Positions 1 to 64,000 of a stretch of 64,000 bases of DNA are shown here, in pieces. The stretch is from the NCBI GenBank assembly GCA_901472505.1, contig LR590468.1:3509501-3573500 (forward strand), written 5' to 3'. A program made the position numbers and the translations under genes. This stretch comes from Proteus vulgaris. GTDB lineage: Bacteria; Pseudomonadota; Gammaproteobacteria; Enterobacterales; Enterobacteriaceae. The notes beneath the pieces were generated by a model. The model was not told where the DNA came from, ran no database searches, and saw nothing but the letters and a program-made list of their open reading frames with translations. Every line of letters begins with the position of its first letter. The stretch's first letter is position 1.

Positions 1-120
1 CACTACTGTTTTCAGTATATACGAGAGTTAGCTCGCAGATATGCTACCATTTTTCAAAAACTTATCTAGTCAGGGGCACAATAGGAAGTGTGACAATACT
101 AACAGAATAATTAAAAACGG

Positions 121-963
121 TTACTTATCAAACCGTGAATCACGTAATGCTTCTTTGACGCGCTTCAAGTTATCTCTGAATTTTGGCCCTCGGCGTAAAA
201 TAAATCCGGTGGCAAGAACATCAATAATAGTGAGTTGGGCAAGGCGGGAGATCATCGGCATGTAGATATCAGTATCTTCAGGCACATCAAGCAAAATGGG
301 AAGGGTGGCTTCAAAAGCTAAAAGTGAGCCAGGTGTCGTAATTGCAATTACTGAAGCATCGTTTTCGCGTGCAATTTTAGCTATTTCAACAAGATTTTTA
401 GTACGCCCCGTATGTGAGATAACAACGACAACATCACCATCAGTGCTATTAATACAGCTCATACGTTGCATAACAACGTCATCAAAGTAAGTGACAGGAA
501 TATTAAAACGAGAAAATTTGTTCATGGCATCGTGAGCAACGGCGGCTGATGCACCCAAACCAAAAAAGGAGATCTTTTTAGCTTGAGTCAGAATATCCAC
601 TGCGCGATTAATGGCAGCGATATCAATATTTGTTTTGACGTTTTCTAATCCAGCCATGGCGGATTCAAAAATTTTATTGGTATAAGAAGAGACCGTATCA
701 GAATCATCAATATTACGATTGACATAGGGAGTGCCGTTGGCAATGCTTTGTGCTAATTGTAATTTAAAATCAGGGAATCCCTTCGTTGCCATACGACGGC
801 AAAAACGATTAACGGTGGGTTCGCTGACATCAGCCGTTTTAGCCATTAAGGCAATGCTAGAGTGGATAACAGTTTGTGGCGCAGTTAAAACAGCCTCAGC
901 CACTTTTTTTTCTGATTTACTCAAGATGTCCAGATTAGACTGAACCCTTTCCAATATATTCAT
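121..963 (-). CDS. hexR: HexR, RpiR-family regulator of central carbon metabolism
   Basis: 280-residue DNA-binding regulator that controls zwf and other hexose-catabolism genes; in this family KDPG relieves DNA binding. Residues 1-75 form the RpiR helix-turn-helix (KTADVSEPTVNRFCRRM is the recognition region). Residues 120-260 form a SIS sugar-phosphate-binding domain, with FFGLGASAAVAHDA and VVVISHTGRTKN as the phosphate-contact loops. Length matches the E. coli protein (about 289). It is divergent from zwf, the same arrangement as in E. coli, so the shared 350-bp gap probably holds its operators. Confident identification. Confidence 0.95.
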   Translation of the reverse strand: MNILERVQSNLDILSKSEKKVAEAVLTAPQTVIHSSIALMAKTADVSEPTVNRFCRRMATKGFPDFKLQLAQSIANGTPYVNRNIDDSDTVSSYTNKIFESAMAGLENVKTNIDIAAINRAVDILTQAKKISFFGLGASAAVAHDAMNKFSRFNIPVTYFDDVVMQRMSCINSTDGDVVVVISHTGRTKNLVEIAKIARENDASVIAITTPGSLLAFEATLPILLDVPEDTDIYMPMISRLAQLTIIDVLATGFILRRGPKFRDNLKRVKEALRDSRFDK

Positions 964-1274
964 TAAATATACAGATCCTAGGCTTTGCCAATTTCAATAA
1001 AAGGAGAAATCTATAACGGTTTTATGAAAATATACTACGCAAAGAACAAGGCTTGCAGTGTAAACCATCGGTAAACAGGGCTTTTTTCGTTAAAGTATGA
1101 CGTGTGTCTAACTTTCAAAGCTGAAAACAAGAAACAAAACTGTTGTAAAGTTACAAGAAAGGATAAAACACGAGACATAAAATGAAGCATTACAATATCT
1201 GTGGTAAGTTAGAGACTAAAATGTGTGAGCGTATTTACTGAATACACCCAAAAGAGTACATTAATACAAAATTC

Positions 1275-1289
1275 TGTAACAAAATTACA
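1275..1289. promoter_or_regulatory. Candidate HexR operator in the zwf leader
   Basis: TGTAACAAAATTACA is a near-perfect inverted repeat (TGTAA-N5-TTACA) close to the HexR consensus TGTAATTAAATTACA as I know it. It lies 26 bases upstream of the zwf start codon. A second, shorter palindrome TTGTAAAGTTACAA lies at 1143-1156. The rest of the hexR-zwf gap (964-1314) shows no convincing gene. Function is inferred from motif and position. Confidence 0.5.
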
Positions 1290-1314
1290 AAATCTCATCA
1301 TGAGGAGACGTACT

Positions 1315-2790
1315 ATGGCAGCGATATCGACTGCTCAGGCCTGTGATCTGGTTATCTTCGGTACGAAAGGGGATCTCGCACGCCGTAAGCTTATTCCATC
1401 ATTATATCAATTGGAAAAAGCAGGATATATTCACCCTGACTCTCGCATTATTGGTGTAGGCCGTGCCGATTGGGATGCTGAGGCATATAAAAATGTTGCC
1501 CACGAAGCATTAAAAACCTTTTTAAAAGAAGAAATTAATCCTGAAATTTGGCAGCGTTTAAGTGATCGCTTAGATTTTTGTAATCTTGATGTCAATGAAA
1601 CAGATCATTTCATTGAGCTATCAAAGCACCTAAAACAAGACAAATTACCGGCTATTTATTACTTTGCAATGCCACCCAGTACCTTTAGTGCAATGTGTAA
1701 AGGGTTAGGTCATGCAAAACTTAATAAAGAGCCAAATCGTGTTGTGATGGAGAAACCATTAGGCACGGATTTAGCGTCTTCTGTTTCTATTAATGATAGT
1801 GTGGCGAAATATTTTAAAGAGAGTCAAATTTATCGTATCGACCACTATTTAGGTAAAGAAACGGTTTTAAACCTATTAGCACTGCGCTTTGCTAACTCTC
1901 TCTTTGTTAATAATTGGGACAATAAAACGATTGATCATGTCCAAATTACGGTTGCAGAAGAGGTTGGCATCGAAGGGCGCTGGGGATATTTCGACCAAGC
2001 GGGTCAAATGCGTGATATGGTACAAAACCACCTGTTGCAGATCTTAACGATGATTGCAATGTCCCCGCCTGCTGATTTAACCGCAGATAGTATTCGCCAA
2101 GAAAAAGTGAAAGTCTTACGTTCATTACGTCGTATTGATAATACTAATATCCGCGAAAAAACGGTGCGTGGGCAATATACGGGAGGCTTTGTTCAAGGTA
2201 AGAAAGTGCCTGGTTATCTTGATGAAGACGGTGCAAATAAAACCAGCCATACAGAAACCTTTGTGGCTATCCGCGCTGATATTGATAACTGGCGTTGGGC
2301 TGGTGTTCCGTTTTATCTAAGAACAGGTAAACGTCTGCCAAGTAAATGTTCAGAAGTTGTGGTTTATTTTAAAAAACCGGCATTAAATATTTTTAGTGAG
2401 ACTTATCAAGAGCTACCACAAAATAAACTAACTATTCGTCTACAGCCAGATGAAGGTATTGATATTGAAGTGCTGAATAAAGCACCGGGTCTTGATCATA
2501 AACATCGTTTACAAACGACGAAGCTGGACTTGAGTTTCTCTGAAACATTCAATCAAACACATTTAGCGGATGCTTACGAACGCTTATTATTAGAGGCAAT
2601 GCGTGGTATTCAAGCATTATTTGTACGTCGCGATGAAGTAGAAGAAGCATGGAAATGGGTTGATTCAATTATCAATGCATGGGAATGCGATAATGAACTG
2701 CCAAAGCCTTATCAAGCTGGTACATGGGGGCCTGTTGCATCTGTTGCAATGATCACTCGTGATGGGCGTTCATGGAATGAAATTGAATAA
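1315..2790 (+). CDS. zwf: Glucose-6-phosphate 1-dehydrogenase
   Basis: Oxidises glucose-6-phosphate to 6-phosphogluconolactone with NADP+, the entry step of the oxidative pentose phosphate pathway in the cytoplasm. The Rossmann motif GTKGDLARRKL is near residue 15, and the family active-site signature RIDHYLGKE, with the catalytic His and Lys, is near residue 180. I chose the ATG at 1315, preceded by GAGGAG at 1302-1307. This gives 491 residues, identical to E. coli Zwf. The frame stays open upstream to 1225, but that extension has no family resemblance and would overlap the putative HexR operator. An intrinsic terminator follows at 2816. Confidence 0.97.
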   Translation: MAAISTAQACDLVIFGTKGDLARRKLIPSLYQLEKAGYIHPDSRIIGVGRADWDAEAYKNVAHEALKTFLKEEINPEIWQRLSDRLDFCNLDVNETDHFIELSKHLKQDKLPAIYYFAMPPSTFSAMCKGLGHAKLNKEPNRVVMEKPLGTDLASSVSINDSVAKYFKESQIYRIDHYLGKETVLNLLALRFANSLFVNNWDNKTIDHVQITVAEEVGIEGRWGYFDQAGQMRDMVQNHLLQILTMIAMSPPADLTADSIRQEKVKVLRSLRRIDNTNIREKTVRGQYTGGFVQGKKVPGYLDEDGANKTSHTETFVAIRADIDNWRWAGVPFYLRTGKRLPSKCSEVVVYFKKPALNIFSETYQELPQNKLTIRLQPDEGIDIEVLNKAPGLDHKHRLQTTKLDLSFSETFNQTHLADAYERLLLEAMRGIQALFVRRDEVEEAWKWVDSIINAWECDNELPKPYQAGTWGPVASVAMITRDGRSWNEIE

Positions 2791-2815
2791 TTAATTTCGA
2801 TTGTCGATTATAAAG

Positions 2816-2844
2816 AAAAACACCCAGTTAAGCTGGGTGTTTTT
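2816..2844 (+). terminator. Intrinsic terminator after zwf
   Basis: CACCCAG/CTGGGTG stem with a TTAAG loop, flanked by AAAAA and TTTTT. The AT-rich stretch from 2845 to the mdtU-like ORF at 3115 shows nothing coding and probably contains the mdtJI promoter. Confidence 0.85.
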
Positions 2845-3114
2845 GTCTTTGGTCAATATCTTTAAGCATAATTACAGCAATTTAGATGAATAAAACTGCT
2901 GAAAGAACAGAAAACGCCTGATTAACTATGCAATCTGATTTTGCTTAGAAACTAAAACTCAAATAAAACCAATCAATTAACAAAAAAATTTTGCGAAAAG
3001 GCATTGCTTTAAATAATTCGGCATGATAGAAATATCATGTAACATTTAACCATCTTATATGAGGGTTCGGAGTATATCGTGCGGATGGTCTGTGCGATGA
3101 AAGAATAAATAATC

Positions 3115-3213
3115 ATGACTAGCGCCAAAAGCGTCAAAGTTAAACGTTCTACCTATAAGTTATTCCTTTCTGCTATTTTATCCAGTGAACACTACTGGTG
3201 TGGCGCATTATAG
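3115..3213 (+). CDS. mdtU: 32-residue upstream ORF in the mdtJI leader (mdtU-like)
   Basis: ATG at 3115 opens a 32-codon frame ending in TAG at 3211, about 150 bases upstream of mdtJ. The peptide begins MTSAKSVKVKRST and ends SSEHYWCGAL. It is basic at the N-terminus and has an aromatic/Cys C-terminal end. E. coli mdtJI has a leader ORF of similar size (MdtU, 34 residues) reported to couple spermidine to mdtJI expression; homology here is inferred from position and size, since I cannot align it. The ribosome site is weak (GAAAGAA, about 10 bases upstream). A TTCCTGA/TCAGGAA hairpin follows at 3230-3248. Confidence 0.5.
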   Translation: MTSAKSVKVKRSTYKLFLSAILSSEHYWCGAL

Positions 3214-3365
3214 AAATCTCTCATCTTAATTCCTGACACAATCAGGAAATGACGTTGCCTTAACGTTCGGCTTTTATTGCCGCCAGAAAGACTATCTACA
3301 TATTCTCTATCTTCCTGCGCAAGAAACGTTTCGGCGTATTTCAAATGTGTATGAGAGATGAAAAA

Positions 3366-3806
3366 ATGATTTATTGGATATTTTTAGCATTAGCTATTGT
3401 TTGTGAAGTTATTGGCACTTTATCAATGAAGTACGCCAGTGTAAGCGGTGGTTACACCGGAATGATAGTGATGTGGTTAATGATTGCCACTTCCTATATC
3501 TTTTTAGCCATAGCCGTTAAGAAAGTGGCATTAGGTGTAGCATATGCACTGTGGGAAGGTATTGGAATTGTCATTATTACGACATTTAGCGTTCTGTGGT
3601 TTGGTGAATCACTGTCACCATTAAAGTTAGGTGGTCTAGCGATGTTAATTGCAGGGATCACACTTATCAAATCGGGTACTAAAAAATCGGCTGTTGCGAA
3701 GAAAACAACAGATTCGGTAAAAAGTATCGCGGGTAAAGCCAAGTATGTTGCGAGTGCTGTAAAAGGAGCAAATAAGTCAATTCCTGCCAATATCAAGGAG
3801 GCTTAA
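3366..3806 (+). CDS. mdtJ: Spermidine export SMR subunit MdtJ
   Basis: Small multidrug resistance family membrane protein that pairs with MdtI to export spermidine across the inner membrane. Four predicted membrane helices occupy residues 1-105. The SMR signature Glu is in IVCEVIG, and [11 protein letters not shown] is the helix-3 dimer motif. The ATG at 3366 gives the family N-terminus [11 protein letters not shown] and is preceded by GAGAGATGA; two in-frame ATGs (3345, 3351) lie upstream but lack family support. At 146 residues it is about 25 longer than E. coli MdtJ, with a Lys/Ala-rich cytoplasmic tail. Only 2 bases separate it from mdtI, so the two form an operon. Confidence 0.93.
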
Positions 3807-3808
3807 TT

Positions 3809-4141
3809 ATGTTAGCTCAATTTGAATGGTGGCATGGTGCATTTTTAATATTGGCTGTAGTACTTGAAATCGTTGCAAATATATTTTTAAAAATGTCTAA
3901 CGGCTTTAGCCGAATGGGATTAGGAATATTATCACTGGTTTGTGTTTTAGGTGCTTTTAGCGCACTAGCAATGGCGGTCAAAGGGATCGAGCTTTCGGTT
4001 GCTTACGCCTTATGGGGTGCTTTCGGAATTATTGCAACTATTGCCGCCGGTTGGATTTTATTTAATCAACGACTTAATTATAAAGGATGGGGGGGGATTA
4101 TATTATTACTGGTTGGTATGGTAATGATTAAGTTTGCCTAA
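3809..4141 (+). CDS. mdtI: Spermidine export SMR subunit MdtI
   Basis: 110-residue partner of MdtJ in the heterodimeric spermidine exporter. It has four hydrophobic helices with the conserved Glu in [11 protein letters not shown] and the helix-3 motif [14 protein letters not shown]. Size and sequence match E. coli MdtI (109). A strong ribosome site, AAGGAGG, overlaps the end of mdtJ, indicating co-translation. A terminator follows at 4214. Confidence 0.94.
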
Positions 4142-4213
4142 ATCTAATTAACAGAATAAATGATATTTTGATAATGTTCGAAATCTAATTATCACAGCAA
4201 AGTCAGAGACAAT

Positions 4214-4247
4214 AAAAAAGCTGAATTTTTATAAATTCAGCTTTTTT
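4214..4247 (+). terminator. Intrinsic terminator after mdtJI
   Basis: AAAAAAGCTGAATTT / AAATTCAGCTTTTTT, a 15-bp stem with a 4-base loop; the run of T lies in its descending arm. The near symmetry could make it bidirectional. Confidence 0.85.
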
Positions 4248-4292
4248 GTTATCTCTACAAATTTAATCTATTTGGAACGATATCTATAAAAT

Positions 4293-4490
4293 TTAATTTT
4301 TGCTTCGTTGCCCTAAAAGTAAGCCCATGTTTGCGAATACCAAAAGGGAGGAACAAACGCGATTAAAAATACGTTTAGATTTAGGTTTCACTAAAAGTTG
4401 TTGCATATGCAAACTTATAGCTACATAAAGCACAATGGCAATAAATTCGAGCAGTAGAAAGAGCGTGCCTAAAATTTTAAATTGGTAGCC
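4293..4490 (-). pseudogene. C-terminal remnant of a LysE/RhtB-family exporter
   Basis: Reading the minus strand from about 4490 to a TAA at 4293 gives about 65 residues beginning YQFKILGTLFLLLEF and ending SLLVFANMGLLLGQRSKN. This resembles the last two membrane helices and the RxxxNRxxGxLLxxxGxxL tail of LysE/RhtB amino-acid exporters. There is no start codon and no upstream two thirds of the gene. The remnant abuts another broken gene at the same point. Identification is by pattern only. Confidence 0.5.
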
Positions 4491-4631
4491 AAAAAATTTT
4501 ATGGGCCTTTTGAGTTTTTCTTAACATTTATGGGAACGAGCCATATTGCTGAAGTATATGGTAATGAACATTTATCAGATTATTATCTTGATTTAGCCGA
4601 TAAATTAAATTCAAAAAATAAGCACCCATAA
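4488..4631 (+). pseudogene. C-terminal remnant of a possible flavodoxin-fold oxidoreductase
   Basis: Plus-strand frame from about 4488 to TAA at 4629-4631 reads FYGPFEFFLTFMGTSHIAEV and ends LDLADKLNSKNKHP. It resembles the C-terminal end of NAD(P)H quinone reductases of the flavodoxin-like fold. There is no start codon and the frame closes immediately upstream. Its stop lies inside the yoaB terminator hairpin. Family assignment is tentative. Confidence 0.35.
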
Positions 4632-4641
4632 ATCCGGGTGC
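4613..4641 (-). terminator. Intrinsic terminator after yoaB
   Basis: On the minus strand AGCACCC/GGGTGCT forms a stem, followed by TTATTTTTT. It lies just past the yoaB stop codon. Confidence 0.75.
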
Positions 4642-4655
4642 TAATAACAGTGCAA

Positions 4656-5000
4656 TTACATTGCCGCAATAATTTTAATTTCGACTTTATATTCAGGATG
4701 CATTAATTGTGCTTGCACAGTACAACGTACAGGCGCGCTACCTTTAGCCACCCATGCATCCCATGCTTTATTCATCCCTTCAAAGTCGGCTTTATCAGCT
4801 AAAAAGATTGTCACATCAAGAATTTGAGTTTTATCAGAACCTACACGCTGTAATAAGACATCGATTGCCGCTAATGTGTCTGCTGTTTGTTCAATAATAT
4901 CGCCTGATAAATTCTCTGGTACAGCGGTGTAATAAATAGTGTCATTATGAATAACCGCTTCAGACCAGCGATCTTCGGGGTCGATACGTTTAATTGTCAT
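4656..5000 (-). CDS. yoaB: RidA-family protein YoaB
   Basis: 114-residue member of the RidA/YjgF/UK114 superfamily, the same length as E. coli YoaB. RidA proteins hydrolyse reactive enamine/imine intermediates; whether YoaB subtypes do so is not established. The conserved APVRCTVQAQLMHPEYKVEI segment (about residues 88-107) carries the Arg and Glu of the family ligand pocket. It is divergent from yoaA across an 83-bp gap, as in E. coli. Confidence 0.93.
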   Translation of the reverse strand: MTIKRIDPEDRWSEAVIHNDTIYYTAVPENLSGDIIEQTADTLAAIDVLLQRVGSDKTQILDVTIFLADKADFEGMNKAWDAWVAKGSAPVRCTVQAQLMHPEYKVEIKIIAAM

Positions 5001-5083
5001 TGCGTTCTCCTTTGTATTAACGGCATAGGTGGTACTTTTGATTATCCACTGGCATAATTTACGTCTTATTTTATAAAAAGAGT

Positions 5084-7027
5084 ATGCCTGTGTCAGACGA
5101 TTTTGCAGAAAACGGGATTTTAACCCGAACTATTCCTGGATTTCATCCCCGTGAAGCTCAACGACAAATGGCGAAATCAATAATAGATATTATTGATAAG
5201 CAGGGTGTACTTATTGCGGAGGCTGGTACGGGAACAGGGAAAACCTATGCTTACCTTGTACCTGCTTTGCGTTCAGGTAAAAAAACCATTATTTCAACAG
5301 GTTCTAAAGCCCTACAAGATCAACTTTATAATCGAGATTTACCAACGATCATTAAAGCCATTAATTACGATGGCAACACAGCATTATTAAAAGGGCGCTC
5401 AAATTACCTGTGTTTAGAACGACTTGATCAACAAATGCTCAGTGGTGGTGATCTGGAAGCTGAAGTATTGTCTGATGTGATGTATATACGTCAATGGTCA
5501 ACACAGACAGAAGATGGTGATGTTAGCCGTTGTCACAGTGTTGCAGAAGATAGCCGAGTTTGGCCTCTAGTTACGAGTACTAACGATAACTGTTTAGGAA
5601 GTGATTGCCCTCGTTATAAAGAGTGCTATGTTCTAAGCGCACGTAAAAAAGCAATGGATGCGGATGTCGTGGTGGTTAATCACCATTTATTTATGGCGGA
5701 TACTGTCGTTAAAGATACCGGTTTTGGTGAACTAATTCCGGAAGCTGAAATTATGATCTTTGATGAAGCTCATCAAATTCCGGATATTGCCAGTCATTAT
5801 TTTGGTCAACAACTGACGAGTAGACAACTTTTTGATCTCGCTAGAGATATGACCGTTGCTTATCGCACAGAAGTACGCGACCAAGTTCAATTGCAAAAAA
5901 GTGCCGATCGATTAACACAAATGGTCATGGATTTTCGCTTAGTATTAGGAGAAATAGGCTATCGAGGGAATTTACGTGAACTGCTACAAGGTGGTGAAAC
6001 AAAACGTTTTCTTACGTTGCTTGATGATGCGTTAGAACTAAGTTATGACGTCATGAAGCTCTCATTAGGGCGAAGCCAATTACTCGATAGCGCCTTTGAA
6101 CGAGCCACGATTTATCGCAACCGCTTAAAACGCCTAATTGATACTACAATTCCTGGTTATAGCTACTGGTTTGAAAGTTACGGTCGTCATTTTTTACTGG
6201 CTATTACGCCACTTTCTGTTGCAGATAAATTTCGTGAATTAATTAAATCACATAAAAGCAGTTGGGTATTTACCTCGGCAACGCTTTCTGTGAATGAGCA
6301 AATGTCTTATTACACGGATAGATTGGGGTTAGAAAATGCCACAACGCTGATTTTAAATAGTCCATTTGATTATCAGCATCAAACATTACTTTGTGTTCCT
6401 CGTTATTTACCGCCATTAAATCAGCCTTATACTGCAAAACGTTTAGCAACGATGCTAACGCCTGTTATTTTAAAAAACCAGGGGCGCTGTTTTTTCCTCT
6501 GTACTTCACATGCCATGATGCGTGGACTTGCTGAAGAATTTAAAGTCAGTTTGCCTTTGCCTGTATTAATGCAAGGGGAAATGAGTAAAACACAATTACT
6601 GCAAAAATTTGTCTCATCAGGAAATGCACTGCTAGTGGCAACTCAAAGCTTTTGGGAAGGTGTGGATGTGCGTGGCGATACACTTTCTTGTGTCATTATT
6701 GATAAATTACCTTTTACGGCACCCGATGATCCTTTATTAAGGGCACGTATTGAAGATTGTGAATTACGGGGTGGTGATGCATTTCGCGATGTTCAAATTC
6801 CGGATGCTGTGATTAGTTTAAAACAAGGTGTTGGACGATTAATTCGTGATGTACACGATTATGGTGCGATTATCGTGTGTGATGATAGGTTGGTTTCTCG
6901 TGCTTATGGTGAGGTTTTCTTAAGCAGCTTGCCACCGTCACCACGCACTCGCTCACTCGAAAAAACGATGGAATTTTTGAGTCAACGCGCACAGCATGAT
7001 GTAATACAAGAAATATCGGATTCATAA
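5084..7027 (+). CDS. yoaA: DinG-family ATP-dependent DNA helicase YoaA
   Basis: 647-residue XPD/DinG-like superfamily 2 helicase. In E. coli YoaA pairs with HolC (chi) and helps repair stalled forks. Walker A GTGTGKT is at residues 48-54, and the DEAH box (IMIFDEAHQ) is near residue 228. A cluster of cysteines between them (SNYLCLE, then NCLGSDCPRYKEC) fits the 4Fe-4S domain. The C-terminal motif VI is GVGRLIRD. It reads into the tsaB region with a 92-bp gap, preserving E. coli gene order. Confidence 0.94.
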   Translation: MPVSDDFAENGILTRTIPGFHPREAQRQMAKSIIDIIDKQGVLIAEAGTGTGKTYAYLVPALRSGKKTIISTGSKALQDQLYNRDLPTIIKAINYDGNTALLKGRSNYLCLERLDQQMLSGGDLEAEVLSDVMYIRQWSTQTEDGDVSRCHSVAEDSRVWPLVTSTNDNCLGSDCPRYKECYVLSARKKAMDADVVVVNHHLFMADTVVKDTGFGELIPEAEIMIFDEAHQIPDIASHYFGQQLTSRQLFDLARDMTVAYRTEVRDQVQLQKSADRLTQMVMDFRLVLGEIGYRGNLRELLQGGETKRFLTLLDDALELSYDVMKLSLGRSQLLDSAFERATIYRNRLKRLIDTTIPGYSYWFESYGRHFLLAITPLSVADKFRELIKSHKSSWVFTSATLSVNEQMSYYTDRLGLENATTLILNSPFDYQHQTLLCVPRYLPPLNQPYTAKRLATMLTPVILKNQGRCFFLCTSHAMMRGLAEEFKVSLPLPVLMQGEMSKTQLLQKFVSSGNALLVATQSFWEGVDVRGDTLSCVIIDKLPFTAPDDPLLRARIEDCELRGGDAFRDVQIPDAVISLKQGVGRLIRDVHDYGAIIVCDDRLVSRAYGEVFLSSLPPSPRTRSLEKTMEFLSQRAQHDVIQEISDS

Positions 7028-7119
7028 TAGCGATTGTGCAGAATGTGTGTTTATTCCGTTGAACACTATTATGATATTATTCTTTCTCTTTTAATTATCG
7101 AATTTGCCGGAGTTATGGA

Positions 7120-7821
7120 GTGTCACTGCGAATTTTAGCAATTGATACTGCAACCGAATCCTGTTCGGTTGCAGTTTGGAATGAAGGCGTTGTTGCTTCA
7201 CGTTTTGAAATCTCACCTCGTGAACATACACAAAAGATTTTACCTATGGTCAAAAGCGCCTTAGAAGAAGCGAACTTAACATTGCAATCATTAGATGCGC
7301 TCGCTTTTGGACGAGGCCCGGGTAGCTTTACAGGTGTTCGTATTGGTGTCGGTGTTGCACAAGGTATCGCGTTAGGTGCTGAATTACCGATGATGGGAAT
7401 TTCTTCACTAGCTACCATGGCAGAAGGTGTATTTAGAACAACGGGCATCAAGCAGGTTTTAGTCGCAATAGATGCGCGTATGGGTGAAATTTATTGTGCA
7501 CAATATCAGCGTAATGATAAAGGGATTTGGTTAGGCGAAGAAACAGAAGCGGTGATGAAACCTGAACACTTTGTTGAAGTTTTACAATCAACCACGGGCA
7601 CTTGGGCAATGGCGGGGACAGGTTGGCAAGCTTACCCTGATTTAAAAGAGACATTGCCATTTACCGTTATTGAAACTGAAATTACACTGCCTGCAGCACA
7701 AGATATGCTACCGCTTGCTGTTACCGCTTGGCATGAAGGTAAAGCAACAAAAGTAGAAGAGGCTGAACCTGTCTATTTGCGTAATGAAGTGACGTGGAAA
7801 AAACTACCTGGCCGCGAATAG
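7120..7821 (+). CDS. tsaB: tRNA threonylcarbamoyladenosine biosynthesis protein TsaB
   Basis: 233-residue partner of TsaD/TsaE in the t6A37 tRNA modification complex; it is an ASKHA-fold protein that acts as a scaffold rather than the catalytic subunit. It shows the N-terminal [15 protein letters not shown] and the [20 protein letters not shown] loop. The start is GTG at 7120, with GGAG at 7109-7112; this matches the family N-terminus. Between yoaA and yeaY, as in E. coli. Confidence 0.95.
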
Positions 7822-7907
7822 ATTATGAGTATCTATTAGAAATCTCAGAGTAAAGCTATAATAGTATTATAGAGTAACGTCAATAATGACTTGCAATGAG
7901 GTGGTTT

Positions 7908-8504
7908 ATGAAAAGACAATTAAACTACCGTTTAGTAAGCAAAGCGCTATTTTTGTCTGGTGCTTTGTTTCTAACGGGATGCGTCTCTATACCTGAATCA
8001 ATAAAAGGAACATCAGCAACACCTGTCACTGATTTAAATGGTATTTTTGTAGCGCCTGAACTTTATGTAGGTCAAGAAGGTCGTTTTGGCGGACGTGTAA
8101 TTGATGTTAAAAATCTTCAATCATCTACACAGCTAGAAATTGCCGTTATGCCACTTTCTCAATATGATGCAGCACCTGAATTACAACAACCATCTATTGG
8201 GCGTCTCTATGCAAATGTTATGCATTTCTTAGATCCTACTGATTATAAAAATCAGTATGTAACAGTTGTTGGTACTATCAAAGGTGTTGAGACAGGCAAG
8301 GTCGGTGACGCCAGTTATCCATTTTTACGCATGGATGTAACAGGCATGAAACGTTGGACTCTCACACAGCAAGTGATTATGCCGGCGCCTATGATGACAT
8401 GGGGTTATTATGGTGATGGCCCATATTGGGGTTATTATCATGGATATGGTGGCTACGGTGGATATCCATATGGAACTGGTCAGGTCGTACCCGTTTTAGA
8501 ATAA
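7908..8504 (+). CDS. yeaY: Slp-family outer membrane lipoprotein YeaY
   Basis: 198-residue lipoprotein of the Slp/YeaY family. The signal peptide ends in the lipobox LTGC, and the mature protein contains the Slp beta domain (GGRVIDVKNLQSSTQLEI). The C-terminal tail is Gly/Tyr-rich (repeats of WGYYGDG, GYGGYGGYPYG), longer than I recall for E. coli and probably disordered. ATG 7908 was chosen over ATG 7896 because GAGGTGG sits 5-9 bases upstream. Function of the family is unknown; in E. coli yeaY is a sigma-E-linked gene. Confidence 0.88.
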   Translation: MKRQLNYRLVSKALFLSGALFLTGCVSIPESIKGTSATPVTDLNGIFVAPELYVGQEGRFGGRVIDVKNLQSSTQLEIAVMPLSQYDAAPELQQPSIGRLYANVMHFLDPTDYKNQYVTVVGTIKGVETGKVGDASYPFLRMDVTGMKRWTLTQQVIMPAPMMTWGYYGDGPYWGYYHGYGGYGGYPYGTGQVVPVLE

Positions 8505-8632
8505 AAACGGGATTTGTGACTGCATGACGATATAATATTTTATCTCCATTTGGATGAAACGGTGTATAATTGATATCTATAATATATTAGGTAACTATCT
8601 AATAGCGTTATTAAAGTTGAATAAAAATAAAA

Positions 8633-8662
8633 GAGAGGGCGGTTTTGACCGCCTTCTTTTTT
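8633..8662 (+). terminator. Intrinsic terminator after yeaY
   Basis: GGCGGT/ACCGCC stem with a TTTG loop, extended by weaker pairs, followed by a CTTTTTT tract. Confidence 0.85.
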
Positions 8663-8804
8663 GTTAATCTAAAAATAAAATATTTAGTGACACACTTCGC
8701 ATCTTCACAACAGAAAATTGTTTGTGCTGGTAGGATGAGTTAATACTTTGTTAAAAATAAAACATAATATTAACCAAGAAGTGCGATTAATCAGGAGTAC
8801 TACT

Positions 8805-10493
8805 TTGGAAAAAGTCTGGCTTAAACGTTATCCGGCAGATGTCCCGGCTGAAATTGACCCGGACCGTTTCGCATCCCTTGCTGAGATGCTTGAAAACGCT
8901 GTCGCAAATTACGCAGATCAACCCGCCTTTATCAATATGGGCGAGGTCATGACTTATCGCAAACTTGAAGAGCGTAGCCGTGCTTTTGCAGCATACCTGC
9001 AAAATGGCTTAGGATTGAAAAAAGGTGATCGTGTTGCCTTAATGATGCCTAATTTATTGCAATATCCTATCGCGCTTTTCGGTATTCTTCGTGCAGGCAT
9101 GGTTGTTGTAAATGTAAACCCACTTTACACACCAAGAGAACTTGAACATCAGTTAAATGACAGTGGTGCTAGTGCCATTGTTATAGTCTCTAACTTTGCG
9201 CATACGTTAGAAAAAATCGTATTTAATACCAGTATTAAACACGTTATTTTAACGAGAATGGGCGATCAGCTATCACGCCCTAAAGCGACCCTTGTTGATT
9301 TTGTTGTTAAGTATATCAAACGATTAGTCCCTAAATATAATTTGCCTGATGCCATTTCATTTCGTAGAGCAATGCATTTTGGCTATCGAATGCAATATAT
9401 CAAACCTGAAATTACAGGTGGCGATTTAGCTTTCTTACAATATACAGGTGGAACAACCGGTATTGCCAAAGGCGCCATGTTAACGCATCGCAATATGCTG
9501 GCAAATCTTGAACAAGCCAAAGCGGCTTATGTACCTGCATTACATGTAGGTAAAGAGCTGGTGGTAACGGCATTACCGCTGTATCACGTCTTTGCTTTAA
9601 CCGTTAACTGTCTGCTATTTATTGAGGTTGGAGGGAAAAACTTACTGATCACCAATCCTCGAGACGTTAAAGGAACAATTAAAGAGTTAGGGCGTTACCC
9701 TGTCACGGCTATTACAGGGGTAAACACACTCTTCAATGCTTGGTTGCAAAATCCAGAGTTTCGACAACTCGATTTTTCTAAACTCAACCTCTCTGTTGGC
9801 GGAGGTATGCCAGTACAAAGCAGTGTCGCCAAAGAGTGGGAAGAATTAACAGGTAAACATTTATTAGAGGGATATGGCCTAACGGAATGTTCCCCTTTAG
9901 TAACGGGTAATCCTTATAACCTGAAAAAATACAGTGGTAGTATTGGATTGCCTGTACCTTCGACTGACGTTAAGTTTATGGATGATGAAGGAAACGAAGT
10001 TGATCGTACTGTAGGCGGCGAGATGTGGGTTCGTGGGCCTCAGGTCATGAAAGGATATTGGAACCGTCCTGATGCCACTGATGAAGTTTTACATGATGGT
10101 TGGGTTGCCACGGGTGATATCGCGACAATGGATGACCAAGGTTTTATTCGCATTATTGATCGCAAGAAAGATATGATCTTAGTTTCAGGGTTTAACGTTT
10201 ATCCCAACGAAGTCGAAGAAGTGGTTAGTGCTCACCCTAAAGTATTGGAATCGGCAGCAATTGGTGTACCAAGTAAGAGCTCGGGTGAGACTGTGAAGAT
10301 TTTTATCGTCAAAAAAGACCTTACATTGACGGAAGATGAGGTAAAAACACACTGTCGTCGCTACTTGACAGGTTATAAGGTGCCTAAAATTATTGAGTTT
10401 CGCGATGAGCTACCAAAATCAAATGTTGGTAAAATTTTACGCAGAGAGTTAAGAAATGAAGAAAAACAGTTGAAAACCTCAACGGAATCTTGA
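8805..10493 (+). CDS. fadD: Long-chain-fatty-acid--CoA ligase
   Basis: Activates imported long-chain fatty acids to acyl-CoA at the inner membrane, coupling uptake to beta-oxidation. 562 residues (E. coli 561). The AMP-binding P-loop [12 protein letters not shown] is near residue 213, followed by GYGLTE and the FACS motif region [16 protein letters not shown] with [16 protein letters not shown]. The start is a TTG at 8805, with AGGAG at 8793-8797, giving the conserved N-terminus [14 protein letters not shown]; the E. coli gene also uses TTG. An in-frame TTG further upstream (8748) has no family support. Confidence 0.96.
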
Positions 10494-10521
10494 TACAACA
10501 CTTAATAACCTTTTTCAATTT

Positions 10522-10544
10522 CGCCGGTTTATACCGGCGTTTTT
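10522..10544 (+). terminator. Intrinsic terminator after fadD
   Basis: CGCCGGT-TTAT-ACCGGCG followed by TTTTT, lying 29 bases after the fadD stop. Confidence 0.9.
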
Positions 10545-10591
10545 GTCATTACATAAAAAGTCATTAGACATAAAAATAAGAGAAACTTGTT

Positions 10592-11710
10592 TTGAATTAT
10601 CAATTGATTACGACAGACACTGCATTAGAAACTGCCTGTAAAGCCGCATCACAGGCTTCACAAATTGCTTTAGATACAGAGTTTGTCCGGATACGCACCT
10701 ACTACCCACATCTTGGTTTGATCCAGATGTATGATGGTAAACAGATCTCTCTTATTGATCCGCTAGCAATAACCAATTGGACTCCCTTCGTTGAATTATT
10801 AACCCACCCAAATATCATGAAATATCTTCATGCAGGCAGTGAAGATCTGGAAGTCTTTTCTCACCAGTTTGGTTGTGTCCCCACACCGATGATTGATACT
10901 CAAGTGGTTGCCGCATTTTTGGGCTATCCGATTTCTTGTGGCTTTGCAACATTAGTTGAGAAATATGAAAATATTGCTCTAGATAAAAGCGAATCGCGTA
11001 CGGATTGGCTCGCGCGTCCTTTAACAGAAAAACAGTGTCAATATGCCAGTGGTGATGTCTTCTATTTACTCCCTCTTGCTAAAAAGCTCATTGTAGAAGC
11101 ACAAGACGCTGGTTATATGGATGCGATTACTGATGAATGTGAAATGATAGCAGAGCGTCGTCAAGAAATGGTTGTACCTGAGCTTGCCTACCGTGATATT
11201 AGTAATGCATGGCAATTAAAAGGCCAACAGCTAGCCTGCTTACAAATGCTTGCTCAATGGCGCTTAAATCAAGCTAAAGCTCGCGATATGGCATTAAACT
11301 TCGTTGTGAGAGAAGAGCATTTATGGTCTGTTGCTCGTTATCTTCCTTCCTCATTAGCAGAATTAGATGCTTTGTCGCTATCTGGGCAAGAAATTCGTTG
11401 TCATGGTCGTCGATTATTAGATTTTGTCGCGAAAGCGAAAGAAATGAAAGATGAAGATTGCCCTGAACCTATAAGCAATATCATTGAACAACCCAATTAT
11501 AAAAAAGCGTTTAAAGCCATTAAGACGGTTATTCAAGAAATTAGTGAGGGAGAGCGTTATAACCCGGAGTTATTGGCTTCAAGAAGACAAATTAACCAGT
11601 TATTGAGTATTCACTGGAAAATAAAAGAAGGACAACCTGAACTTATTTCACGCTGGCGAAAAGCTGTATTAGAAGATAAATTGTCTGAAATTCTAGCGCA
11701 ATATCCTTAA
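10592..11710 (+). CDS. rnd: Ribonuclease D
   Basis: 3'-5' exoribonuclease that trims tRNA and other small stable RNA precursors. 372 residues (E. coli 375). The DEDD exonuclease domain starts with ALDTEFVRIRTYYP (motif I, Asp-Glu near residue 28-30). Motif II is the HAGSEDLEVF region, and motif III contains YASGDVFYLLPL. An HRDC domain spans about 205-290. The start is a TTG at 10592 preceded by a T-rich stretch. E. coli rnd is likewise known for its UUG start, so weak translation may be conserved. Confidence 0.95.
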   Translation: MNYQLITTDTALETACKAASQASQIALDTEFVRIRTYYPHLGLIQMYDGKQISLIDPLAITNWTPFVELLTHPNIMKYLHAGSEDLEVFSHQFGCVPTPMIDTQVVAAFLGYPISCGFATLVEKYENIALDKSESRTDWLARPLTEKQCQYASGDVFYLLPLAKKLIVEAQDAGYMDAITDECEMIAERRQEMVVPELAYRDISNAWQLKGQQLACLQMLAQWRLNQAKARDMALNFVVREEHLWSVARYLPSSLAELDALSLSGQEIRCHGRRLLDFVAKAKEMKDEDCPEPISNIIEQPNYKKAFKAIKTVIQEISEGERYNPELLASRRQINQLLSIHWKIKEGQPELISRWRKAVLEDKLSEILAQYP

Positions 11711-11816
11711 TTTACTAAACGTTTATTTCTCCTATTAGTTGAATTATGAGATAAAACAAATCTACATAGTTCAATAAATAGACGAAGTTGATAAAATAGA
11801 AAGTAATGCATAATGG

Positions 11817-11844
11817 GAGTCTCTTTGGAGGCTCTTATTTTTTT
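11817..11844 (+). terminator. Intrinsic terminator after rnd
   Basis: GAGTCTC-TTTG-GAGGCTC (one T-G wobble) followed by TTATTTTTTT. The remaining gap to minE (11845-12098) holds a small ACCTAT/ATAGGT hairpin and no recognisable gene. Confidence 0.75.
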
Positions 11845-12022
11845 GTACGCAAAAACACCTATAAAATAGGTGGTATTAACAATACATTAAATAGACAGAC
11901 AGTAAAAATAAACACTCTTGTGGAATAAAAGAACTCCTTTGATTTATCGCTAATGATTAAAATAGCAACGAGATATAGCGCTATTTATGCATTCAGGTAC
12001 ATTCAGATTGTATATAATTAAA

Positions 12023-12066
12023 CACAGAGCCAATCAAATTGATTATAGTTCATGGTTGGCCCTGTG
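12023..12066 (-). terminator. Possible terminator downstream of minCDE
   Basis: On the minus strand CAGGGCCAA pairs with TTGGCTCTG (one wobble) around a 26-base loop, followed by TGTTTAATTAT. The loop is long and the T-tract poor, so this is tentative. Confidence 0.35.
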
Positions 12067-12098
12067 AATAATGACTTATATAAAGCGTAAAATATGAT

Positions 12099-12368
12099 TT
12101 ACTTTGTCGGTTCTTCGCTTTCAGGTAAGGTCACATTTAGCTCTAATACAGAGATATCATCACCTTTTTGTTCAAATTGAACAGAAAGCATCTCTGGATC
12201 TATTTGCACATATTTACAGATAACACCTAATAAATCTCTTTTCATATCAGGTAAATAAGCTGGCTCGCTATCACCACGGCGACGTTCAGCGACGATAATT
12301 TGCAAACGTTCCTTGGCAATATTAGCTGTCGACTTTTTACGCGACAGGAAAAAATCTAGTAAAGCCAT
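12099..12368 (-). CDS. minE: Cell division topological specificity factor MinE
   Basis: 89 residues, near the E. coli length of 88. It stimulates MinD ATPase at the membrane and drives the Min oscillation that keeps division at midcell. The N-terminal amphipathic stretch [12 protein letters not shown] binds membrane; [17 protein letters not shown] is the MinD-contact region; the rest is the dimerising topological specificity domain. It follows minD by 3 bases in a minC-minD-minE operon. Confidence 0.97.
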
Positions 12369-12371
12369 CTT

Positions 12372-13184
12372 TTACCCCCCAAAAAGGCGTTTCAGGAAGC
12401 CTTTTTTCTCTTCTTCAATAAAACGGAATGGATGTTCTTCACCTAACAAACGATTTACTGTATCTGAATAGGCTTTACCCGCATCAGACTCGCTATCTAA
12501 AATAACAGGTTCACCTTGGTTAGATGAACGTAAAACAGATTGGTCTTCGGGAATAACACCCAAAAGTGGAATGCATAGAATTTCAAGAACATCTTCCATG
12601 CTTAACATATCACCACGGCTCACTCGGCCTGGATTATAACGTGTTAATAACAGATGTTCTTTAATTGGGTCTTCACCGCGCTCTGCACGACGTGATTTAG
12701 AGGCGAGAATACCTAAAATACGGTCGGAGTCACGTACAGATGAAACTTCAGGGTTTGTTGTGATAACCGCTTCATCTGCAAAATAAAGGGCCATTAATGC
12801 GCCACTTTCGATACCTGCGGGAGAATCACAAATAATAAAATCAAAACCCATTTCATCGAGTTCATCTAATACTTGTTCTACACCATCACGAGTGAGCGCG
12901 TCTTTATCTCTTGTCTGTGAAGCAGGGAGAATAAATAAGTTTTCTGTACGCTTATCTTTAATCAATGCTTGATTTAAAGAGGCATCACCCTGAATAACGT
13001 TAACAAAATCATAAACAACTCTACGTTCACAACCCATGATAAGGTCTAAATTACGTAACCCAATATCAAAGTCGATAACAACCGTCTTATGACCTTTTTG
13101 AGCGAGGCCGGTAGAAATGGCCGCGCTGGAAGTTGTTTTACCAACCCCACCTTTACCTGACGTAACAACAATAATGCGTGCCAT
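12372..13184 (-). CDS. minD: Septum site-determining ATPase MinD
   Basis: 270-residue ParA/MinD ATPase, the same length as E. coli. The deviant Walker A motif KGGVGKTT is at residues 11-18 and the Walker B region is FIICDSPAGIE. The C-terminal amphipathic membrane-targeting helix reads EEKKGFLKRLFGG. When ATP-bound it dimerises on the membrane and recruits MinC and MinE. It lies between minC (22-bp gap) and minE (3-bp gap). Confidence 0.98.
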   Translation of the reverse strand: MARIIVVTSGKGGVGKTTSSAAISTGLAQKGHKTVVIDFDIGLRNLDLIMGCERRVVYDFVNVIQGDASLNQALIKDKRTENLFILPASQTRDKDALTRDGVEQVLDELDEMGFDFIICDSPAGIESGALMALYFADEAVITTNPEVSSVRDSDRILGILASKSRRAERGEDPIKEHLLLTRYNPGRVSRGDMLSMEDVLEILCIPLLGVIPEDQSVLRSSNQGEPVILDSESDAGKAYSDTVNRLLGEEHPFRFIEEEKKGFLKRLFGG

Positions 13185-13206
13185 GGAGTGATTCCTTGTC
13201 GATGCT

Positions 13207-13908
13207 CTAAATTAAGTTCTCGATTGTTAATTCATTCTCTTGCAAACTCAGTTGTACCGATTTACCAACAAAGTCTGTAGGAATTTGGTCGCTTAGCCAA
13301 TATTGACCAGCAATGGAAACAAGCTCAGCAGACAGATGTGTACAAAAAATATGACTCTCTTGATCACCCGATGCTCCTGCTAAGACACGTCCACGCAAAA
13401 CACCGTAAACATGAACATTACCATCAGCAATTAATTCAGCGCCTGCACTTACATTACTCATAACGACTAAATCGCTATTTTGAGCATAAATACGTTGCCC
13501 TGAACGTACAGGAGTATGGATGATTTTGGTTTTTTGACGCACAACTGCCGGTGCTTCATTCGTTTTATCGTTATTTGCCTGAGTTGTTGGCTTCGCTATT
13601 TTACCCTCATTTAAGATAGGTAACTGTGCGGCAATTATCGCTTCTTTCTGTTGAGCGTCCGAACTGCCGCTAATTCCCACGACGCGTAAGCCAGCATCTT
13701 CTACAATTCGCCTCAGTTTTTTAAAATCAATCTTTTCATCTGCTAAAGCAGAGACATTGATAACTACAGGTGCGTTTTTCAGAAATTGAGGCGCTTGTGC
13801 AATTTTTTCTGAAATCGCCTGACGAATAACTTTCGGTGTTCCATCGTTTAAATGGAGTACTGAAAGGGTAAAATTACTGCCTTTTAACTCAATGGGCGTG
13901 TTTGACAT
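13207..13908 (-). CDS. minC: Septum site-determining protein MinC
   Basis: 233-residue FtsZ polymerisation inhibitor. The N-terminal domain (about 1-105) is followed by an Asn/Thr/Lys-rich linker and the right-handed beta-helix C-terminal domain, with [20 protein letters not shown] at its start and [19 protein letters not shown], which binds MinD. First gene of the minCDE operon; the 127-bp gap to ycgL should contain its promoter. Confidence 0.97.
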
Positions 13909-14035
13909 CTATCTGACTCAGTAAATTTTTTATAATCTGGCACAAAAAACCAGAGACGATATTACGAAAGTATATAAGCATGTTATATTTACTAAAATAT
14001 TCAGGCAAGTCGCTTATTTTAATAATTAGAGTTTA

Positions 14036-14329
14036 ATGAAAATGATTTGTGCAATTTACCGTAGTACCAAACGTGATCAAACTTATTTATACATCGAAAA
14101 AAAGGATGATTTCTCCCGAATTCCGGACGAATTATTACAAAGTTTTGGCGAACCTCAGTTTGCAATGTTGCTTAATCTCGCGGATAGACAGCGTTTAGCG
14201 CATGCTGACATTGAAAAAGTCAAAAAAGCGTTAATTGATCAGGGATTTTACTTACAAGTTCCGCCACCTGTCGAAAGTATGTTAAATGCTTATTTAGATG
14301 AATTAAAAAAATCAGAAAAAACTGAATAA
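14036..14329 (+). CDS. ycgL: YcgL domain protein
   Basis: 97 residues containing the signature [20 protein letters not shown] near residue 7 and the C-terminal [14 protein letters not shown]. This small alpha/beta family sits next to minC in gammaproteobacteria, often divergently as here; its function is unknown. The start is ATG 14036, and a second in-frame ATG at 14042 is equally possible. The next gene begins 24 bases downstream, so co-transcription is likely. Confidence 0.9.
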
Positions 14330-14353
14330 ATCATCGAGATAAAAGGAGCATAA

Positions 14354-15481
14354 ATGTTCAAATATTCGTTCATCGCTGTGATTGTTTCCGGTTTAATGTT
14401 ATCTGCGTGTACTAATGGCCAACAAAAATTGGCGGAAAGGCAAATTAAAGTACCAGATCCAACAACGTTTGAAACACAAAAAACGTCCCGATGGAAACAA
14501 GTGAATGTTGCATCATTAGAACAGGCCTTTCCTAAAGATGCGCGCACGGTTGCCCAATTTCCGGCTTATGTCGATGCATTAAAATTGAAGGCAGCTCAAT
14601 TAGGTTATAAACAAGAAACAATAGATTTTGCTTTTTCAGAAGTACATTTTATTGAACGAGTGATTAAATCTGACCGAAATCAACCGGAAAAGAAAATTAC
14701 ACTCGATGTTTATCTACCTCGTATTGTTACTAATGGACGTATAAACCAAGGCGCTAATCTCTATCAAGCAAATCAAAACACCCTAGAACAAATAAGTAAG
14801 AAATATGGTGTGCCGTCAAATTATATTATTGCGTTATGGGGGCTTGAAAGTGGTTTTGGCAAAGTGCAAGGCAAAGAAGATGTTGTTTCAGCCCTTGCTA
14901 CATTAGCGTTTGAGGGACGTCGAGAAGAGCTGTTTACACGCCAACTGATGGCCGCGCTTGAAATTATCGAGGAAGGACACTTACCTCAAGGCCAGCGCTT
15001 GAAAGGCTCTTGGGCGGGTGCAATGGGGCAAACTCAGTTTATGCCATCCTCTTTCCTCACTTATGCGGCAGATGGTAATGGTGATGGAAAAATTGATATC
15101 TGGAATACACGTGAAGATGCATTTGCTTCTGCTGCTAATTATTTAGCAACTGAAGGCTGGAAAAGTGGACTTCCTTGGGGGGAACAGGTTACTTTATCGG
15201 TAGATTTTAACCCACAACTTGAAGGCATTAAGGCCGAGCAACAAAAAACGGTTGCTCAATGGAAAGCATTAGGTGTTCAATTACCTGCTAATAGTCAATT
15301 AAGTGACGATATGCCGGTATGGTTAATAATTCCTGATGATAATTTGCATAGAAGTTATTTAGTGACACAAAACTTCCGCACAATTATGCATTGGAACAGT
15401 TCTTACTTCTTTGCCCTTAGCATTGTGACAATGGCTGATGGCGTTGCTAATAAAATAAACTCACTGCCTAACGCAGGTTAG
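14354..15481 (+). CDS. Lipoprotein lytic murein transglycosylase, MltB family
   Basis: 375 residues. A signal peptide with lipobox LSAC gives a lipid anchor at Cys19. The SLT_2/MltB-type catalytic domain contains ALWGLESGFGKVQG with the likely catalytic Glu165, followed by GAMGQTQFMPSSFL and DGNGDGKIDIWN. It cleaves the glycan strands of peptidoglycan to form 1,6-anhydro ends. It differs from E. coli mltB in genomic position; this paralogue sits between ycgL and ycgM. RBS AAGGAG precedes the ATG. Confidence 0.88.
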   Translation: MFKYSFIAVIVSGLMLSACTNGQQKLAERQIKVPDPTTFETQKTSRWKQVNVASLEQAFPKDARTVAQFPAYVDALKLKAAQLGYKQETIDFAFSEVHFIERVIKSDRNQPEKKITLDVYLPRIVTNGRINQGANLYQANQNTLEQISKKYGVPSNYIIALWGLESGFGKVQGKEDVVSALATLAFEGRREELFTRQLMAALEIIEEGHLPQGQRLKGSWAGAMGQTQFMPSSFLTYAADGNGDGKIDIWNTREDAFASAANYLATEGWKSGLPWGEQVTLSVDFNPQLEGIKAEQQKTVAQWKALGVQLPANSQLSDDMPVWLIIPDDNLHRSYLVTQNFRTIMHWNSSYFFALSIVTMADGVANKINSLPNAG

Positions 15482-15532
15482 TCATATCTGCAGTGAAATA
15501 AAACACAGCAATTTACCTAAAAGGAACACATT

Positions 15533-16189
15533 ATGTATCAACATCGCGATTGGGAAGGTGCGTTACTTGATTTTCCTGTCAATAAAGTCATTTGTGTTGG
15601 CAGTAACTATGCAAATCACATTAAAGAGATGGGGTCAGTTCGTTCAGAAGAGCCAGTGATTTTTATTAAGCCAGAAACCGCTATGTGTGATCTTCGCCAA
15701 CCTATTGCAATTCCTAAAGATATGGGTGCCGTTCATCACGAAATCGAATTAGCCGTACTTATCGGTCAACCACTGAAACAAGCTAATGAAGATAGAGTTG
15801 ATCGTGCAATTGCTGGTTTTGGTATTGGTCTTGATCTTACGTTACGTGATTTACAAGGTAAATTGAAAAAAGCAGGGCAGCCATGGGAAAAAAGTAAGGC
15901 GTTTGATGGCTCCGCCCCATTATCAGGTTTTATTCCAGTCAATTCATTTGGTGACCCACAAAATGCCAATTTAATATTGCGTGTTAATGACGAGATTCGT
16001 CAGCAGGGTAACAGTCGTGATATGCTTACCCCTGTTTTACCCCTTATCAGCTATATGTCTCGCTTTTTCACCCTACGCCCTGGTGATGTAATTTTAACGG
16101 GAACTCCTGAAGGAGTTGGCCCTCTAGAATCGGGTGATATGTTGGTATTAAGTGTTAACGAGCATCAGCTGACAACGCGGGTTATTTAA
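15533..16189 (+). CDS. ycgM: Fumarylacetoacetate hydrolase-family protein YcgM
   Basis: 218 residues (E. coli YcgM 219). It is an FAH-fold hydrolase/decarboxylase. The metal-binding acidic residues lie in VHHEIELAVLIG, and the C-terminal signature is GDVILTGTPEGVGPL. Proteins of this subfamily act on acylpyruvates or oxaloacetate; the physiological substrate here is not certain. AAGGAACA is the ribosome site. It sits between the transglycosylase and ycgN. Confidence 0.9.
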   Translation: MYQHRDWEGALLDFPVNKVICVGSNYANHIKEMGSVRSEEPVIFIKPETAMCDLRQPIAIPKDMGAVHHEIELAVLIGQPLKQANEDRVDRAIAGFGIGLDLTLRDLQGKLKKAGQPWEKSKAFDGSAPLSGFIPVNSFGDPQNANLILRVNDEIRQQGNSRDMLTPVLPLISYMSRFFTLRPGDVILTGTPEGVGPLESGDMLVLSVNEHQLTTRVI

Positions 16190-16225
16190 TTCGTATCAGA
16201 TGAGCAATAAGGTAATAACGTAGAG

Positions 16226-16669
16226 ATGACACAGGCTTTTTGGCAGACTAAAACATTAGATGAAATGAGTGATGATGAGTGGGAATCACTTTGTGACGGG
16301 TGTGGACAATGTTGTTTACACAAGTTAATGGATGACGATACCGACGAAATATATTTTACCAATGTTGCTTGTAATCAACTTAATATTAAAACCTGCCAAT
16401 GCAGTAATTATGACGATCGTTTCCGTTATGAGCCAGATTGTATCAAGCTTACACGGTATAATTTACCGACATTTGAATGGTTGCCGATGACGTGTGCATA
16501 TCGTCTGTTAGCTGAAGGCAAAACGTTACAAAATTGGCATCCCCTTATTGCGGGTAATAAAGCAAAAATGCACCAAAGCAATATTTCTGTAAGGTATATT
16601 GCCGTACCAGAAACGGAAGTTGAAGATTGGGAAGAACACATTCTTAATCGCCCGAAAGGGCGTGGTTAA
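16226..16669 (+). CDS. ycgN: YcgN family cysteine cluster protein
   Basis: 147 residues of the UPF0260/YkgJ-like family. An N-terminal Cys motif, [11 protein letters not shown], near residue 24 and further cysteines ([18 protein letters not shown]-like tail) are expected to bind a metal or Fe-S centre. Function is unknown. It is the last gene of the ycgL-ycgN run. A GNRA-type hairpin CGCCC-GAAA-GGGCG overlaps its final codons, and the terminator lies at 16703. Confidence 0.9.
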
Positions 16670-16702
16670 TTAAAACCAAACAACGTTTCTGGTTCCATGA
16701 TT

Positions 16703-16726
16703 AAAAGCCCTTTTTGGGGCTTTTTT
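16703..16726. terminator. Terminator between convergent ycgN and phzF-like genes
   Basis: AAAAGCCC-TTTTT-GGGGCTTTTTT, lying between two converging genes. It serves the plus strand and, with AAAA on the other flank, probably both. Confidence 0.8.
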
Positions 16727-16730
16727 CCAT

Positions 16731-17618
16731 TTAAAGACGGAGTGTTTTTTCTCCGAATATAGCAGCTTGCCCACCAACGCGAACACGATTAATTTTTTGA
16801 GCATGTGAATCAATCATCACCTCAAGCAACGATGAGCACCCCATCGCACGTCCTTGTTCTAATAGGAAATGGGTTTCATTAGGAAAAACGTAATTAACTA
16901 AATAGCAACCTAATGCTCCACTAGAACTACCTGTCGCGGATTCTTCATTTATGCCATACAAAGGTGCAAAATTACGACAATGAGCTGTAATCGTAGCATG
17001 GCGGCTTAATTCAAATACGTGAAAACCGATAGTGTTAAACTCACGGCTTAGGTTTGCAATCGTGTCAAAATTAGGTTGTAAAGCATCTAGCGAGCCTGAT
17101 TGCACAGGAACAATGATATCGTATAAACCTGTCGAAATAATCGTAATAGGTAAGCCCGTTTTTCCTATAACATTACAGTGAACACCCAGCGCTAAGGCAA
17201 CAGCATTAATATCAGGGCCTTGTCGCATAACAGGATGTGTTTGTTCCATAACAATACTCTGAGGGCTTACAGAGACACTTAAAATACCGGCTTTCGTTTT
17301 TTGCGTGTAATTACCAGAACCAATGATATTAAGTGAAGCCAGCGTAAAGAAAACAGCTAATGTCGCGTGTCCACAAAAATCAACTTCACCTTCAGGAGTG
17401 AAAAAATCGACCTTAAAATCCGTTTCTTTACCAGTGTAGACAAATGCTGTTTCAGAAAAACCAACTAGACGTGCGATTTCTATTTTTTGAATATCACTTA
17501 GATTAGGCGGATTAAGCACGACACCTGCCGGATTACCTCCTGAATTATTTCGGGTAAATGCGTTGACAAGGTGTACCTTTACTTCGTGCTCAATGGTGAG
17601 GGGAGGATTGTTTGGCAT
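16731..17618 (-). CDS. PhzF-family isomerase/epimerase-like protein
   Basis: 295 residues of the PhzF phenazine-biosynthesis-like fold, a diaminopimelate-epimerase relative. The N-terminal signature is VNAFTRNNSGGNPAGVVL, with the catalytic Glu region FSETAFVY near residue 55 and DFCGHATLA; the second half has ESATGSSSGALGCYL. There are no phenazine genes nearby, so the substrate is unknown and a phenazine role is not implied. Single gene, convergent with ycgN. Confidence 0.85.
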   Translation of the reverse strand: MPNNPPLTIEHEVKVHLVNAFTRNNSGGNPAGVVLNPPNLSDIQKIEIARLVGFSETAFVYTGKETDFKVDFFTPEGEVDFCGHATLAVFFTLASLNIIGSGNYTQKTKAGILSVSVSPQSIVMEQTHPVMRQGPDINAVALALGVHCNVIGKTGLPITIISTGLYDIIVPVQSGSLDALQPNFDTIANLSREFNTIGFHVFELSRHATITAHCRNFAPLYGINEESATGSSSGALGCYLVNYVFPNETHFLLEQGRAMGCSSLLEVMIDSHAQKINRVRVGGQAAIFGEKTLRL

Positions 17619-17977
17619 TTGTATTTCTCGTGTTATAACTCAACTCAATAAATCTTACGTATAACATTTATTGTGGTTATTGTTGGTAAGCGACGGTTTT
17701 ATATATTAAAAATAACAGTGGGATTTTGTATCATCTTTTGAATGATAATACATACGAAAAAATAAAGCTCTAGGATCTTCTCATTAACTGGAATGGCCAT
17801 AATTCAAGAAGAATAAGGAATTTGCGATATTAATAAATTTCTCTTTATTGATGAAAAGAAAGGTAATTTTTTTCTATATAAAAATATTTTTAGAAAAGAT
17901 ATTGACTAAATAAGAATTATATCCCATGATTATTCTCATGGTGGAAATTTAGTCTTTACCAAATCTAATAAGTTTTT

Positions 17978-18003
17978 AAACCTCGCTTAATGCGGGGTTT
18001 TTT
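17978..18003 (+). terminator. Terminator-like hairpin, possible sRNA end (1 of 3)
   Basis: AACCTCGC-TTAAT-GCGGGGTT followed by TTTT. It is not preceded by any protein gene on the plus strand. A TTGACT -35-like box at about 17901 and a CATGA/TCATG inverted repeat at about 17923 lie upstream, consistent with a short non-coding transcript. Confidence 0.55.
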
Positions 18004-18131
18004 GCTTTTTGGGACAGTGAAAATAAATATTCGCCACGAACGGTGTTTGTAATATCTGATATTTAGAATTTTTACTCACCGTTTTTTATTTCTTAGCAAG
18101 ATTCTGAGCTGTAAATTGTGATTAAAAATAA

Positions 18132-18155
18132 CCTCATCAATACGATGGGGCTTTT
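18132..18155 (+). terminator. Terminator-like hairpin (2 of 3)
   Basis: CCTCATC-AATAC-GATGGGG followed by CTTTT. No gene precedes it on this strand within the 650-bp gap. Confidence 0.4.
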
Positions 18156-18215
18156 GTGTTGCAGTTTATAGCTGGAATATATCATTGAGAGAAAATAGGA
18201 TTTTTCTCTTTTAGC

Positions 18216-18242
18216 AAAAAGCTCGCTTTGGCGAGTTTTTTT
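18216..18242 (+). terminator. Terminator-like hairpin just before the nuclease gene (3 of 3)
   Basis: CTCGC-TTTG-GCGAG flanked by AAAAA and TTTTTTT. A further weaker hairpin, AGAGAAAA/TTTTCTCT, lies just upstream at 18188-18210. It sits about 28 bases ahead of the nuclease start, so it may attenuate that gene or end a small RNA. Confidence 0.5.
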
Positions 18243-18270
18243 GTTTCTTCATTTTAAAAAGGAATTTTAT

Positions 18271-19131
18271 ATGAAACGTATTACACCTATTATTTTATCA
18301 TTTCTTATGATCTCCACCAGTTATGCAAATGCCGATATAACTGTTGAACCTAATGCTAATATTGGATCTTCATTGTTAACTTCGGCGCGTGATATTTCCA
18401 AGCGTTCAATGAATGATGAAAATTGTGGAATTGGTTGCCCATTAGGAGGAAGTGAAACCACTATTCAGCGAGATGTTTATACACTAAATAATAATAGCGA
18501 AACCAAGTTTGCAGACTGGGTTGCTTATTTAGTAACTAAAGACAGCATCGGTAGTGGTAAAACACGTAATTGGAAAAAAGATCCGGCTTTAGGCAATGAT
18601 GAAACCTTATCGCCAGCGGATTATAAAAATGCTAATGCCACATTAAAAGTTGACCGTGGTCATCAGGCACCTTTAGCGTCATTGGCTGCGTTACCTGGTT
18701 GGAATGCACTTAATTATCTTTCTAATATCACACCACAAAAAGCAGATTTAAACCAAGGTGCGTGGGTGCGATTAGAAGATCAAGAGCGTAATTTGGCAAA
18801 AGAAGGTCATAAAGTCTTTACAGTGACAGGCCCTATCTATGAAAGAAATATGGGTAAATTGCCTAGTACAGATAAAGATCACACTATCCCAAGTGCTTAT
18901 TTTAAAGTGGTTTTTCTAAATGATACACCAGAAAACTCCTCTTATGCAGCGTTTATTATGGATCAACAAACACCGAAAAAAGCAGATTTTTGTGAATTCC
19001 AAGTAACAGCGGCAGAAGTGGAAGCTCGTACAGGTTTAACACTTTGGGGTCAGTTACCTGAAAAAGCTCAAGATGTGAAATCTCAATTTGGTGAGTTAGT
19101 TAAAAAAATGGGGTGTACAGTATTAAAGTAA
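18271..19131 (+). CDS. Secreted DNA/RNA non-specific endonuclease
   Basis: 286-residue homologue of Serratia marcescens nuclease. The signal peptide ends near SYANA (residues 1-21). The beta-beta-alpha-metal active site is DRGHQAP (general base His131), followed by SNITPQKADLNQGAW with the Mg-ligand Asn near residue 161. A disulfide pair, CGIGC, lies near residue 52. It degrades extracellular DNA and RNA. Start ATG 18271 with AAAGGA upstream; the frame is open for ten more codons but lacks a better start. No inhibitor gene is seen next to it. Confidence 0.93.
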   Translation: MKRITPIILSFLMISTSYANADITVEPNANIGSSLLTSARDISKRSMNDENCGIGCPLGGSETTIQRDVYTLNNNSETKFADWVAYLVTKDSIGSGKTRNWKKDPALGNDETLSPADYKNANATLKVDRGHQAPLASLAALPGWNALNYLSNITPQKADLNQGAWVRLEDQERNLAKEGHKVFTVTGPIYERNMGKLPSTDKDHTIPSAYFKVVFLNDTPENSSYAAFIMDQQTPKKADFCEFQVTAAEVEARTGLTLWGQLPEKAQDVKSQFGELVKKMGCTVLK

Positions 19132-19156
19132 TAATTTAAACCTGAATACTAATAAT

Positions 19157-19185
19157 AAAAGGTCACTTCATTTAGTGACCTTTTT
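19157..19185. terminator. Bidirectional terminator between nuclease and fetB
   Basis: AAAAGGTCACT-TCATTT-AGTGACCTTTTT between converging genes, with A and T flanks on both sides. Confidence 0.85.
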
Positions 19186-19207
19186 CAATATAATCAAATA
19201 ATTATAA

Positions 19208-19999
19208 TTAACTATTTTCTAAATTAATTAGCTGATGACGTTGATTAAAGAATTTTTTATAGGTTAAGTAACATGCAATTATGGTTGAAATACTGGCTGT
19301 TGCCATCAACATAAACGTCACCATAATTTGATATTTTACGGCTTGTAATGGATCAACACCTGCAAAAATAAGTCCAGACATCATCCCAGGTAAACTTACA
19401 ATTCCCACTGTTTTGGCTGCATCCACCGTGGGGATTAATGAAGATTTAATGCTGTCTCTAATAATACTCATAGAGGCTAATTTAGGTGTTGCACCCAAAC
19501 TTAGCATCTCTTGTAATTGCTGTTGCTGATTTTGAAAACGTTGTCCTAAATTATTATAACAAAGGCCAGTTGCTATCATCGCATTACCTGCAATCATCCC
19601 GGTAATAGGAATAATTTGAATTGGAGTAAAAGCAATAGAACTGGTGAGTAATAAAATAGTTAAGGTTAATAATGCCCCTGTAGTAATAGCAGTAAAAGAG
19701 ATAAGAAAAATATCTTTAACATATTTACTGCGTTTCTTGGCGTTATACGCCGCGTTATAACAGATAAAGAGCACCATTAAAAAGGTAAGGATAAAATGGT
19801 CTACATGGAATATATAGGTTAATACATAGCCAACAATTAACAGTTGGACAATTGCTCTTGCAGTACTCCAAATGATATCTTTTTCTAAAGCGAGTTTTTC
19901 TTTACTGCTAATAAAAATAGCCACAAGAACTAATAAAAGCGAGAAAATAAGAGACTCGTTGCTTATTGTATGTTCGTTCATAATATGATGTTCGCTCAT
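19208..19999 (-). CDS. fetB: FetB-type ABC transporter permease (iron export)
   Basis: 263-residue UPF0014 membrane protein with about seven hydrophobic helices. The family segments ARAIVQLLIVGYVL and TVGIVSLPGMMSGLIFAG are present. With FetA it forms an ABC exporter linked to iron homeostasis and oxidative stress resistance in E. coli (formerly ybbM). It is the second gene after fetA with a 33-bp gap. ATG 19999 is used; an in-frame ATG six codons in (19981) is an alternative, since neither has a strong ribosome site. Confidence 0.9.
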   Translation of the reverse strand: MSEHHIMNEHTISNESLIFSLLLVLVAIFISSKEKLALEKDIIWSTARAIVQLLIVGYVLTYIFHVDHFILTFLMVLFICYNAAYNAKKRSKYVKDIFLISFTAITTGALLTLTILLLTSSIAFTPIQIIPITGMIAGNAMIATGLCYNNLGQRFQNQQQQLQEMLSLGATPKLASMSIIRDSIKSSLIPTVDAAKTVGIVSLPGMMSGLIFAGVDPLQAVKYQIMVTFMLMATASISTIIACYLTYKKFFNQRHQLINLENS

Positions 20000-20032
20000 A
20001 GCAAAGGGTGACTAATTAAGAGAAAAAAATGT

Positions 20033-20683
20033 TTAAGCATTATTGTGAGAGGGTAACTGGATGACATCATCAGCATGTTTTATTTCATTTTGATCATGTG
20101 TGACCCATAACACGGCTAGTTTTTGATCTTTTACATAGTGGTGGATAACATCATTCACTTTTATTTTATTATCTTCATCTAATGCACTGGTTATCTCATC
20201 AAGTAATAAAATTTTTGGCATAAATTGCAAATTTCTTATCAGTGAAATGCGCTGTTTTTCGCCACCTGAAAGTTCGTTGATCCTTTTTTCTATTATGGAT
20301 GCGGGCAAACCAAAATAGTCTAAATTCTGCTTAAGTTTTCTATCATCTACTGAAACTTTTCGTAATAAATAAGGAAATTTTAGATTATCGTAAACAGTTT
20401 CACCAAATAACATGGGTGTTTGTGTACAGTAAGAAACCTGCTGACGATACTCTTCGGGGGGAAGGGTTACATAATCTTTATTTTCAAAGAAGATGTTACC
20501 GCTGGTGGGTGAGAGTAGAGAGGAAATAAGCTTAAGTAAAGTACTCTTACCGCAACCCGAAGGGCCTGTAATAAGTTTAAATTCAGAAGGTTGAAGTTGA
20601 AAATTTATGTTATCGAGGATAGTTTTGTTATCAATTCGATAGCCTATTTTATCAAGACGTAAAAGAGTCACTGTGCTTTCCAT
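20033..20683 (-). CDS. fetA: FetA-type ABC transporter ATP-binding protein
   Basis: 216-residue ABC ATPase with Walker A GPSGCGKST, signature LSGGEKQR, Walker B ILLLDEITSALDE and switch His in VLWVTHDQ. Its position directly before the UPF0014 permease identifies it as FetA (E. coli ybbL). The ATG at 20683 has AGGATAAG just upstream and fits the family length; the frame extends 12 codons further upstream without support. Confidence 0.9.
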   Translation of the reverse strand: MESTVTLLRLDKIGYRIDNKTILDNINFQLQPSEFKLITGPSGCGKSTLLKLISSLLSPTSGNIFFENKDYVTLPPEEYRQQVSYCTQTPMLFGETVYDNLKFPYLLRKVSVDDRKLKQNLDYFGLPASIIEKRINELSGGEKQRISLIRNLQFMPKILLLDEITSALDEDNKIKVNDVIHHYVKDQKLAVLWVTHDQNEIKHADDVIQLPSHNNA

Positions 20684-20779
20684 TCTTATCCTAAACTTAG
20701 AAGAGATAATAGTTATCATTATATAGATATAGTAATATAAAGATCCTGTTTTAAATCAGTTATTCAGTTATTTCGCAAA

Positions 20780-21410
20780 TTATGCATACCATTGTTGTAT
20801 ATCGCTGATTATTTTACCGGTTAAACGTTCACCTTGTTCATTATAAAATCCATGATCTAACTTATCGTATTTAATAAATGTTATATTAGATTGTTTAATA
20901 TCTTAGTTTAGTTTATGTAACGCTTCTACGTTGACATTTGTGTCATTGAGAGTTTAAATAATTAAAACAGGTGTGTGTTGATTACTTTTAATTATTTTAA
21001 GTAAATCGACAGCAAAAAATTGTTGCCACCAATATTTACTGTATTCGCTGATAAATCGTTCATCATCAATTTAATTGTTTTTTATTGTATCAGCAAATTG
21101 TTTAAAGCCATTTAAGGCATCTTCAACATATTCTTTAGGTCTAGTATGACGGATATTATAAAGAACATCGTCAAGAAAAAAACGACCTCCACCATTTAAT
21201 GCAACGACAGCTTTAATATCGTTACGTCTAGCTACCACTAAAAGCACCATCGTAGTGCCTTTACTCCCACCGATTAAAATGATATTCGGATATTGCGAAG
21301 ATAATTTCACTTCCATCTTGACGAGTTAATGTATGTGTTGATATTTATGCATAACTCACAAAAGAAGTCAGTAAAAAAGCAGAAAGTATGAGGTGAGGTG
21401 AGATACGCAT
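20780..21410 (-). pseudogene. Decayed secreted alpha/beta-hydrolase gene
   Basis: Minus-strand remnants of a signal peptide (MRISPHLILSAFLLTSFVSYA) are followed at once by a stop. A frame break then leads into an 81-codon segment with the nucleophile-elbow-like GGSKGTT and ALNGGGRFF. Downstream in-frame stops interrupt the tail (TPVLII-stop-TLNDTNVNVEALHKLN-stop-DIKQSNITFIKYDKLDHGFY), which contains the catalytic-His-like DHGFY. Several stop codons plus a missing middle show genuine decay rather than a sequencing slip. Confidence 0.75.
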
Positions 21411-21562
21411 AAGAACCTTTATTGTTTTATATAGGGATCTAAAGTAGAAAAGCTTTTTATGTTGATAAAATATAGCTAATTAGTTTAGTAAAATAATAAC
21501 AAAGGCAATCAAAACAAATTTTATTGCGCCAATAGACTTTATAGAATTAATTTATTCTTAAT

Positions 21563-21593
21563 AAAAACAGCCTGAAATATTCAAGCTGTTTTT
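21563..21593 (-). terminator. Intrinsic terminator after the Rob-like gene
   Basis: AAAAACAGC / GCTGTTTTT stem with an inner TGAA/TTCA pairing, directly after the minus-strand gene's stop codon. Confidence 0.75.
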
Positions 21594-21600
21594 ATCGTAA

Positions 21601-22515
21601 TTAGTGAATTGGAACAAAATAATCTATTTCTAAGGTTTTTGGGAGTTCCATTAAATCGACATCGGTTTCAATACTGACATATTTTTCAATATCAGCGCCT
21701 AAACGGCGACATAGCCCTAATGCAGGTAGTGTATAAAAATATATTTTCATCGCAAATTGTTTATATTCATCCAGTGTGCCTTTAAATTGAAACCTAACAT
21801 AACGACCAGGTTCTATACGTTTTTTTCTAAATCCACTGGTTTTTGTAAAATGATCCAAACTATTCAAACCAATCTCATAGTCAATTTGGATTTTATTTTT
21901 ACGTAGCGTATTAGGTTGATATGAAATCAGCACTGTACTTTCTGTGAAATTTTTATCTGTATACAATAAAAAATCGTTCCAAAATTGATGGCGAATATCT
22001 TCATGCAATTTACCGATATCTTCAATAGAACAAAAATATTGGTATTGCATACCATAAACATAACTTTCAGGCAGTTCCATAATGTTAGGAATAGGTAAAT
22101 CAGTGACATCAAAATTAATGGGAGGTTGAAAATTATCACCACAAAGATTATCAAGTTTACGATATTCAGTAGGTGTAACGCCAAATGTAGCTTTAAAACG
22201 GCGTGTGAACGATTGCTGAGAATCAAACTGATAACGTAATGCCACCGTAAGAATAGGCAGTTTTGTTAACCGTAATTCAGTTGCAGCTTTTGTGAGGCGT
22301 CGCCCTCGAATATATGAAGCCAGCGTTAAGCCCGTTGCTTGCTTAAATACTCGTTGCAAATGCCATTTTGTATAGCCTGATTTAATCGCAACATCATCAA
22401 GTAGCAACGGTTTTTCCAGATTTACCTCAATCCAGAGAAGAAGCTCTTTGATAATTTCTATATTAAATGTGGATAAGGTATTCGCGGGAGCAAACCCATT
22501 GTGCGGAGATGACAT
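21601..22515 (-). CDS. Rob-like AraC-family regulator with GyrI-like domain
   Basis: 304 residues. The N-terminal AraC/XylS double helix-turn-helix (about residues 18-120) has KSGYTKWHLQRVFKQATG and FDSQQSFTRRFKATFGVTP. These are closest in pattern to the SoxS/Rob/RamA group. The C-terminal half is a GyrI-like ligand-binding domain, as in Rob, which binds bile salts and fatty acids. Whether it is the rob orthologue or a paralogue cannot be decided here. It is divergent from a TetR gene across a 90-bp gap with a clear operator. Confidence 0.85.
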   Translation of the reverse strand: MSSPHNGFAPANTLSTFNIEIIKELLLWIEVNLEKPLLLDDVAIKSGYTKWHLQRVFKQATGLTLASYIRGRRLTKAATELRLTKLPILTVALRYQFDSQQSFTRRFKATFGVTPTEYRKLDNLCGDNFQPPINFDVTDLPIPNIMELPESYVYGMQYQYFCSIEDIGKLHEDIRHQFWNDFLLYTDKNFTESTVLISYQPNTLRKNKIQIDYEIGLNSLDHFTKTSGFRKKRIEPGRYVRFQFKGTLDEYKQFAMKIYFYTLPALGLCRRLGADIEKYVSIETDVDLMELPKTLEIDYFVPIH

Positions 22516-22573
22516 GATAATTTCCTGAAAATATTTTGTTCAGTTTACACAAAACTGATACCCATATATTATT

Positions 22574-22590
22574 ACATACTTATGGTATGT
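22574..22590. promoter_or_regulatory. Operator-like palindrome between Rob-like and TetR genes
   Basis: ACATAC-TTATG-GTATGT is a perfect 6+6 inverted repeat placed 15 bases before the TetR start codon. It resembles AcrR-type operators (TACATAC...GTATGTA). Autoregulation by the adjacent TetR protein, and possibly control of the divergent gene, is inferred. Confidence 0.55.
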
Positions 22591-22605
22591 TTTTAGGGTT
22601 TTATC

Positions 22606-23226
22606 ATGAATATAAAATCACGGCAACAAGAGAATTCAGAGCAAACACGCACCGCGTTACGTGAGGCGGCACAAGAACTATTTATAAATCAAAACTATTG
22701 TGATGTTTCCATAGATGAAATATCACGTCACGCAAGAGTGACAAAAGGGGCGTTTTATCATCATTTTAGTAATAAGAAAGCACTATTAAAAGAGTGTTAT
22801 CTTTTTCAAGTTTATAAAGTCATGGAGCAACTTGTTAAAATTCCTAACTATGATGATAAATGGCAAGAACTTGAAGTTATTTTTAGTTTTTGTGTTGATC
22901 ATATTTATCAACATAAAGATACACTTATTCCGCTACAAGAGATTATCTCCGTTTTAGGTTGGAAGGAATGGGATGAAATTGATGCACAAATTCTTATTCC
23001 TCGAATCAAATCCTGCGTAGAAATACTCTATTCTAAGCAAGAAATTTGTACTTACTCTCCTGATATTGTCGTTAATTTAATCTATGGTTTTCTCACGCAT
23101 ATCGCGATTAACTTAAAAAATGAAGAAACATTATCGGAAAATGCCTGTAGGGATTTCAAAAGGATCTTTGCTGATTTTCTGATGGGAATAAAACAAGCTT
23201 CAATAAACGTGAAAGCCTGTAAATAG
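22606..23226 (+). CDS. TetR/AcrR-family transcriptional regulator
   Basis: 206 residues. The N-terminal TetR helix-turn-helix (about 12-60) contains SIDEISRHARVTKGAFYHHF, the standard recognition helix. The C-terminal ligand-binding half resembles AcrR in length and in its LKECYLFQVYKVMEQL segment. The ligand is unknown and no efflux pump is adjacent. It is divergent from the Rob-like gene and followed by a Nudix gene 66 bases downstream, which it may co-transcribe. Confidence 0.87.
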   Translation: MNIKSRQQENSEQTRTALREAAQELFINQNYCDVSIDEISRHARVTKGAFYHHFSNKKALLKECYLFQVYKVMEQLVKIPNYDDKWQELEVIFSFCVDHIYQHKDTLIPLQEIISVLGWKEWDEIDAQILIPRIKSCVEILYSKQEICTYSPDIVVNLIYGFLTHIAINLKNEETLSENACRDFKRIFADFLMGIKQASINVKACK

Positions 23227-23292
23227 CACAAAAAAACAGGATGATTTAATGTACATTGGAACAAGAACATAAGACATAAGGATAAGCATATC

Positions 23293-23769
23293 ATGACACT
23301 AGAAGTGCCTAAAAGCCATTTCACTGCAACGGGTATCGTATTTAATCAACAGGGACAATTTCTTTTCCATTTACATTCCAAAATAGGGTACTGGTTACCA
23401 CCAGGTGGTCATATCGAAGATAATGAAGAACCACAAAATGCGGTATTAAGAGAAATAGAAGAAGAAACTGGATTATTGTGTGAATGTCTTTGTTATCAGC
23501 CTGAATTTAGCCTTGGTTTAAATGATAATGATGTTATTGAACTCGTTAAGCCCCTCGCCATTTTAAAAGAACCTATTCACGATAAAAAACAAGGATTTCA
23601 TTATCACATTGATATGATTTATCTTTGTAAACCACTAGAAAATAGCCAATTGACAAATAAATCTTTCCAATGGCTTTCTTTAGATGAACTAAAAAAAAGA
23701 GAAACGCCATTGAATGTGATAAGACTTATTGAACTAACTGAAAAGTTATTAATAGAAAATATTATTTAA
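23293..23769 (+). CDS. Nudix hydrolase
   Basis: 158 residues with a Nudix box near residues 39-61: GGHIEDNEEPQNAVLREIEE followed by ETGL, matching GX5EX7REUXEEXGU with all catalytic Glu residues present. It hydrolyses an X-linked nucleoside diphosphate; the substrate cannot be told from sequence. AAGGATAAG precedes the ATG. No predicted signal peptide or membrane segment. Confidence 0.88.
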   Translation: MTLEVPKSHFTATGIVFNQQGQFLFHLHSKIGYWLPPGGHIEDNEEPQNAVLREIEEETGLLCECLCYQPEFSLGLNDNDVIELVKPLAILKEPIHDKKQGFHYHIDMIYLCKPLENSQLTNKSFQWLSLDELKKRETPLNVIRLIELTEKLLIENII

Positions 23770-23810
23770 ATTTCTCAATAAAACTAAATTAATCTTAATA
23801 AATAAACAAT

Positions 23811-23842
23811 AAAGACAGTTTTTAGAAACTGTCTTATTTTTA
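23811..23842 (+). terminator. Intrinsic terminator after the Nudix gene
   Basis: AAGACAGTTT-TTAG-AAACTGTCTT followed by ATTTTT. Between here and the chemoreceptor gene the DNA is very AT-rich without a recognisable gene. An AAAGGC/GCCTTT hairpin lies at about 24134-24158. Confidence 0.85.
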
Positions 23843-24097
23843 TTGGAAATAAAATATTTTTAATATTTGATATAACTTAATATTGAAGTTAAATAAATTA
23901 ATGTTAATAAGTGTATATACTTAAAATGGAAGTAGGTGAAAATAAATAAAAAAAACACAAAAACTAAAAAATAATTAATAAATTATCTTTTTCTGAGTAA
24001 AATCAGCATCATTGCGAGATATTATAGAGTTAATTTATTTCTGGTTGGATAAAAAACTCGTTTATTTTGTAAATGAAAAATGCTTTTCACGACACTC

Positions 24098-24125
24098 TAA
24101 AGTTTTCTCTTACTATTACCGACAT
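24098..24125 (+). promoter_or_regulatory. FliA (sigma-28)-type promoter for the chemoreceptor gene
   Basis: TAAAGTTT (24098-24105), 12 bases, then ACCGACAT (24118-24125), against the flagellar sigma consensus TAAAGTTT-N11-GCCGATAA. The -35 element is exact; the -10 matches 5 of 8 and the spacer is one base long. It lies about 155 bases upstream of the start codon, consistent with co-expression with flagella. Confidence 0.6.
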
Positions 24126-24280
24126 TATAAGTAAAGGCAGATCTTATGCGCCTTTATATTTTAATGAATACATTTTAGTCTTATTTTATTACACCAGGGA
24201 ATATGCTCTTTATCAGAGAAAGAGTGCATTCTGATATCTTACAAATGTACAGATTAAAACTCTGTATATTTTGATGGAAT

Positions 24281-25885
24281 ATGACCATGTTTAAAAATAT
24301 CAGTATAGAAAAGACCGTTAAGGTCATGCTGGCCATTTTATTTGCGTTGATTATGAGCATTATTTATTTTAGTTATGATGCTTCCACTCGATCTTATAAT
24401 AATTTCGTTTCATCAAATAGCTTAAGCCAGCAAATGTTACTAATGGGCAAAGCTCGATATCAAATGGCCGTGATCAGGGCAAATATTAATGGTTTAGATG
24501 GACAATTAAGAGTCAATGAAAAACCCTCTGCAAAATATTTTCATCAAACTGCTGAGTATATTGAAATTACCCGTGAAGAAATCCACCGTTGGGCAGACGC
24601 TGAAAAGCTAACAATGGAAGGGCGTGAATTAGCAGATGATATGACAAAACGCTTTGATGAACTGCTTGATATTTTTACTGGCGCGTTAGAGCGATTGCGC
24701 AAAGGCCAGCTCACAATTCATTCGTCTAGTGCTAAGATGGATGAGCTCAATGACATCACAATGCAATATTATGCTGTTGCTAATGGCATAGAGAGTGGTT
24801 ATATCGATATTGCTAAAACATCTCAAGAACGTTTGATGATGGTATCATTAACAACAAGCATTATTGTTATTCTTTTATTTATCATTATATTGCGTTGGTT
24901 CTCTCATACCTTCATTGGCAATATCAAAATATTAATCAATATTTTTAGCAAGATGAGCCAAGGTGATTTTAGTATGCGTGTCGATAATCATGGCACTAAT
25001 GAATTTGGTCAATTATTTAATGAAATGAATAAGATGAAAAATTCATTAAGCCATATGATTTCTTCAGTCAAAAATGCTGTTAATACCATTAGTGTGAGTG
25101 CGAGTGAAATTGCGACCGGAAATACGGATTTATCATCCCGTACAGAAGAGCAAGCAAGCGCATTACAAGAAACGGTTGCGAGTATGGAACAAATTAAAAC
25201 TACCGTTGAGAAGAATGCTGATAATTCACGTGAAGCCAGTAAATTAGCATTAACAGCGACAAGCTCTGCTCAAAACGGGGAAAGTGTTATGGATAGCGTG
25301 GTAGAAACCATGTCTTCAATCTCTGAAAGTGCGAAGAAAATTGCAGATATTAATGACATCATCAATAGTATTGCAAACCAAACCAATATCTTATCATTGA
25401 ATGCTGCTGTTGAAGCTGCTAGAGCGGGTGAGCAAGGTCGCGGATTTACAGTTGTTGCATCTGAGGTACGTAATTTAGCAAGCCGTAGTGCAGAAGCTGC
25501 AAAAGAGATCAATGAACTGATCACCCACTCTGTCAATAAAGTACATGTTGGTTCTCAACAGGTGGCCCAAGCAGGACGCTCAATGTCAGAGATCGTTACA
25601 ACCATTAATCAAGTAAATGACTTTATGCAACAGATAGCCCTTGCTTCTAATGAGCAAAGCATGGGTATTAACCAAATTGCATTAGCGGTAAGTGAAATGG
25701 ATACAGTTACCCAACAAAATGCAGCATTGGTTGAAGAATCTGCCGCCATTACAGCGAATATGGATGATGAAGCTCACCAATTAGCTAAATTAGTTTCACA
25801 ATTTAAAGTGGATGAAGAGACAGAAACATCTTCACACTTTGAAGCAACTAAATCAGTTGAAGATAGCAATACTAAAGAAAAATAA
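24281..25885 (+). CDS. Methyl-accepting chemotaxis protein
   Basis: 534-residue Tsr/Tar-type chemoreceptor. The first membrane helix is at about 12-30, followed by a periplasmic four-helix ligand domain (30-185), a second helix (about 188-208), HAMP ([20 protein letters not shown]) and a cytoplasmic coiled coil. The invariant CheA/CheW-binding tip is [20 protein letters not shown]. Methylation-site-like Glu/Gln pairs flank the tip. It lacks the C-terminal NWETF pentapeptide that tethers CheR and CheB, so it probably depends on other receptors for efficient adaptation. The ligand is unknown. Start ATG 24281 or 24287. Confidence 0.92.
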
Positions 25886-25906
25886 GTGGTTGCACGGTTA
25901 ATAAAT

Positions 25907-25945
25907 AAAAAGCCCCTTGGCATAATTTATGCGAAAGGGCTTTTT
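25907..25945. terminator. Terminator between convergent chemoreceptor and ldhA genes
   Basis: AAAAGCCC...GGGCTTTTTG with an inner GCATA/TATGC stem, giving a branched hairpin between converging genes. Confidence 0.8.
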
Positions 25946-25965
25946 GTTGCATTTATTCTGAACGT

Positions 25966-26970
25966 TTATAATGGCACTTTGATCTGATTAACACATTCAT
26001 TACCCGTAGCTACATCTTTAATATTGTGTAGTGTTGTCTCACTAATACTGATTAAAGCTTCTTCTGTTAAAAATGCTTGATGCCCAGTAAATAACACGTT
26101 ATGACAAGAAGAAAGGCGACGGAAAATATCATCTTGAATAACGTCATTGGATTTATCTTCAAAGAAAAGATCGCGTTCATTTTCATAAACGTCCATCCCC
26201 AAAGCACCGATTTTTCCTTGTTTTAGCGCATTAATCGCAGCGGCAGAATCAATTAATGCACCACGACTAGTGTTAATAATCATCACACCGTCTTTCATTT
26301 GTGCAAAAGCAGTTTCATTTAATAAATGATGATTATCTGCAGTCAGCGGACAATGTAACGAAATAATATGAGAATTTGCATAAATTGTTGCTAAATCAAC
26401 ATATTCAGCACCTAAATCAAGTACAGCTTGATTTGGGTAAGGATCATAGGCTAGTAATTTCATACCAAAGCCTTTTAGTATACGTAATGTCGCTAATCCA
26501 ATTTTGCCAGTACCAATAATACCCGCCGTACGGTTATGCATATTAAAACCAGTTAGACCTTCTAATGAGAAGTTTGCATCACGAGTACGCTGATAAGCTC
26601 TGTGTATACGGCGGTTTAAAGAGAGCATCATGCCAACAGCATGTTCTGCAATGGCCTCGGGTGAATAAGCTGGCACACGTACAACGGTGATACCCAATTC
26701 CGTAGCTGCTTCTAAGTCAACGTTATTAAAACCCGCACAGCGTAAAGCAAGTATACGAATATTAAGGCTAGCTAGCTCTTGCAAAACCGCACGATTGGCA
26801 TCGTCATTAACGAAAATACAAACCGCATCCGCACCAACGGCATTTTTTGCGGTTTGTTCTGTCAAATTAAAATCGAAATATTCAATATCATAATGATATC
26901 CATTATGCTGATTGACCCATTCCATGTGTTTACGATCATAATGTTTAGTACTATAGGAAACGATTTTCAT
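25966..26970 (-). CDS. ldhA: D-lactate dehydrogenase, fermentative
   Basis: 334 residues (E. coli LdhA 329). Reduces pyruvate to D-lactate with NADH during fermentation. The D-isomer 2-hydroxyacid dehydrogenase fold is shown by GTGKIG near 153, the catalytic Arg in INTSRGALIDS, Glu in DVYENE and the catalytic His in LFTGHQAFLTEEAL near 296. The neighbourhood (ldhA next to ydbH-ynbE-ydbL) matches E. coli, except that hslJ is absent between them. Confidence 0.94.
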   Translation of the reverse strand: MKIVSYSTKHYDRKHMEWVNQHNGYHYDIEYFDFNLTEQTAKNAVGADAVCIFVNDDANRAVLQELASLNIRILALRCAGFNNVDLEAATELGITVVRVPAYSPEAIAEHAVGMMLSLNRRIHRAYQRTRDANFSLEGLTGFNMHNRTAGIIGTGKIGLATLRILKGFGMKLLAYDPYPNQAVLDLGAEYVDLATIYANSHIISLHCPLTADNHHLLNETAFAQMKDGVMIINTSRGALIDSAAAINALKQGKIGALGMDVYENERDLFFEDKSNDVIQDDIFRRLSSCHNVLFTGHQAFLTEEALISISETTLHNIKDVATGNECVNQIKVPL

Positions 26971-27118
26971 CTAGTTTTCTCTACTCTCGATTAAAATTTT
27001 GTTCAGAGACTGGAAAAACAGAATTATCCAGCCCCAATATGAAAGAAATTAATACTATCATTATAAACAATTTAACAAGGTAAGTGGATGATTCAGGTTT
27101 GTTTAAAAGGAATATGAT

Positions 27119-29755
27119 GTGTTGTTAAGAAAAACAATCAAATGGACAGGGACGATACTGGTAGGTGTAAGCCTAATCGGTACTGCGTTGTGGGTATCTA
27201 TCCCTCGTTGGTTGCCTGTTGTTGCAAAAATTTATCTACCTGAAGGTGTCACTCTTTCATTATCTCAGCCACAATTACAACGGGCAGGCGTTTCTGTTGA
27301 GAATATTGCATTAAAGACAGCCAGTTGTACTTTAGCAAACATGGACAACTTTGCTTTTTCTTATCGAAAAGAACAAATTGATAAACTGCAATTTAATAGT
27401 CAGAAACTTACTATTGATGAGCACTGTTTTTCAACGATGCCACCGAATAAGCAGGAAGAGGCGGTATCAGTACCTGTTGAGATAAATTCCTTATTAACGT
27501 CGATACCCTATTTATCTGTCAATATAGAAAATCTACTCTTAAAAGAAAATGCCCGCTATCAAGGTTCGTTACAGCTAAAAACACAAAATGATGGACGATT
27601 AGTGACGTTCCAAGGAGAAAATGCTCAACTCGGTATTTTTATTAGAGATAATAAATGGCTAGATATAAAGCAATTCAAATTGAATTTACCTGATGACAAT
27701 AATATTGAACTTGCAGCTGAAATAGCATTACCAATTGACATTGCGTCATTACCTGAAAAAGGTACGATTGATGCGACTTTATTAACTTCTCATTATGCTT
27801 ATCCCTTAGTCCTCATTCTTGAATGGGAAGGACAATCAGGCACTATTTCACTTGCTGAGCAAGGTGGTGGCCATGCATTGGCTCTATTACCTTGGCATGT
27901 TACCCCCGAAAATATAAAGATTGAACAAGGTCGTTGGGAATGGTTTGGATTAGATCAACCTTTGCGTGGGGGGATTAATATTAATATTGCTCAATGGCAA
28001 AAAGGTCTGACAGATTTAAGATTAAGTGCACGATTAAATGTAATGACAGAGGGTCATGCAGGAAAAGGAAATTTAGTTATTTCAATTCCTGAGACGGCAG
28101 TAAATTGGTTAGATGCACATATTCCTATTCAAATTACCGGAGTGGTTAATAAAGAATTAATGCAAGCCAGTGCGCGATTACCTATTAACGTGACAGGAAC
28201 ATTCGTTGATCCTACTGTTGAATTTCAATCTGGCTCGTTACTTCGTTTTAAAGGTCCATTAACTGAAACGCTTACGATAAAAGATGCACGCTTACCCTTA
28301 GCAGGAACGACATTTTCATCAAAAGGTTTTAATGGCCGTTTAAATGCGATTGTTGTCGCACAAGACAAGATTTGGGGGGATTATCGTATTCATTTTCAAG
28401 GTAAGGCAACTGATTTTTTACCTGATAATGGGACTTGGCAATGGCGTTATTGGGGAGAAGGAAATTTATTACCTTTAAAAGCACGTTGGGATATTGCGGG
28501 AACAGGGTATTGGGTTGATAAAATCATCAGCTTTGAAAAAATTAATACAGGTTTTGACGTTTTAAAATATCAACATACAACGATGACGGCACCTCGATTA
28601 TCGTTAGAAAGTCCGTTTCGTTGGATAAGAGATGAGAAAAAGCCCGCATTTGGTGGAAAATTAAAATTAACTAGTCAACGTATTGATTTTCCGTCAGGTG
28701 GTTTTCTAGATAAAGCCGATTTTATTGCCACGATCAGTGGTGAATCACCCTTCAATTTTAATGTAAAAGGTGAGTTAAGCGCTAAACCCAACATAGGACC
28801 TATTGCAATTAATACACGTTGGGATGGGGCAAGATTAAGGGGGCAAATGCGTTGGCCCTTACAGCCAATAAATGTTTTTCAATCTTTAATTCCAGATAAG
28901 TTAGGGATTACCCTTGATAAAGGTGAACTCTATACCCAAGCAGATTTTTCTATTGCACCAGAACAAGGCTTAATTGCTGGTGGACATCTTGTGGTTAAGC
29001 AGGGGGGAATGTGGCTTAAAGAGGGCATTTTAGAAGGCTTAGATTTTATTTTGCCTTGGCGTTTAAACGGTGATGAATGGCAACTGGGGGTTAAACAACC
29101 TGTTCAGTTACGGATAAAACGCGTTAATAATCTTTTTGAAATGACTGATATTACGGCTGACCTTCAAGGTTTTTACCCAACAACAGAAAATAAACCGCTA
29201 GTTTTATCCAATGTGAATGTAGCAATGCTTGATGGCACTATTTCGTTGGCAAAACTCACTATTCCACAGCATGAAGCAGCGATTATTTCTCTTGATAATA
29301 TTCAATTAAGTCATCTGTTTACTTTATTAAAAGTGACCCAGTTTGCTGCATCAGGTAAAGTTAGCGGGGAATTTCCATTCTTTATTAATAATAATCAATG
29401 GATTATTAAAGATGGTTGGCTTGCTAATTCATCATATTTGACGTTAAGACTTGATAAAGACTTTGTTGATTCAATTGATGATAATAATATGTCAGCGGGT
29501 ATTGCTATGGCGTGGTTACGTTATTTAGAGATCAATCGCTCTTGGACTCGCGTCAACTTAAGTAATTTAGGTGAGTTAATATTAGAGGCTGAAATTCAGG
29601 GAACGAATCCTCTAGAAGATAAACGTCGACAAGTTAACTTCAATTATCGACACGAAGAAAATGTCTTTCAATTATGGCGGAGTTTACGATTTGGTTCACA
29701 ATTGGAAGAGTGGTTAGAAAAAAGCTTATCAGATTTAGGGAGTGAGTCAGAGTGA
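27119..29755 (+). CDS. ydbH: YdbH, AsmA/TamB-like envelope phospholipid-transport protein
   Basis: 878 residues (E. coli 879). One N-terminal inner-membrane helix (about 8-28) is followed by a long periplasmic beta-rich region and the DUF748/dicarboxylate-transport-like C-terminus. YdbH, TamB and YhdP are partly redundant bridges for phospholipid movement between the membranes. The start is GTG at 27119, with AAAAGGAA at 27106-27113; nearby ATGs are out of frame and stop at once. The stop overlaps the ynbE start (GTGA), so translation is coupled. Confidence 0.9.
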   Translation: MLLRKTIKWTGTILVGVSLIGTALWVSIPRWLPVVAKIYLPEGVTLSLSQPQLQRAGVSVENIALKTASCTLANMDNFAFSYRKEQIDKLQFNSQKLTIDEHCFSTMPPNKQEEAVSVPVEINSLLTSIPYLSVNIENLLLKENARYQGSLQLKTQNDGRLVTFQGENAQLGIFIRDNKWLDIKQFKLNLPDDNNIELAAEIALPIDIASLPEKGTIDATLLTSHYAYPLVLILEWEGQSGTISLAEQGGGHALALLPWHVTPENIKIEQGRWEWFGLDQPLRGGININIAQWQKGLTDLRLSARLNVMTEGHAGKGNLVISIPETAVNWLDAHIPIQITGVVNKELMQASARLPINVTGTFVDPTVEFQSGSLLRFKGPLTETLTIKDARLPLAGTTFSSKGFNGRLNAIVVAQDKIWGDYRIHFQGKATDFLPDNGTWQWRYWGEGNLLPLKARWDIAGTGYWVDKIISFEKINTGFDVLKYQHTTMTAPRLSLESPFRWIRDEKKPAFGGKLKLTSQRIDFPSGGFLDKADFIATISGESPFNFNVKGELSAKPNIGPIAINTRWDGARLRGQMRWPLQPINVFQSLIPDKLGITLDKGELYTQADFSIAPEQGLIAGGHLVVKQGGMWLKEGILEGLDFILPWRLNGDEWQLGVKQPVQLRIKRVNNLFEMTDITADLQGFYPTTENKPLVLSNVNVAMLDGTISLAKLTIPQHEAAIISLDNIQLSHLFTLLKVTQFAASGKVSGEFPFFINNNQWIIKDGWLANSSYLTLRLDKDFVDSIDDNNMSAGIAMAWLRYLEINRSWTRVNLSNLGELILEAEIQGTNPLEDKRRQVNFNYRHEENVFQLWRSLRFGSQLEEWLEKSLSDLGSESE

Positions 29756-29958
29756 AACCATTATTTTTAAGAAAATTATTTATATTAACAGCCTTAATAA
29801 TGGGAATATCGGCGTTAACAGGATGTATTCGACTCGAAGTTGCTACACCTGATAAACCGATTAATATAAATATGAATGTTAAAATTGAACATGAGATTAA
29901 TGTAAAAATAGATCGCCAAGTAGAAGATCTCTTAAAAAATAACAGCGCCATTTTTTAA
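29752..29958 (+). CDS. ynbE: YnbE-family outer membrane lipoprotein
   Basis: 68 residues. A lipoprotein signal peptide with lipobox LTGC is followed by IRLEVATPDKPININMNVKI and HEINVKIDRQVEDLL, the family core. In E. coli YnbE partners YdbH to form an intermembrane bridge. The GTG start overlaps the ydbH stop by 4 bases. Confidence 0.92.
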   Translation: MKPLFLRKLFILTALIMGISALTGCIRLEVATPDKPININMNVKIEHEINVKIDRQVEDLLKNNSAIF

Positions 29959-29965
29959 AGGATAG

Positions 29966-30292
29966 ATGATGAATTATAAAAAATATCTCTTAAGTTTTGC
30001 GCTAATGTTGACTTTAGTGAGTACTAATGCCACAGCATTAACACTTGATGAAGCAAGAGAGCAGGGATTAGTGGGAGAAACATTTAGTGGCTACATCGAG
30101 CTTGTTCAAATAAATAATAAACAGGCTCAACGACTTGTTGATGAAATAAATCAAGCGAGGAAGACAAAATATGCTGAAATCGCTAGAACTAATCAAGTAA
30201 CGCCGGAATCTGTTGCTCGACTTGCGGGTGAAAAGCTAGTCGCAAGGGCTAATGAAGGTGAATTTGTCAAAGGTATCAATGGAAAATGGTGA
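29966..30292 (+). CDS. ydbL: YdbL-family periplasmic protein
   Basis: 108 residues of the YdbL/DUF1318 family. A signal peptide ends near NATA, followed by LTLDEARE and an Arg/Glu-rich helical region ending VKGINGKW. It modulates the YdbH-YnbE pair in E. coli. It is 7 bases after ynbE, the third gene of the operon. ATG 29966 or the next codon 29969; the latter is better spaced from AAGGA. Confidence 0.9.
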   Translation: MMNYKKYLLSFALMLTLVSTNATALTLDEAREQGLVGETFSGYIELVQINNKQAQRLVDEINQARKTKYAEIARTNQVTPESVARLAGEKLVARANEGEFVKGINGKW

Positions 30293-30341
30293 AGAAATAA
30301 CTAAGCCTTAAAATAAATATTTAATAACTACTTAGTATATT

Positions 30342-30378
30342 TAAAGCACGAGCTAGGATAAATAGCAACCGTGCTTTT
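30342..30378 (+). terminator. Terminator after ydbH-ynbE-ydbL
   Basis: AAAGCACG...CGTGCTTTT with an inner GCTA/TAGC stem, ending in TTTTCT. Confidence 0.7.
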
Positions 30379-30425
30379 CTATCATTATAATTACTCACTA
30401 TCATTAAACATAACAACATCGTCAT

Positions 30426-30944
30426 TTATTTTGTAATAAACTGAATGTTTGATTGTATATAACCAGGCTTAGGGGGTAAGTCATCTTTTTTTACATAATT
30501 AGCTAAAAAATAAAACTCTGCTTCTCCATCAATAAGTTCTTCAACAAACTCATTTTTTTCATTAAGGTTTATGGGGGTTTCCTCATCATTGTACAATAAT
30601 TGAAATGCAATATTAGTGCTTGCATTATCGCCAGTAATCATATTTTTTAAATAACCAGTATTAGTATCAATGCTCGAATTTTCAATTTTCAAACGAACTT
30701 CACCATGAGTTTTAGAACAATCTTTTATAATAATAATGATAATATGATTGTCTATATTTGCTAATGTTCCTGCTTCATGTGATGAAAAATCATTTTCATT
30801 AATAGAAAGCCTATCACTAATATTTTCATAGATATAATCAATATCACAACTTAAAGGAATTTCATGATCACCACGGCTAGCTGTTGATGGTAATGAAAAA
30901 GATGTAAGTAGTAACATAATGATTAACTGAGTGATTTTTTTCAT
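30426..30944 (-). CDS. Minor fimbrial subunit or tip protein
   Basis: 172 residues. Signal peptide 1-23 (SLPSTA-S), then a single pilin-like domain with the two cysteines CDIDY and KDCSKTHGEVRLKIENS, spaced as in type 1 pilins, and a donor-strand-type C-terminus (GYIQSNIQFITK). It is the last gene of the fimbrial operon, 25 bases after the usher, the usual place for a tip or minor subunit. It has no large receptor-binding domain. Extremely AT-rich. Confidence 0.75.
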   Translation of the reverse strand: MKKITQLIIMLLLTSFSLPSTASRGDHEIPLSCDIDYIYENISDRLSINENDFSSHEAGTLANIDNHIIIIIIKDCSKTHGEVRLKIENSSIDTNTGYLKNMITGDNASTNIAFQLLYNDEETPINLNEKNEFVEELIDGEAEFYFLANYVKKDDLPPKPGYIQSNIQFITK

Positions 30945-30969
30945 ATTTTCTTAATAGAGATAATTTAGT

Positions 30970-33340
30970 TTAAATACAGTTGATTTCTTTTTTTATTAGT
31001 GTGGCGTTTTTTTCATTATCATCAATTTCATAATTAAATTGACACTGCTTATCTTCTTCCCATCTTACTTTTACTAAGCCACTCTCTGTAACACCAGAAA
31101 GAAAAATAATATTATTTTCCGACACTAACCCATGTGATGTAATATTATCCTCTGTGTCTAATACGGTAACTACTGATGCGAAAGGAAGTGGAGTTGTTGA
31201 TTTAAAAATAATACGATATCCTATTTTTATAGGAAAGTTATTTTAGATACTGCGCCTAATGTGGGAATAATATTTTTGCTATAAAACTTCTGTTTCTGCT
31301 TTTTGGGGTAATGTCGTTGCATTTAATTTAATGTTATTTATTCGATAAGGTGTAATATTATTTAAAACTAGATTTCCAAAAAAATCAGTTTCCATTTTTG
31401 ATGAAAGTGACGTTTTGATTCCAGATATTCCTTGTGTATTAATTAATGCAAATGTTCTACCTAAACGAGGAGTAAGAGTAATGCCATTAGAATGAAGGAC
31501 AATTCCTCCATTAATAGAAATATTATAATTATAATTATCTTCCATTTTGTTTGCATTAAATGTGTAAGATTGATAGTTGTTTTGATAACGGGCATTAGTG
31601 GAAAATTGGTTAAATTTTCTTTTCTCATCATACGTGTGTTGATAATTTAATGAATATCCTAAATTATGATTAAGCAGACTGCCTCCGATGTTGGTAGTAT
31701 TGATATAATGTTTTTTATTACCTTGATAATTTGTTTGATTATTAAACCAATGATTATGGTCACTATTATTTCCCAATGGTATATGGAGATTAAGTGAGAA
31801 TGAATGATCAAAAATAGATTTATTTTTTTTAAAATCATATTTAAGGTTATAGTTTATTTTATTTATTGAAGATGAAAGAGAAGTACTTAACCCAAAATCT
31901 TTAGATATTTTTCTATATATTTTTTCTTGATACTGAAAAGAAAGATAACCCAAGTTACTAAAGTTTTTTGATAAAGAAAATGAATAATTTCTTTTAACTC
32001 CATCGTTTTTTTGAAAATTATCTAAATAATGATAAAAAGATATTTTAGAAGTAAAATAGATTTGCGTTTTAAGCATACTTTTTTGATAAAGAAATTGATA
32101 TTTTAATTTATTTTTACTATTTTCATAACTTAAGTCTGTTGCTAAACCACCCAATATACCTAAATCAAGAGATAGTCCAGATAGGTAATTCATATGGTTA
32201 TCTCGTTTTTTTATTGCGCTATATGAGGTGATTTTTTGGCTAAGGCCATAGGAAAACTCACTTAAAAGGAAAGTAGAATTTTCTTTATGGTTATTATTGG
32301 GTAATGTACCAGCAATTAAATTATATTGATAGCTACCTTTATTTAGCTGATTAGGAAGTGATGTAAAATAATGGGTTGAGGTTTTGATTCTGCCATCCTC
32401 TTCTTTTATTTCTAACGTTAGTTTTCCACTTCTTAAAACAGGTAATGAATTTATAATAAATGGACCCGGAGGAACGGTGGTTTCATAAATAACTTTGTCA
32501 CCTTGTCTGATCACTACTTGAGCTTCAGTATCAGCCATTCCTTCTATAATCGGTTTGTTAGCATAAAGAGTATTACTTGAAATTAAATTATTGGATATTA
32601 ATTGAAAGCCAATTATTTTATCAGTTGGTAATATTCGTGTTGTAGGTGAAAAATTACCACCATAAAAAATAGAAGAAAAAGAATTAATTTGTCGATATGC
32701 ATATATTGATGAAAGCTTAGATTGATAACGATCTTTCGTCCAATCAAATCTACTTTGACCACGTACACGCCAAGCTCCCATGTTAATTCCTGAATATAAA
32801 TTGAGCTTTTGCTCAATAGATTTTTTTTGATGATACTTAATCCAATATGAGTATTGGGTGAATAATGCTGTAATTCCATCATCCCAGTTTTGTTCATTTG
32901 CAATATAATCAGTTGTCTTTATTAATGCTTTTTTGTGGAATAATTAAATTTAACTTCTGATTAGAGAAATGATATTTAAAGTCGATTGAAAGATCACTTA
33001 AAAGTATTGAGCCTTTATTCTTTTTGTCAATTTTATAAAAATCTGAATCAATGCCAAGAGAAATAAAATCATCGATAGAAAAATAAGGTGTTAATTTATT
33101 ATCTATATTTTTAAAATAAAGAAGTTTTGCTGTTTTTTTTCTATTATTTATATGAATGATAGAGTGATAAAAACCTTCAGGTTTTTTATTTTCAAGAAGC
33201 AGTTTAATCGTATCATCACTAATGTTAAAAAGTGAATAAGAATAAAGAGATAGAAAATTATTTTGTGCGACAGTATCTTTATTGAAAATAATCATTAAAA
33301 TAAAAAAAGTGATCTCTTTTTTTTTAAATTTAATCTTCAT
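30970..33340 (-). pseudogene. Fimbrial outer membrane usher, frame broken by three single-base indels
   Basis: PapC/FimD-type usher. The N-terminal chaperone-binding domain is intact up to NLIIPQK (about 32930), where a run of six A (minus strand) shifts the frame. Using five restores ALIKTTDYIANEQNWDDGIT and the barrel with NMGAWRVRGQSRFDW. Near 31285 an extra T, and near 31245 a missing T, again shift the frame before the C-terminal plug-side domain (ASVVTVLDTEDN to KQCQFNY and NCI). Correcting all three gives a continuous 789-residue usher of normal size. It overlaps the chaperone gene by 11 bases. Confidence 0.85.
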
Positions 33341-34031
33341 TAATTATGGCCTTCTCTGTCGCATTGATTTCTACGCCAAATTGATCAATCGTTTTCCATT
33401 TAATCAATCCACTTTCTTTAATTACATTTCTTGTATTATGTTTTGTAAAAGGCGGAATTGTTTTACTTTTATTATTCAATAAAACTTCATTTAAACTAAT
33501 TTTAAGTAAGGTGATAAAATAAGGTGTTGGGTTATTTATAATCAACTCATTGTTTTTGTTTTTTAAAAACTCAATCTTTTCATAAGAAGTTTTGGCATTT
33601 TTCTCTATTGATATAGGTCTATATATTAAGTTATAAACAGAGTTCATTGATATGTGTAATAAATTTTCGTTTCCATCTGAATTAGATAGCAAAGGTATTC
33701 TTTTAATGTTTATTCTATACAATGTTTCTCTATCTTTTTTTTCTATTTCACTTAATCTAAATATTTTCAAAGAATAATTTTCGTCTTTTTCTATTTTAAA
33801 GAGTGGTGGAGTGATGATAAAAGGTAATTCATCATCATTATTTTCATTGTAATGTGAAATCCAGCTTTGTATAAAATAGTTATTATCTGTTTTGTTTTTT
33901 ATTTCAATGACTTCTTGATTTTGACTTTCAATAAAAATAAATCTATTCTTATTTATTTCTATTGCTGAATAACCATAAATAGGAAAAATAGTAAATATGG
34001 ATAAAATGGTGACTTTTATTTTTTTGATCAT
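33330..34031 (-). CDS. Periplasmic fimbrial chaperone
   Basis: 233-residue PapD-like chaperone with an N-terminal signal peptide (about 1-22). The first Ig domain has the donor-strand G1-type stretch RETLYRINIKRIP, and the second starts near NLIYRPISI. Delivers pilin subunits to the usher by donor-strand complementation. The sequence is diverged and Lys/Asn/Ile-rich, like its AT-rich neighbours. It lies between the major subunit and the usher. Confidence 0.85.
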   Translation of the reverse strand: MIKKIKVTILSIFTIFPIYGYSAIEINKNRFIFIESQNQEVIEIKNKTDNNYFIQSWISHYNENNDDELPFIITPPLFKIEKDENYSLKIFRLSEIEKKDRETLYRINIKRIPLLSNSDGNENLLHISMNSVYNLIYRPISIEKNAKTSYEKIEFLKNKNNELIINNPTPYFITLLKISLNEVLLNNKSKTIPPFTKHNTRNVIKESGLIKWKTIDQFGVEINATEKAIINED

Positions 34032-34086
34032 GCTTTATTGTTTTATGGTAAGTTATATTTTTTTACTATAAATTCACAGTATTAAA

Positions 34087-34110
34087 ACAAAGCTGGAAAA
34101 CCAGCTTTGT
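34087..34110 (-). terminator. Attenuator between major pilin and chaperone genes
   Basis: ACAAAGCTGG-loop-CCAGCTTTGT followed by TTTAAT on the minus strand, in the 92-bp gap after the pilin gene. A partial terminator here would give more pilin than assembly proteins, a common fimbrial design. Confidence 0.7.
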
Positions 34111-34123
34111 CTATTCTTAAATG

Positions 34124-34684
34124 TTAACCTTGATCGGCAACATCAGAATAAATAACATCGAAATTTAAGCTGGTTATTACTTTTCCAGGAGTTGCATCTA
34201 TATTATCTGGCTTTTTATAATTTGCGTAAAATTTATAACTTGCCATATGTGTTACTTGATCAATTTTTGCTTTAAATTGTGTGTTATTTTCCTGTGCTAA
34301 ATCTATCTCGCTTCCAGTTGTATCTAAAATAGCAACGGACACATTACTACCATTATCTTTAGATATGACAGTGTTTTCTAATGTGCTCTTTCCTTGGTTT
34401 TGAACTCTTAATTTAATATTATTAAGTTCTTGAGTACAATTTTCAAAGATAATATTAATTTCTTTTGCTTCCACATTTGCTAAATTAGATAATGTAAAAT
34501 TATTTTCTTGAACATTAGGTAACTGAATTTCAGCTATTGGTTGTAATATGCAACTAGGTGTTGCTGTTATTTGGCCTTTAATATTAACTATACCTACACT
34601 GTTTTTTTCATATTCAGTAGCATTTGATTGAGTTGATAAAAAAGCCGTAGATAGAATAAATATTGAGAGTATGCTTTTTTTCAT
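34124..34684 (-). CDS. Major fimbrial subunit, type 1 pilin family
   Basis: 186 residues. Signal peptide ends at SNA (about residue 22). Mature type 1 pilin fold with the disulfide cysteines ATPSCIL and IFENCTQEL. The beta zipper is at the C-terminus (SLNFDVIYSDVADQG, with penultimate aromatic Tyr). It is the first gene of the operon. ATG 34684 has GGAATTTACG upstream; four more in-frame codons precede it. The 300-bp region upstream (34685-34988) is over 75 percent AT and shows no invertible-element repeats that I could find. Confidence 0.85.
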   Translation of the reverse strand: MKKSILSIFILSTAFLSTQSNATEYEKNSVGIVNIKGQITATPSCILQPIAEIQLPNVQENNFTLSNLANVEAKEINIIFENCTQELNNIKLRVQNQGKSTLENTVISKDNGSNVSVAILDTTGSEIDLAQENNTQFKAKIDQVTHMASYKFYANYKKPDNIDATPGKVITSLNFDVIYSDVADQG

Positions 34685-34988
34685 CGTAAATTCCATTTAT
34701 TGAATTAATAAAATTATTTGATTTTTTATATGTTTGTTGAAACGCCTAAATGTTATTTATTTGTTTTTTATAAATCAAATTAACTTTTTATTGATAATTT
34801 CATTATTAATATGAATTAAAGAATAAGTAGTAATGAATGGCTATTAAAATAAATTTTATTTAGTCGATGATTTAAAAATTTGATTAAGTTTGGATTTTTT
34901 ATCTATCAAGGTTTTTAAATTATAAATCAACAATGTTCTTTTTATAAAAGAGGTGTTGATATAAAAATGATGCTGTTAAATATAACTA

Positions 34989-35017
34989 TAAAAAAAGCAC
35001 CTGAATTAGGTGCTTTT
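34989..35017 (-). terminator. Intrinsic terminator after azoR
   Basis: AAAAGCACCT-AATTC-AGGTGCTTTTTTT on the minus strand, just past the azoR stop. Confidence 0.85.
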
Positions 35018-35041
35018 AAAGAATAATAGAAATACAAATTA

Positions 35042-35665
35042 CTATTTTACAGTAATGCTTCTTGTATTAATAACAGCATCAATTTCTTTTTGTGCTTGCA
35101 GGTGAGCTTGCTGTGTGTATTCTTCACCAAAAGCTGTACCTTCAGCCATAATAAATTGTACGTCGTGAATGCCAATAAATGCTAAAAATTGTTTTAGAAA
35201 AGGAACGATAAGATCAGAAGGTTGATCTTTATGAACACCACCACGACTAGTTAATACAATAGCTTGTTTATTTTCAAGTAAGCCTACAGAGCCGGCTTCG
35301 GTATATTTAAATGTTTCACCCGCACGAGCGATATAATCAATGTAATGTTTTAACTGTGCTGGAATTGAGAAGTTATACATTGGTGCAGTAATAATAATCA
35401 TATCATGCGATTTTAATTCACTAATTAATTCATCTGATAATGCTCTGGCTACTTTTTGTTCATCAGAGAGCATTTCTGTTTCTTGTCCAAAAGCAAATAG
35501 GGTAGCCTGGTCCAAAGTTGGTACGGTATTTTTAGCGAGGTCACGTACAGTAATAACATCATCTTTATAGTTGTTCTGCCAATTTTCAATCAAATAATCG
35601 GCCATTTTATTACTGTGTGAGTAGCTTTCTAAAATGCTGGATTTTAGTACAAGGATCTTTTTCAT
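35042..35665 (-). CDS. azoR: FMN-dependent NADH-azoreductase
   Basis: 207-residue flavodoxin-fold quinone/azo reductase (E. coli AzoR 201). Reduces quinones and azo dyes with NADH. The FMN phosphate loop is in VLKSSILESYSHSNKMADYL, and the flavin-contact segments are TAPMYNFSIPAQLKHYID and VLTSRGG. ATG 35665 matches the family N-terminus MKKILVLKSS; a seven-codon upstream extension is unlikely. Divergent from hrpA, as in E. coli. Confidence 0.95.
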   Translation of the reverse strand: MKKILVLKSSILESYSHSNKMADYLIENWQNNYKDDVITVRDLAKNTVPTLDQATLFAFGQETEMLSDEQKVARALSDELISELKSHDMIIITAPMYNFSIPAQLKHYIDYIARAGETFKYTEAGSVGLLENKQAIVLTSRGGVHKDQPSDLIVPFLKQFLAFIGIHDVQFIMAEGTAFGEEYTQQAHLQAQKEIDAVINTRSITVK

Positions 35666-35898
35666 TATTTTCTCTTGATCTATCAAATATGCTATTAGTT
35701 TAAATTTGTTGGTTTACGGTATTTTACTCTATCTTTTAACAATCACATCTCAATCCTTTGAATATGCTATTCAAATATATTGATTATATAAAATCATAGG
35801 CTAAGAAATTTAACCAAGCCTTTATGTGCCAATAGTCTGTTGTGATATCATACTTGCATTAGTTTTGATTAGAATAACCTCAAAAAGGATAATAAAAG

Positions 35899-38800
35899 GT
35901 GACATTATCATCTGCCATGCTCTATCAAGAAATAGAGCAATTATCGTTGCGGGAGCAGCAACGATTAAGAAAACGTCTACGTGGCGTCGCTAAAATTAAT
36001 AATGAAGAGTCTAAACAAGCGGTATTAAGTGCAATTAAAGACGATATCACAACAGCACAACAGATGATAATTCGCCGTCGTGCTACTTGTCCTGAAATTA
36101 CTTACCCAGAAAACCTTCCTGTTAGTCAAAAGAAAGATGCTATTTATAATGCAATAAAAGATAACCAAGTTGTTATTATTGCAGGAGAAACTGGCTCAGG
36201 TAAAACAACACAGATCCCTAAAATCTGTCTTGAATTAGGGCGAGGGATCAAGGGTTTTATTGGGCATACTCAACCGCGCCGTTTAGCTGCGCGTTCAGTG
36301 GCTGAACGTATTGCTCATGAGTTAAAGAGTACGTTAGGAGAAGCGGTAGGTTATAAGGTCCGTTTTAGCGATCATGTTGGTGATAACTCGCTCGTTAAGT
36401 TAATGACAGATGGTATTTTATTAGCAGAATTACAGCAAGATAAGCTGTTATTACAATATGACACTATCATTATTGATGAAGCCCATGAACGTAGCTTAAA
36501 TATCGATTTTATTCTTGGCTATTTAAAGCAACTATTACCTAAACGCCCTGATTTAAAAGTTATTATTACTTCTGCAACCATCGATCCTGAGCGTTTTTCT
36601 AAACACTTTAGCCAAGCTCCAATTATTGAGGTTTCAGGTAGAACTTATCCTGTTGAAGTGAGATATCGCCCAATTGGTGGTGATGAACTTGATAGCGATA
36701 AGGATATGACTGATGGGATTATCGATGCTATTGATGAATTAAGTCGAGAAAGTGCGGGTGATATTCTTATTTTTATGAGTGGTGAACGAGAAATTCGCGA
36801 TACTGCTGATGCGCTGAATAAGTTACAGCTTCGCCATACTGAAGTATTACCTTTATTTGCCCGTTTATCGAATAGTGAACAGAATCGTATTTTTCACCCC
36901 CACAATGGCAGACGCATTATTTTAGCAACCAACGTTGCCGAAACTTCATTAACTGTACCGGGCATTAAATACGTTATTGATACCGGTTTTGCGCGTGTCA
37001 GTCGTTATAGTTATCGTACTAAAGTACAACGACTTCCAATAGAACCTATTTCTCAAGCTTCAGCAAATCAAAGAAAAGGGCGTTGTGGTCGTGTTTCTGA
37101 TGGCATTTGTATTCGTCTTTATTCAGAAGATGATTTTATTTCTCGTGCTGAATTTACTGATCCTGAAATATTAAGAACTAATCTTGCATCTGTTATTTTG
37201 CAAATGACCTCAATAGGATTAGGTGATATTAGTGCGTTCCCATTTGTACAGCCACCTGATAAACGTAATATTCAAGATGGTGTTCGATTATTAGAAGAGC
37301 TAGGTGCATTACAAGAGGGAACAGATCATAATGGTGCTTATCGTTTAACCCCTATGGGAAAACAACTTGCACAACTTCCTATTGATCCTCGTTTAGCAAG
37401 AATGGTACTTGAAGCGCGTAAATATGGTGCTGTTAAAGAGTTGATGGTCATTACTTCCGCACTTTCAATTCAAGATCCTCGTGAAAGACCAATGGATAAA
37501 CAGCAAGCTTCTGATGAGAAACATCGGCGCTTCCAAGATAAAGATTCTGATTTCTTGTCTTTTTTAAACATGTGGGATTATTTGAAAACTCAACAAAAAG
37601 AGTTGAGTCATTCCCAGTTTAGAAAATTGTGTCGCCAAGAATTCTTAAACTTTATGCGAGTTCGAGAGTGGCAAGATGTTTATACGCAATTGCGACAAGT
37701 TGTGAAAGAATTAGGTTTTCCAGTCAATAGTGAACCTGCCGATTTTAGAAGTATTCACGTAGCACTACTAAGTGGTTTATTGTCGCATATTGGGCAAAAA
37801 GATACGGATAAACAAGAGTTTACTGGCGCAAGGAATGCTCGTTTTTCTATTTATCCAGGCTCAGGTTTATTCAAAAAACCGCCTAAATGGACAATGGTAG
37901 CGGAGCTAGTCGAAACATCTCGTTTATGGGGGAGAATTGGCAGCTCGGGTCGAACCAGAATGGATTGAACCTATTGCTGAACATTTGGTGAAACATCACT
38001 ATAGTGAACCCCATTGGTCAAAAGCGCAAGGCGCTGTAATGGCTAATGAAAAAGTGACATTGTATGGTTTGCCTATCGTTGCTTCTCGGCCTATAAATTA
38101 CAGCCAAATTGATCCGCTTTTATGTCGTGAGCTTTTTATTCGCCACGCGTTAGTGGAGGGAGATTGGCTAACTCGCCATGCATTTTTCCGTGACAATTTA
38201 AAATTACGGACAGAAGTTGAAGAGTTAGAGCATAAATCTCGTCGTCGAGACATTCTTGTCGATGATGAAACAATGTTTACCTTCTACGATCAGCGAATAC
38301 CTCAGGACGTCGTTTCGTCTCGTCATTTTGATAAATGGTGGAAAGAGGCACAAAAGGCATCACCTGATCTGCTTAACTTTGAAAAAAGTATGCTTATCAA
38401 AGATGATGCTAAACGAGTTAGTGCATTAGATTATCCGAACTATTGGCAACAAGATAATTTAAAATTACGTCTCACTTACCAATTTGAGCCTGGTACTGCG
38501 GCTGATGGTGTCACCGTTCATATTCCATTACCTATTTTAAATCAGGTAAAAAATGAAGGGTTTGATTGGCAAATTCCGGGTATTCGTCATGAATTAATAG
38601 TGGCTTTAATTAAATCATTACCAAAACCTATCCGTCGTAATTTTGTACCAGCACCTAATTATGCTTCTGCATTTTTAGAGCGAGTACCTCAAGTTGAAGG
38701 TGATTTGCTTGATAGACTTGAAAAAGAGTTACGTCGAATGACTGGGGTGATGGTTGATAGAGAAAGTTGGCAACTTGATCAAGTTGCCGATCACTTAAAA

Positions 38801-39796
38801 ATGACATTCCGTGTTGTAGGTGATAAAAATAAAACGTTAGCAGAAAGTAAAGATCTTAATAAGTTAAAAGAGAATTTAAAGGAAAAAGTGCAAGAAACGT
38901 TATCGGCGGTGGCTGATGATGGTATCGAGCAGCAAAACCTACATATTTGGAGTTTTGGTGATTTACCACAGCGATATGAGCAAAAACGCGGTGGTTATTC
39001 AGTGAAGGCTTATCCTGCTTTAGTTGATGAAAAAAACAGTGTAGGCATTAAGCTTTTTGAAACAGAAACTGAACAACAAGCATCAATGTGGGAAGGGGTA
39101 CGACGGTTATTATTATTAAATATTCCTTCTCCGATTAAATACTTGCATGAAAAATTACCAAATAAAGCAAAGTTGGGTCTTTATTTTAATCCTTATGGCA
39201 AGGTGCTCGATTTAATTGATGATTGTATCTCCTGTGGTGTTGATAAGCTCATGGCGTCTTATGGTGGTTTAATTTGGCAAGAAGACGAATATCAAAAGCT
39301 ACAAGAGTATGTCAGGGCAGAGCTAAATGATGCTGTGGTTGAAATAGCAAAACAAGTTGAATCAATTCTAACGCAAGTTTTTGCCATCAATAAACGTTTA
39401 AAAGGGCGGGTTGATATTAGTGTTGCTTTTGCATTATCTGATATTAAAGCCCAACTTGGTCTGTTAGTTTTTCCTGGTTTTGTTACCTCTCATGGTTGGA
39501 AGCGCCTTGCTGATATCCCTCGTTATTTAAGTGCAATTGAAAAACGAATGGAAAAATTGGCTATTGATCCTAATCGTGATCGTGCACAAATGAGTCGAGT
39601 TGAAAATGTTATACAGCAATGGCAACAGTGGTTAGGCAAACTGACTGAAAAACAAAAACAGCAAGACGATGTACAAAATATTCGCTGGATGATAGAGGAG
39701 TTAAGAGTGAGTCTATTTGCCCAGCAGATAGGAACACCTTATCCAATATCAGATAAACGGATATTGCAGGCAATAGAACAAATTAATTTTAACTAA
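35899..39796 (+). pseudogene. hrpA: ATP-dependent RNA helicase HrpA, single-base frameshift
   Basis: DEAH-box RNA helicase; in E. coli it rescues stalled or collided ribosomes. Walker A GETGSGKTTQ, DEAH in IIIDEAHERS, and motif VI QRKGRCGRV are intact in the first 689 codons. At 37939-37940 an extra G changes the conserved WGRIAARVEPEW into a frame ending at 37968. The remaining 610 codons, starting ARVEPEWIEP, continue in the next frame to 39796. Removing that G gives 1298 residues (E. coli 1300) with good similarity throughout. Start GTG 35899 after AAAAGG. Probably functional in the real strain if the base is an error. Confidence 0.93.
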
Positions 39797-39815
39797 TAAA
39801 ATAGTGACATGTTTG

Positions 39816-39851
39816 AGCCCACGAAAACTAATGCTTTTCGTGGGCTTTTTT
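39816..39851 (+). terminator. Intrinsic terminator after hrpA
   Basis: AGCCCACGAAAA-CTAATGC-TTTTCGTGGGCTTTTTT, a 12-bp stem. Confidence 0.92.
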
Positions 39852-40005
39852 ATTCTCTTGTTAATTAATAGCTAGCTATATATTAGTTACAACATACTAT
39901 TGTTTTCTTAACTTATAAGCACCTAACCATCTGTGTAAAAAAACAACAGCTTAATAGGGGAAAATAACCGGTTTACAAAATAGAATTTTTAGTAGAGACA
40001 AACAT

Positions 40006-40045
40006 GAGAGAAAAGCGCTAGAGAGAAAAGCGCTAGAGAGAAAAG
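40006..40045. repeat. Short tandem repeat, 15-bp unit
   Basis: GAGAGAAAAGCGCTA occurs twice in full (40006-40020, 40021-40035), then GAGAGAAAAG, in the gap between hrpA and ydgI and adjoining the ydgI terminator. Non-coding; length may vary between strains. Confidence 0.85.
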
Positions 40046-40068
40046 AGGTGCTATTTTTATAGCACCTC
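40045..40068 (-). terminator. Intrinsic terminator after ydgI
   Basis: GAGGTGCTAT-loop-ATAGCACCTC, with CTTTTCTCTC following on the minus strand. Confidence 0.75.
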
Positions 40069-40079
40069 TAGGCGTGATT

Positions 40080-41474
40080 TTAGTAAAGAGCTAAGTAACC
40101 TAATGCGGGAATAGCACCAAATAACACAAGTATCAGCATGATCTTTTCGCCTAAAAGTAAGGGGGTATTGTTTTTATATTGTTTGCGTGTATATAAAAAC
40201 ATTAAGATACCAGGCGCATAAAGTACAACGGATAACAATAAGTTAATAACACCAGATGCATAAAGTAACCATAAACCATATAAACTTGCGGGTATGGCTA
40301 TCAGTAATAGAGCACGGCTACTACGTGCAATGGCAACTTTAAATAGAAATGCGCCTACTAAGAAGTAAGGTACAAGGATCATCTCTGAGGCGATAGTCAG
40401 CAATGTGTTGTAGTTACTTCCTGTTAACCAGATTAAGACTAAAGAGAATTGAACCGCTAAGTTGGTAAACCATAAAGAAGATGAAGGTGCGTCATTTTTA
40501 TTTTGCTTACCGAGCTGTTTAGGGAATGAATGATGCAATGCTGCGATATAGGGAACTTCTGCTGCCATAATTGTCCAGCTTAAATATGCGCCACAAACAG
40601 ATAAAATAAGACCTGTAGCAATAATTATTTCACCCATACTACCAATAAGCTGTACAAGCAAAGGAGCCATTGACGGGTTTTTCATTGTGGCTAATTCAGC
40701 TTGGCTGACTAAACCTTGTGATAAAAGTGTCACAAGAATATAAATAATGAGAGCAATCACAACAGCTAGTACGGTGGCTAAACCAACATCTTGTCGATTT
40801 TTAGCTCTGGCAGAAACGACAACGGCACCTTCAATACCAATAAATACCCATAGCGTAATCAGCATTGTATTTTTAACTTGGTCCCAAACAGGAACGCCCA
40901 TATTTATGCCTTGAAAATCAAGGGTAAATATATCCATATTGAAAGCTAATAAAGCGACAATAACGAATAATCCTAACGGAATAAGTTTTGCCATTGTTGC
41001 CATTAAATTAATACTGGCGGCTGTTTGTACACCACGTAAGATAAGAAAGTGAACAACCCAAAGTAATATGGATTCTCCTATTAAGGCCTGCCAAGTATTA
41101 CCATCACCAAAAATGACATTTTCAGGGGGATCCGTAAAAAAACTGAAGGCAGCAAAAACAATAACAAGATAAGAAACGTTAGCGACAACCGCGCAGACCC
41201 AATAACCCCATGCAGAGCAAAAACCAATAAACTCACCAAATCCTTCTTTAGCGTAAGTAAAAATACCACCATCAAGATCAGGGCGAAGACGAGAGAGAAG
41301 TAATAAAGACGTGGCAAGAAAGAGGATCCCAATACCGGTTATAACCCAACCAATAATCAATGCGGCAGGGCTAGCAACTTCAGCCATATTTTGAGGCAAA
41401 CTGAATACACCAGCACCAACCATTGAGCTTAACACTAACGCGGTGAGTGATATTAAGCCAAGTTTCTTATTCAA
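40080..41474 (-). CDS. ydgI: APC-family amino-acid antiporter YdgI (arginine/ornithine type)
   Basis: 464 residues with about 12-13 membrane helices. The basic amino acid/polyamine antiporter N-terminus is VLSSMVGAGVFSLPQNMA, with ELDGG-like LDGGIFTYAKEGFGE and LWVFIGIEGAVVVS. E. coli YdgI (460) is annotated as a putative arginine:ornithine antiporter; no arginine deiminase genes are adjacent here, so substrate is by family only. It is next to ydgH, as in E. coli. Confidence 0.9.
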   Translation of the reverse strand: MNKKLGLISLTALVLSSMVGAGVFSLPQNMAEVASPAALIIGWVITGIGILFLATSLLLLSRLRPDLDGGIFTYAKEGFGEFIGFCSAWGYWVCAVVANVSYLVIVFAAFSFFTDPPENVIFGDGNTWQALIGESILLWVVHFLILRGVQTAASINLMATMAKLIPLGLFVIVALLAFNMDIFTLDFQGINMGVPVWDQVKNTMLITLWVFIGIEGAVVVSARAKNRQDVGLATVLAVVIALIIYILVTLLSQGLVSQAELATMKNPSMAPLLVQLIGSMGEIIIATGLILSVCGAYLSWTIMAAEVPYIAALHHSFPKQLGKQNKNDAPSSSLWFTNLAVQFSLVLIWLTGSNYNTLLTIASEMILVPYFLVGAFLFKVAIARSSRALLLIAIPASLYGLWLLYASGVINLLLSVVLYAPGILMFLYTRKQYKNNTPLLLGEKIMLILVLFGAIPALGYLALY

Positions 41475-41692
41475 GGATAATTACCTACGTGATTAAAATT
41501 GTAAATAAATAGCGTATTTTCTTGTTTTTTTGGTCAGTAAATAGAATAAATATGAATATCTCAAATTTAAATAAAGATAAAAACACTAAAAAACAGCGAG
41601 ATTTTACGGAGAGTTAACGTGGTTGTCTATGCATTAAATCATAAAAATTATGCACTTTTACAAAATGTAGTTTGTTTGATTATATTTTGAGT

Positions 41693-41722
41693 AAAAAAAA
41701 ACCTCGCATTAGCAAGGTTTTT
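41693..41722 (-). terminator. Intrinsic terminator after ydgH
   Basis: AACCTTGC-TAAT-GCGAGGTT followed by TTTTTTT on the minus strand. Confidence 0.85.
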
Positions 41723-41739
41723 TAATTAGGACGTTTTTA

Positions 41740-42692
41740 TTACTTGAAGAGGTCGGCTGTAATCGTGACGGTACCACCATCACTTTGCCATTCATTTGTA
41801 ATATGGTAATACTTGGCGCCTTTTGCTGCAGCACGCTTTGCAACCTGATAAGAAATTTCTGGTGAGTTTACAAAGTATCCACTAAATGTAATGGTATCAA
41901 AAGGATCCATTAATGCAGCAGCTGCTTTGTTAACTTCTTGAATTTCAGTACCATCAGGCAATGTTACAGTGTAACGACCACTTGCACCCGAAGTTTGTGT
42001 ATCAGTAAATGTACCTACACTTCTATCAAAATCAGTGTTTGATGCAAGACCTGGTTTCTCAACTTTATTGGCAGCGGCTCCGCCTTCTGCAATAAGTGCG
42101 CGACCGGCATCAGAATCGTAAGGAACAACGGCTTCTGGTGCTTGAATAGCACGTTTAGGTGCATCTTTTTTGTAGATATAAGCTGTGACTTCTTGGTTAC
42201 CACCATCATTTGTCGATACGTTACGTACAATAAAGAATGATGCTGCACCTTTTTTAGCCGCTGCTTTTGCAATTGCATCGTTAATATCAGGGTTGTAGGG
42301 AAGTAACCACGGATAGAAACAGTATCAAATGGTTGTAACAGAATTGCTTCAGGTTTTGGTAATTCAGTTACGCCATGAAAAACACGATAGCTTTCTTCTT
42401 CTGCTTTTGGTGCATCTTTATGGTATAGGTCAGCAGTAACAGTCATATTGCCACTATCACTGATATCATCAAGACCTTGAATATAGAAACTATCAGCACC
42501 GACTTTATCAGCACGACGTGATACCGCATCTGCGGCTTCATAAATCGCGTTAAAACGACCGATAACTGTAATTCTTTCAAATGGTTTTAGTGCTGCAGCT
42601 TGTTCTGGAGTCAGTTCCTGAGCAGCCTGCGCAACAGTGATATTAGTTAAAGACAACATCGCTGCTGCGATGACTGAGGTTTTCAGCTTCAT
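41740..42692 (-). pseudogene. ydgH: YdgH, triple DUF1471 periplasmic protein, single-base frameshift
   Basis: Signal peptide 1-24 (AQA-AQ), then three DUF1471/BhsA-like repeats, each with a motif like FERITVIGRF / FDTVSIRGYF / FDTITFSGYF. After RGYFPT (about 42294) one A is missing from a run of three (minus strand). The frame is lost until corrected, after which NPDINDAIAKAAAKKGAASF follows. The third repeat (residues after about 244) is in frame to the stop at 41740. Restored length is 317 (E. coli 314). Stress-linked family of unknown biochemical role; start ATG 42692 with AAGGAT upstream. Confidence 0.9.
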
Positions 42693-43079
42693 ACAAAATC
42701 CTTCCGCCTTGCGCAATTAATATTGGTCATGTGCTGAACGTAGTGGTTTATCACATAGGGATTAATTATTACATGTAATAATAGCATTTGTCGCATTATT
42801 TTATTTAGTGAATCACCACAGAGTCAAATGACCAGTATATGTTACCAGATATTTACCTGAATATAGTGAATAATTCATAAATATGCCTTTTCGACTAAAA
42901 TGATCCAATTAAGTTCAATTTTAGCTTTACACAGATATAGATTATTGGTTTTATTTTCAGTAGGTTATTAGAGCTACGATTAATAGCATGCATTTGATTA
43001 TTTTTAACATTTTTTTTGCATGATTATGAAATTAGCGGAGAAATTTTAACAGGTCTCATATGGATAAGAAGGGAAAATT

Positions 43080-44609
43080 ATGCGAATTGGTATACCCAAA
43101 GAGCGACTTTCTAATGAAACAAGGGTTGCTGCAACACCTGCTACAGTAACTCAACTCATAAAATTAGGATTTACAGTCGCAATTGAAAATGGTGCTGGTA
43201 TTGCTTCAAGTTTTGAGGATAAAGCTTATCAGGAAGCAGGGGCTGAGATCCTCGATCTCCAAAATGTCTGGCAATCAGACATTATTTTAAAAGTAAATGC
43301 ACCACTTGATAATGAAATCGCGCAATTACAAGATGGCGCAACGTTAGTGAGCTTTATTTGGCCTGCACAGAATGCGACATTACTCGAAAAACTAGCGGAA
43401 AAAAACATTAACGTTATGGCAATGGATAGTGTGCCACGTATTTCTCGTGCACAATCCCTTGATGCGTTAAGTTCAATGGCAAATATTGCTGGTTATCGTG
43501 CCGTTGTTGAAGCAGCCCATGAATTCGGAAGATTCTTTACTGGGCAAATTACTGCGGCAGGTAAAGTACCACCAGCTAAAGTGATGGTTATTGGCGCTGG
43601 TGTTGCAGGCCTTGCTGCAATTGGTGCGGCAGGAAGCCTCGGTGCAATTGTTCGTGCATTTGATACGCGGCCTGAAGTGAAAGAACAAGTTCAAAGTATG
43701 GGGGCTGAGTTCCTTGAACTTGATTTTAAAGAAGAAGCAGGCAGTGGTGATGGTTACGCTAAGGTCATGTCAAAAGCTTTTATTGACGCTGAAATGGCAT
43801 TGTTTGCAGAGCAAGCAAAAGATGTTGATATCATTATTACAACTGCATTAATCCCAGGAAAACCAGCACCTCGTTTAATTACGAAAGAAATGGTTGATTC
43901 AATGAAACCTGGGAGTGTCGTTGTCGATCTTGCTGCTCAAAATGGCGGGAACTGTGAATATACCGTGCCTAATGAAGTCTTTACGACAGACCATGGTGTA
44001 AAAATTATTGGTTATACAGATCTTGCTGCTCGGTTACCGGCACAATCATCTCAGCTCTACGGCACTAACTTAGTCAATTTGCTGAAATTACTCTGTAAAG
44101 AGAAAGACGGTAATATCAATATTGATTTTGATGATGTTGTTATTCGAGGTGTTACCGTTATTCGTGCTGGTGAAATTACTTGGCCTGCACCGCCAATTCA
44201 AGTTTCAGCACAACCTAAAGTGGCACCTGCTGCGAAACCACAAGAGAAACCCGTTGCTAAACCGGTTTCACCTTGGAAGAAATATGGTTTATTAGCTATT
44301 GCTTTCTTATTGTTTGCATGGCTTGCGAATGTGGCACCGAAAGAATTTTTATCTCACTTTACGGTATTTGCACTTTCTTGTGTGGTGGGATATTACGTTG
44401 TGTGGAATGTTAGCCATTCATTACATACACCATTGATGTCAGTGACAAATGCAATATCAGGCATTATCGTTGTCGGTGCTTTGCTACAAATTGGGAGTGG
44501 TGGCTGGGTTAGCCTGTTTTCGTTTGTCGCAATATTAATTGCGAGCATTAATATTTTTGGTGGATTCACTGTTACTCAACGTATGTTGAAAATGTTCCGT
44601 AAAGGCTAA
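43080..44609 (+). CDS. pntA: NAD(P) transhydrogenase subunit alpha
   Basis: 509 residues (E. coli 510). NAD(H)-binding domain I (about 1-380) with [20 protein letters not shown] and the mobile loop [12 protein letters not shown]. After a Lys/Pro/Ala-rich linker come four membrane helices. With PntB it couples inward proton flow to hydride transfer from NADH to NADP+, supplying NADPH. It is 11 bases ahead of pntB. The 387-bp gap to ydgH (42693-43079) carries only AT-rich promoter-like DNA. Confidence 0.97.
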
Positions 44610-44620
44610 GGGAGACAATT

Positions 44621-46009
44621 ATGTCCAGCGGAGTTGTTACAGCGGCATATATTGTCGCCGCAATATTATTTATTTTCAGCCTTGCCGGTTTATCAAAGCA
44701 TGAAACCTCTAAACAAGGTAACTATTTTGGTATAGCAGGGATGGCGATTGCACTATTTGCAACCATTTTTGGACCTTATGCAGGAAATGTAGGTTGGATT
44801 ATTATTGCAATGGTAATTGGTGCCGTTATTGGTATTCGTTTAGCTAAAAAAGTCGAAATGACACAAATGCCAGAATTGGTTGCAATCTTGCATAGTTTTG
44901 TGGGTTTAGCCGCCGTTTTAGTCGGTTTTAACAGTTATCTCGACCACGATACCGCAATGGATCCTGTGATGGTGAATATTCATCTAACAGAAGTCTTTTT
45001 AGGGATCTTCATTGGTGCTGTTACATTTACAGGTTCAATTGTTGCTTATGGTAAATTAAGTGGAAAAATGTCATCAAAACCGATGATGTTGCCTAATCGC
45101 CATAAATTAAACCTTGCAGCTTTGGTTGTTTCTTTCTTATTGATGGTTTGGTTTGTTAAAACCGACAGTGTTGGTTTACAAGTTTTCTTAATCATCGTAA
45201 TGACTGTAATTGCATTAGCATTTGGTTGGCATTTAGTTGCATCAATTGGTGGTGCTGATATGCCAGTAGTTGTATCGATGCTGAACTCTTATTCAGGGTG
45301 GGCAGCTGCAGCCGCTGGTTTTATGTTAAGCAATGACCTGTTAATTGTAACAGGTGCATTAGTGGGTTCTTCTGGTGCCATCCTTTCTTATATTATGTGC
45401 AAAGCGATGAATCGTTCTTTCCTAAGTGTCATCGCGGGTGGATTTGGTTCAGATGGTACAGCTTCAACGGCAGATGGTGAAATGGGAGAGTATCGTGAAA
45501 CAACAGCTGAAGAAGTTGCTGATATGCTGAAAAACTCAACATCTGTCATTATCACCCCAGGTTATGGGTTAGCTGTTGCTCAAGCACAATACCCTGTACA
45601 TGATATCACTGAGAAATTACGTCAACGTGGTATTAAAGTACGCTTTGGTATTCACCCTGTAGCAGGACGTTTACCAGGTCATATGAATGTTTTATTAGCA
45701 GAAGCTAAAGTGCCTTATGACGTTGTATTAGAAATGGATGAAATCAATGATGATTTCTCTGATACTGATACTGTTCTCGTTATTGGTGCTAATGATACTG
45801 TAAATCCCGCCGCACAAGATGATCCGAATAGCCCAATTGCAGGGATGCCAGTATTAGAAGTGTGGAAAGCGCAAAATGTTATTGTGTTTAAACGCTCAAT
45901 GAATACAGGTTATGCAGGAGTTCAAAATCCTCTGTTCTTTAAAGAGAATACACAAATGCTATTTGGTGATGCGAAAGCCAGTGTAGATGCGATTTTAAAA
46001 GCGCTGTAA
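44621..46009 (+). CDS. pntB: NAD(P) transhydrogenase subunit beta
   Basis: 462 residues, the same as E. coli. Membrane domain of about nine helices (1-260), with the functional His in [15 protein letters not shown]. The NADP(H)-binding domain III is at the C-terminus, with [30 protein letters not shown] and [20 protein letters not shown] precedes the ATG. Terminator follows at 46035. Confidence 0.97.
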
Positions 46010-46034
46010 TAGATATAAAAATAATGATTAAAAT

Positions 46035-46071
46035 AAAACGCCAGTCGATGAATTTCAACTGGCGTTTTTTT
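46035..46071. terminator. Terminator between convergent pntB and uspE
   Basis: AACGCCAGT...ACTGGCGTT with flanking A and T runs, between convergent genes. Confidence 0.85.
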
Positions 46072-46085
46072 ATACAGGTGCGTAT

Positions 46086-47036
46086 TTATTCGTGATCATT
46101 CTCAACTGTAATAGGACAGGTAAAACCATCGGGTTTGATGGCTAATAAATCACATTTGATATGATCAATAAGTTGTTCTGCGGTATTTCCTAAAAAGGCT
46201 GCTGAAAGACCCGTTCTTCCCAAAATGCCTAAAACTACAATACCCGCATTTAGCTCTTCACAAACTTGAGGAATAACTTGCTCTGGTAATCCTTCTTTAA
46301 CATGGGTTTTCTCTTCAGGAATACTGAATTTCTGGCGAAGTTCTTTCATCGCAATAAGATGTTGCCCACGAAGTGCATTGTTATAAAGGTTAGGATCAAA
46401 ATCAGGTAGTTCAATCGCAATATTAATCGGTGCGACAGGGTAAGCACTGAGTAGATGAACATCAGGATCTTTTTGTATGCGATGAGACAAATCAGTTGTT
46501 AATTCGATAAGTTTTAAATTAAGAGCATCATGGTAAGATTCTTCATTTGATAAATTTGCCGCCACGACAATAGTGCCGTATTCAGGCCACTCTTTATCTT
46601 TAACCATCCAAACAGGGCAAGGGCATTTTCTAAGTAATTGCCAATCTAGAGGAGTAAAAATAAGTGAGCCTAATTTATCATGTTGGTGAGCCATTTTTAT
46701 GAGTAAGTCATGTTGATGTGCAACGACTTCTTCGATAATGGCTTCATAGGGGCGATTATGCCAAATGACTTTAATGTCAATTTCTATGCCGGCTTCAAGG
46801 TAATAGCGAGCCTGCTGTTTGATCCAAGCTGCTTTTTGACTAATAACACCTTTGCGCATTGCATTGCGTTCATCGGGAGATAAAAGGGTTGTCATGTCAT
46901 AGGAGAGATCATAAACAGGTAGAAAAGCTTTTATCCGCCCACCATTACGCTGAACGATATAGACAGCACGGCGAAGTGCTGGTTGGTCATCTTGGTTAGG
47001 ATCAATGACAACGAGAAGGTTTTGATATTTTTCCAT
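46086..47036 (-). CDS. uspE: Universal stress protein E
   Basis: 316 residues, the same as E. coli UspE. Two tandem Usp domains (about 1-155 and 156-316), the second ending with the ATP-loop-like [20 protein letters not shown]. In E. coli it contributes to stress survival and motility/aggregation. ATG 47036 gives the family start [13 protein letters not shown] with AGGATA upstream; an 11-codon extension is not conserved. It lies beside fnr, as in E. coli. Confidence 0.95.
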
Positions 47037-47121
47037 TGTAATATCCTCTTTAGGGCTGGATTTATCCATCTACAATTTAAAGATAACCCAAGAAGATAAA
47101 ATGCAATAGCACAAAATAGAA

Positions 47122-47149
47122 AACGGGGCACAAATTTGTGTGCCCCGTT
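47122..47149 (-). terminator. Intrinsic terminator after fnr
   Basis: AACGGGGCACA.../TGTGCCCCGTT hairpin followed by TTCTATTTT on the minus strand. The stem is strong. Confidence 0.8.
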
Positions 47150-47177
47150 ATAAAATTAGTGTGTGAAATGTAACAGG

Positions 47178-47936
47178 TTAAACTTCTACTGATGAAGGAA
47201 GTTTGCCTGCTAGTTCACTTAATAATGTACTATCTTCGATAGTAATGTATTTACCTTTAACGCTTAACATACCACTTTTTTGGAAGCGGCCTAATAAACG
47301 GCTAATCGTTTCAACGGTTAAACCCAAGTAATTACCGATATCACCACGAGTCATGGTTAAACGGAATTCACGAGGGGAAAAACCACGTTGTGCGAAACGA
47401 CGAGAGAGGTTATAGATAAAAGCAGCCAAACGTTCTTCTGCATTCTTTTTCGATAGCAGTAAAATCATTTCTTGGTCACCTTTGATCTCACCACTCATCA
47501 GGCGCATCATTTGCTGACGTAAGTTAGGCATTTTGCCTGACAGATCATCTAAAGTTTCAAATGGAATTTCGCAAACCATTGATGTTTCTAAGGCTTGTGC
47601 AAAACTAGGGTGTTCAGTATTAATAATGGCGTCAAATCCAACCAAATCACCGGCAAGATGAAATCCTGTTATTTGCTCGTCGCCTTCTTCCGTAATGGTA
47701 TAACTTTTAATTGTACCGGAACGTATGGCATAAAGTGATTTCAGCTCATCACCTGCTTTAAACAAGGTTTGACCTTTTTGGATGGGCTTTTTACGCTCGA
47801 TAATATTATCGAGTTGATCAAGCTCATGCTCGTTTAAAGTAAACGGGATGCAGAGCTGGCTAATACTGCAATCCTGACAATGGATTGCACAACCGCCAGA
47901 TTGGATTCGGCGAACGACGCGTTTTTCTGGGATCAT
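47178..47936 (-). CDS. fnr: Oxygen-sensing global regulator FNR
   Basis: 252 residues (E. coli 250). The cysteines [14 protein letters not shown] give Cys20, Cys23 and Cys29, and Cys122 lies in SMVCEIPF; these hold the oxygen-labile 4Fe-4S cluster. A cyclic-nucleotide-type sensor domain and a C-terminal helix-turn-helix with the recognition helix [12 protein letters not shown] follow. I start at ATG 47936 because the surrounding TGAGCA...ATGATCCC mirrors E. coli fnr; ATG 47948, four codons earlier, is an alternative. It activates anaerobic genes, probably including the dms operon next door. Confidence 0.97.
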
Positions 47937-47962
47937 AAGCTTGCTCATTACAAATAAAAATA

Positions 47963-47976
47963 TTGATATGCGTCAA
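47963..47976. promoter_or_regulatory. FNR box in the fnr promoter
   Basis: TTGATATGCGTCAA matches TTGAT-N4-ATCAA with one mismatch, 27 bases upstream of the fnr start codon. Position suggests negative autoregulation, as known in E. coli. Confidence 0.65.
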
Positions 47977-48428
47977 TTTTAACACATATTGCAGTAATTG
48001 GTAAGGGGAATAACGATACGTATAGAAATAATTCTGAATGTAACAAAACATGTATCTTGATAAAAACAATGTTTTGCTTAAAGGCTTATTTAGAACAATT
48101 TGCGCTAACCCTATACTCAATTGGTATATTATTCGATTTTCTAGCGAAGTTATAGTGCTATTACTAAATTATCCTGGTCAAAATCCAAAAATGAAGGTGT
48201 GCTTCAAGATTTTCTATCTTTATATTGACATTTTATTTACGGGCTTACCTTGAATTTGATTTTTTTTATACATAACTCTTTATTTTATTAACAAAAAATA
48301 GGTAAAGTTAACTAAGTGTATTTTTGATGCAACTTAATGCTACCTTGAATTAGCTTCCCCTTATAAAAAATGGGGAATTTGCAAAGAAATGAGAAATATT
48401 GAAACATTCCATTACCTCTTTAGTGGTA

Positions 48429-48442
48429 TTGATGTACATCAA
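48429..48442. promoter_or_regulatory. FNR box for the dms operon
   Basis: TTGATGTACATCAA, a perfect FNR consensus and perfect palindrome, lies about 67 bases before the dmsA start codon. The remaining fnr-dmsA gap (47977-48428) is AT-rich with no supported gene. Confidence 0.8.
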
Positions 48443-48508
48443 TGAGGGTTTACCACTATATCCTATCATTTTCACTGATGAGAGTTGTTATGTGAGAATG
48501 ATAAATCA

Positions 48509-50899
48509 ATGAAAAAAACAGAAAAAAATCAAGAAAACAATGGGATGACATCTCTAAGTCGTCGCCATTTTGTTCAAACAAGTGCAGCATTGGTTTCTGT
48601 GCCTTTTTTCGCACGAAATGCACACGCTAATTCAGATAAAAGTTTATCTATTGCGCAAAATGATGAAGAACCCGCTACGGTTGTTGCTACATGTAGCACT
48701 TTTGACTGTGGTGGTAAGTGTGATATTCGTGCACATATAAAAGAAGGGATTGTTACTCGTATTACCACTAGACCTGATAATGAATTAGATGAAGCTATGC
48801 CAATTATGAGGGCATGTGTGCGTGGACGAGGTTACCGTAAATTTTCTTATCATGCTGATAGATTGAAATACCCTATGAAAAGGGTCGGTAAACGTGGTGA
48901 AGGTAAATTTGAACGTATTTCATGGGATGAAGCGACAACGCTTATTGCAGAAAATATTACACGTTTAACTGAAAAACATGGAGCCGCAAGTCGCTTTTTA
49001 ACCGTTAATACCGCTGTAACAGGGGGGATCTTCTCTGGTGATACTATGATGAAGAAACTCTTTAATTTAACAGGTGGATACTTACCTTATTATCATTCTG
49101 TCAGTTTAGGGAATACAGTCAAAGTAACACCTTATACTTACGGTATATCAAAAACGGGAAGCTCACTCGATACCCTTGAAAACACACCTTTAGTCATTTT
49201 ATGGGGTCATAACCCCAATGAAACTATTTTTGGTCATACAAACCATTATTTTCAAAAAATGAAAGATAAGGGGACTAAGTTTATTGTTGTCGATCCTCGT
49301 TATTCGGATACTGCTCAATCTCTTGCTGATCAATGGATCCCACTCTTACCAACAACAGATAATGCCTTAATGGATGCAATGATGTATGTCATTGTTACCG
49401 AAAATCTTCATGATAAACCTTTTATTGATAAGTATGTTGTTGGTTTTGATGAAGAGCATATGCCAGAAGGTGTTCCCGCTAATGAGTCATTGGTTGCTTA
49501 TTTAACCGGTAAAAAAGAGGGGATAGAAAAAACACCTGAATGGGCGGAGAAAATCACAAAAGTACCCGCAAATACCATTCGTCAACTTGCACGCGAATAT
49601 GCCATGACGAAACCCGCCGCCTTAATTCAGGGGTGGGGGCCTCAACGTCATATTTGTGGCGAGCGTAGTGCTCGAGGCTCGACGTTATTGGCTGCAATTA
49701 CAGGAAATGTAGGTAAGAAAGGTGCGTGGGCAGCGGGTTACGGCGGTATTGGTAATCGCCAATCTATACGTGGACCTAATATCGGTGAAAATCCAATTAA
49801 AGCACAAATCTCCATCATGAATTGGATGCAAGCGGTTGATGATGCAAGCAAAGTACGTACTGAGGATGGTCTTTTAGGTGTTGATAAACTTGATACCAAT
49901 ATCAAGATGATTTTTTCTTTAGCAGGTAACTATTTAGTCAACCAAAACCCTGATGTTAATGCAGCTGCTAAATTATTAGCAGATGAATCAAAAGTCGAAT
50001 TTATTGTTGCTAGCGACTTATATCTCTCTCCCTCTGCAAAATATGCGGATCTTGTTTTACCTGAAACCAGTTTTTTAGAACGTTGGAACATTGGTAATAC
50101 ATGGGGCACAGGAAATTATTTCCTTCTATCTGAAAAAGTTGTTGAACCCGCTTTCGAACGTCGTTCTGATTATGAATGGATAACAGACGTAGCAGAAAAA
50201 ATGGGAGTAAAAGACGCTTTTACTGAAGGTAGAAGTGAAAAAGAGTGGATTGCCTACCTTGTTGATACAAATAAAGAGCGCTTCCAAGATAGATCCGATT
50301 TCCCTAATTTTGAGGAATTAGTGAAAACGCGTCGTTATCTTTTCAAAGATGAACCATTCATTGCCTTTGAAAAAAATATCAGTGACTTTGAAAATAATCC
50401 ATTTCCAACGCCATCAGGGAAAATTGAGATATTCTCTAAACGCCTTTACGACATGAACAATCCGGATATTCCGGCTTTATCTCACTATGTACCCGCAATT
50501 GAAGGCCCTGAAGATAAATTAACAGCAATATATCCATTACAAATGCTAACTTGGAAAGGGAAAAATCGTGCAAACTCAACACAATATGCCAACCCTTGGT
50601 TACAAGAAGCGCAACGTCAAGAAGTATGGATAAATCCAATTGATGCTGAAAATAGAGGTATCAAGAATGGTGATATGGTACGTGTTTATAACGATAGAGG
50701 GATAACTCAAATCCCTGCCTTAGTCACACAACGCATTATTCCTGGTGTTGTTGGTTTGCAAGCAGGTGCATGGTGGACACCTGATGAGGACGGAATTGAT
50801 CATGGGGGATGCCCAAATGTTTTAACATCAACACGGATGACGCCATTAGCACATGGTAACTCGCATTTAACGGTTTTAGTTGAGGTAGCCAAAGCATGA
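48509..50899 (+). CDS. dmsA: DMSO reductase-family molybdopterin catalytic subunit
   Basis: 796 residues. Twin-arginine signal SRRHFVQ at 17-23 with cleavage near AHA-NS, so the enzyme faces the periplasm. The N-terminal 4Fe-4S motif is Cys62-x4-Cys67-x3-Cys71-x31-Cys103, as in DmsA/YnfE. DRLKYPMKRVGKRGEGKFER and the bis-MGD region NYHSVS-like YYHSVSLGN follow; a Ser here would ligate molybdenum. Substrate (DMSO, TMAO, or other S/N-oxide) cannot be fixed from sequence. ATG 48509 was chosen; a TTG eight codons earlier is unlikely. It overlaps dmsB by 4 bases. Confidence 0.9.
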   Translation: MKKTEKNQENNGMTSLSRRHFVQTSAALVSVPFFARNAHANSDKSLSIAQNDEEPATVVATCSTFDCGGKCDIRAHIKEGIVTRITTRPDNELDEAMPIMRACVRGRGYRKFSYHADRLKYPMKRVGKRGEGKFERISWDEATTLIAENITRLTEKHGAASRFLTVNTAVTGGIFSGDTMMKKLFNLTGGYLPYYHSVSLGNTVKVTPYTYGISKTGSSLDTLENTPLVILWGHNPNETIFGHTNHYFQKMKDKGTKFIVVDPRYSDTAQSLADQWIPLLPTTDNALMDAMMYVIVTENLHDKPFIDKYVVGFDEEHMPEGVPANESLVAYLTGKKEGIEKTPEWAEKITKVPANTIRQLAREYAMTKPAALIQGWGPQRHICGERSARGSTLLAAITGNVGKKGAWAAGYGGIGNRQSIRGPNIGENPIKAQISIMNWMQAVDDASKVRTEDGLLGVDKLDTNIKMIFSLAGNYLVNQNPDVNAAAKLLADESKVEFIVASDLYLSPSAKYADLVLPETSFLERWNIGNTWGTGNYFLLSEKVVEPAFERRSDYEWITDVAEKMGVKDAFTEGRSEKEWIAYLVDTNKERFQDRSDFPNFEELVKTRRYLFKDEPFIAFEKNISDFENNPFPTPSGKIEIFSKRLYDMNNPDIPALSHYVPAIEGPEDKLTAIYPLQMLTWKGKNRANSTQYANPWLQEAQRQEVWINPIDAENRGIKNGDMVRVYNDRGITQIPALVTQRIIPGVVGLQAGAWWTPDEDGIDHGGCPNVLTSTRMTPLAHGNSHLTVLVEVAKA

Positions 50900-51525
50900 G
50901 TGATTTTAAAGAATATGCACCAGTGAGTGATGAACAGCTCGGTTTCTTTATTGATTCCTCTCGTTGCTCTGGTTGTAAAGCTTGCCAAGTGGCATGTAAA
51001 GATAAAAATAATTTAGAAGTCGGACGTCGTTTTCGTCGTATTTATGAAATAAAAGGAGGCGGTTTCGCACCAACAGGACAAGGTGGTCTGGTTAATAATG
51101 TGTTTGCTTATACATTAACCATTTCTTGTAACCACTGTGATTCACCTGTCTGTGTAAGAAACTGCCCAACAACGGCAATGCATAAACGAGAAGGTGATGG
51201 TATTGTTCGCGTTGATACCTCTAAATGTGTAGGTTGTGGGTATTGTGCGTGGTCATGCCCTTACGGTGCACCACAAATGAATGAAGAAACAGGACAAATG
51301 TCAAAATGTGATTTTTGTGTCGATTTACTGTCAGAAGGCAAAAATCCAATTTGTGTTGATACCTGTCCGCTAAATGCGATTAAATTTGGCAAGATAAAAG
51401 AGTTAAGAGCGAAATATGGGCATTTAAGCCAAGTTCAAGGGCTACCTGACTTTACGATGACAAATCCAAATTTAGTTATCAAACCTCATACAGGGGCGAT
51501 GAAAAAAGGAGGAGTTCAAGCATGA
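50896..51525 (+). CDS. dmsB: DMSO reductase-type iron-sulfur subunit
   Basis: 209-residue electron-transfer subunit with four 4Fe-4S sites: CSGCKACQVAC, CNHCDSPVCVRNCP, CVGCGYCAWSCPYGAP and CDFCVDLLSEGKNPICVDTCP (numbered in order from residue 23). It passes electrons from DmsC to DmsA. It overlaps dmsA (ATGA) and dmsC (ATGA), so the three are translationally coupled. Confidence 0.95.
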   Translation: MSDFKEYAPVSDEQLGFFIDSSRCSGCKACQVACKDKNNLEVGRRFRRIYEIKGGGFAPTGQGGLVNNVFAYTLTISCNHCDSPVCVRNCPTTAMHKREGDGIVRVDTSKCVGCGYCAWSCPYGAPQMNEETGQMSKCDFCVDLLSEGKNPICVDTCPLNAIKFGKIKELRAKYGHLSQVQGLPDFTMTNPNLVIKPHTGAMKKGGVQA

Positions 51526-52394
51526 ATGAATGGCCATTAGTTACCTTTACTTTATTCGTCCAAAGTTCTGTGGGTGTGACTATTTTTACCGCACTTTATT
51601 TTTGTTGGCTAGAAAAAGATATTGGTAATCAACGAGCAACGGTTGCCATGCGACCCGCTTTATTAACTGCCGCTATTTTAGGATGTTTAGGATTATTAGC
51701 ATCAACGTTACATATGGGATATCCATGGAATGCCTTTCATGCATTACGCCATATTTCTTCATCATGGTTGAGTCGTGAAATCATATTTGCTGCTGTTTAT
51801 CTTGGTGCATTATGTCTTTATACCTTGGTCGTTTTGATTAAAGGACATATGAATAAAAGTCTATTAGCGGTTATTGGTTTGCTTGGCATTATTGATATAT
51901 TTTGTATGGCATCACTGTATTACAATACCTCGATACTGACATGGATGCATATAAATACCTATTTTATGTTTATAGGTGCATTATTTGCTGCCGGTGCCGT
52001 TATTGCACTATCAATAACGGCATTTCGTATTAAAGCATTTATAAATAATGAATTAGCAAAAAAAATTGTGATAAGCGCATTAGGAATTATTTTCCTTTCA
52101 GTAACATTGCGCATGGCTGTACAACCATCCTATTTAGAATGGTTGTCATTAGTTATCTCAACAAATGATGCGATAACATTCCCTCATACGCCTATCATTG
52201 CGTATAATGAAATATTCGGATTAAGAGTATCTGCATGGATAATGTCAATAATCGGCATTTTAGTGATGGGATACAGTGTATGGAAATATCGTAATGCTGT
52301 ATTTACTTCAGGATTGTCTATGGTGTTAGCGAGTAGCGCAATAATACTGATTGCAGAAATTCTTAATCGCTTTGCATTCTTTATTGTTAAGTAG
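51522..52394 (+). CDS. dmsC: DMSO reductase-type membrane anchor subunit
   Basis: 290 residues with about eight hydrophobic helices. The N-terminus MNEWPLVTFTLFVQSSVGV and HMGYPWNAFHALRHISSSWL are the DmsC signatures. It anchors DmsAB in the inner membrane and oxidises menaquinol. The start overlaps the dmsB stop. Confidence 0.93.
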   Translation: MNEWPLVTFTLFVQSSVGVTIFTALYFCWLEKDIGNQRATVAMRPALLTAAILGCLGLLASTLHMGYPWNAFHALRHISSSWLSREIIFAAVYLGALCLYTLVVLIKGHMNKSLLAVIGLLGIIDIFCMASLYYNTSILTWMHINTYFMFIGALFAAGAVIALSITAFRIKAFINNELAKKIVISALGIIFLSVTLRMAVQPSYLEWLSLVISTNDAITFPHTPIIAYNEIFGLRVSAWIMSIIGILVMGYSVWKYRNAVFTSGLSMVLASSAIILIAEILNRFAFFIVK

Positions 52395-52408
52395 TGGAGT
52401 TGTGATGT

Positions 52409-53293
52409 ATGAGGCGTTTTATTACGATGGAGCTTCCTCCTGAACCAATTATTAATGATAAATGTGTTAGAAAACGCCTCAAACAAAGCCTATGTGATAG
52501 TTGCTCTAAAGTTTGTCCTGTGGGTGCTATCACTTTTGGTCACTTAGATGTAAAGATAGATAATGAACGCTGTTTCCAATGTGGTAATTGCCTGTTTACT
52601 TGCCCTGTAGATGCAATAGAAAATATTGCACCCCATGAAAGAACGTATCAGGATAATTATTTAGTTGTTAATCATGATGAGCCTTTAGCAAGTACAGAAG
52701 AACTATTAGTGTGGCATCGCCAATATCACATTAGAGGAATGAAAATAGCACAACCTTTAGTGGATAAATGGCTTCCTGTTTTAGCGAATTTAAATCTTCA
52801 ACTAAAAACATTACAAGAGCCTATCTGGCAATTAATGATCACTGAACCTACTGATATTGATAGTGGGCGTCGTTTTATGCTTTTTCGTCAAAAACTAGAT
52901 GAAAAACCATTAAATAAAAGTCAAGTAAGAACAGGTTTAAATGCAAGAAAACAACTGTATCCCGAAGATAGTTGGTTCCAGATTCAGTTAGATAAAGAAA
53001 GTTGTATTCTTTGCTCTGCATGCGCCAAAGTTTGTGATGAAGGTGCGATTGAACTCGAAAATAATATATTCACTCTTGATGAAAAGCGTTGTACCGGCTG
53101 TATGAATTGTGAAGTTGTTTGTTTTCCTAAATCCATTCATGTTAAAGAACGTGTCGCTAAAAATAACGAACCCATCCTTTACCATTATTATGATGCACAC
53201 TGTGAAAAATGTCGGTTAGCTTTTTTATCATGGAAGCCAGATGCAACATTGTGCCCGATTTGCATACAACATAAGAAGCAAGGTTGGTTATAA
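52409..53293 (+). CDS. Multi-cluster ferredoxin-like protein of the dms operon
   Basis: 294 residues, predicted cytoplasmic (no signal peptide). An N-terminal pair of 4Fe-4S motifs is CDSCSKVCP (residues 29-37) and CFQCGNCLFTCP (55-66). A middle domain of about 120 residues follows, without recognised motifs. A second ferredoxin pair is CILCSACAKVC and CTGCMNCEVVC, and a C-terminal CxxC...CxxC ribbon (CEKCRLAF, LCPIC) probably binds zinc. It lies 14 bases after dmsC, with GGAG upstream of ATG 52409. It may be an extra electron carrier or maturation factor for DmsA; the usual DmsD chaperone gene is not in this cluster. Family name not known to me. Confidence 0.8.
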   Translation: MRRFITMELPPEPIINDKCVRKRLKQSLCDSCSKVCPVGAITFGHLDVKIDNERCFQCGNCLFTCPVDAIENIAPHERTYQDNYLVVNHDEPLASTEELLVWHRQYHIRGMKIAQPLVDKWLPVLANLNLQLKTLQEPIWQLMITEPTDIDSGRRFMLFRQKLDEKPLNKSQVRTGLNARKQLYPEDSWFQIQLDKESCILCSACAKVCDEGAIELENNIFTLDEKRCTGCMNCEVVCFPKSIHVKERVAKNNEPILYHYYDAHCEKCRLAFLSWKPDATLCPICIQHKKQGWL

Positions 53294-53431
53294 TCTTCGT
53301 TTATCTACACTTGATTTATTGTTTACTAGATGAACTCTTTTCTTAAAACTTTAAAATAAGAAAGATAAGTGATCGAAACAGCTCAACTAGCATAACATTC
53401 TGAGAGTGGCTAAATTAAATGGGAGAATATG

Positions 53432-54448
53432 ATGAAAACTGTTTTACCTGCAAATATGTTGGAGATCGCAATTACAGAGCCCGGTGATATAGACAAGTTA
53501 CAACCTAAAATATCCCCAATTCCTTCACTTCCTCCTCATTATCTTTTAATTAAAGTTGCCGCCTCAGGTGTTAATCGGCCAGATATATTTCAAAGACAAG
53601 GTCGTTATCCTCCCCCCGCAGATGCGTCACCGATCCCCGGTCTTGAGGTTGCTGGAGAAGTTGTGGCAGTAGGTGACGGTTGCACCAAATGGCAATTAGG
53701 GGATAGGGTTTGTGCTTTAGTTGCTGGTGGGGGGTATGCTCAATATTGCATTGCACATGAAGATATCGCATTACCCTCAATGAGTTTAACGGATCTTGAA
53801 GCTGCCGCCTTGCCTGAAAATATTTTTACAGTGTGGGCTAATTTATTCCAGTTAGGTAAACTAAAACAAGGTGAATCTGTACTTATTCATGGCGGAACAT
53901 CGGGGATTGGCTCTATGGCGATTATGCTTGCTCATGCTATAGGAGCGACCGTTTATACAACGGTTGGTTCTGAAGAAAAAGCCTCTGTAGCTTACAAGAT
54001 CGGTGCTGATTATGTCATTAATTACAAACAAACCGATTTCGCTAAACAAATTCCCATTTTAACTCAAGGTAAGGGGATTGATGTTGTGCTTGATATTATT
54101 GGTGGCGATTATGTAGAGAAAAACTATCAAGTTGCGAGTAAGTTTGGACGTATTATACAAGTGGGTATGATGAAAGGAATGCCTAAAAATTTAAATATGA
54201 TGCCAATGATGATTAAACGTCTAATTCACACGGGGTCAACCATGCGTTCTCGTTCAGTAGAAGAAAAAGCACATATTGCACAAGAACTAAAACAATATGT
54301 ATGGCCATTGATTGCCGAAGGTAAGATTAAACCAATAATAAATGCCATTTTTCCACTCACAGAAGTAGGTAAAGCTCATCAATTAATGGAGTCTGGTGAT
54401 CTAATTGGTAAAGTGATGCTAGAAAACACAACTTATAACTTATACTGA
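53432..54448 (+). CDS. Zinc-independent NAD(P)H:quinone oxidoreductase, MDR superfamily
   Basis: 338 residues of the medium-chain dehydrogenase/reductase superfamily, PIG3/QOR-like. VNRPDIFQRQGRYPPP and GLEVAGEVVAVG are in the catalytic half, with the NADPH-binding GGTSGIGSMAIML near residue 150. It lacks the zinc ligands of alcohol dehydrogenases. One-electron reduction of quinones is the family activity. ATG 53432 is 7 bases from GGGAG; the ATG three bases earlier is also possible. It follows the dms operon after 138 bases without a clear terminator between, so read-through is possible. Confidence 0.88.
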   Translation: MKTVLPANMLEIAITEPGDIDKLQPKISPIPSLPPHYLLIKVAASGVNRPDIFQRQGRYPPPADASPIPGLEVAGEVVAVGDGCTKWQLGDRVCALVAGGGYAQYCIAHEDIALPSMSLTDLEAAALPENIFTVWANLFQLGKLKQGESVLIHGGTSGIGSMAIMLAHAIGATVYTTVGSEEKASVAYKIGADYVINYKQTDFAKQIPILTQGKGIDVVLDIIGGDYVEKNYQVASKFGRIIQVGMMKGMPKNLNMMPMMIKRLIHTGSTMRSRSVEEKAHIAQELKQYVWPLIAEGKIKPIINAIFPLTEVGKAHQLMESGDLIGKVMLENTTYNLY

Positions 54449-54525
54449 TGGTAAATAAGAGTATTAAATATTATTTGTTATAAGTAGTGATGTTTTTTTT
54501 GTTAAAAAAAGCGAATATTCTGAAA

Positions 54526-54557
54526 AACACATGATCAAATTATCGTGTGTTTTTTTT
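54526..54557 (+). terminator. Intrinsic terminator after the quinone oxidoreductase
   Basis: AACACATGAT-CAAATT-ATCGTGTGTT (one wobble) then TTTTTT. From 54558 to 54962 the DNA is about 80 percent AT and I see no gene or clear site in it. Confidence 0.8.
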
Positions 54558-54962
54558 ATATATTGAAGTAAAAATGAATAACAATTAAATAAATATATTT
54601 TTAATGGCATACAATATTTAATATCTATCTCTTTTAATGGATATTAGGCGATAGAAATATTTATTTATTCTGATTAAGATAGATTTAAGTATTGACCTTA
54701 GTAAAAATAATATCATATTTTCAGGAATACAACTTAAATCAAAATTGATAATAAAATAAAGAAACTAACAAATAAAACTAAATCATTTATCATTAAACAT
54801 GAAAAACTTTAGATGGAGTTGAAAAAATCTTAACTGATATCAATAAAATAAAGAAGATTCTTACTCATCATGTGGTATATCATTTGAATAGAGATTAATT
54901 ATTTACGATTAATAAACACAATTCTTATTAAAACATATAACAAAAATTTATATATAGGTGCG

Positions 54963-56801
54963 ATGATGGCAAATCATAAACAAACCTGTCTGAGTGCTAC
55001 AGAGCGTGTATACCATACCCGAACCGTTGATACCCTAGTATGTTATCATCGAGAGATGGCAAAAATATTAATGAATAGTGAGTATTGTTTTCCTAAGGAA
55101 AATAAAGTCAAAAAAAATGATAGTGATAATTTAGAGACTAAAATAAAAAATCATACGATTGAAAAAAAAGCAGTAGATAATGCTTATGACTCTATTTTAG
55201 ATACGCTGAAACAGCAAAATAATTATGCTCAATCAGATATTGAGCCTTATTTTTCCCATCATCATTCTCAAGTGATGCAATTGGCTAAATTTGGCTATCT
55301 TTCTGCGTTAGCTTACAATTCAGATAATGTTTTTAATCACCACTCACCCTTACAGATACAACAAGAAAAGAAAATTATAGATGATCTCTGTAAATTAATT
55401 GGTTTTTCATCAAAAGATGCATTTGGCCATATCACTACAAGCCATACATTAGCTTGTTATGAAATATTATGGGCGCTTAGAAATTTAAAAACATTACCAA
55501 TGGCGATTGCTCGTCATCCAAAGTCACGAGATTTAGTTGCAGATAAAAAAGCATTTGAGTTATTCAATATGTCTATCTCAGATATTCTAGTAATGAGTGA
55601 GCAACTCAATAAACGTGAAATTTTTGATGATGTTAGCTATTTGACATGCCGGGGAACAGGAATGACAAAAACAATGCATTTAGGGAAATTGCTTGTTCCT
55701 GTTTCACGTTTTGAATTCTGGAAAAAAGCAATGGACATACTAGGGTTGGGATATGACAACCTTATTGCATTACCTATCGATGGTTCATTTAAAACAGATA
55801 CGGAAAAAATGCGCAGTATTGTTTTACGTCTTATTGAACAGGGGGAACCCATTCTTGGTATTATCGGCATGCTAGGATCGCCATCTTATGGCAGTATCGA
55901 TAAGCTAAAACCCCTTTTTGAATTAAGAAAAGAGTGCGAAGAAAAATACAATAATTCTTTTTATATTCATATTGATGCTTCGCAATTTGGGTATATGAAA
56001 AGCCTTTTTCTTGATGATAATCATGAGATTATACCTTATGAAATATTGTGCGAAAGATTAAAAAAAGACACACCTTTACTTGAATTAACGCCTGAAATAT
56101 ATGAAAGCGTTACACAACTTTCTCTTGCTGATTCTGTCTCTTTTGAACCTTTTCAAGCTGGTTTTTCTCCTTATCCCACAGGTGTAGTGTGTATTAAAGA
56201 TGCACGTATGAGTCGTTTTCTCACTAATCCACCGAGATTATGTCCAGAACAAGCTGATGGTGTTCCCGAAATTGACGGTATTCAATCAGCACCCGCAGTG
56301 GCTTCGATGTGGAGTGTACATCAACTCTATCCTTTCACTTTGTCGGGATATGGGAAATATGCACAAATTCAATGGGAAACCCGAGTCAAACTTGAACAAT
56401 TCTTTAATCAGGCTCAAACATTTGAAAAAGAAGGTGAGCACTATTTTATTCGCGTTCTATCCGTATCTGATTTTAATAAATTGAATTTTGCGATTGTGAA
56501 AAAAGGGAATACGTGTTTAGAAACACAAAATAATCTTAATAAAGCAATATATGAAAACTTAGTTGTAAAAAGTCATTATCGGCAAGATTTGAGCTTACTG
56601 ACACTCTGTGCTCGAAATAGTGATGATGCCCCAATGCAGTTTTGTCGTGAGTGTGATTTAGGTAAAAATGAATGGGAAACAATCAAACATTTAAGTTTGT
56701 TGCAAATCACTATAAAAAGCACACAACTAGTTGATAAAAAACAAATTGAGGCAGGATACCAATATATTAAAAAGATCGTTTTATCTGCGTTAGATCAATA
56801 G
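54963..56801 (+). CDS. Tyrosine-decarboxylase-like protein lacking PLP-binding residues
   Basis: 612 residues of the group II PLP-decarboxylase fold, closest in pattern to bacterial tyrosine decarboxylases (about 620). Matches to that family include FGHITTSHTLACYEILWALR (GHI...ANxExLW), ILGLGYDNLIALPID, GIIGMLGSPSYGSIDKL and IHIDASQFGYM. The catalytic block reads DSVSFEPFQAGFSPYPTG where active members have DPHK: Lys becomes Gln398 (CAA at 56154-56156) and His becomes Phe. The PLP-stacking His is Phe (RFEFW for KHYSW), and the phosphate loop SHTLAC replaces DGSLAN-type. Such a protein should not form the PLP Schiff base, so decarboxylation is unlikely. The frame is intact with ribosome site AGGTG. 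Role unknown. Confidence 0.85.
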   Translation: MMANHKQTCLSATERVYHTRTVDTLVCYHREMAKILMNSEYCFPKENKVKKNDSDNLETKIKNHTIEKKAVDNAYDSILDTLKQQNNYAQSDIEPYFSHHHSQVMQLAKFGYLSALAYNSDNVFNHHSPLQIQQEKKIIDDLCKLIGFSSKDAFGHITTSHTLACYEILWALRNLKTLPMAIARHPKSRDLVADKKAFELFNMSISDILVMSEQLNKREIFDDVSYLTCRGTGMTKTMHLGKLLVPVSRFEFWKKAMDILGLGYDNLIALPIDGSFKTDTEKMRSIVLRLIEQGEPILGIIGMLGSPSYGSIDKLKPLFELRKECEEKYNNSFYIHIDASQFGYMKSLFLDDNHEIIPYEILCERLKKDTPLLELTPEIYESVTQLSLADSVSFEPFQAGFSPYPTGVVCIKDARMSRFLTNPPRLCPEQADGVPEIDGIQSAPAVASMWSVHQLYPFTLSGYGKYAQIQWETRVKLEQFFNQAQTFEKEGEHYFIRVLSVSDFNKLNFAIVKKGNTCLETQNNLNKAIYENLVVKSHYRQDLSLLTLCARNSDDAPMQFCRECDLGKNEWETIKHLSLLQITIKSTQLVDKKQIEAGYQYIKKIVLSALDQ

Positions 56802-56839
56802 CAATAACAAATTTTTTGTTATTAAGAGTAATCCAACCT

Positions 56840-56883
56840 AAAAAACGAAGTAGTGAGTAATATCTCATTATCTTCGCTTTTTT
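56840..56883 (+). terminator. Intrinsic terminator after the decarboxylase-like gene
   Basis: AACGAAG...CTTCGC with an inner TGAG/CTCA stem and TTTTTT. A weaker AATAACAAA/TTTGTTATT hairpin lies at about 56802-56823. Confidence 0.75.
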
Positions 56884-57048
56884 GGTGGTTTACTATATCC
56901 ATATTCAAGTTTTTCTCAATAGAAAAGATGACGCTGTCACTTATTATTTTCACTCAATTGGTTTTTGTCATCTCTTAGCAATCATTTTTTATCTCTATTT
57001 TGATTTTTTCTTCTTTTGTTTTTATTGATAGCACATAAAAACAAACTA

Positions 57049-57067
57049 GAGAATGAGAATCATTCAT
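57049..57067. promoter_or_regulatory. Fur-box-like site upstream of nfeR
   Basis: Contains AATGAGAATCATT, close to the core of GATAATGATAATCATTATC (about 14 of 19 by eye). It is about 170 bases upstream of the nfeR start. In E. coli the related yqjH/yqjI region is under Fur control; a role here is inferred. Confidence 0.5.
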
Positions 57068-57144
57068 AATAAAAACAGTCTGTGCCTATAAGGATAATCA
57101 TAAATAAATCATCTTGTTAAAGATAAAGTCGATTTAGACATATA

Positions 57145-57217
57145 TTTAGATATATCTAAAACTTGATCATTTAGATATATCGGATTATATTGACTACATA
57201 AATTCGATATATCTAAA
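57145..57217. promoter_or_regulatory. Three GATATATC operators in the nfeR promoter
   Basis: TTTAGATATATCTAAA (57145-57160) is a perfect 16-bp palindrome. Related copies TTTAGATATATCGGA (about 57170-57184) and TTCGATATATCTAAA (57203-57217) share the GATATATC core. The centres are about 25 and 32 bp apart. A TTGACT -35-like box (57190-57195) lies between the second and third copies, so bound regulator would block it. PadR-type autorepression is the likely meaning. Confidence 0.7.
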
Positions 57218-57234
57218 ACAATGAGGGAATATTT

Positions 57235-58134
57235 ATGATGATTCGAGCATTACAGTCACTTTATCAACAACGTGCCGATAATGGTGAACATGGTAGTCAT
57301 GGTCATGGAAAAGGATGTTGTGGGGGTAAAGGTAAACAGGCACGGCACCATGAAAGCCGAAGCGAACATTGTTGTCATGGTGAACATGAGCATGGACATA
57401 AAGAACATGGAGAGTGTCGTCATGGTGAACATAGTCACGGACAAAAAGGACAGGGAGAATGCTGTCATGGTAAACATAGTCATGGACAAAAAGGACAGGA
57501 TGAATGCTGTCATGGTAAGCATGATCACGGACACGAAGGACATGGCGAATGCTGTCATGGTGAACATAGTTCAGAAGGACAAGGTAAACGACGCGGTCGA
57601 GGATGCGGTGGACGAGGTAAAGGTCGTCAATTAAAACGTATGTTTGATCATGGTGATTTGCGAGTTCTGTTACTTAGCATGATCGCGAAAAAACCGAGTC
57701 ATGGTTATGAAATTATTCGTGAAATAGATGAAGCCTCTTCAGGATTATATGTACCTAGCCCTGGTGTTATTTATCCAACATTAACACTACTTGAAGAACA
57801 AGATCTGCTAGTTGCCAGTATCGCTGAAAAAGGTCGTAAAAATTACAGCATCACACCTGAAGGTACTGCATTTTTAGCAGAACATCAGGAAATAGATACC
57901 AATATTCAAAGAAAACTGGCTTATGCGAGAGACTTGTCTCAAAACGCGGGAGGGGTTTCTGAAGAGATTGAATCTGCTGTCGGAAAATTAAAGGCGGTAT
58001 TACGCCATAAACTAGTGTTAAAAGAGCTCTCAGTGGAAAGAGCGGGACGTATTGCTTCAATTCTTAATGAAGCAGTTGAGAAAATTGAAGCTATCAATGA
58101 GGCGTTGATCTCAGAGGAAAGGGAAGATGAATAA
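57235..58134 (+). CDS. nfeR: NfeR/YqjI-type PadR-family metal-responsive regulator
   Basis: 299 residues. The C-terminal half (about 130-215) is a PadR winged helix: LRVLLLSMIAKKPSHGYEII and SPGVIYPTLTLLEEQDLL. The first about 128 residues form a His/Cys/Gly-rich arm with repeated CCHG, HSHG and GHGK. E. coli NfeR (YqjI, 207 residues) has a shorter arm that binds nickel/iron and releases DNA. This one is about 90 residues longer owing to 15-residue tandem repeats. Ribosome site GAGGGA before ATG 57235. Its usual partner gene, the ferric reductase nfeF/yqjH, is not in the window. Target regulation beyond itself is unknown. Confidence 0.88.
   Translation: MMIRALQSLYQQRADNGEHGSHGHGKGCCGGKGKQARHHESRSEHCCHGEHEHGHKEHGECRHGEHSHGQKGQGECCHGKHSHGQKGQDECCHGKHDHGHEGHGECCHGEHSSEGQGKRRGRGCGGRGKGRQLKRMFDHGDLRVLLLSMIAKKPSHGYEIIREIDEASSGLYVPSPGVIYPTLTLLEEQDLLVASIAEKGRKNYSITPEGTAFLAEHQEIDTNIQRKLAYARDLSQNAGGVSEEIESAVGKLKAVLRHKLVLKELSVERAGRIASILNEAVEKIEAINEALISEEREDE
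57376..57555 (+). repeat. In-frame 45-bp tandem repeats in nfeR
   Basis: Four 15-codon units plus a partial fifth encode variants of HGKHSHGQKGQDECC. The two central copies are nearly identical at the DNA level. They account for the unusually long metal-binding arm. Repeat number may vary between strains. Confidence 0.9.
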
Positions 58135-58282
58135 AACAAATACTCAACCACAAAATACAAGAAGACATAATGAAATAGAAAAAGAGGATTTAGAAAGTAA
58201 TCCTGCAGTAAAAGAACAAATTTGCCCTAAAATGCCAGTTTCTTACTTCCGTAGAGCATTACGTAAACCTGGCAGAATATGA
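58127..58282 (+). CDS. Small 51-residue protein coupled to nfeR
   Basis: ATG at 58127 overlaps the nfeR stop by 8 bases, with a strong ribosome site (GAGGAAAGGG, 58114-58123) inside the end of nfeR. The product begins MNKTNTQPQNTRRHNE and ends PVSYFRRALRKPGRI, hydrophilic in the first half and basic at the end, with one Cys and no signal peptide. A terminator starts 8 bases after its stop, so nfeR and this gene form a two-gene operon. I do not recognise it; it could be an adaptor or co-regulator. Confidence 0.65.
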   Translation: MNKTNTQPQNTRRHNEIEKEDLESNPAVKEQICPKMPVSYFRRALRKPGRI

Positions 58283-58290
58283 TAATGATA

Positions 58291-58327
58291 GACGGAGGTT
58301 ATCATGATATGACCTCTGTCGGTTTTT
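58291..58327 (+). terminator. Terminator of the nfeR operon
   Basis: GACGGAGGT...ACCTCTGTC (one wobble) followed by GGTTTTT. Confidence 0.8.
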
Positions 58328-58530
58328 CTTCTATTAAGTTTCTCCTATCTACCGCCTTGCAAAATGGTTTTAAATAATAGAAACCAATAATCCCCTTATA
58401 AAACGCTTTTTCTTTCCTAATTGTTATTACCATCATTGCTGCTTTATTATTTGGAAATCATCATTTTTTGATGACAATTTGCATCATTTTCTCTAGTTAT
58501 CGTACTAATATCAAAGAAATCATAAATGTT

Positions 58531-58547
58531 TGTGGAAACATTCCACA
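58531..58547. promoter_or_regulatory. Palindrome upstream of the porin gene
   Basis: TGTGGAA-ACA-TTCCACA is a perfect 7+7 inverted repeat about 360 bases before the porin start. Other short inverted repeats in the same 580-bp gap (58328-58908) are AAGCATA/TATGCTT at about 58597-58619 and ATCAACT-A-AGTTGAT at 58838-58852. Regulator unknown; a CRP or sugar-repressor operator is possible. Confidence 0.4.
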
Positions 58548-58908
58548 TTAGCGATTATTTTATTTAGGTTAGTAAGTCATTATAAAAATAGAAAGCATAA
58601 ACCAGAGATATGCTTGTAATAACAATAAAAATAAATACCGAATTAAAATAATAAACGTTTGTAAGTGCTTAAATGAGAATTTAAAACAAATACCTTACTG
58701 AATAATGCGAGCGTTTAATTCGAGAAAACAAGGGAAAAACAACACAGATACTGGTTTATTTCTTATTAAGAAGAGAAATAACGATGCGAATAACGATTTG
58801 ATACTTATAAAAATACGCTCATCAAATAGAACAATCAATCAACTAAGTTGATAGTTATGTATTTGCCGTACCTGTTGAATCAACATTTGTTAACTGAGGA
58901 ATATTCGA

Positions 58909-60426
58909 ATGAAAGTGAAGACATTATCTGCAGTAATAACTTTAATCCTCTCCACACCGTTATGCGCTAATGCACAAATCGACATAAGTGCTATTGAAGC
59001 GAGATTAAATGCGTTAGAACAACGTGCAAATGCGGCTGAAGCAAGAGCTGCAGCCGCAGAACAAAAAGCAGCTCGTCTCGAACAACTCATTAATTCAAAT
59101 AATGGGTCTAAAGGGAAGTCTACAAATAACGTTACTTCAATGAATATGGAGCAACGCATTGCTGTATTAGAAAAGCAATCAGATGAAGCTCAAGCCAAAG
59201 CAAATATCGCTCAGACTCAGCTAAATAAACTTCAACAAACACAGTCAATTCAGTTTGCTAAGACAAAAAATAAAGAAGGTGCAGGTTTTTTCTCTACGAA
59301 TACAAATTGGGGCGATCTCAAATTGTATGGTGATGTTGAATATAATATTGATGCAGCAAGTAAAAAAGGGCAATTAACATCAATGAGAATGATGCCCGGA
59401 AAGCAAAAAGACTTTGAAGATAATGAAAAGTGGTCACTTAATGGGCGTATTTTAATTGGTATTGATGGTGAGAGAGAATTAAAAAACGGCAATTACGCTG
59501 GTTTTCGTGTTCAACCTATGGCTGACATGACGGGTAAAATGAATCTAGATGATGCTACCTTTTATTTTGGTCAACGTAATAAATGGGAATATAAAATTGG
59601 TCGTTATGAAGCGTATGATATGTTCCCTTTAAATCAAGATACTTTCGTCGAATATTCAGGTAATACCGCAAATGATTTATATGGTGATGGTTTTGGCTAT
59701 ATTTATATGATGAAAGAGGGGCGTGGTCGTAGTAGTGATGGTGGTAGCATGATGGTTAACACTCATTACAATGACTGGTATTTTGAATTAAATGCGTTAG
59801 TTGAAGACGGAACTTCTGTTTTCAAAGATGGTGAGTATCACGGGCGTAAACTTGATAACCGTAAAAATGTTATTTATATGCGGCCTGTTATTGCATGGCA
59901 GAAAGATAACTTAACAATTGCAGGTGCGATAGACGCAAACGTAATAAGCAAAGCTTATGGTTACGAGGATGAAAATGGAAAATTCCAAGATCAATCACGT
60001 CGTACTGGTTATGGTCTAACGTTAAAGTGGGATACTTTAGCTGATGATCCTGTCAATGGCATTGTTGCAAATTTAAGTGTTGCTTATCTTGATGCTAAAG
60101 ACGAAAACGATTTTTCAATGGGTAGTAATGTGTTGTGGCGTAAATTCCAATTAGGTTATATCTATGCACATAATGATATTAAAGCTTACTATCAAACAAG
60201 CGGAAATAATGAGCAAAATGAAACCTATTTAACGCTTAATCCTGGTAAATACAATATCAATACAGTATTTGCTTCTTATGAACTGCCTAATATCTTGGAT
60301 ATGGATAATTTCAAAACCTATTTAGGTGCTTATTATTCGCGGATAGATGGCAAAGACGAGATAAATGTACATAGTAGTGATAAAGATCGTTACGGTGCCC
60401 GTATCCGCTTTAAATATCTATTTTAA
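58909..60426 (+). CDS. Carbohydrate-type outer membrane porin
   Basis: 505 residues. Signal peptide (1-22, CANA-QI). A periplasmic coiled coil (about 27-70; ARLNALEQRANAAEARAAAA) resembles the N-terminal extension of ScrY-type sugar porins. A beta-barrel follows (DLKLYGDVEYNID onward), ending in a C-terminal Phe (RFKYLF), the OMP sorting signal. The barrel resembles RafY-like carbohydrate porins by pattern; no sugar utilisation genes are adjacent, so the substrate is unknown. ATG with GAGGAA upstream. Confidence 0.8.
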   Translation: MKVKTLSAVITLILSTPLCANAQIDISAIEARLNALEQRANAAEARAAAAEQKAARLEQLINSNNGSKGKSTNNVTSMNMEQRIAVLEKQSDEAQAKANIAQTQLNKLQQTQSIQFAKTKNKEGAGFFSTNTNWGDLKLYGDVEYNIDAASKKGQLTSMRMMPGKQKDFEDNEKWSLNGRILIGIDGERELKNGNYAGFRVQPMADMTGKMNLDDATFYFGQRNKWEYKIGRYEAYDMFPLNQDTFVEYSGNTANDLYGDGFGYIYMMKEGRGRSSDGGSMMVNTHYNDWYFELNALVEDGTSVFKDGEYHGRKLDNRKNVIYMRPVIAWQKDNLTIAGAIDANVISKAYGYEDENGKFQDQSRRTGYGLTLKWDTLADDPVNGIVANLSVAYLDAKDENDFSMGSNVLWRKFQLGYIYAHNDIKAYYQTSGNNEQNETYLTLNPGKYNINTVFASYELPNILDMDNFKTYLGAYYSRIDGKDEINVHSSDKDRYGARIRFKYLF

Positions 60427-60468
60427 CCTTGCTTTTATACTCAAAGTTAGCGATTAGCTTCATATATA

Positions 60469-60514
60469 AAGACTTCAAAATACAATGTACTGTTGGTTAG
60501 TTGGAGTCTTTTTT
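60469..60514 (+). terminator. Terminator after the porin gene
   Basis: AGACTTCAA...TTGGAGTCT (one wobble) with a long loop, then TTTTT. No gene is recognisable from 60515 to 60755. Confidence 0.65.
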
Positions 60515-60755
60515 CTTATATAATGTATAAGTCATTAAATCTATTAACTAGATTGATTTTTCGAACTTACCACTCTTTACTTTCTGAACCTTGGTTATTT
60601 CTAGTTGTGAGATCTCTCGAATTTTTGAATTTTTATTAATTAGGTAACTGATTTTACGGGTACTTTTGTTTTATTTCCTGCCATAATCGGTTTAACGTTT
60701 ACAGATATAAAATAACGTATTTAAATACGATTAATATTAAGTAGGAAACAATTCA

Positions 60756-61406
60756 ATGCCTTTCTATACACAAAACAGTTATTCAAATAATAATAAGATC
60801 TATAAGCAAAATAGAATAAAAACACTATTAATAGGTTTGGCCTTAATTCCTTCCTTCGTATTTGCAGATGACCTGTCACAATTACCACAAAAAGAGCGAA
60901 TAGCTTATTTTACTCAAGCTCAGCAAGCAGGGATCACTGGTGTTGCTATTAAAACCAAACCTGTGTTGGCAAGGCCGGCTAAGGAAGGTGAAATCATCAC
61001 AACCATTATTAAAGGTGAAGGTGTTGAAACTGTCTCTGAACCTGCAAAAGAGGGGGATTGGGTCGTGCAAAATATCTGTCCAGAGACAGGTAATGAAGAA
61101 ATATTGGTAAAAAAAGCTAAATTTGCTCAACGTTACAATACTACAGAGAAAAATGAAATTAATTTAGTGTCTTATCCTAATGATTATCAACCTTTTATCC
61201 CAAAAGGGATCGAAATGAATTATTTTATTGTGCCGGGATCTACAACTGCTTTTGCAATGAAAGCCCCATGGGGAGAATTGCAACGCTTTCAACCGGGTGA
61301 TGCGGTTGTTCAATCCACAACGGATAACCAAGATATTTATCGTATTCAAAAGGCAGCATTTGAGTGTACTTATACTATCCTTAAACCTGCCAAACTAGCA
61401 CAATAG
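60756..61406 (+). CDS. Secreted protein of unknown function
   Basis: 216 residues. A long n-region (about 22 residues, Asn/Lys-rich) precedes a hydrophobic signal segment, IKTLLIGLALIPSFVFA, then DDLSQLPQKERIAYF. Two repeated segments resemble each other: VARPAKEGEIITTIIKG and EPAKEGDWVVQNICPETG. The C-terminal part has GELQRFQPGDAVVQ and RIQKAAFECTYTIL, in the style of a PGD-type domain found in phage and mobile-element proteins. AGGAAA precedes the ATG. I do not recognise its function. Confidence 0.7.
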   Translation: MPFYTQNSYSNNNKIYKQNRIKTLLIGLALIPSFVFADDLSQLPQKERIAYFTQAQQAGITGVAIKTKPVLARPAKEGEIITTIIKGEGVETVSEPAKEGDWVVQNICPETGNEEILVKKAKFAQRYNTTEKNEINLVSYPNDYQPFIPKGIEMNYFIVPGSTTAFAMKAPWGELQRFQPGDAVVQSTTDNQDIYRIQKAAFECTYTILKPAKLAQ

Positions 61407-61596
61407 TATTAAACTAATCTGTGATAGGTTGAATTATTATTTTTATAATTCATAATGTTATAAGCATATCACCATTTAAGGCAAAGATATTAAATAGAGA
61501 AAGTTGTTAATAGTAAGTAAGGCATACTGTCATTGTTGTTTAATTGCTTTAACAGCTACATTTCGTTAACCTATCTCTATCAATTTCTTCAACTCA

Positions 61597-61633
61597 TTAG
61601 GTAAAACCTATTGAACTGATAGTAGGAATGTAT
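61597..61633. promoter_or_regulatory. OxyR-type binding site upstream of ahpC
   Basis: TTAG-N7-CTAT-N7-ATAG-N7-GTAT, four half-sites at 10-11-base intervals matching the OxyR consensus ATAG-N7-CTAT-N7-ATAG-N7-CTAT at 14 of 16 bases, with the central CTAT/ATAG pair exact. It lies about 60 bases before ahpC. OxyR control of ahpCF is established in E. coli. Confidence 0.75.
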
Positions 61634-61691
61634 TAGCTATTCTCAAGTGGAATAGGTACATTAGTTCCCATACCAAACAGGAGGAAATACA

Positions 61692-62255
61692 ATGTCTTTA
61701 ATTAATACCCCAATCAAACCATTCAAAAACATGGCATTTAAAGACGGTCAATTCGTAGAAGTGACTGAAAAGGACGTCGAAGGCAAATGGAGCGTTTTCT
61801 TCTTTTACCCTGCAGACTTCACTTTTGTGTGCCCAACCGAATTAGGTGACTTAGCGGATCATTATGCTGAGTTCCAAAAAATGGGCGTAGAAATCTATTC
61901 AGTTTCTACCGATACACATTTTACCCATAAAGCATGGCACAGCAGCTCAGAAACTATCGGTAAAATCAAATATGGTATGATTGGCGACCCAACTGGCGCA
62001 TTAACTCGTAACTTCGAAAATATGCGTGAGAACGAAGGTCTTGCAGACCGTGGTACTTTCGTTGTTGACCCACAAGGTATCATCCAAGCAATCGAAATCA
62101 CAGCTGAAGGTATTGGCCGTGATGCATCAGACCTGCTACGCAAAGTTAAAGCTGCTCAGTATGTAGCTAGTCACCCTGGCGAAGTTTGCCCAGCAAAATG
62201 GAAAGAAGGTGATGCAACTTTAGCTCCATCACTGGATTTAGTTGGCAAAATCTAA
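61692..62255 (+). CDS. ahpC: Alkyl hydroperoxide reductase peroxidase subunit
   Basis: 187 residues, as in E. coli. 2-Cys peroxiredoxin with peroxidatic Cys47 in [14 protein letters not shown] and resolving Cys near 166 in [10 protein letters not shown]. Reduces H2O2, organic peroxides and peroxynitrite; recycled by AhpF. GGAGG precedes the ATG. First gene of ahpCF. Confidence 0.98.
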
Positions 62256-62285
62256 ATAAGAATTAAGCCACTAAAAAAGTTATTT

Positions 62286-62307
62286 ATCGGGTGTTTCGGC
62301 ACCCGAT
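62286..62307 (+). terminator. Stem-loop between ahpC and ahpF
   Basis: ATCGGGTG-TTTCGG-CACCCGAT followed by TTTATT in the 69-bp gap. The weak T-tract suggests partial termination, giving more AhpC than AhpF. Confidence 0.6.
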
Positions 62308-62324
62308 TTTATTGAGGGTGCAAA

Positions 62325-63891
62325 ATGTTAGATAATAATTTAAAAGCTCAATTGAAAGCTTATTTAGAACGATTAACTCAGCCAGTTGAGTTAGTAGCAA
62401 CATTAGACGACAGTAAACATTCAGCTGATATTCAAGCGCTATTAAAAGAAATCGAACCATTATCCGATAAAGTCACTTATCGTGAAGATAATAATGCTGA
62501 TGTGCGTAAACCATCTTTTCTTATTACTAACCCAGGAAAAGAAACTGGTGTTCGTTTTGCAGGTTCGCCATTAGGCCATGAATTTACTTCATTAGTTTTA
62601 GCCTTACTACAAACTGGTGGTCACCCATCAAAAGAAGCACAAGAATTACTTGAACAAATTCGTCAGTTAGACGGTGAGTTTCATTTCGAAACCTATTATT
62701 CGCTCTCTTGTCATAACTGCCCAGATGTTGTTCAGGCATTAAACTTAATGGCGATTTTAAATCCGAAGGTCACACATACAGCGATCGACGGAGGCATGTT
62801 CCAAAATGAAATTCAGGAACGTAATATTATGGGCGTTCCTGCTGTATTCTTAAATGGTAACGAGTTTGGTCAAGGTCGTATGACTTTAGCTGAAATCGTT
62901 AACAAAGTAGACAGCAATGCAGAAAAACGTACTGCGGAATTATTAAACCAAAAAGATGCATTTGATGTATTGATTGTGGGCAGTGGTCCTGCGGGGGCAT
63001 CAGCGGCTGTTTATTCAGCACGTAAAGGTTTAAACACTGGTCTTATTGGTGAGCGCTTTGGTGGCCAAGTTCTTGATACTGTTGATATTGAAAACTATAT
63101 CTCTGTACCAAAAACAGAAGGTGCAAAACTTGCGGGTGCATTAAAAGCTCACGTTGATGATTATCAAGTGGATGTGATTGATAGCCAAACAGTCAGTCGT
63201 TTTAATTCCAGGCGCATCAGAAGGGGAATTACACCAAATTGAAACAGCATCAGGTGCAATTTTAAAAACCCGTAGCTTAATTATTGCAACAGGTGCTCGC
63301 TGGAGAAATATGAATGTTCCCGGTGAAAATGAATACCGTACTCGTGGTGTAACTTATTGTCCGCACTGCGATGGCCCACTGTTTAAAGGCAAAAGAGTCG
63401 CTGTAATTGGTGGTGGTAACTCAGGAGTTGAAGCCGCAATTGACTTAGCTGGCTTAGTTGAACACGTAACAGTATTAGAATTTGCCCCAGAAATGAGAGC
63501 AGATGCTGTATTACAGAAAAAACTACGTAGTTTAAGTAATGTAGACATTATTTTAAATGCTCAAACTACAGAAGTGTATGGTGATGGCACTAAATTAACA
63601 GGTCTAAAATATAAAGATCGTACCAATGATTCTATGCACGATATTGCGCTAGCAGGTATTTTTGTTCAAATCGGCTTATTACCTAATACACAGTGGTTAG
63701 AAGGGACTGTTGAGCGTAATAAAATGGGGGAAATTATTGTTGATGCACGTGGCGAAACCAATATTAAAGGTGTTTTTGCCGCCGGTGACTGCACAACAGT
63801 CCCTTATAAACAAATTATTATCGCAGCGGGTGAAGGCGCTAAAGCCTCATTAAGCGCCTTTGATTACTTGATTCGCACGACTGCAAAATAA
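62325..63891 (+). pseudogene. ahpF: Alkyl hydroperoxide reductase flavoprotein subunit AhpF, single-base frameshift
   Basis: NADH-dependent FAD protein that reduces AhpC. The N-terminal double thioredoxin domain has SCHNCPDV, the first FAD segment [17 protein letters not shown] is intact, and thioredoxin-reductase-like CPHCDGP and [10 protein letters not shown] are in the second part. At 63200-63203 the T run has one base too many: CGT TTT AAT replaces CGT TTA ATT, so [20 protein letters not shown] is lost and the first frame ends at 63242. Correcting it gives 521 residues, identical to E. coli AhpF in length. Probably a sequencing slip, as the rest is well conserved. Confidence 0.93.
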
Positions 63892-63928
63892 GTAAACTAG
63901 ACTTAAAAATTAACTATTTGACATTGTC

Positions 63929-63957
63929 AAAAGCATCTCAATTGAGATGCTTTTTTT
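63929..63957 (+). terminator. Intrinsic terminator after ahpCF
   Basis: AAAAGCATCTCAATTGAGATGCTTTTTTT, a perfect stem. Confidence 0.9.
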
Positions 63958-64000
63958 CTACCTTAAATTTTTAATTTATCGAAAAATCTCTATTCATAAA

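What the first reader, a model, noticed from the sequence alone, without database searches (positions are those of the whole stretch)
54963..56801. Intact decarboxylase-fold gene that has lost its PLP chemistry
The 612-residue product aligns by eye along its whole length with bacterial tyrosine decarboxylases, but every PLP contact I can place is altered. The Schiff-base Lys is Gln398 (EPFQ for DPHK), the ring-stacking His is Phe (RFEFW for KHYSW), the phosphate loop SHTLAC replaces DGSLAN-type, and the catalytic-loop Tyr is absent. The Asp for the pyridine nitrogen (IHIDAS) remains. With an unbroken frame, this looks like a retained pseudoenzyme, perhaps a regulator, ligand sensor or partner of an active decarboxylase elsewhere. 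The comparison sequence is from memory.
Basis: partly seen in the sequence, partly recalled or inferred. Interest (0 to 1): 0.75.

Follow-up and report, generated by a model that had tools for sequence, protein, structure and literature searches.

The report
DisA: a dead decarboxylase controlling swarming
In Proteus bacteria the gene disA, known as a brake on swarming and annotated as a tyrosine decarboxylase, appears to be a former enzyme whose cofactor machinery is gone in every species examined, so it probably works as a regulatory protein and not by making an amine.

Summary
ORF 54963-56801 (612 aa) is the Proteus orthologue of P. mirabilis DisA, labelled "swarming inhibition tyrosine decarboxylase". 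It keeps the tyrosine-decarboxylase (TDC) fold, but the Schiff-base Lys is Gln398, the ring-stacking His is Phe250, phosphate-site Gly and Ser are His161 and Ile440, the Thr touching O3 is Pro307, and the catalytic Tyr is lost from a shortened loop. Gln398 is fixed in 20 of 20 Proteus genomes; all 31 relatives found outside the disA clade have Lys. The gene is under purifying selection (median dN/dS 0.086). New here: disA lies in the chromosomal neighbourhood where five non-Proteus genomes carry an intact TDC, directly after the same gene in three. It looks like the positional orthologue of an active enzyme. The permease linked to three of those TDCs is missing beside disA, and no Proteus genome has a second TDC. 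The most likely reading is a TDC turned non-enzymatic swarming regulator, against the decarboxylase model in print. Caveats: new basic residues (K506; K585, R in one row) occupy substrate-pocket positions; PLP binding is not excluded; catalytic death and mechanism are inferred, not assayed; the two primary DisA papers could not be read.

The parts
54963..56801 (+). disA orthologue, 612 aa, TDC-fold protein without the PLP lysine
   Evidence: (72% identical to P. mirabilis DisA P0009)
56154..56156 (+). codon CAA, Gln398, at the Schiff-base lysine position (LbTDC K392)
55710..55712 (+). Phe250 at the PLP ring-stacking His position (LbTDC H241)
55443..55448 (+). His161-Thr162 at the phosphate-site Gly158-Ser159 (residue 162 is T in 16, I in 3, V in 1 of 20)
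55881..55883 (+). Pro307 at LbTDC T298 (contacts PLP O3); P in 19 of 20, S in 1
55974..55976 (+). Asp338, the retained pyridine-nitrogen aspartate (LbTDC D328)
56220..56276 (+). shortened catalytic-loop region (residues 420-438) without the catalytic Tyr (LbTDC Y420); residues 422-441 have pLDDT under 50
56280..56282 (+). Ile440 at the cross-subunit phosphate Ser440
56478..56480 (+). Lys506, K in 22 of 22 DisA rows, at pocket Met505 (M in 29 of 29 TDC rows): a new pocket lysine
56715..56717 (+). Lys585 (K in 21, R in 1 of 22 DisA rows) at pocket Met588 of LbTDC (M in 27 of 29 TDC rows)
54830..54885 (+). conserved block 78-133 bp upstream of disA (20-base windows 96-99% over 20 Proteus); its 22-bp core has no second copy in the genome within 3 mismatches; no match above shuffles upstream of 5 Lys-TDC genes; probably promoter or operator
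54522..54555 (+). terminator-like hairpin after the quinone-oxidoreductase-like gene, before disA
53429..54448 (+). quinone-oxidoreductase-like gene (name recalled), upstream neighbour in 20 of 20 Proteus and in 3 of 5 Lys-TDC loci
56802..57234 (+). gap where 3 of 5 Lys-TDC loci carry a 402-407 aa tyrosine-permease-like gene; no significant remnant downstream of disA in 20 Proteus loci
57235..58134 (+). PadR-like gene (name recalled) with His-rich insert, downstream neighbour in 19 of 20 Proteus loci (the other ends at a contig end)

Best explanation
The ORF is disA. It most likely descends from an ordinary PLP-dependent tyrosine decarboxylase of the same chromosomal neighbourhood. On the Proteus lineage it lost the residues that hold and use PLP, it has no linked permease, it has its own conserved upstream block, and it has been kept by selection as a non-enzymatic regulator. 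It most likely lowers swarming by binding a partner in the flagellar activation step (the FlhD4C2 complex or a factor acting on it) and not by making phenethylamine or tyramine. Shown here by sequence: residue losses, genus-wide fixation, selection, fold, shared locus with Lys-TDCs, absence of another TDC. Inferred: loss of decarboxylase activity. Inferred more weakly: action by protein binding, and the partner.
Against: No assay was possible. Mutant structures that lack the Lys still hold PLP (7cwz K392A, 6ldr K245A), and a plant TDC H203F mutant was solved with PLP and Tyr (8x0o) (titles), so PLP binding is not excluded. New bases K506 and K585 lie at substrate-pocket positions. Phenethylamine is reported to inhibit swarming and flhDC expression (PMC7142476, passage), which suits an amine-making DisA. 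Pocket positions are only modestly more conserved than the rest in DisA (28 of 40 against 239 of 477, Fisher p 0.02, relatedness ignored). PLP- or substrate-contact columns are not significantly enriched among changed TDC-invariant columns (8 of 10 against 82 of 149, p 0.19): DisA has changed almost everywhere. Two of the five Lys-TDC loci also lack a linked permease.
Confidence: 0.7

Rival explanations
1. DisA is still a PLP enzyme with altered chemistry, holding PLP non-covalently or through K506 or K585, and makes phenethylamine or a related compound as the published model proposes.
For: Mutants lacking the Lys, or with His>Phe, can hold PLP (7cwz, 6ldr, 8x0o; titles). K506 and K585 are new bases at pocket positions. 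D338 and Tyr404 are kept. Phenethylamine is reported to inhibit swarming (passage).
Against: The Lys, stacking His, cross-subunit Ser and catalytic-loop Tyr are gone in all 20 Proteus genomes and the O3-contact Thr too (P in 19, S in 1). In LbTDC single changes at His241 or Tyr420 abolish or nearly abolish activity.
Confidence: 0.1
2. DisA is a ligand sensor: the old active site now binds an aromatic amine or amino acid, and binding switches its regulatory activity.
For: The pocket is remodelled and largely frozen: 28 of 40 pocket positions are invariant in 21 DisA rows, many at residues never seen in 29 TDC rows (F250, E251, Q341, E395, Q398, K506). Phenethylamine affects swarming.
Against: No ligand data. 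The enrichment is modest (p 0.02, relatedness ignored). The AF2 model carries no ligand and has a weak loop.
Confidence: 0.2
3. DisA is a catalytically dead subunit that modulates an active decarboxylase, like the trypanosome AdoMetDC prozyme.
For: Precedent exists (PMC5201418, start of abstract in a search listing). The genome encodes two other group II decarboxylases with Lys.
Against: No second TDC in 20 of 20 Proteus genomes. The two others are a glutamate decarboxylase and a distant enzyme below the cut-off of every NCBIfam model that it matched. DisA reportedly acts in E. coli too (reference title).
Confidence: 0.05
4. The gene is a decaying remnant with no function.
For: Long joining branch. 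A 355-aa C-terminal ORF exists in some P. mirabilis sequences (P0011).
Against: Open in 20 of 20 genomes, low dN/dS, conserved upstream block; a role in swarming is published (titles).
Confidence: 0.02

Closest known systems
DisA of Proteus mirabilis (Stevenson and Rather 2006; Stevenson et al. 2013; seen only as references)
   Same: Same gene: 72% identity to P0009, which a source names DisA, and the same gene order in P. mirabilis ATCC 29906 (L060).
   Different: Titles and database names call it an amino acid or tyrosine decarboxylase; the sequence says most of the PLP machinery is gone, in P. mirabilis too (P0009, L023).
Tyrosine decarboxylase of Providencia-, Photorhabdus- and Xenorhabdus-like genomes
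   Same: Same chromosomal neighbourhood, about 33% identity, same fold family.
   Different: They keep Lys, His and the loop Tyr; 3 of the 5 loci have a linked permease.
Lactobacillus brevis TDC (5HSI/5HSJ) and Enterococcus faecalis TDC (7CWX/7CWY)
   Different: Active PLP enzymes; DisA departs from most of the cofactor contacts.
Dead decarboxylase relatives that regulate: trypanosome AdoMetDC prozyme (PMC5201418, listing) and ornithine-decarboxylase antizyme inhibitor (recalled)
   Same: An enzyme fold kept for regulation after loss of catalysis.
   Different: Other folds and partners; the prozyme activates its active paralogue, whereas Proteus has no second TDC for DisA to act on.

Membership tests
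Group II PLP decarboxylase fold (PF00282, PF21391) | profile and fold match | tested here: met
Group II PLP decarboxylase (as active enzyme) | Schiff-base lysine | tested here: not met
   Gln398, 20 of 20 genomes; an alternative lysine (K506, K585) could not be tested
Group II PLP decarboxylase (as active enzyme) | ring-stacking His | tested here: not met
   Phe250, 20 of 20
Group II PLP decarboxylase (as active enzyme) | pyridine-nitrogen Asp | tested here: met
   Asp338, 20 of 20
Group II PLP decarboxylase (as active enzyme) | catalytic-loop Tyr | tested here: not met
   I, L or V at the Y column of 22 DisA rows; loop shortened
Group II PLP decarboxylase (as active enzyme) | decarboxylase activity, PLP content | not testable with these tools
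   needs purified protein
TIGR03811 tyrosine decarboxylase equivalog | score above curated cut-off 905.3 | tested here: not met
   274.1 bits. Lys-TDCs P0012, P0026 and P0040 also miss it, at 654, 659 and 840, so this alone is weak
DisA orthologues | sequence orthology and synteny | tested here: met
   one match in each of 20 genus genomes; upstream neighbour 20 of 20, PadR-like neighbour 19 of 20, the missing one at a contig end
DisA orthologues | inhibits swarming | not testable with these tools
   published for P. mirabilis, known here by titles and database name only
Pseudoenzymes | catalytic residues lost, gene retained under purifying selection | tested here: met
Pseudoenzymes | absence of activity shown by assay | not testable with these tools
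   no assay

The most novel reading that the evidence does not exclude
The enzyme that once made an aromatic amine has become its receptor: DisA's remodelled active site (F250, E251, E395, Q398, K506, K585) binds phenethylamine or a related aromatic metabolite without PLP, and the bound form blocks the flagellar activator. That would explain why phenethylamine and DisA are both reported to inhibit swarming although DisA seems unable to make the amine.
Probability: 0.2. Interest if true: 0.85.

Novelty: new variant of a known kind. Interest (0 to 1): 0.62.

Why it matters
DisA is cited as an amino acid decarboxylase, and phenethylamine is cited beside it as an inhibitor of swarming. If DisA cannot use PLP, that link is wrong or indirect, the database name is wrong for the genus, and the question of how DisA stops flagellar gene activation becomes directly testable as protein or ligand binding. 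The locus also offers a case of a metabolic enzyme turned regulator, with apparently intact relatives in the same chromosomal neighbourhood for comparison.

Tried and rejected
Local sequencing error or local mutation: rejected, Q398 is CAA in 20 of 20 genomes. Degenerating pseudogene: rejected by dN/dS and open frames. Heteromer with an active TDC: no second TDC in 20 of 20.

Rcs-box idea: inside the conserved upstream block, 54850-54863 resembles a RcsAB box (consensus recalled) with 3 mismatches, but such matches are no more frequent than chance (16 found, 15.2 expected), so it is not claimed. The upstream block is not the only conserved stretch: 54726-54745 reaches 97% and the 20 bases ending at the start codon 100%; other windows lie at 67-94%. 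Rfam on 54400-57300 gave two matches, both under their gathering scores and of eukaryotic RNA kinds, taken as chance. Permease remnant downstream of disA: no hit better than E 1.2. IQ-TREE codon runs printed no omega, so only NG86 pairwise values are used; 37 of 190 disA pairs and 36 of 190 neighbour-gene pairs fell outside 0.05<dS<1.5 and were dropped. In the tree, P0011 and P0016 (fragments) were left out; the tool warns that the long DisA branch meets the long P0040-P0042 branches, so only the unity of the DisA clade is used, not its exact sister, and the branch length is read with care because the midpoint root cuts one branch in two (4.12 and 0.39). In one search P0042 and P0016 were dropped, leaving 29 TDC rows, and P0001 and L004 are the same protein from the same gene (22 rows); removes the duplicate (21 rows). 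The linked-permease question was asked genome-wide in the window's own genome alone; in the other Proteus genomes only the DNA after disA was examined.

Papers: ten searches. None of the passages or listing lines that I saw notes the missing lysine of DisA; most listed papers were seen only as listings. The two primary DisA papers are not held, so I cannot say whether they noted it. PMC7027876, PMC7142476, PMC6914683, PMC9861413, PMC13285125, PMC8909232, PMC8125934, PMC8234057, PMC11697180 and PMC4904194 were seen as passages only; the 'disa' matches in PMC7027876, PMC6914683 and PMC9861413 were other words.

Full report
What it is. The window lies on a one-contig genome of 3.92 Mb (G000) whose disA relatives are Proteus. 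ORF 54963-56801 (+), 612 aa, is open under the bacterial code. Among its nearest relatives is P0009, 72% identical, which a source names 'swarming inhibition tyrosine decarboxylase DisA [Proteus mirabilis]'. Named genome contigs hold the same gene in P. mirabilis ATCC 29906, P. vulgaris, P. penneri, P. hauseri, P. myxofaciens and other Proteus (11 loci). [quoted passage not shown] Both were seen only as references; neither is held. From memory, unverified, their model is that DisA makes phenethylamine from phenylalanine and that this amine, or a related one, blocks flagellar class 2 activation.

The chemistry is not. PLP contacts of L. brevis TDC were taken from PMC4904194 (passages) and placed with the alignment printed. 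Lys392 is Gln398; His241 is Phe250; Thr298 is Pro307; Gly158 is His161; Ser159 is Thr162; cross-subunit Ser440 is Ile440; Asp389 is Glu395; Ala330 is Ser340; Asp328 is kept as Asp338. Catalytic Tyr420 falls in a shortened loop where 22 DisA rows carry I, L or V. The paper states that most His241 mutants lost all activity, with H241F among those made, and that Y420A and Y420F had no measurable activity. Loss of Lys, His and Tyr together makes ordinary PLP decarboxylation very unlikely. One caution: Lys-to-Ala mutants of TDCs have been solved with PLP bound (7cwz, 6ldr), and a plant TDC His-to-Phe mutant with PLP and tyrosine (8x0o) (titles), so these changes do not by themselves prove absence of PLP.

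It is fixed. All 20 genomes held for the genus carry one full-length match without internal stops and no second TDC. Gln398, Phe250, His161, Ile440 and Glu395 are the same in 20 of 20, and the codon at 398 is CAA in 20 of 20. The protein search found 41 relatives at E 1e-10 or better, and the same 41 with an alignment query at E 1e-30. With the query, 11 proteins have Q (the query, nine full-length disA-type hits, one 355-aa fragment) and 31 have K.

It is under selection. Pairwise NG86 dN/dS has a median of 0.086 (range 0.041-0.168; 153 of 190 pairs with 0.05<dS<1.5), against 0.064 for the neighbouring quinone-oxidoreductase-like gene (154 of 190). Forty positions around the TDC active site are invariant more often (28 of 40) than the rest of the core (239 of 477) in 21 DisA rows, Fisher p 0.02 without correction for relatedness. 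This is weaker than in 29 TDC rows (22 of 40 against 106 of 477, p 2.5e-5). Against a special loss at the cofactor site: of 10 PLP- or substrate-contact columns that are invariant in TDCs, 8 changed in DisA, but so did 82 of 149 other invariant columns (p 0.19). DisA has changed widely, the catalytic site included. The branch joining DisA to the TDCs is very long (4.12 plus 0.39 changes per column on the two sides of a midpoint root). DisA is 33% identical to the Enterobacterales TDCs, while these are 43% identical to two more distant Lys-TDCs, which points to fast change on the DisA side.

Where it came from. A search of 198 genomes of the family (two of them Proteus) gave matches in 47, but outside Proteus only five were long (query residues 94-612, 35-37% identity); the other 40 genomes had only short stretches, as expected of other decarboxylases. 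All five long relatives keep DPHK, KHYSW and the loop Tyr, and all five lie in the neighbourhood of disA. In L063 and L064 the order is pntB - uspE-like - fnr-like - qor - TDC - tyrosine-permease-like - PadR-like. L065 has a dms-type reductase, then qor - TDC - permease. L066 and L067 have TDC beside a relative of window gene 51522-52394, then the fnr-like and uspE-like genes, without qor or a linked permease. These gene names are recalled from the look of the sequences; the matches to window ORFs are. In the window the order is pntB - uspE-like - fnr-like - dms-type operon - qor - disA - PadR-like. By shared words L063 is nearest a Providencia protein, L065 Photorhabdus, L066 and L067 Xenorhabdus; the genomes themselves are unnamed. 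The three genomes with a linked permease hold a second close copy elsewhere (61-64%); the window's genome holds one close copy, 63% identical, far from disA, and no significant remnant follows disA in 20 Proteus loci. Two Lys-TDC genomes also lack a linked permease, so its absence alone does not mark loss of activity. Providencia is reported to make tyramine (PMC8234057 and PMC11697180, passages; these passages do not name the gene). disA is thus best read as the positional orthologue of an amine-making enzyme.

Its promoter. A terminator-like hairpin follows qor at 54522-54555, so disA is probably transcribed on its own. A block at 54830-54885 is 96-99% conserved over 20 Proteus species (a second stretch at 54726-54745 reaches 97%). 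Its 22-bp core has no second copy in the genome within 3 mismatches, and the block had no match above shuffled sequence upstream of the five TDC genes. Control of the gene may have been rewired.

How it most likely works. A fold kept intact, an active site changed and then largely frozen, its own conserved upstream block, and reported regulatory effects in both Proteus and E. coli fit a protein that acts by binding and not by catalysis. The likeliest target is the FlhD4C2 step (recalled as the activator of the 'class 2' genes named in the 2013 title). This step is inference. A second possibility deserves testing: DisA carries new bases K506 (Met505 of LbTDC) and K585 (Met588; R in one row) at positions that the LbTDC study mutated around the active site, together with E251 and E395. 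These could be salt bridges closing the cavity, a new ligand site, or, least likely, an alternative anchor for PLP. The tools here give no coordinates to decide.

Novelty. Enzyme-derived regulators are a known kind. A group II PLP decarboxylase turned regulator, in a gene whose published name assumes catalysis, looks like a new variant. None of the passages and listings seen from the ten paper searches notes the missing lysine, but most papers were seen only as listings and the two primary papers could not be read.

Noticed in passing
57235-58134 (+): PadR-like regulator next to disA has a His-rich N-terminal insert in Proteus; the counterparts in L063 and L064 (186 and 177 aa) are much shorter. 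It may be a metal-responsive PadR protein (recalled resemblance to YqjI).
   Followed up: partly
L002 (G000:C1 about 1.096 Mb): A second group II decarboxylase of 471 aa with its Lys (DFHKWGY), below the cut-off of each of the six NCBIfam models it matched, so its substrate is unclear.
   Followed up: partly
48485-53293 (+): A molybdopterin-reductase-like (dms-type, name recalled) operon lies between the fnr-like gene and qor in the window; its first three genes were not found there in P. hauseri (L058) and P. myxofaciens (L059), which keep the last gene.
   Followed up: partly
P0011 (protein database): A 355-aa C-terminal disA ORF standing for 21 sequences in P. mirabilis: some strains may carry a broken or differently called disA.
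   Followed up: no
58909-60426 (+): The porin-like gene after the PadR-like gene gave no match at this place in P. mirabilis ATCC 29906 (L060) but is present in the five other Proteus loci listed.
   Followed up: no
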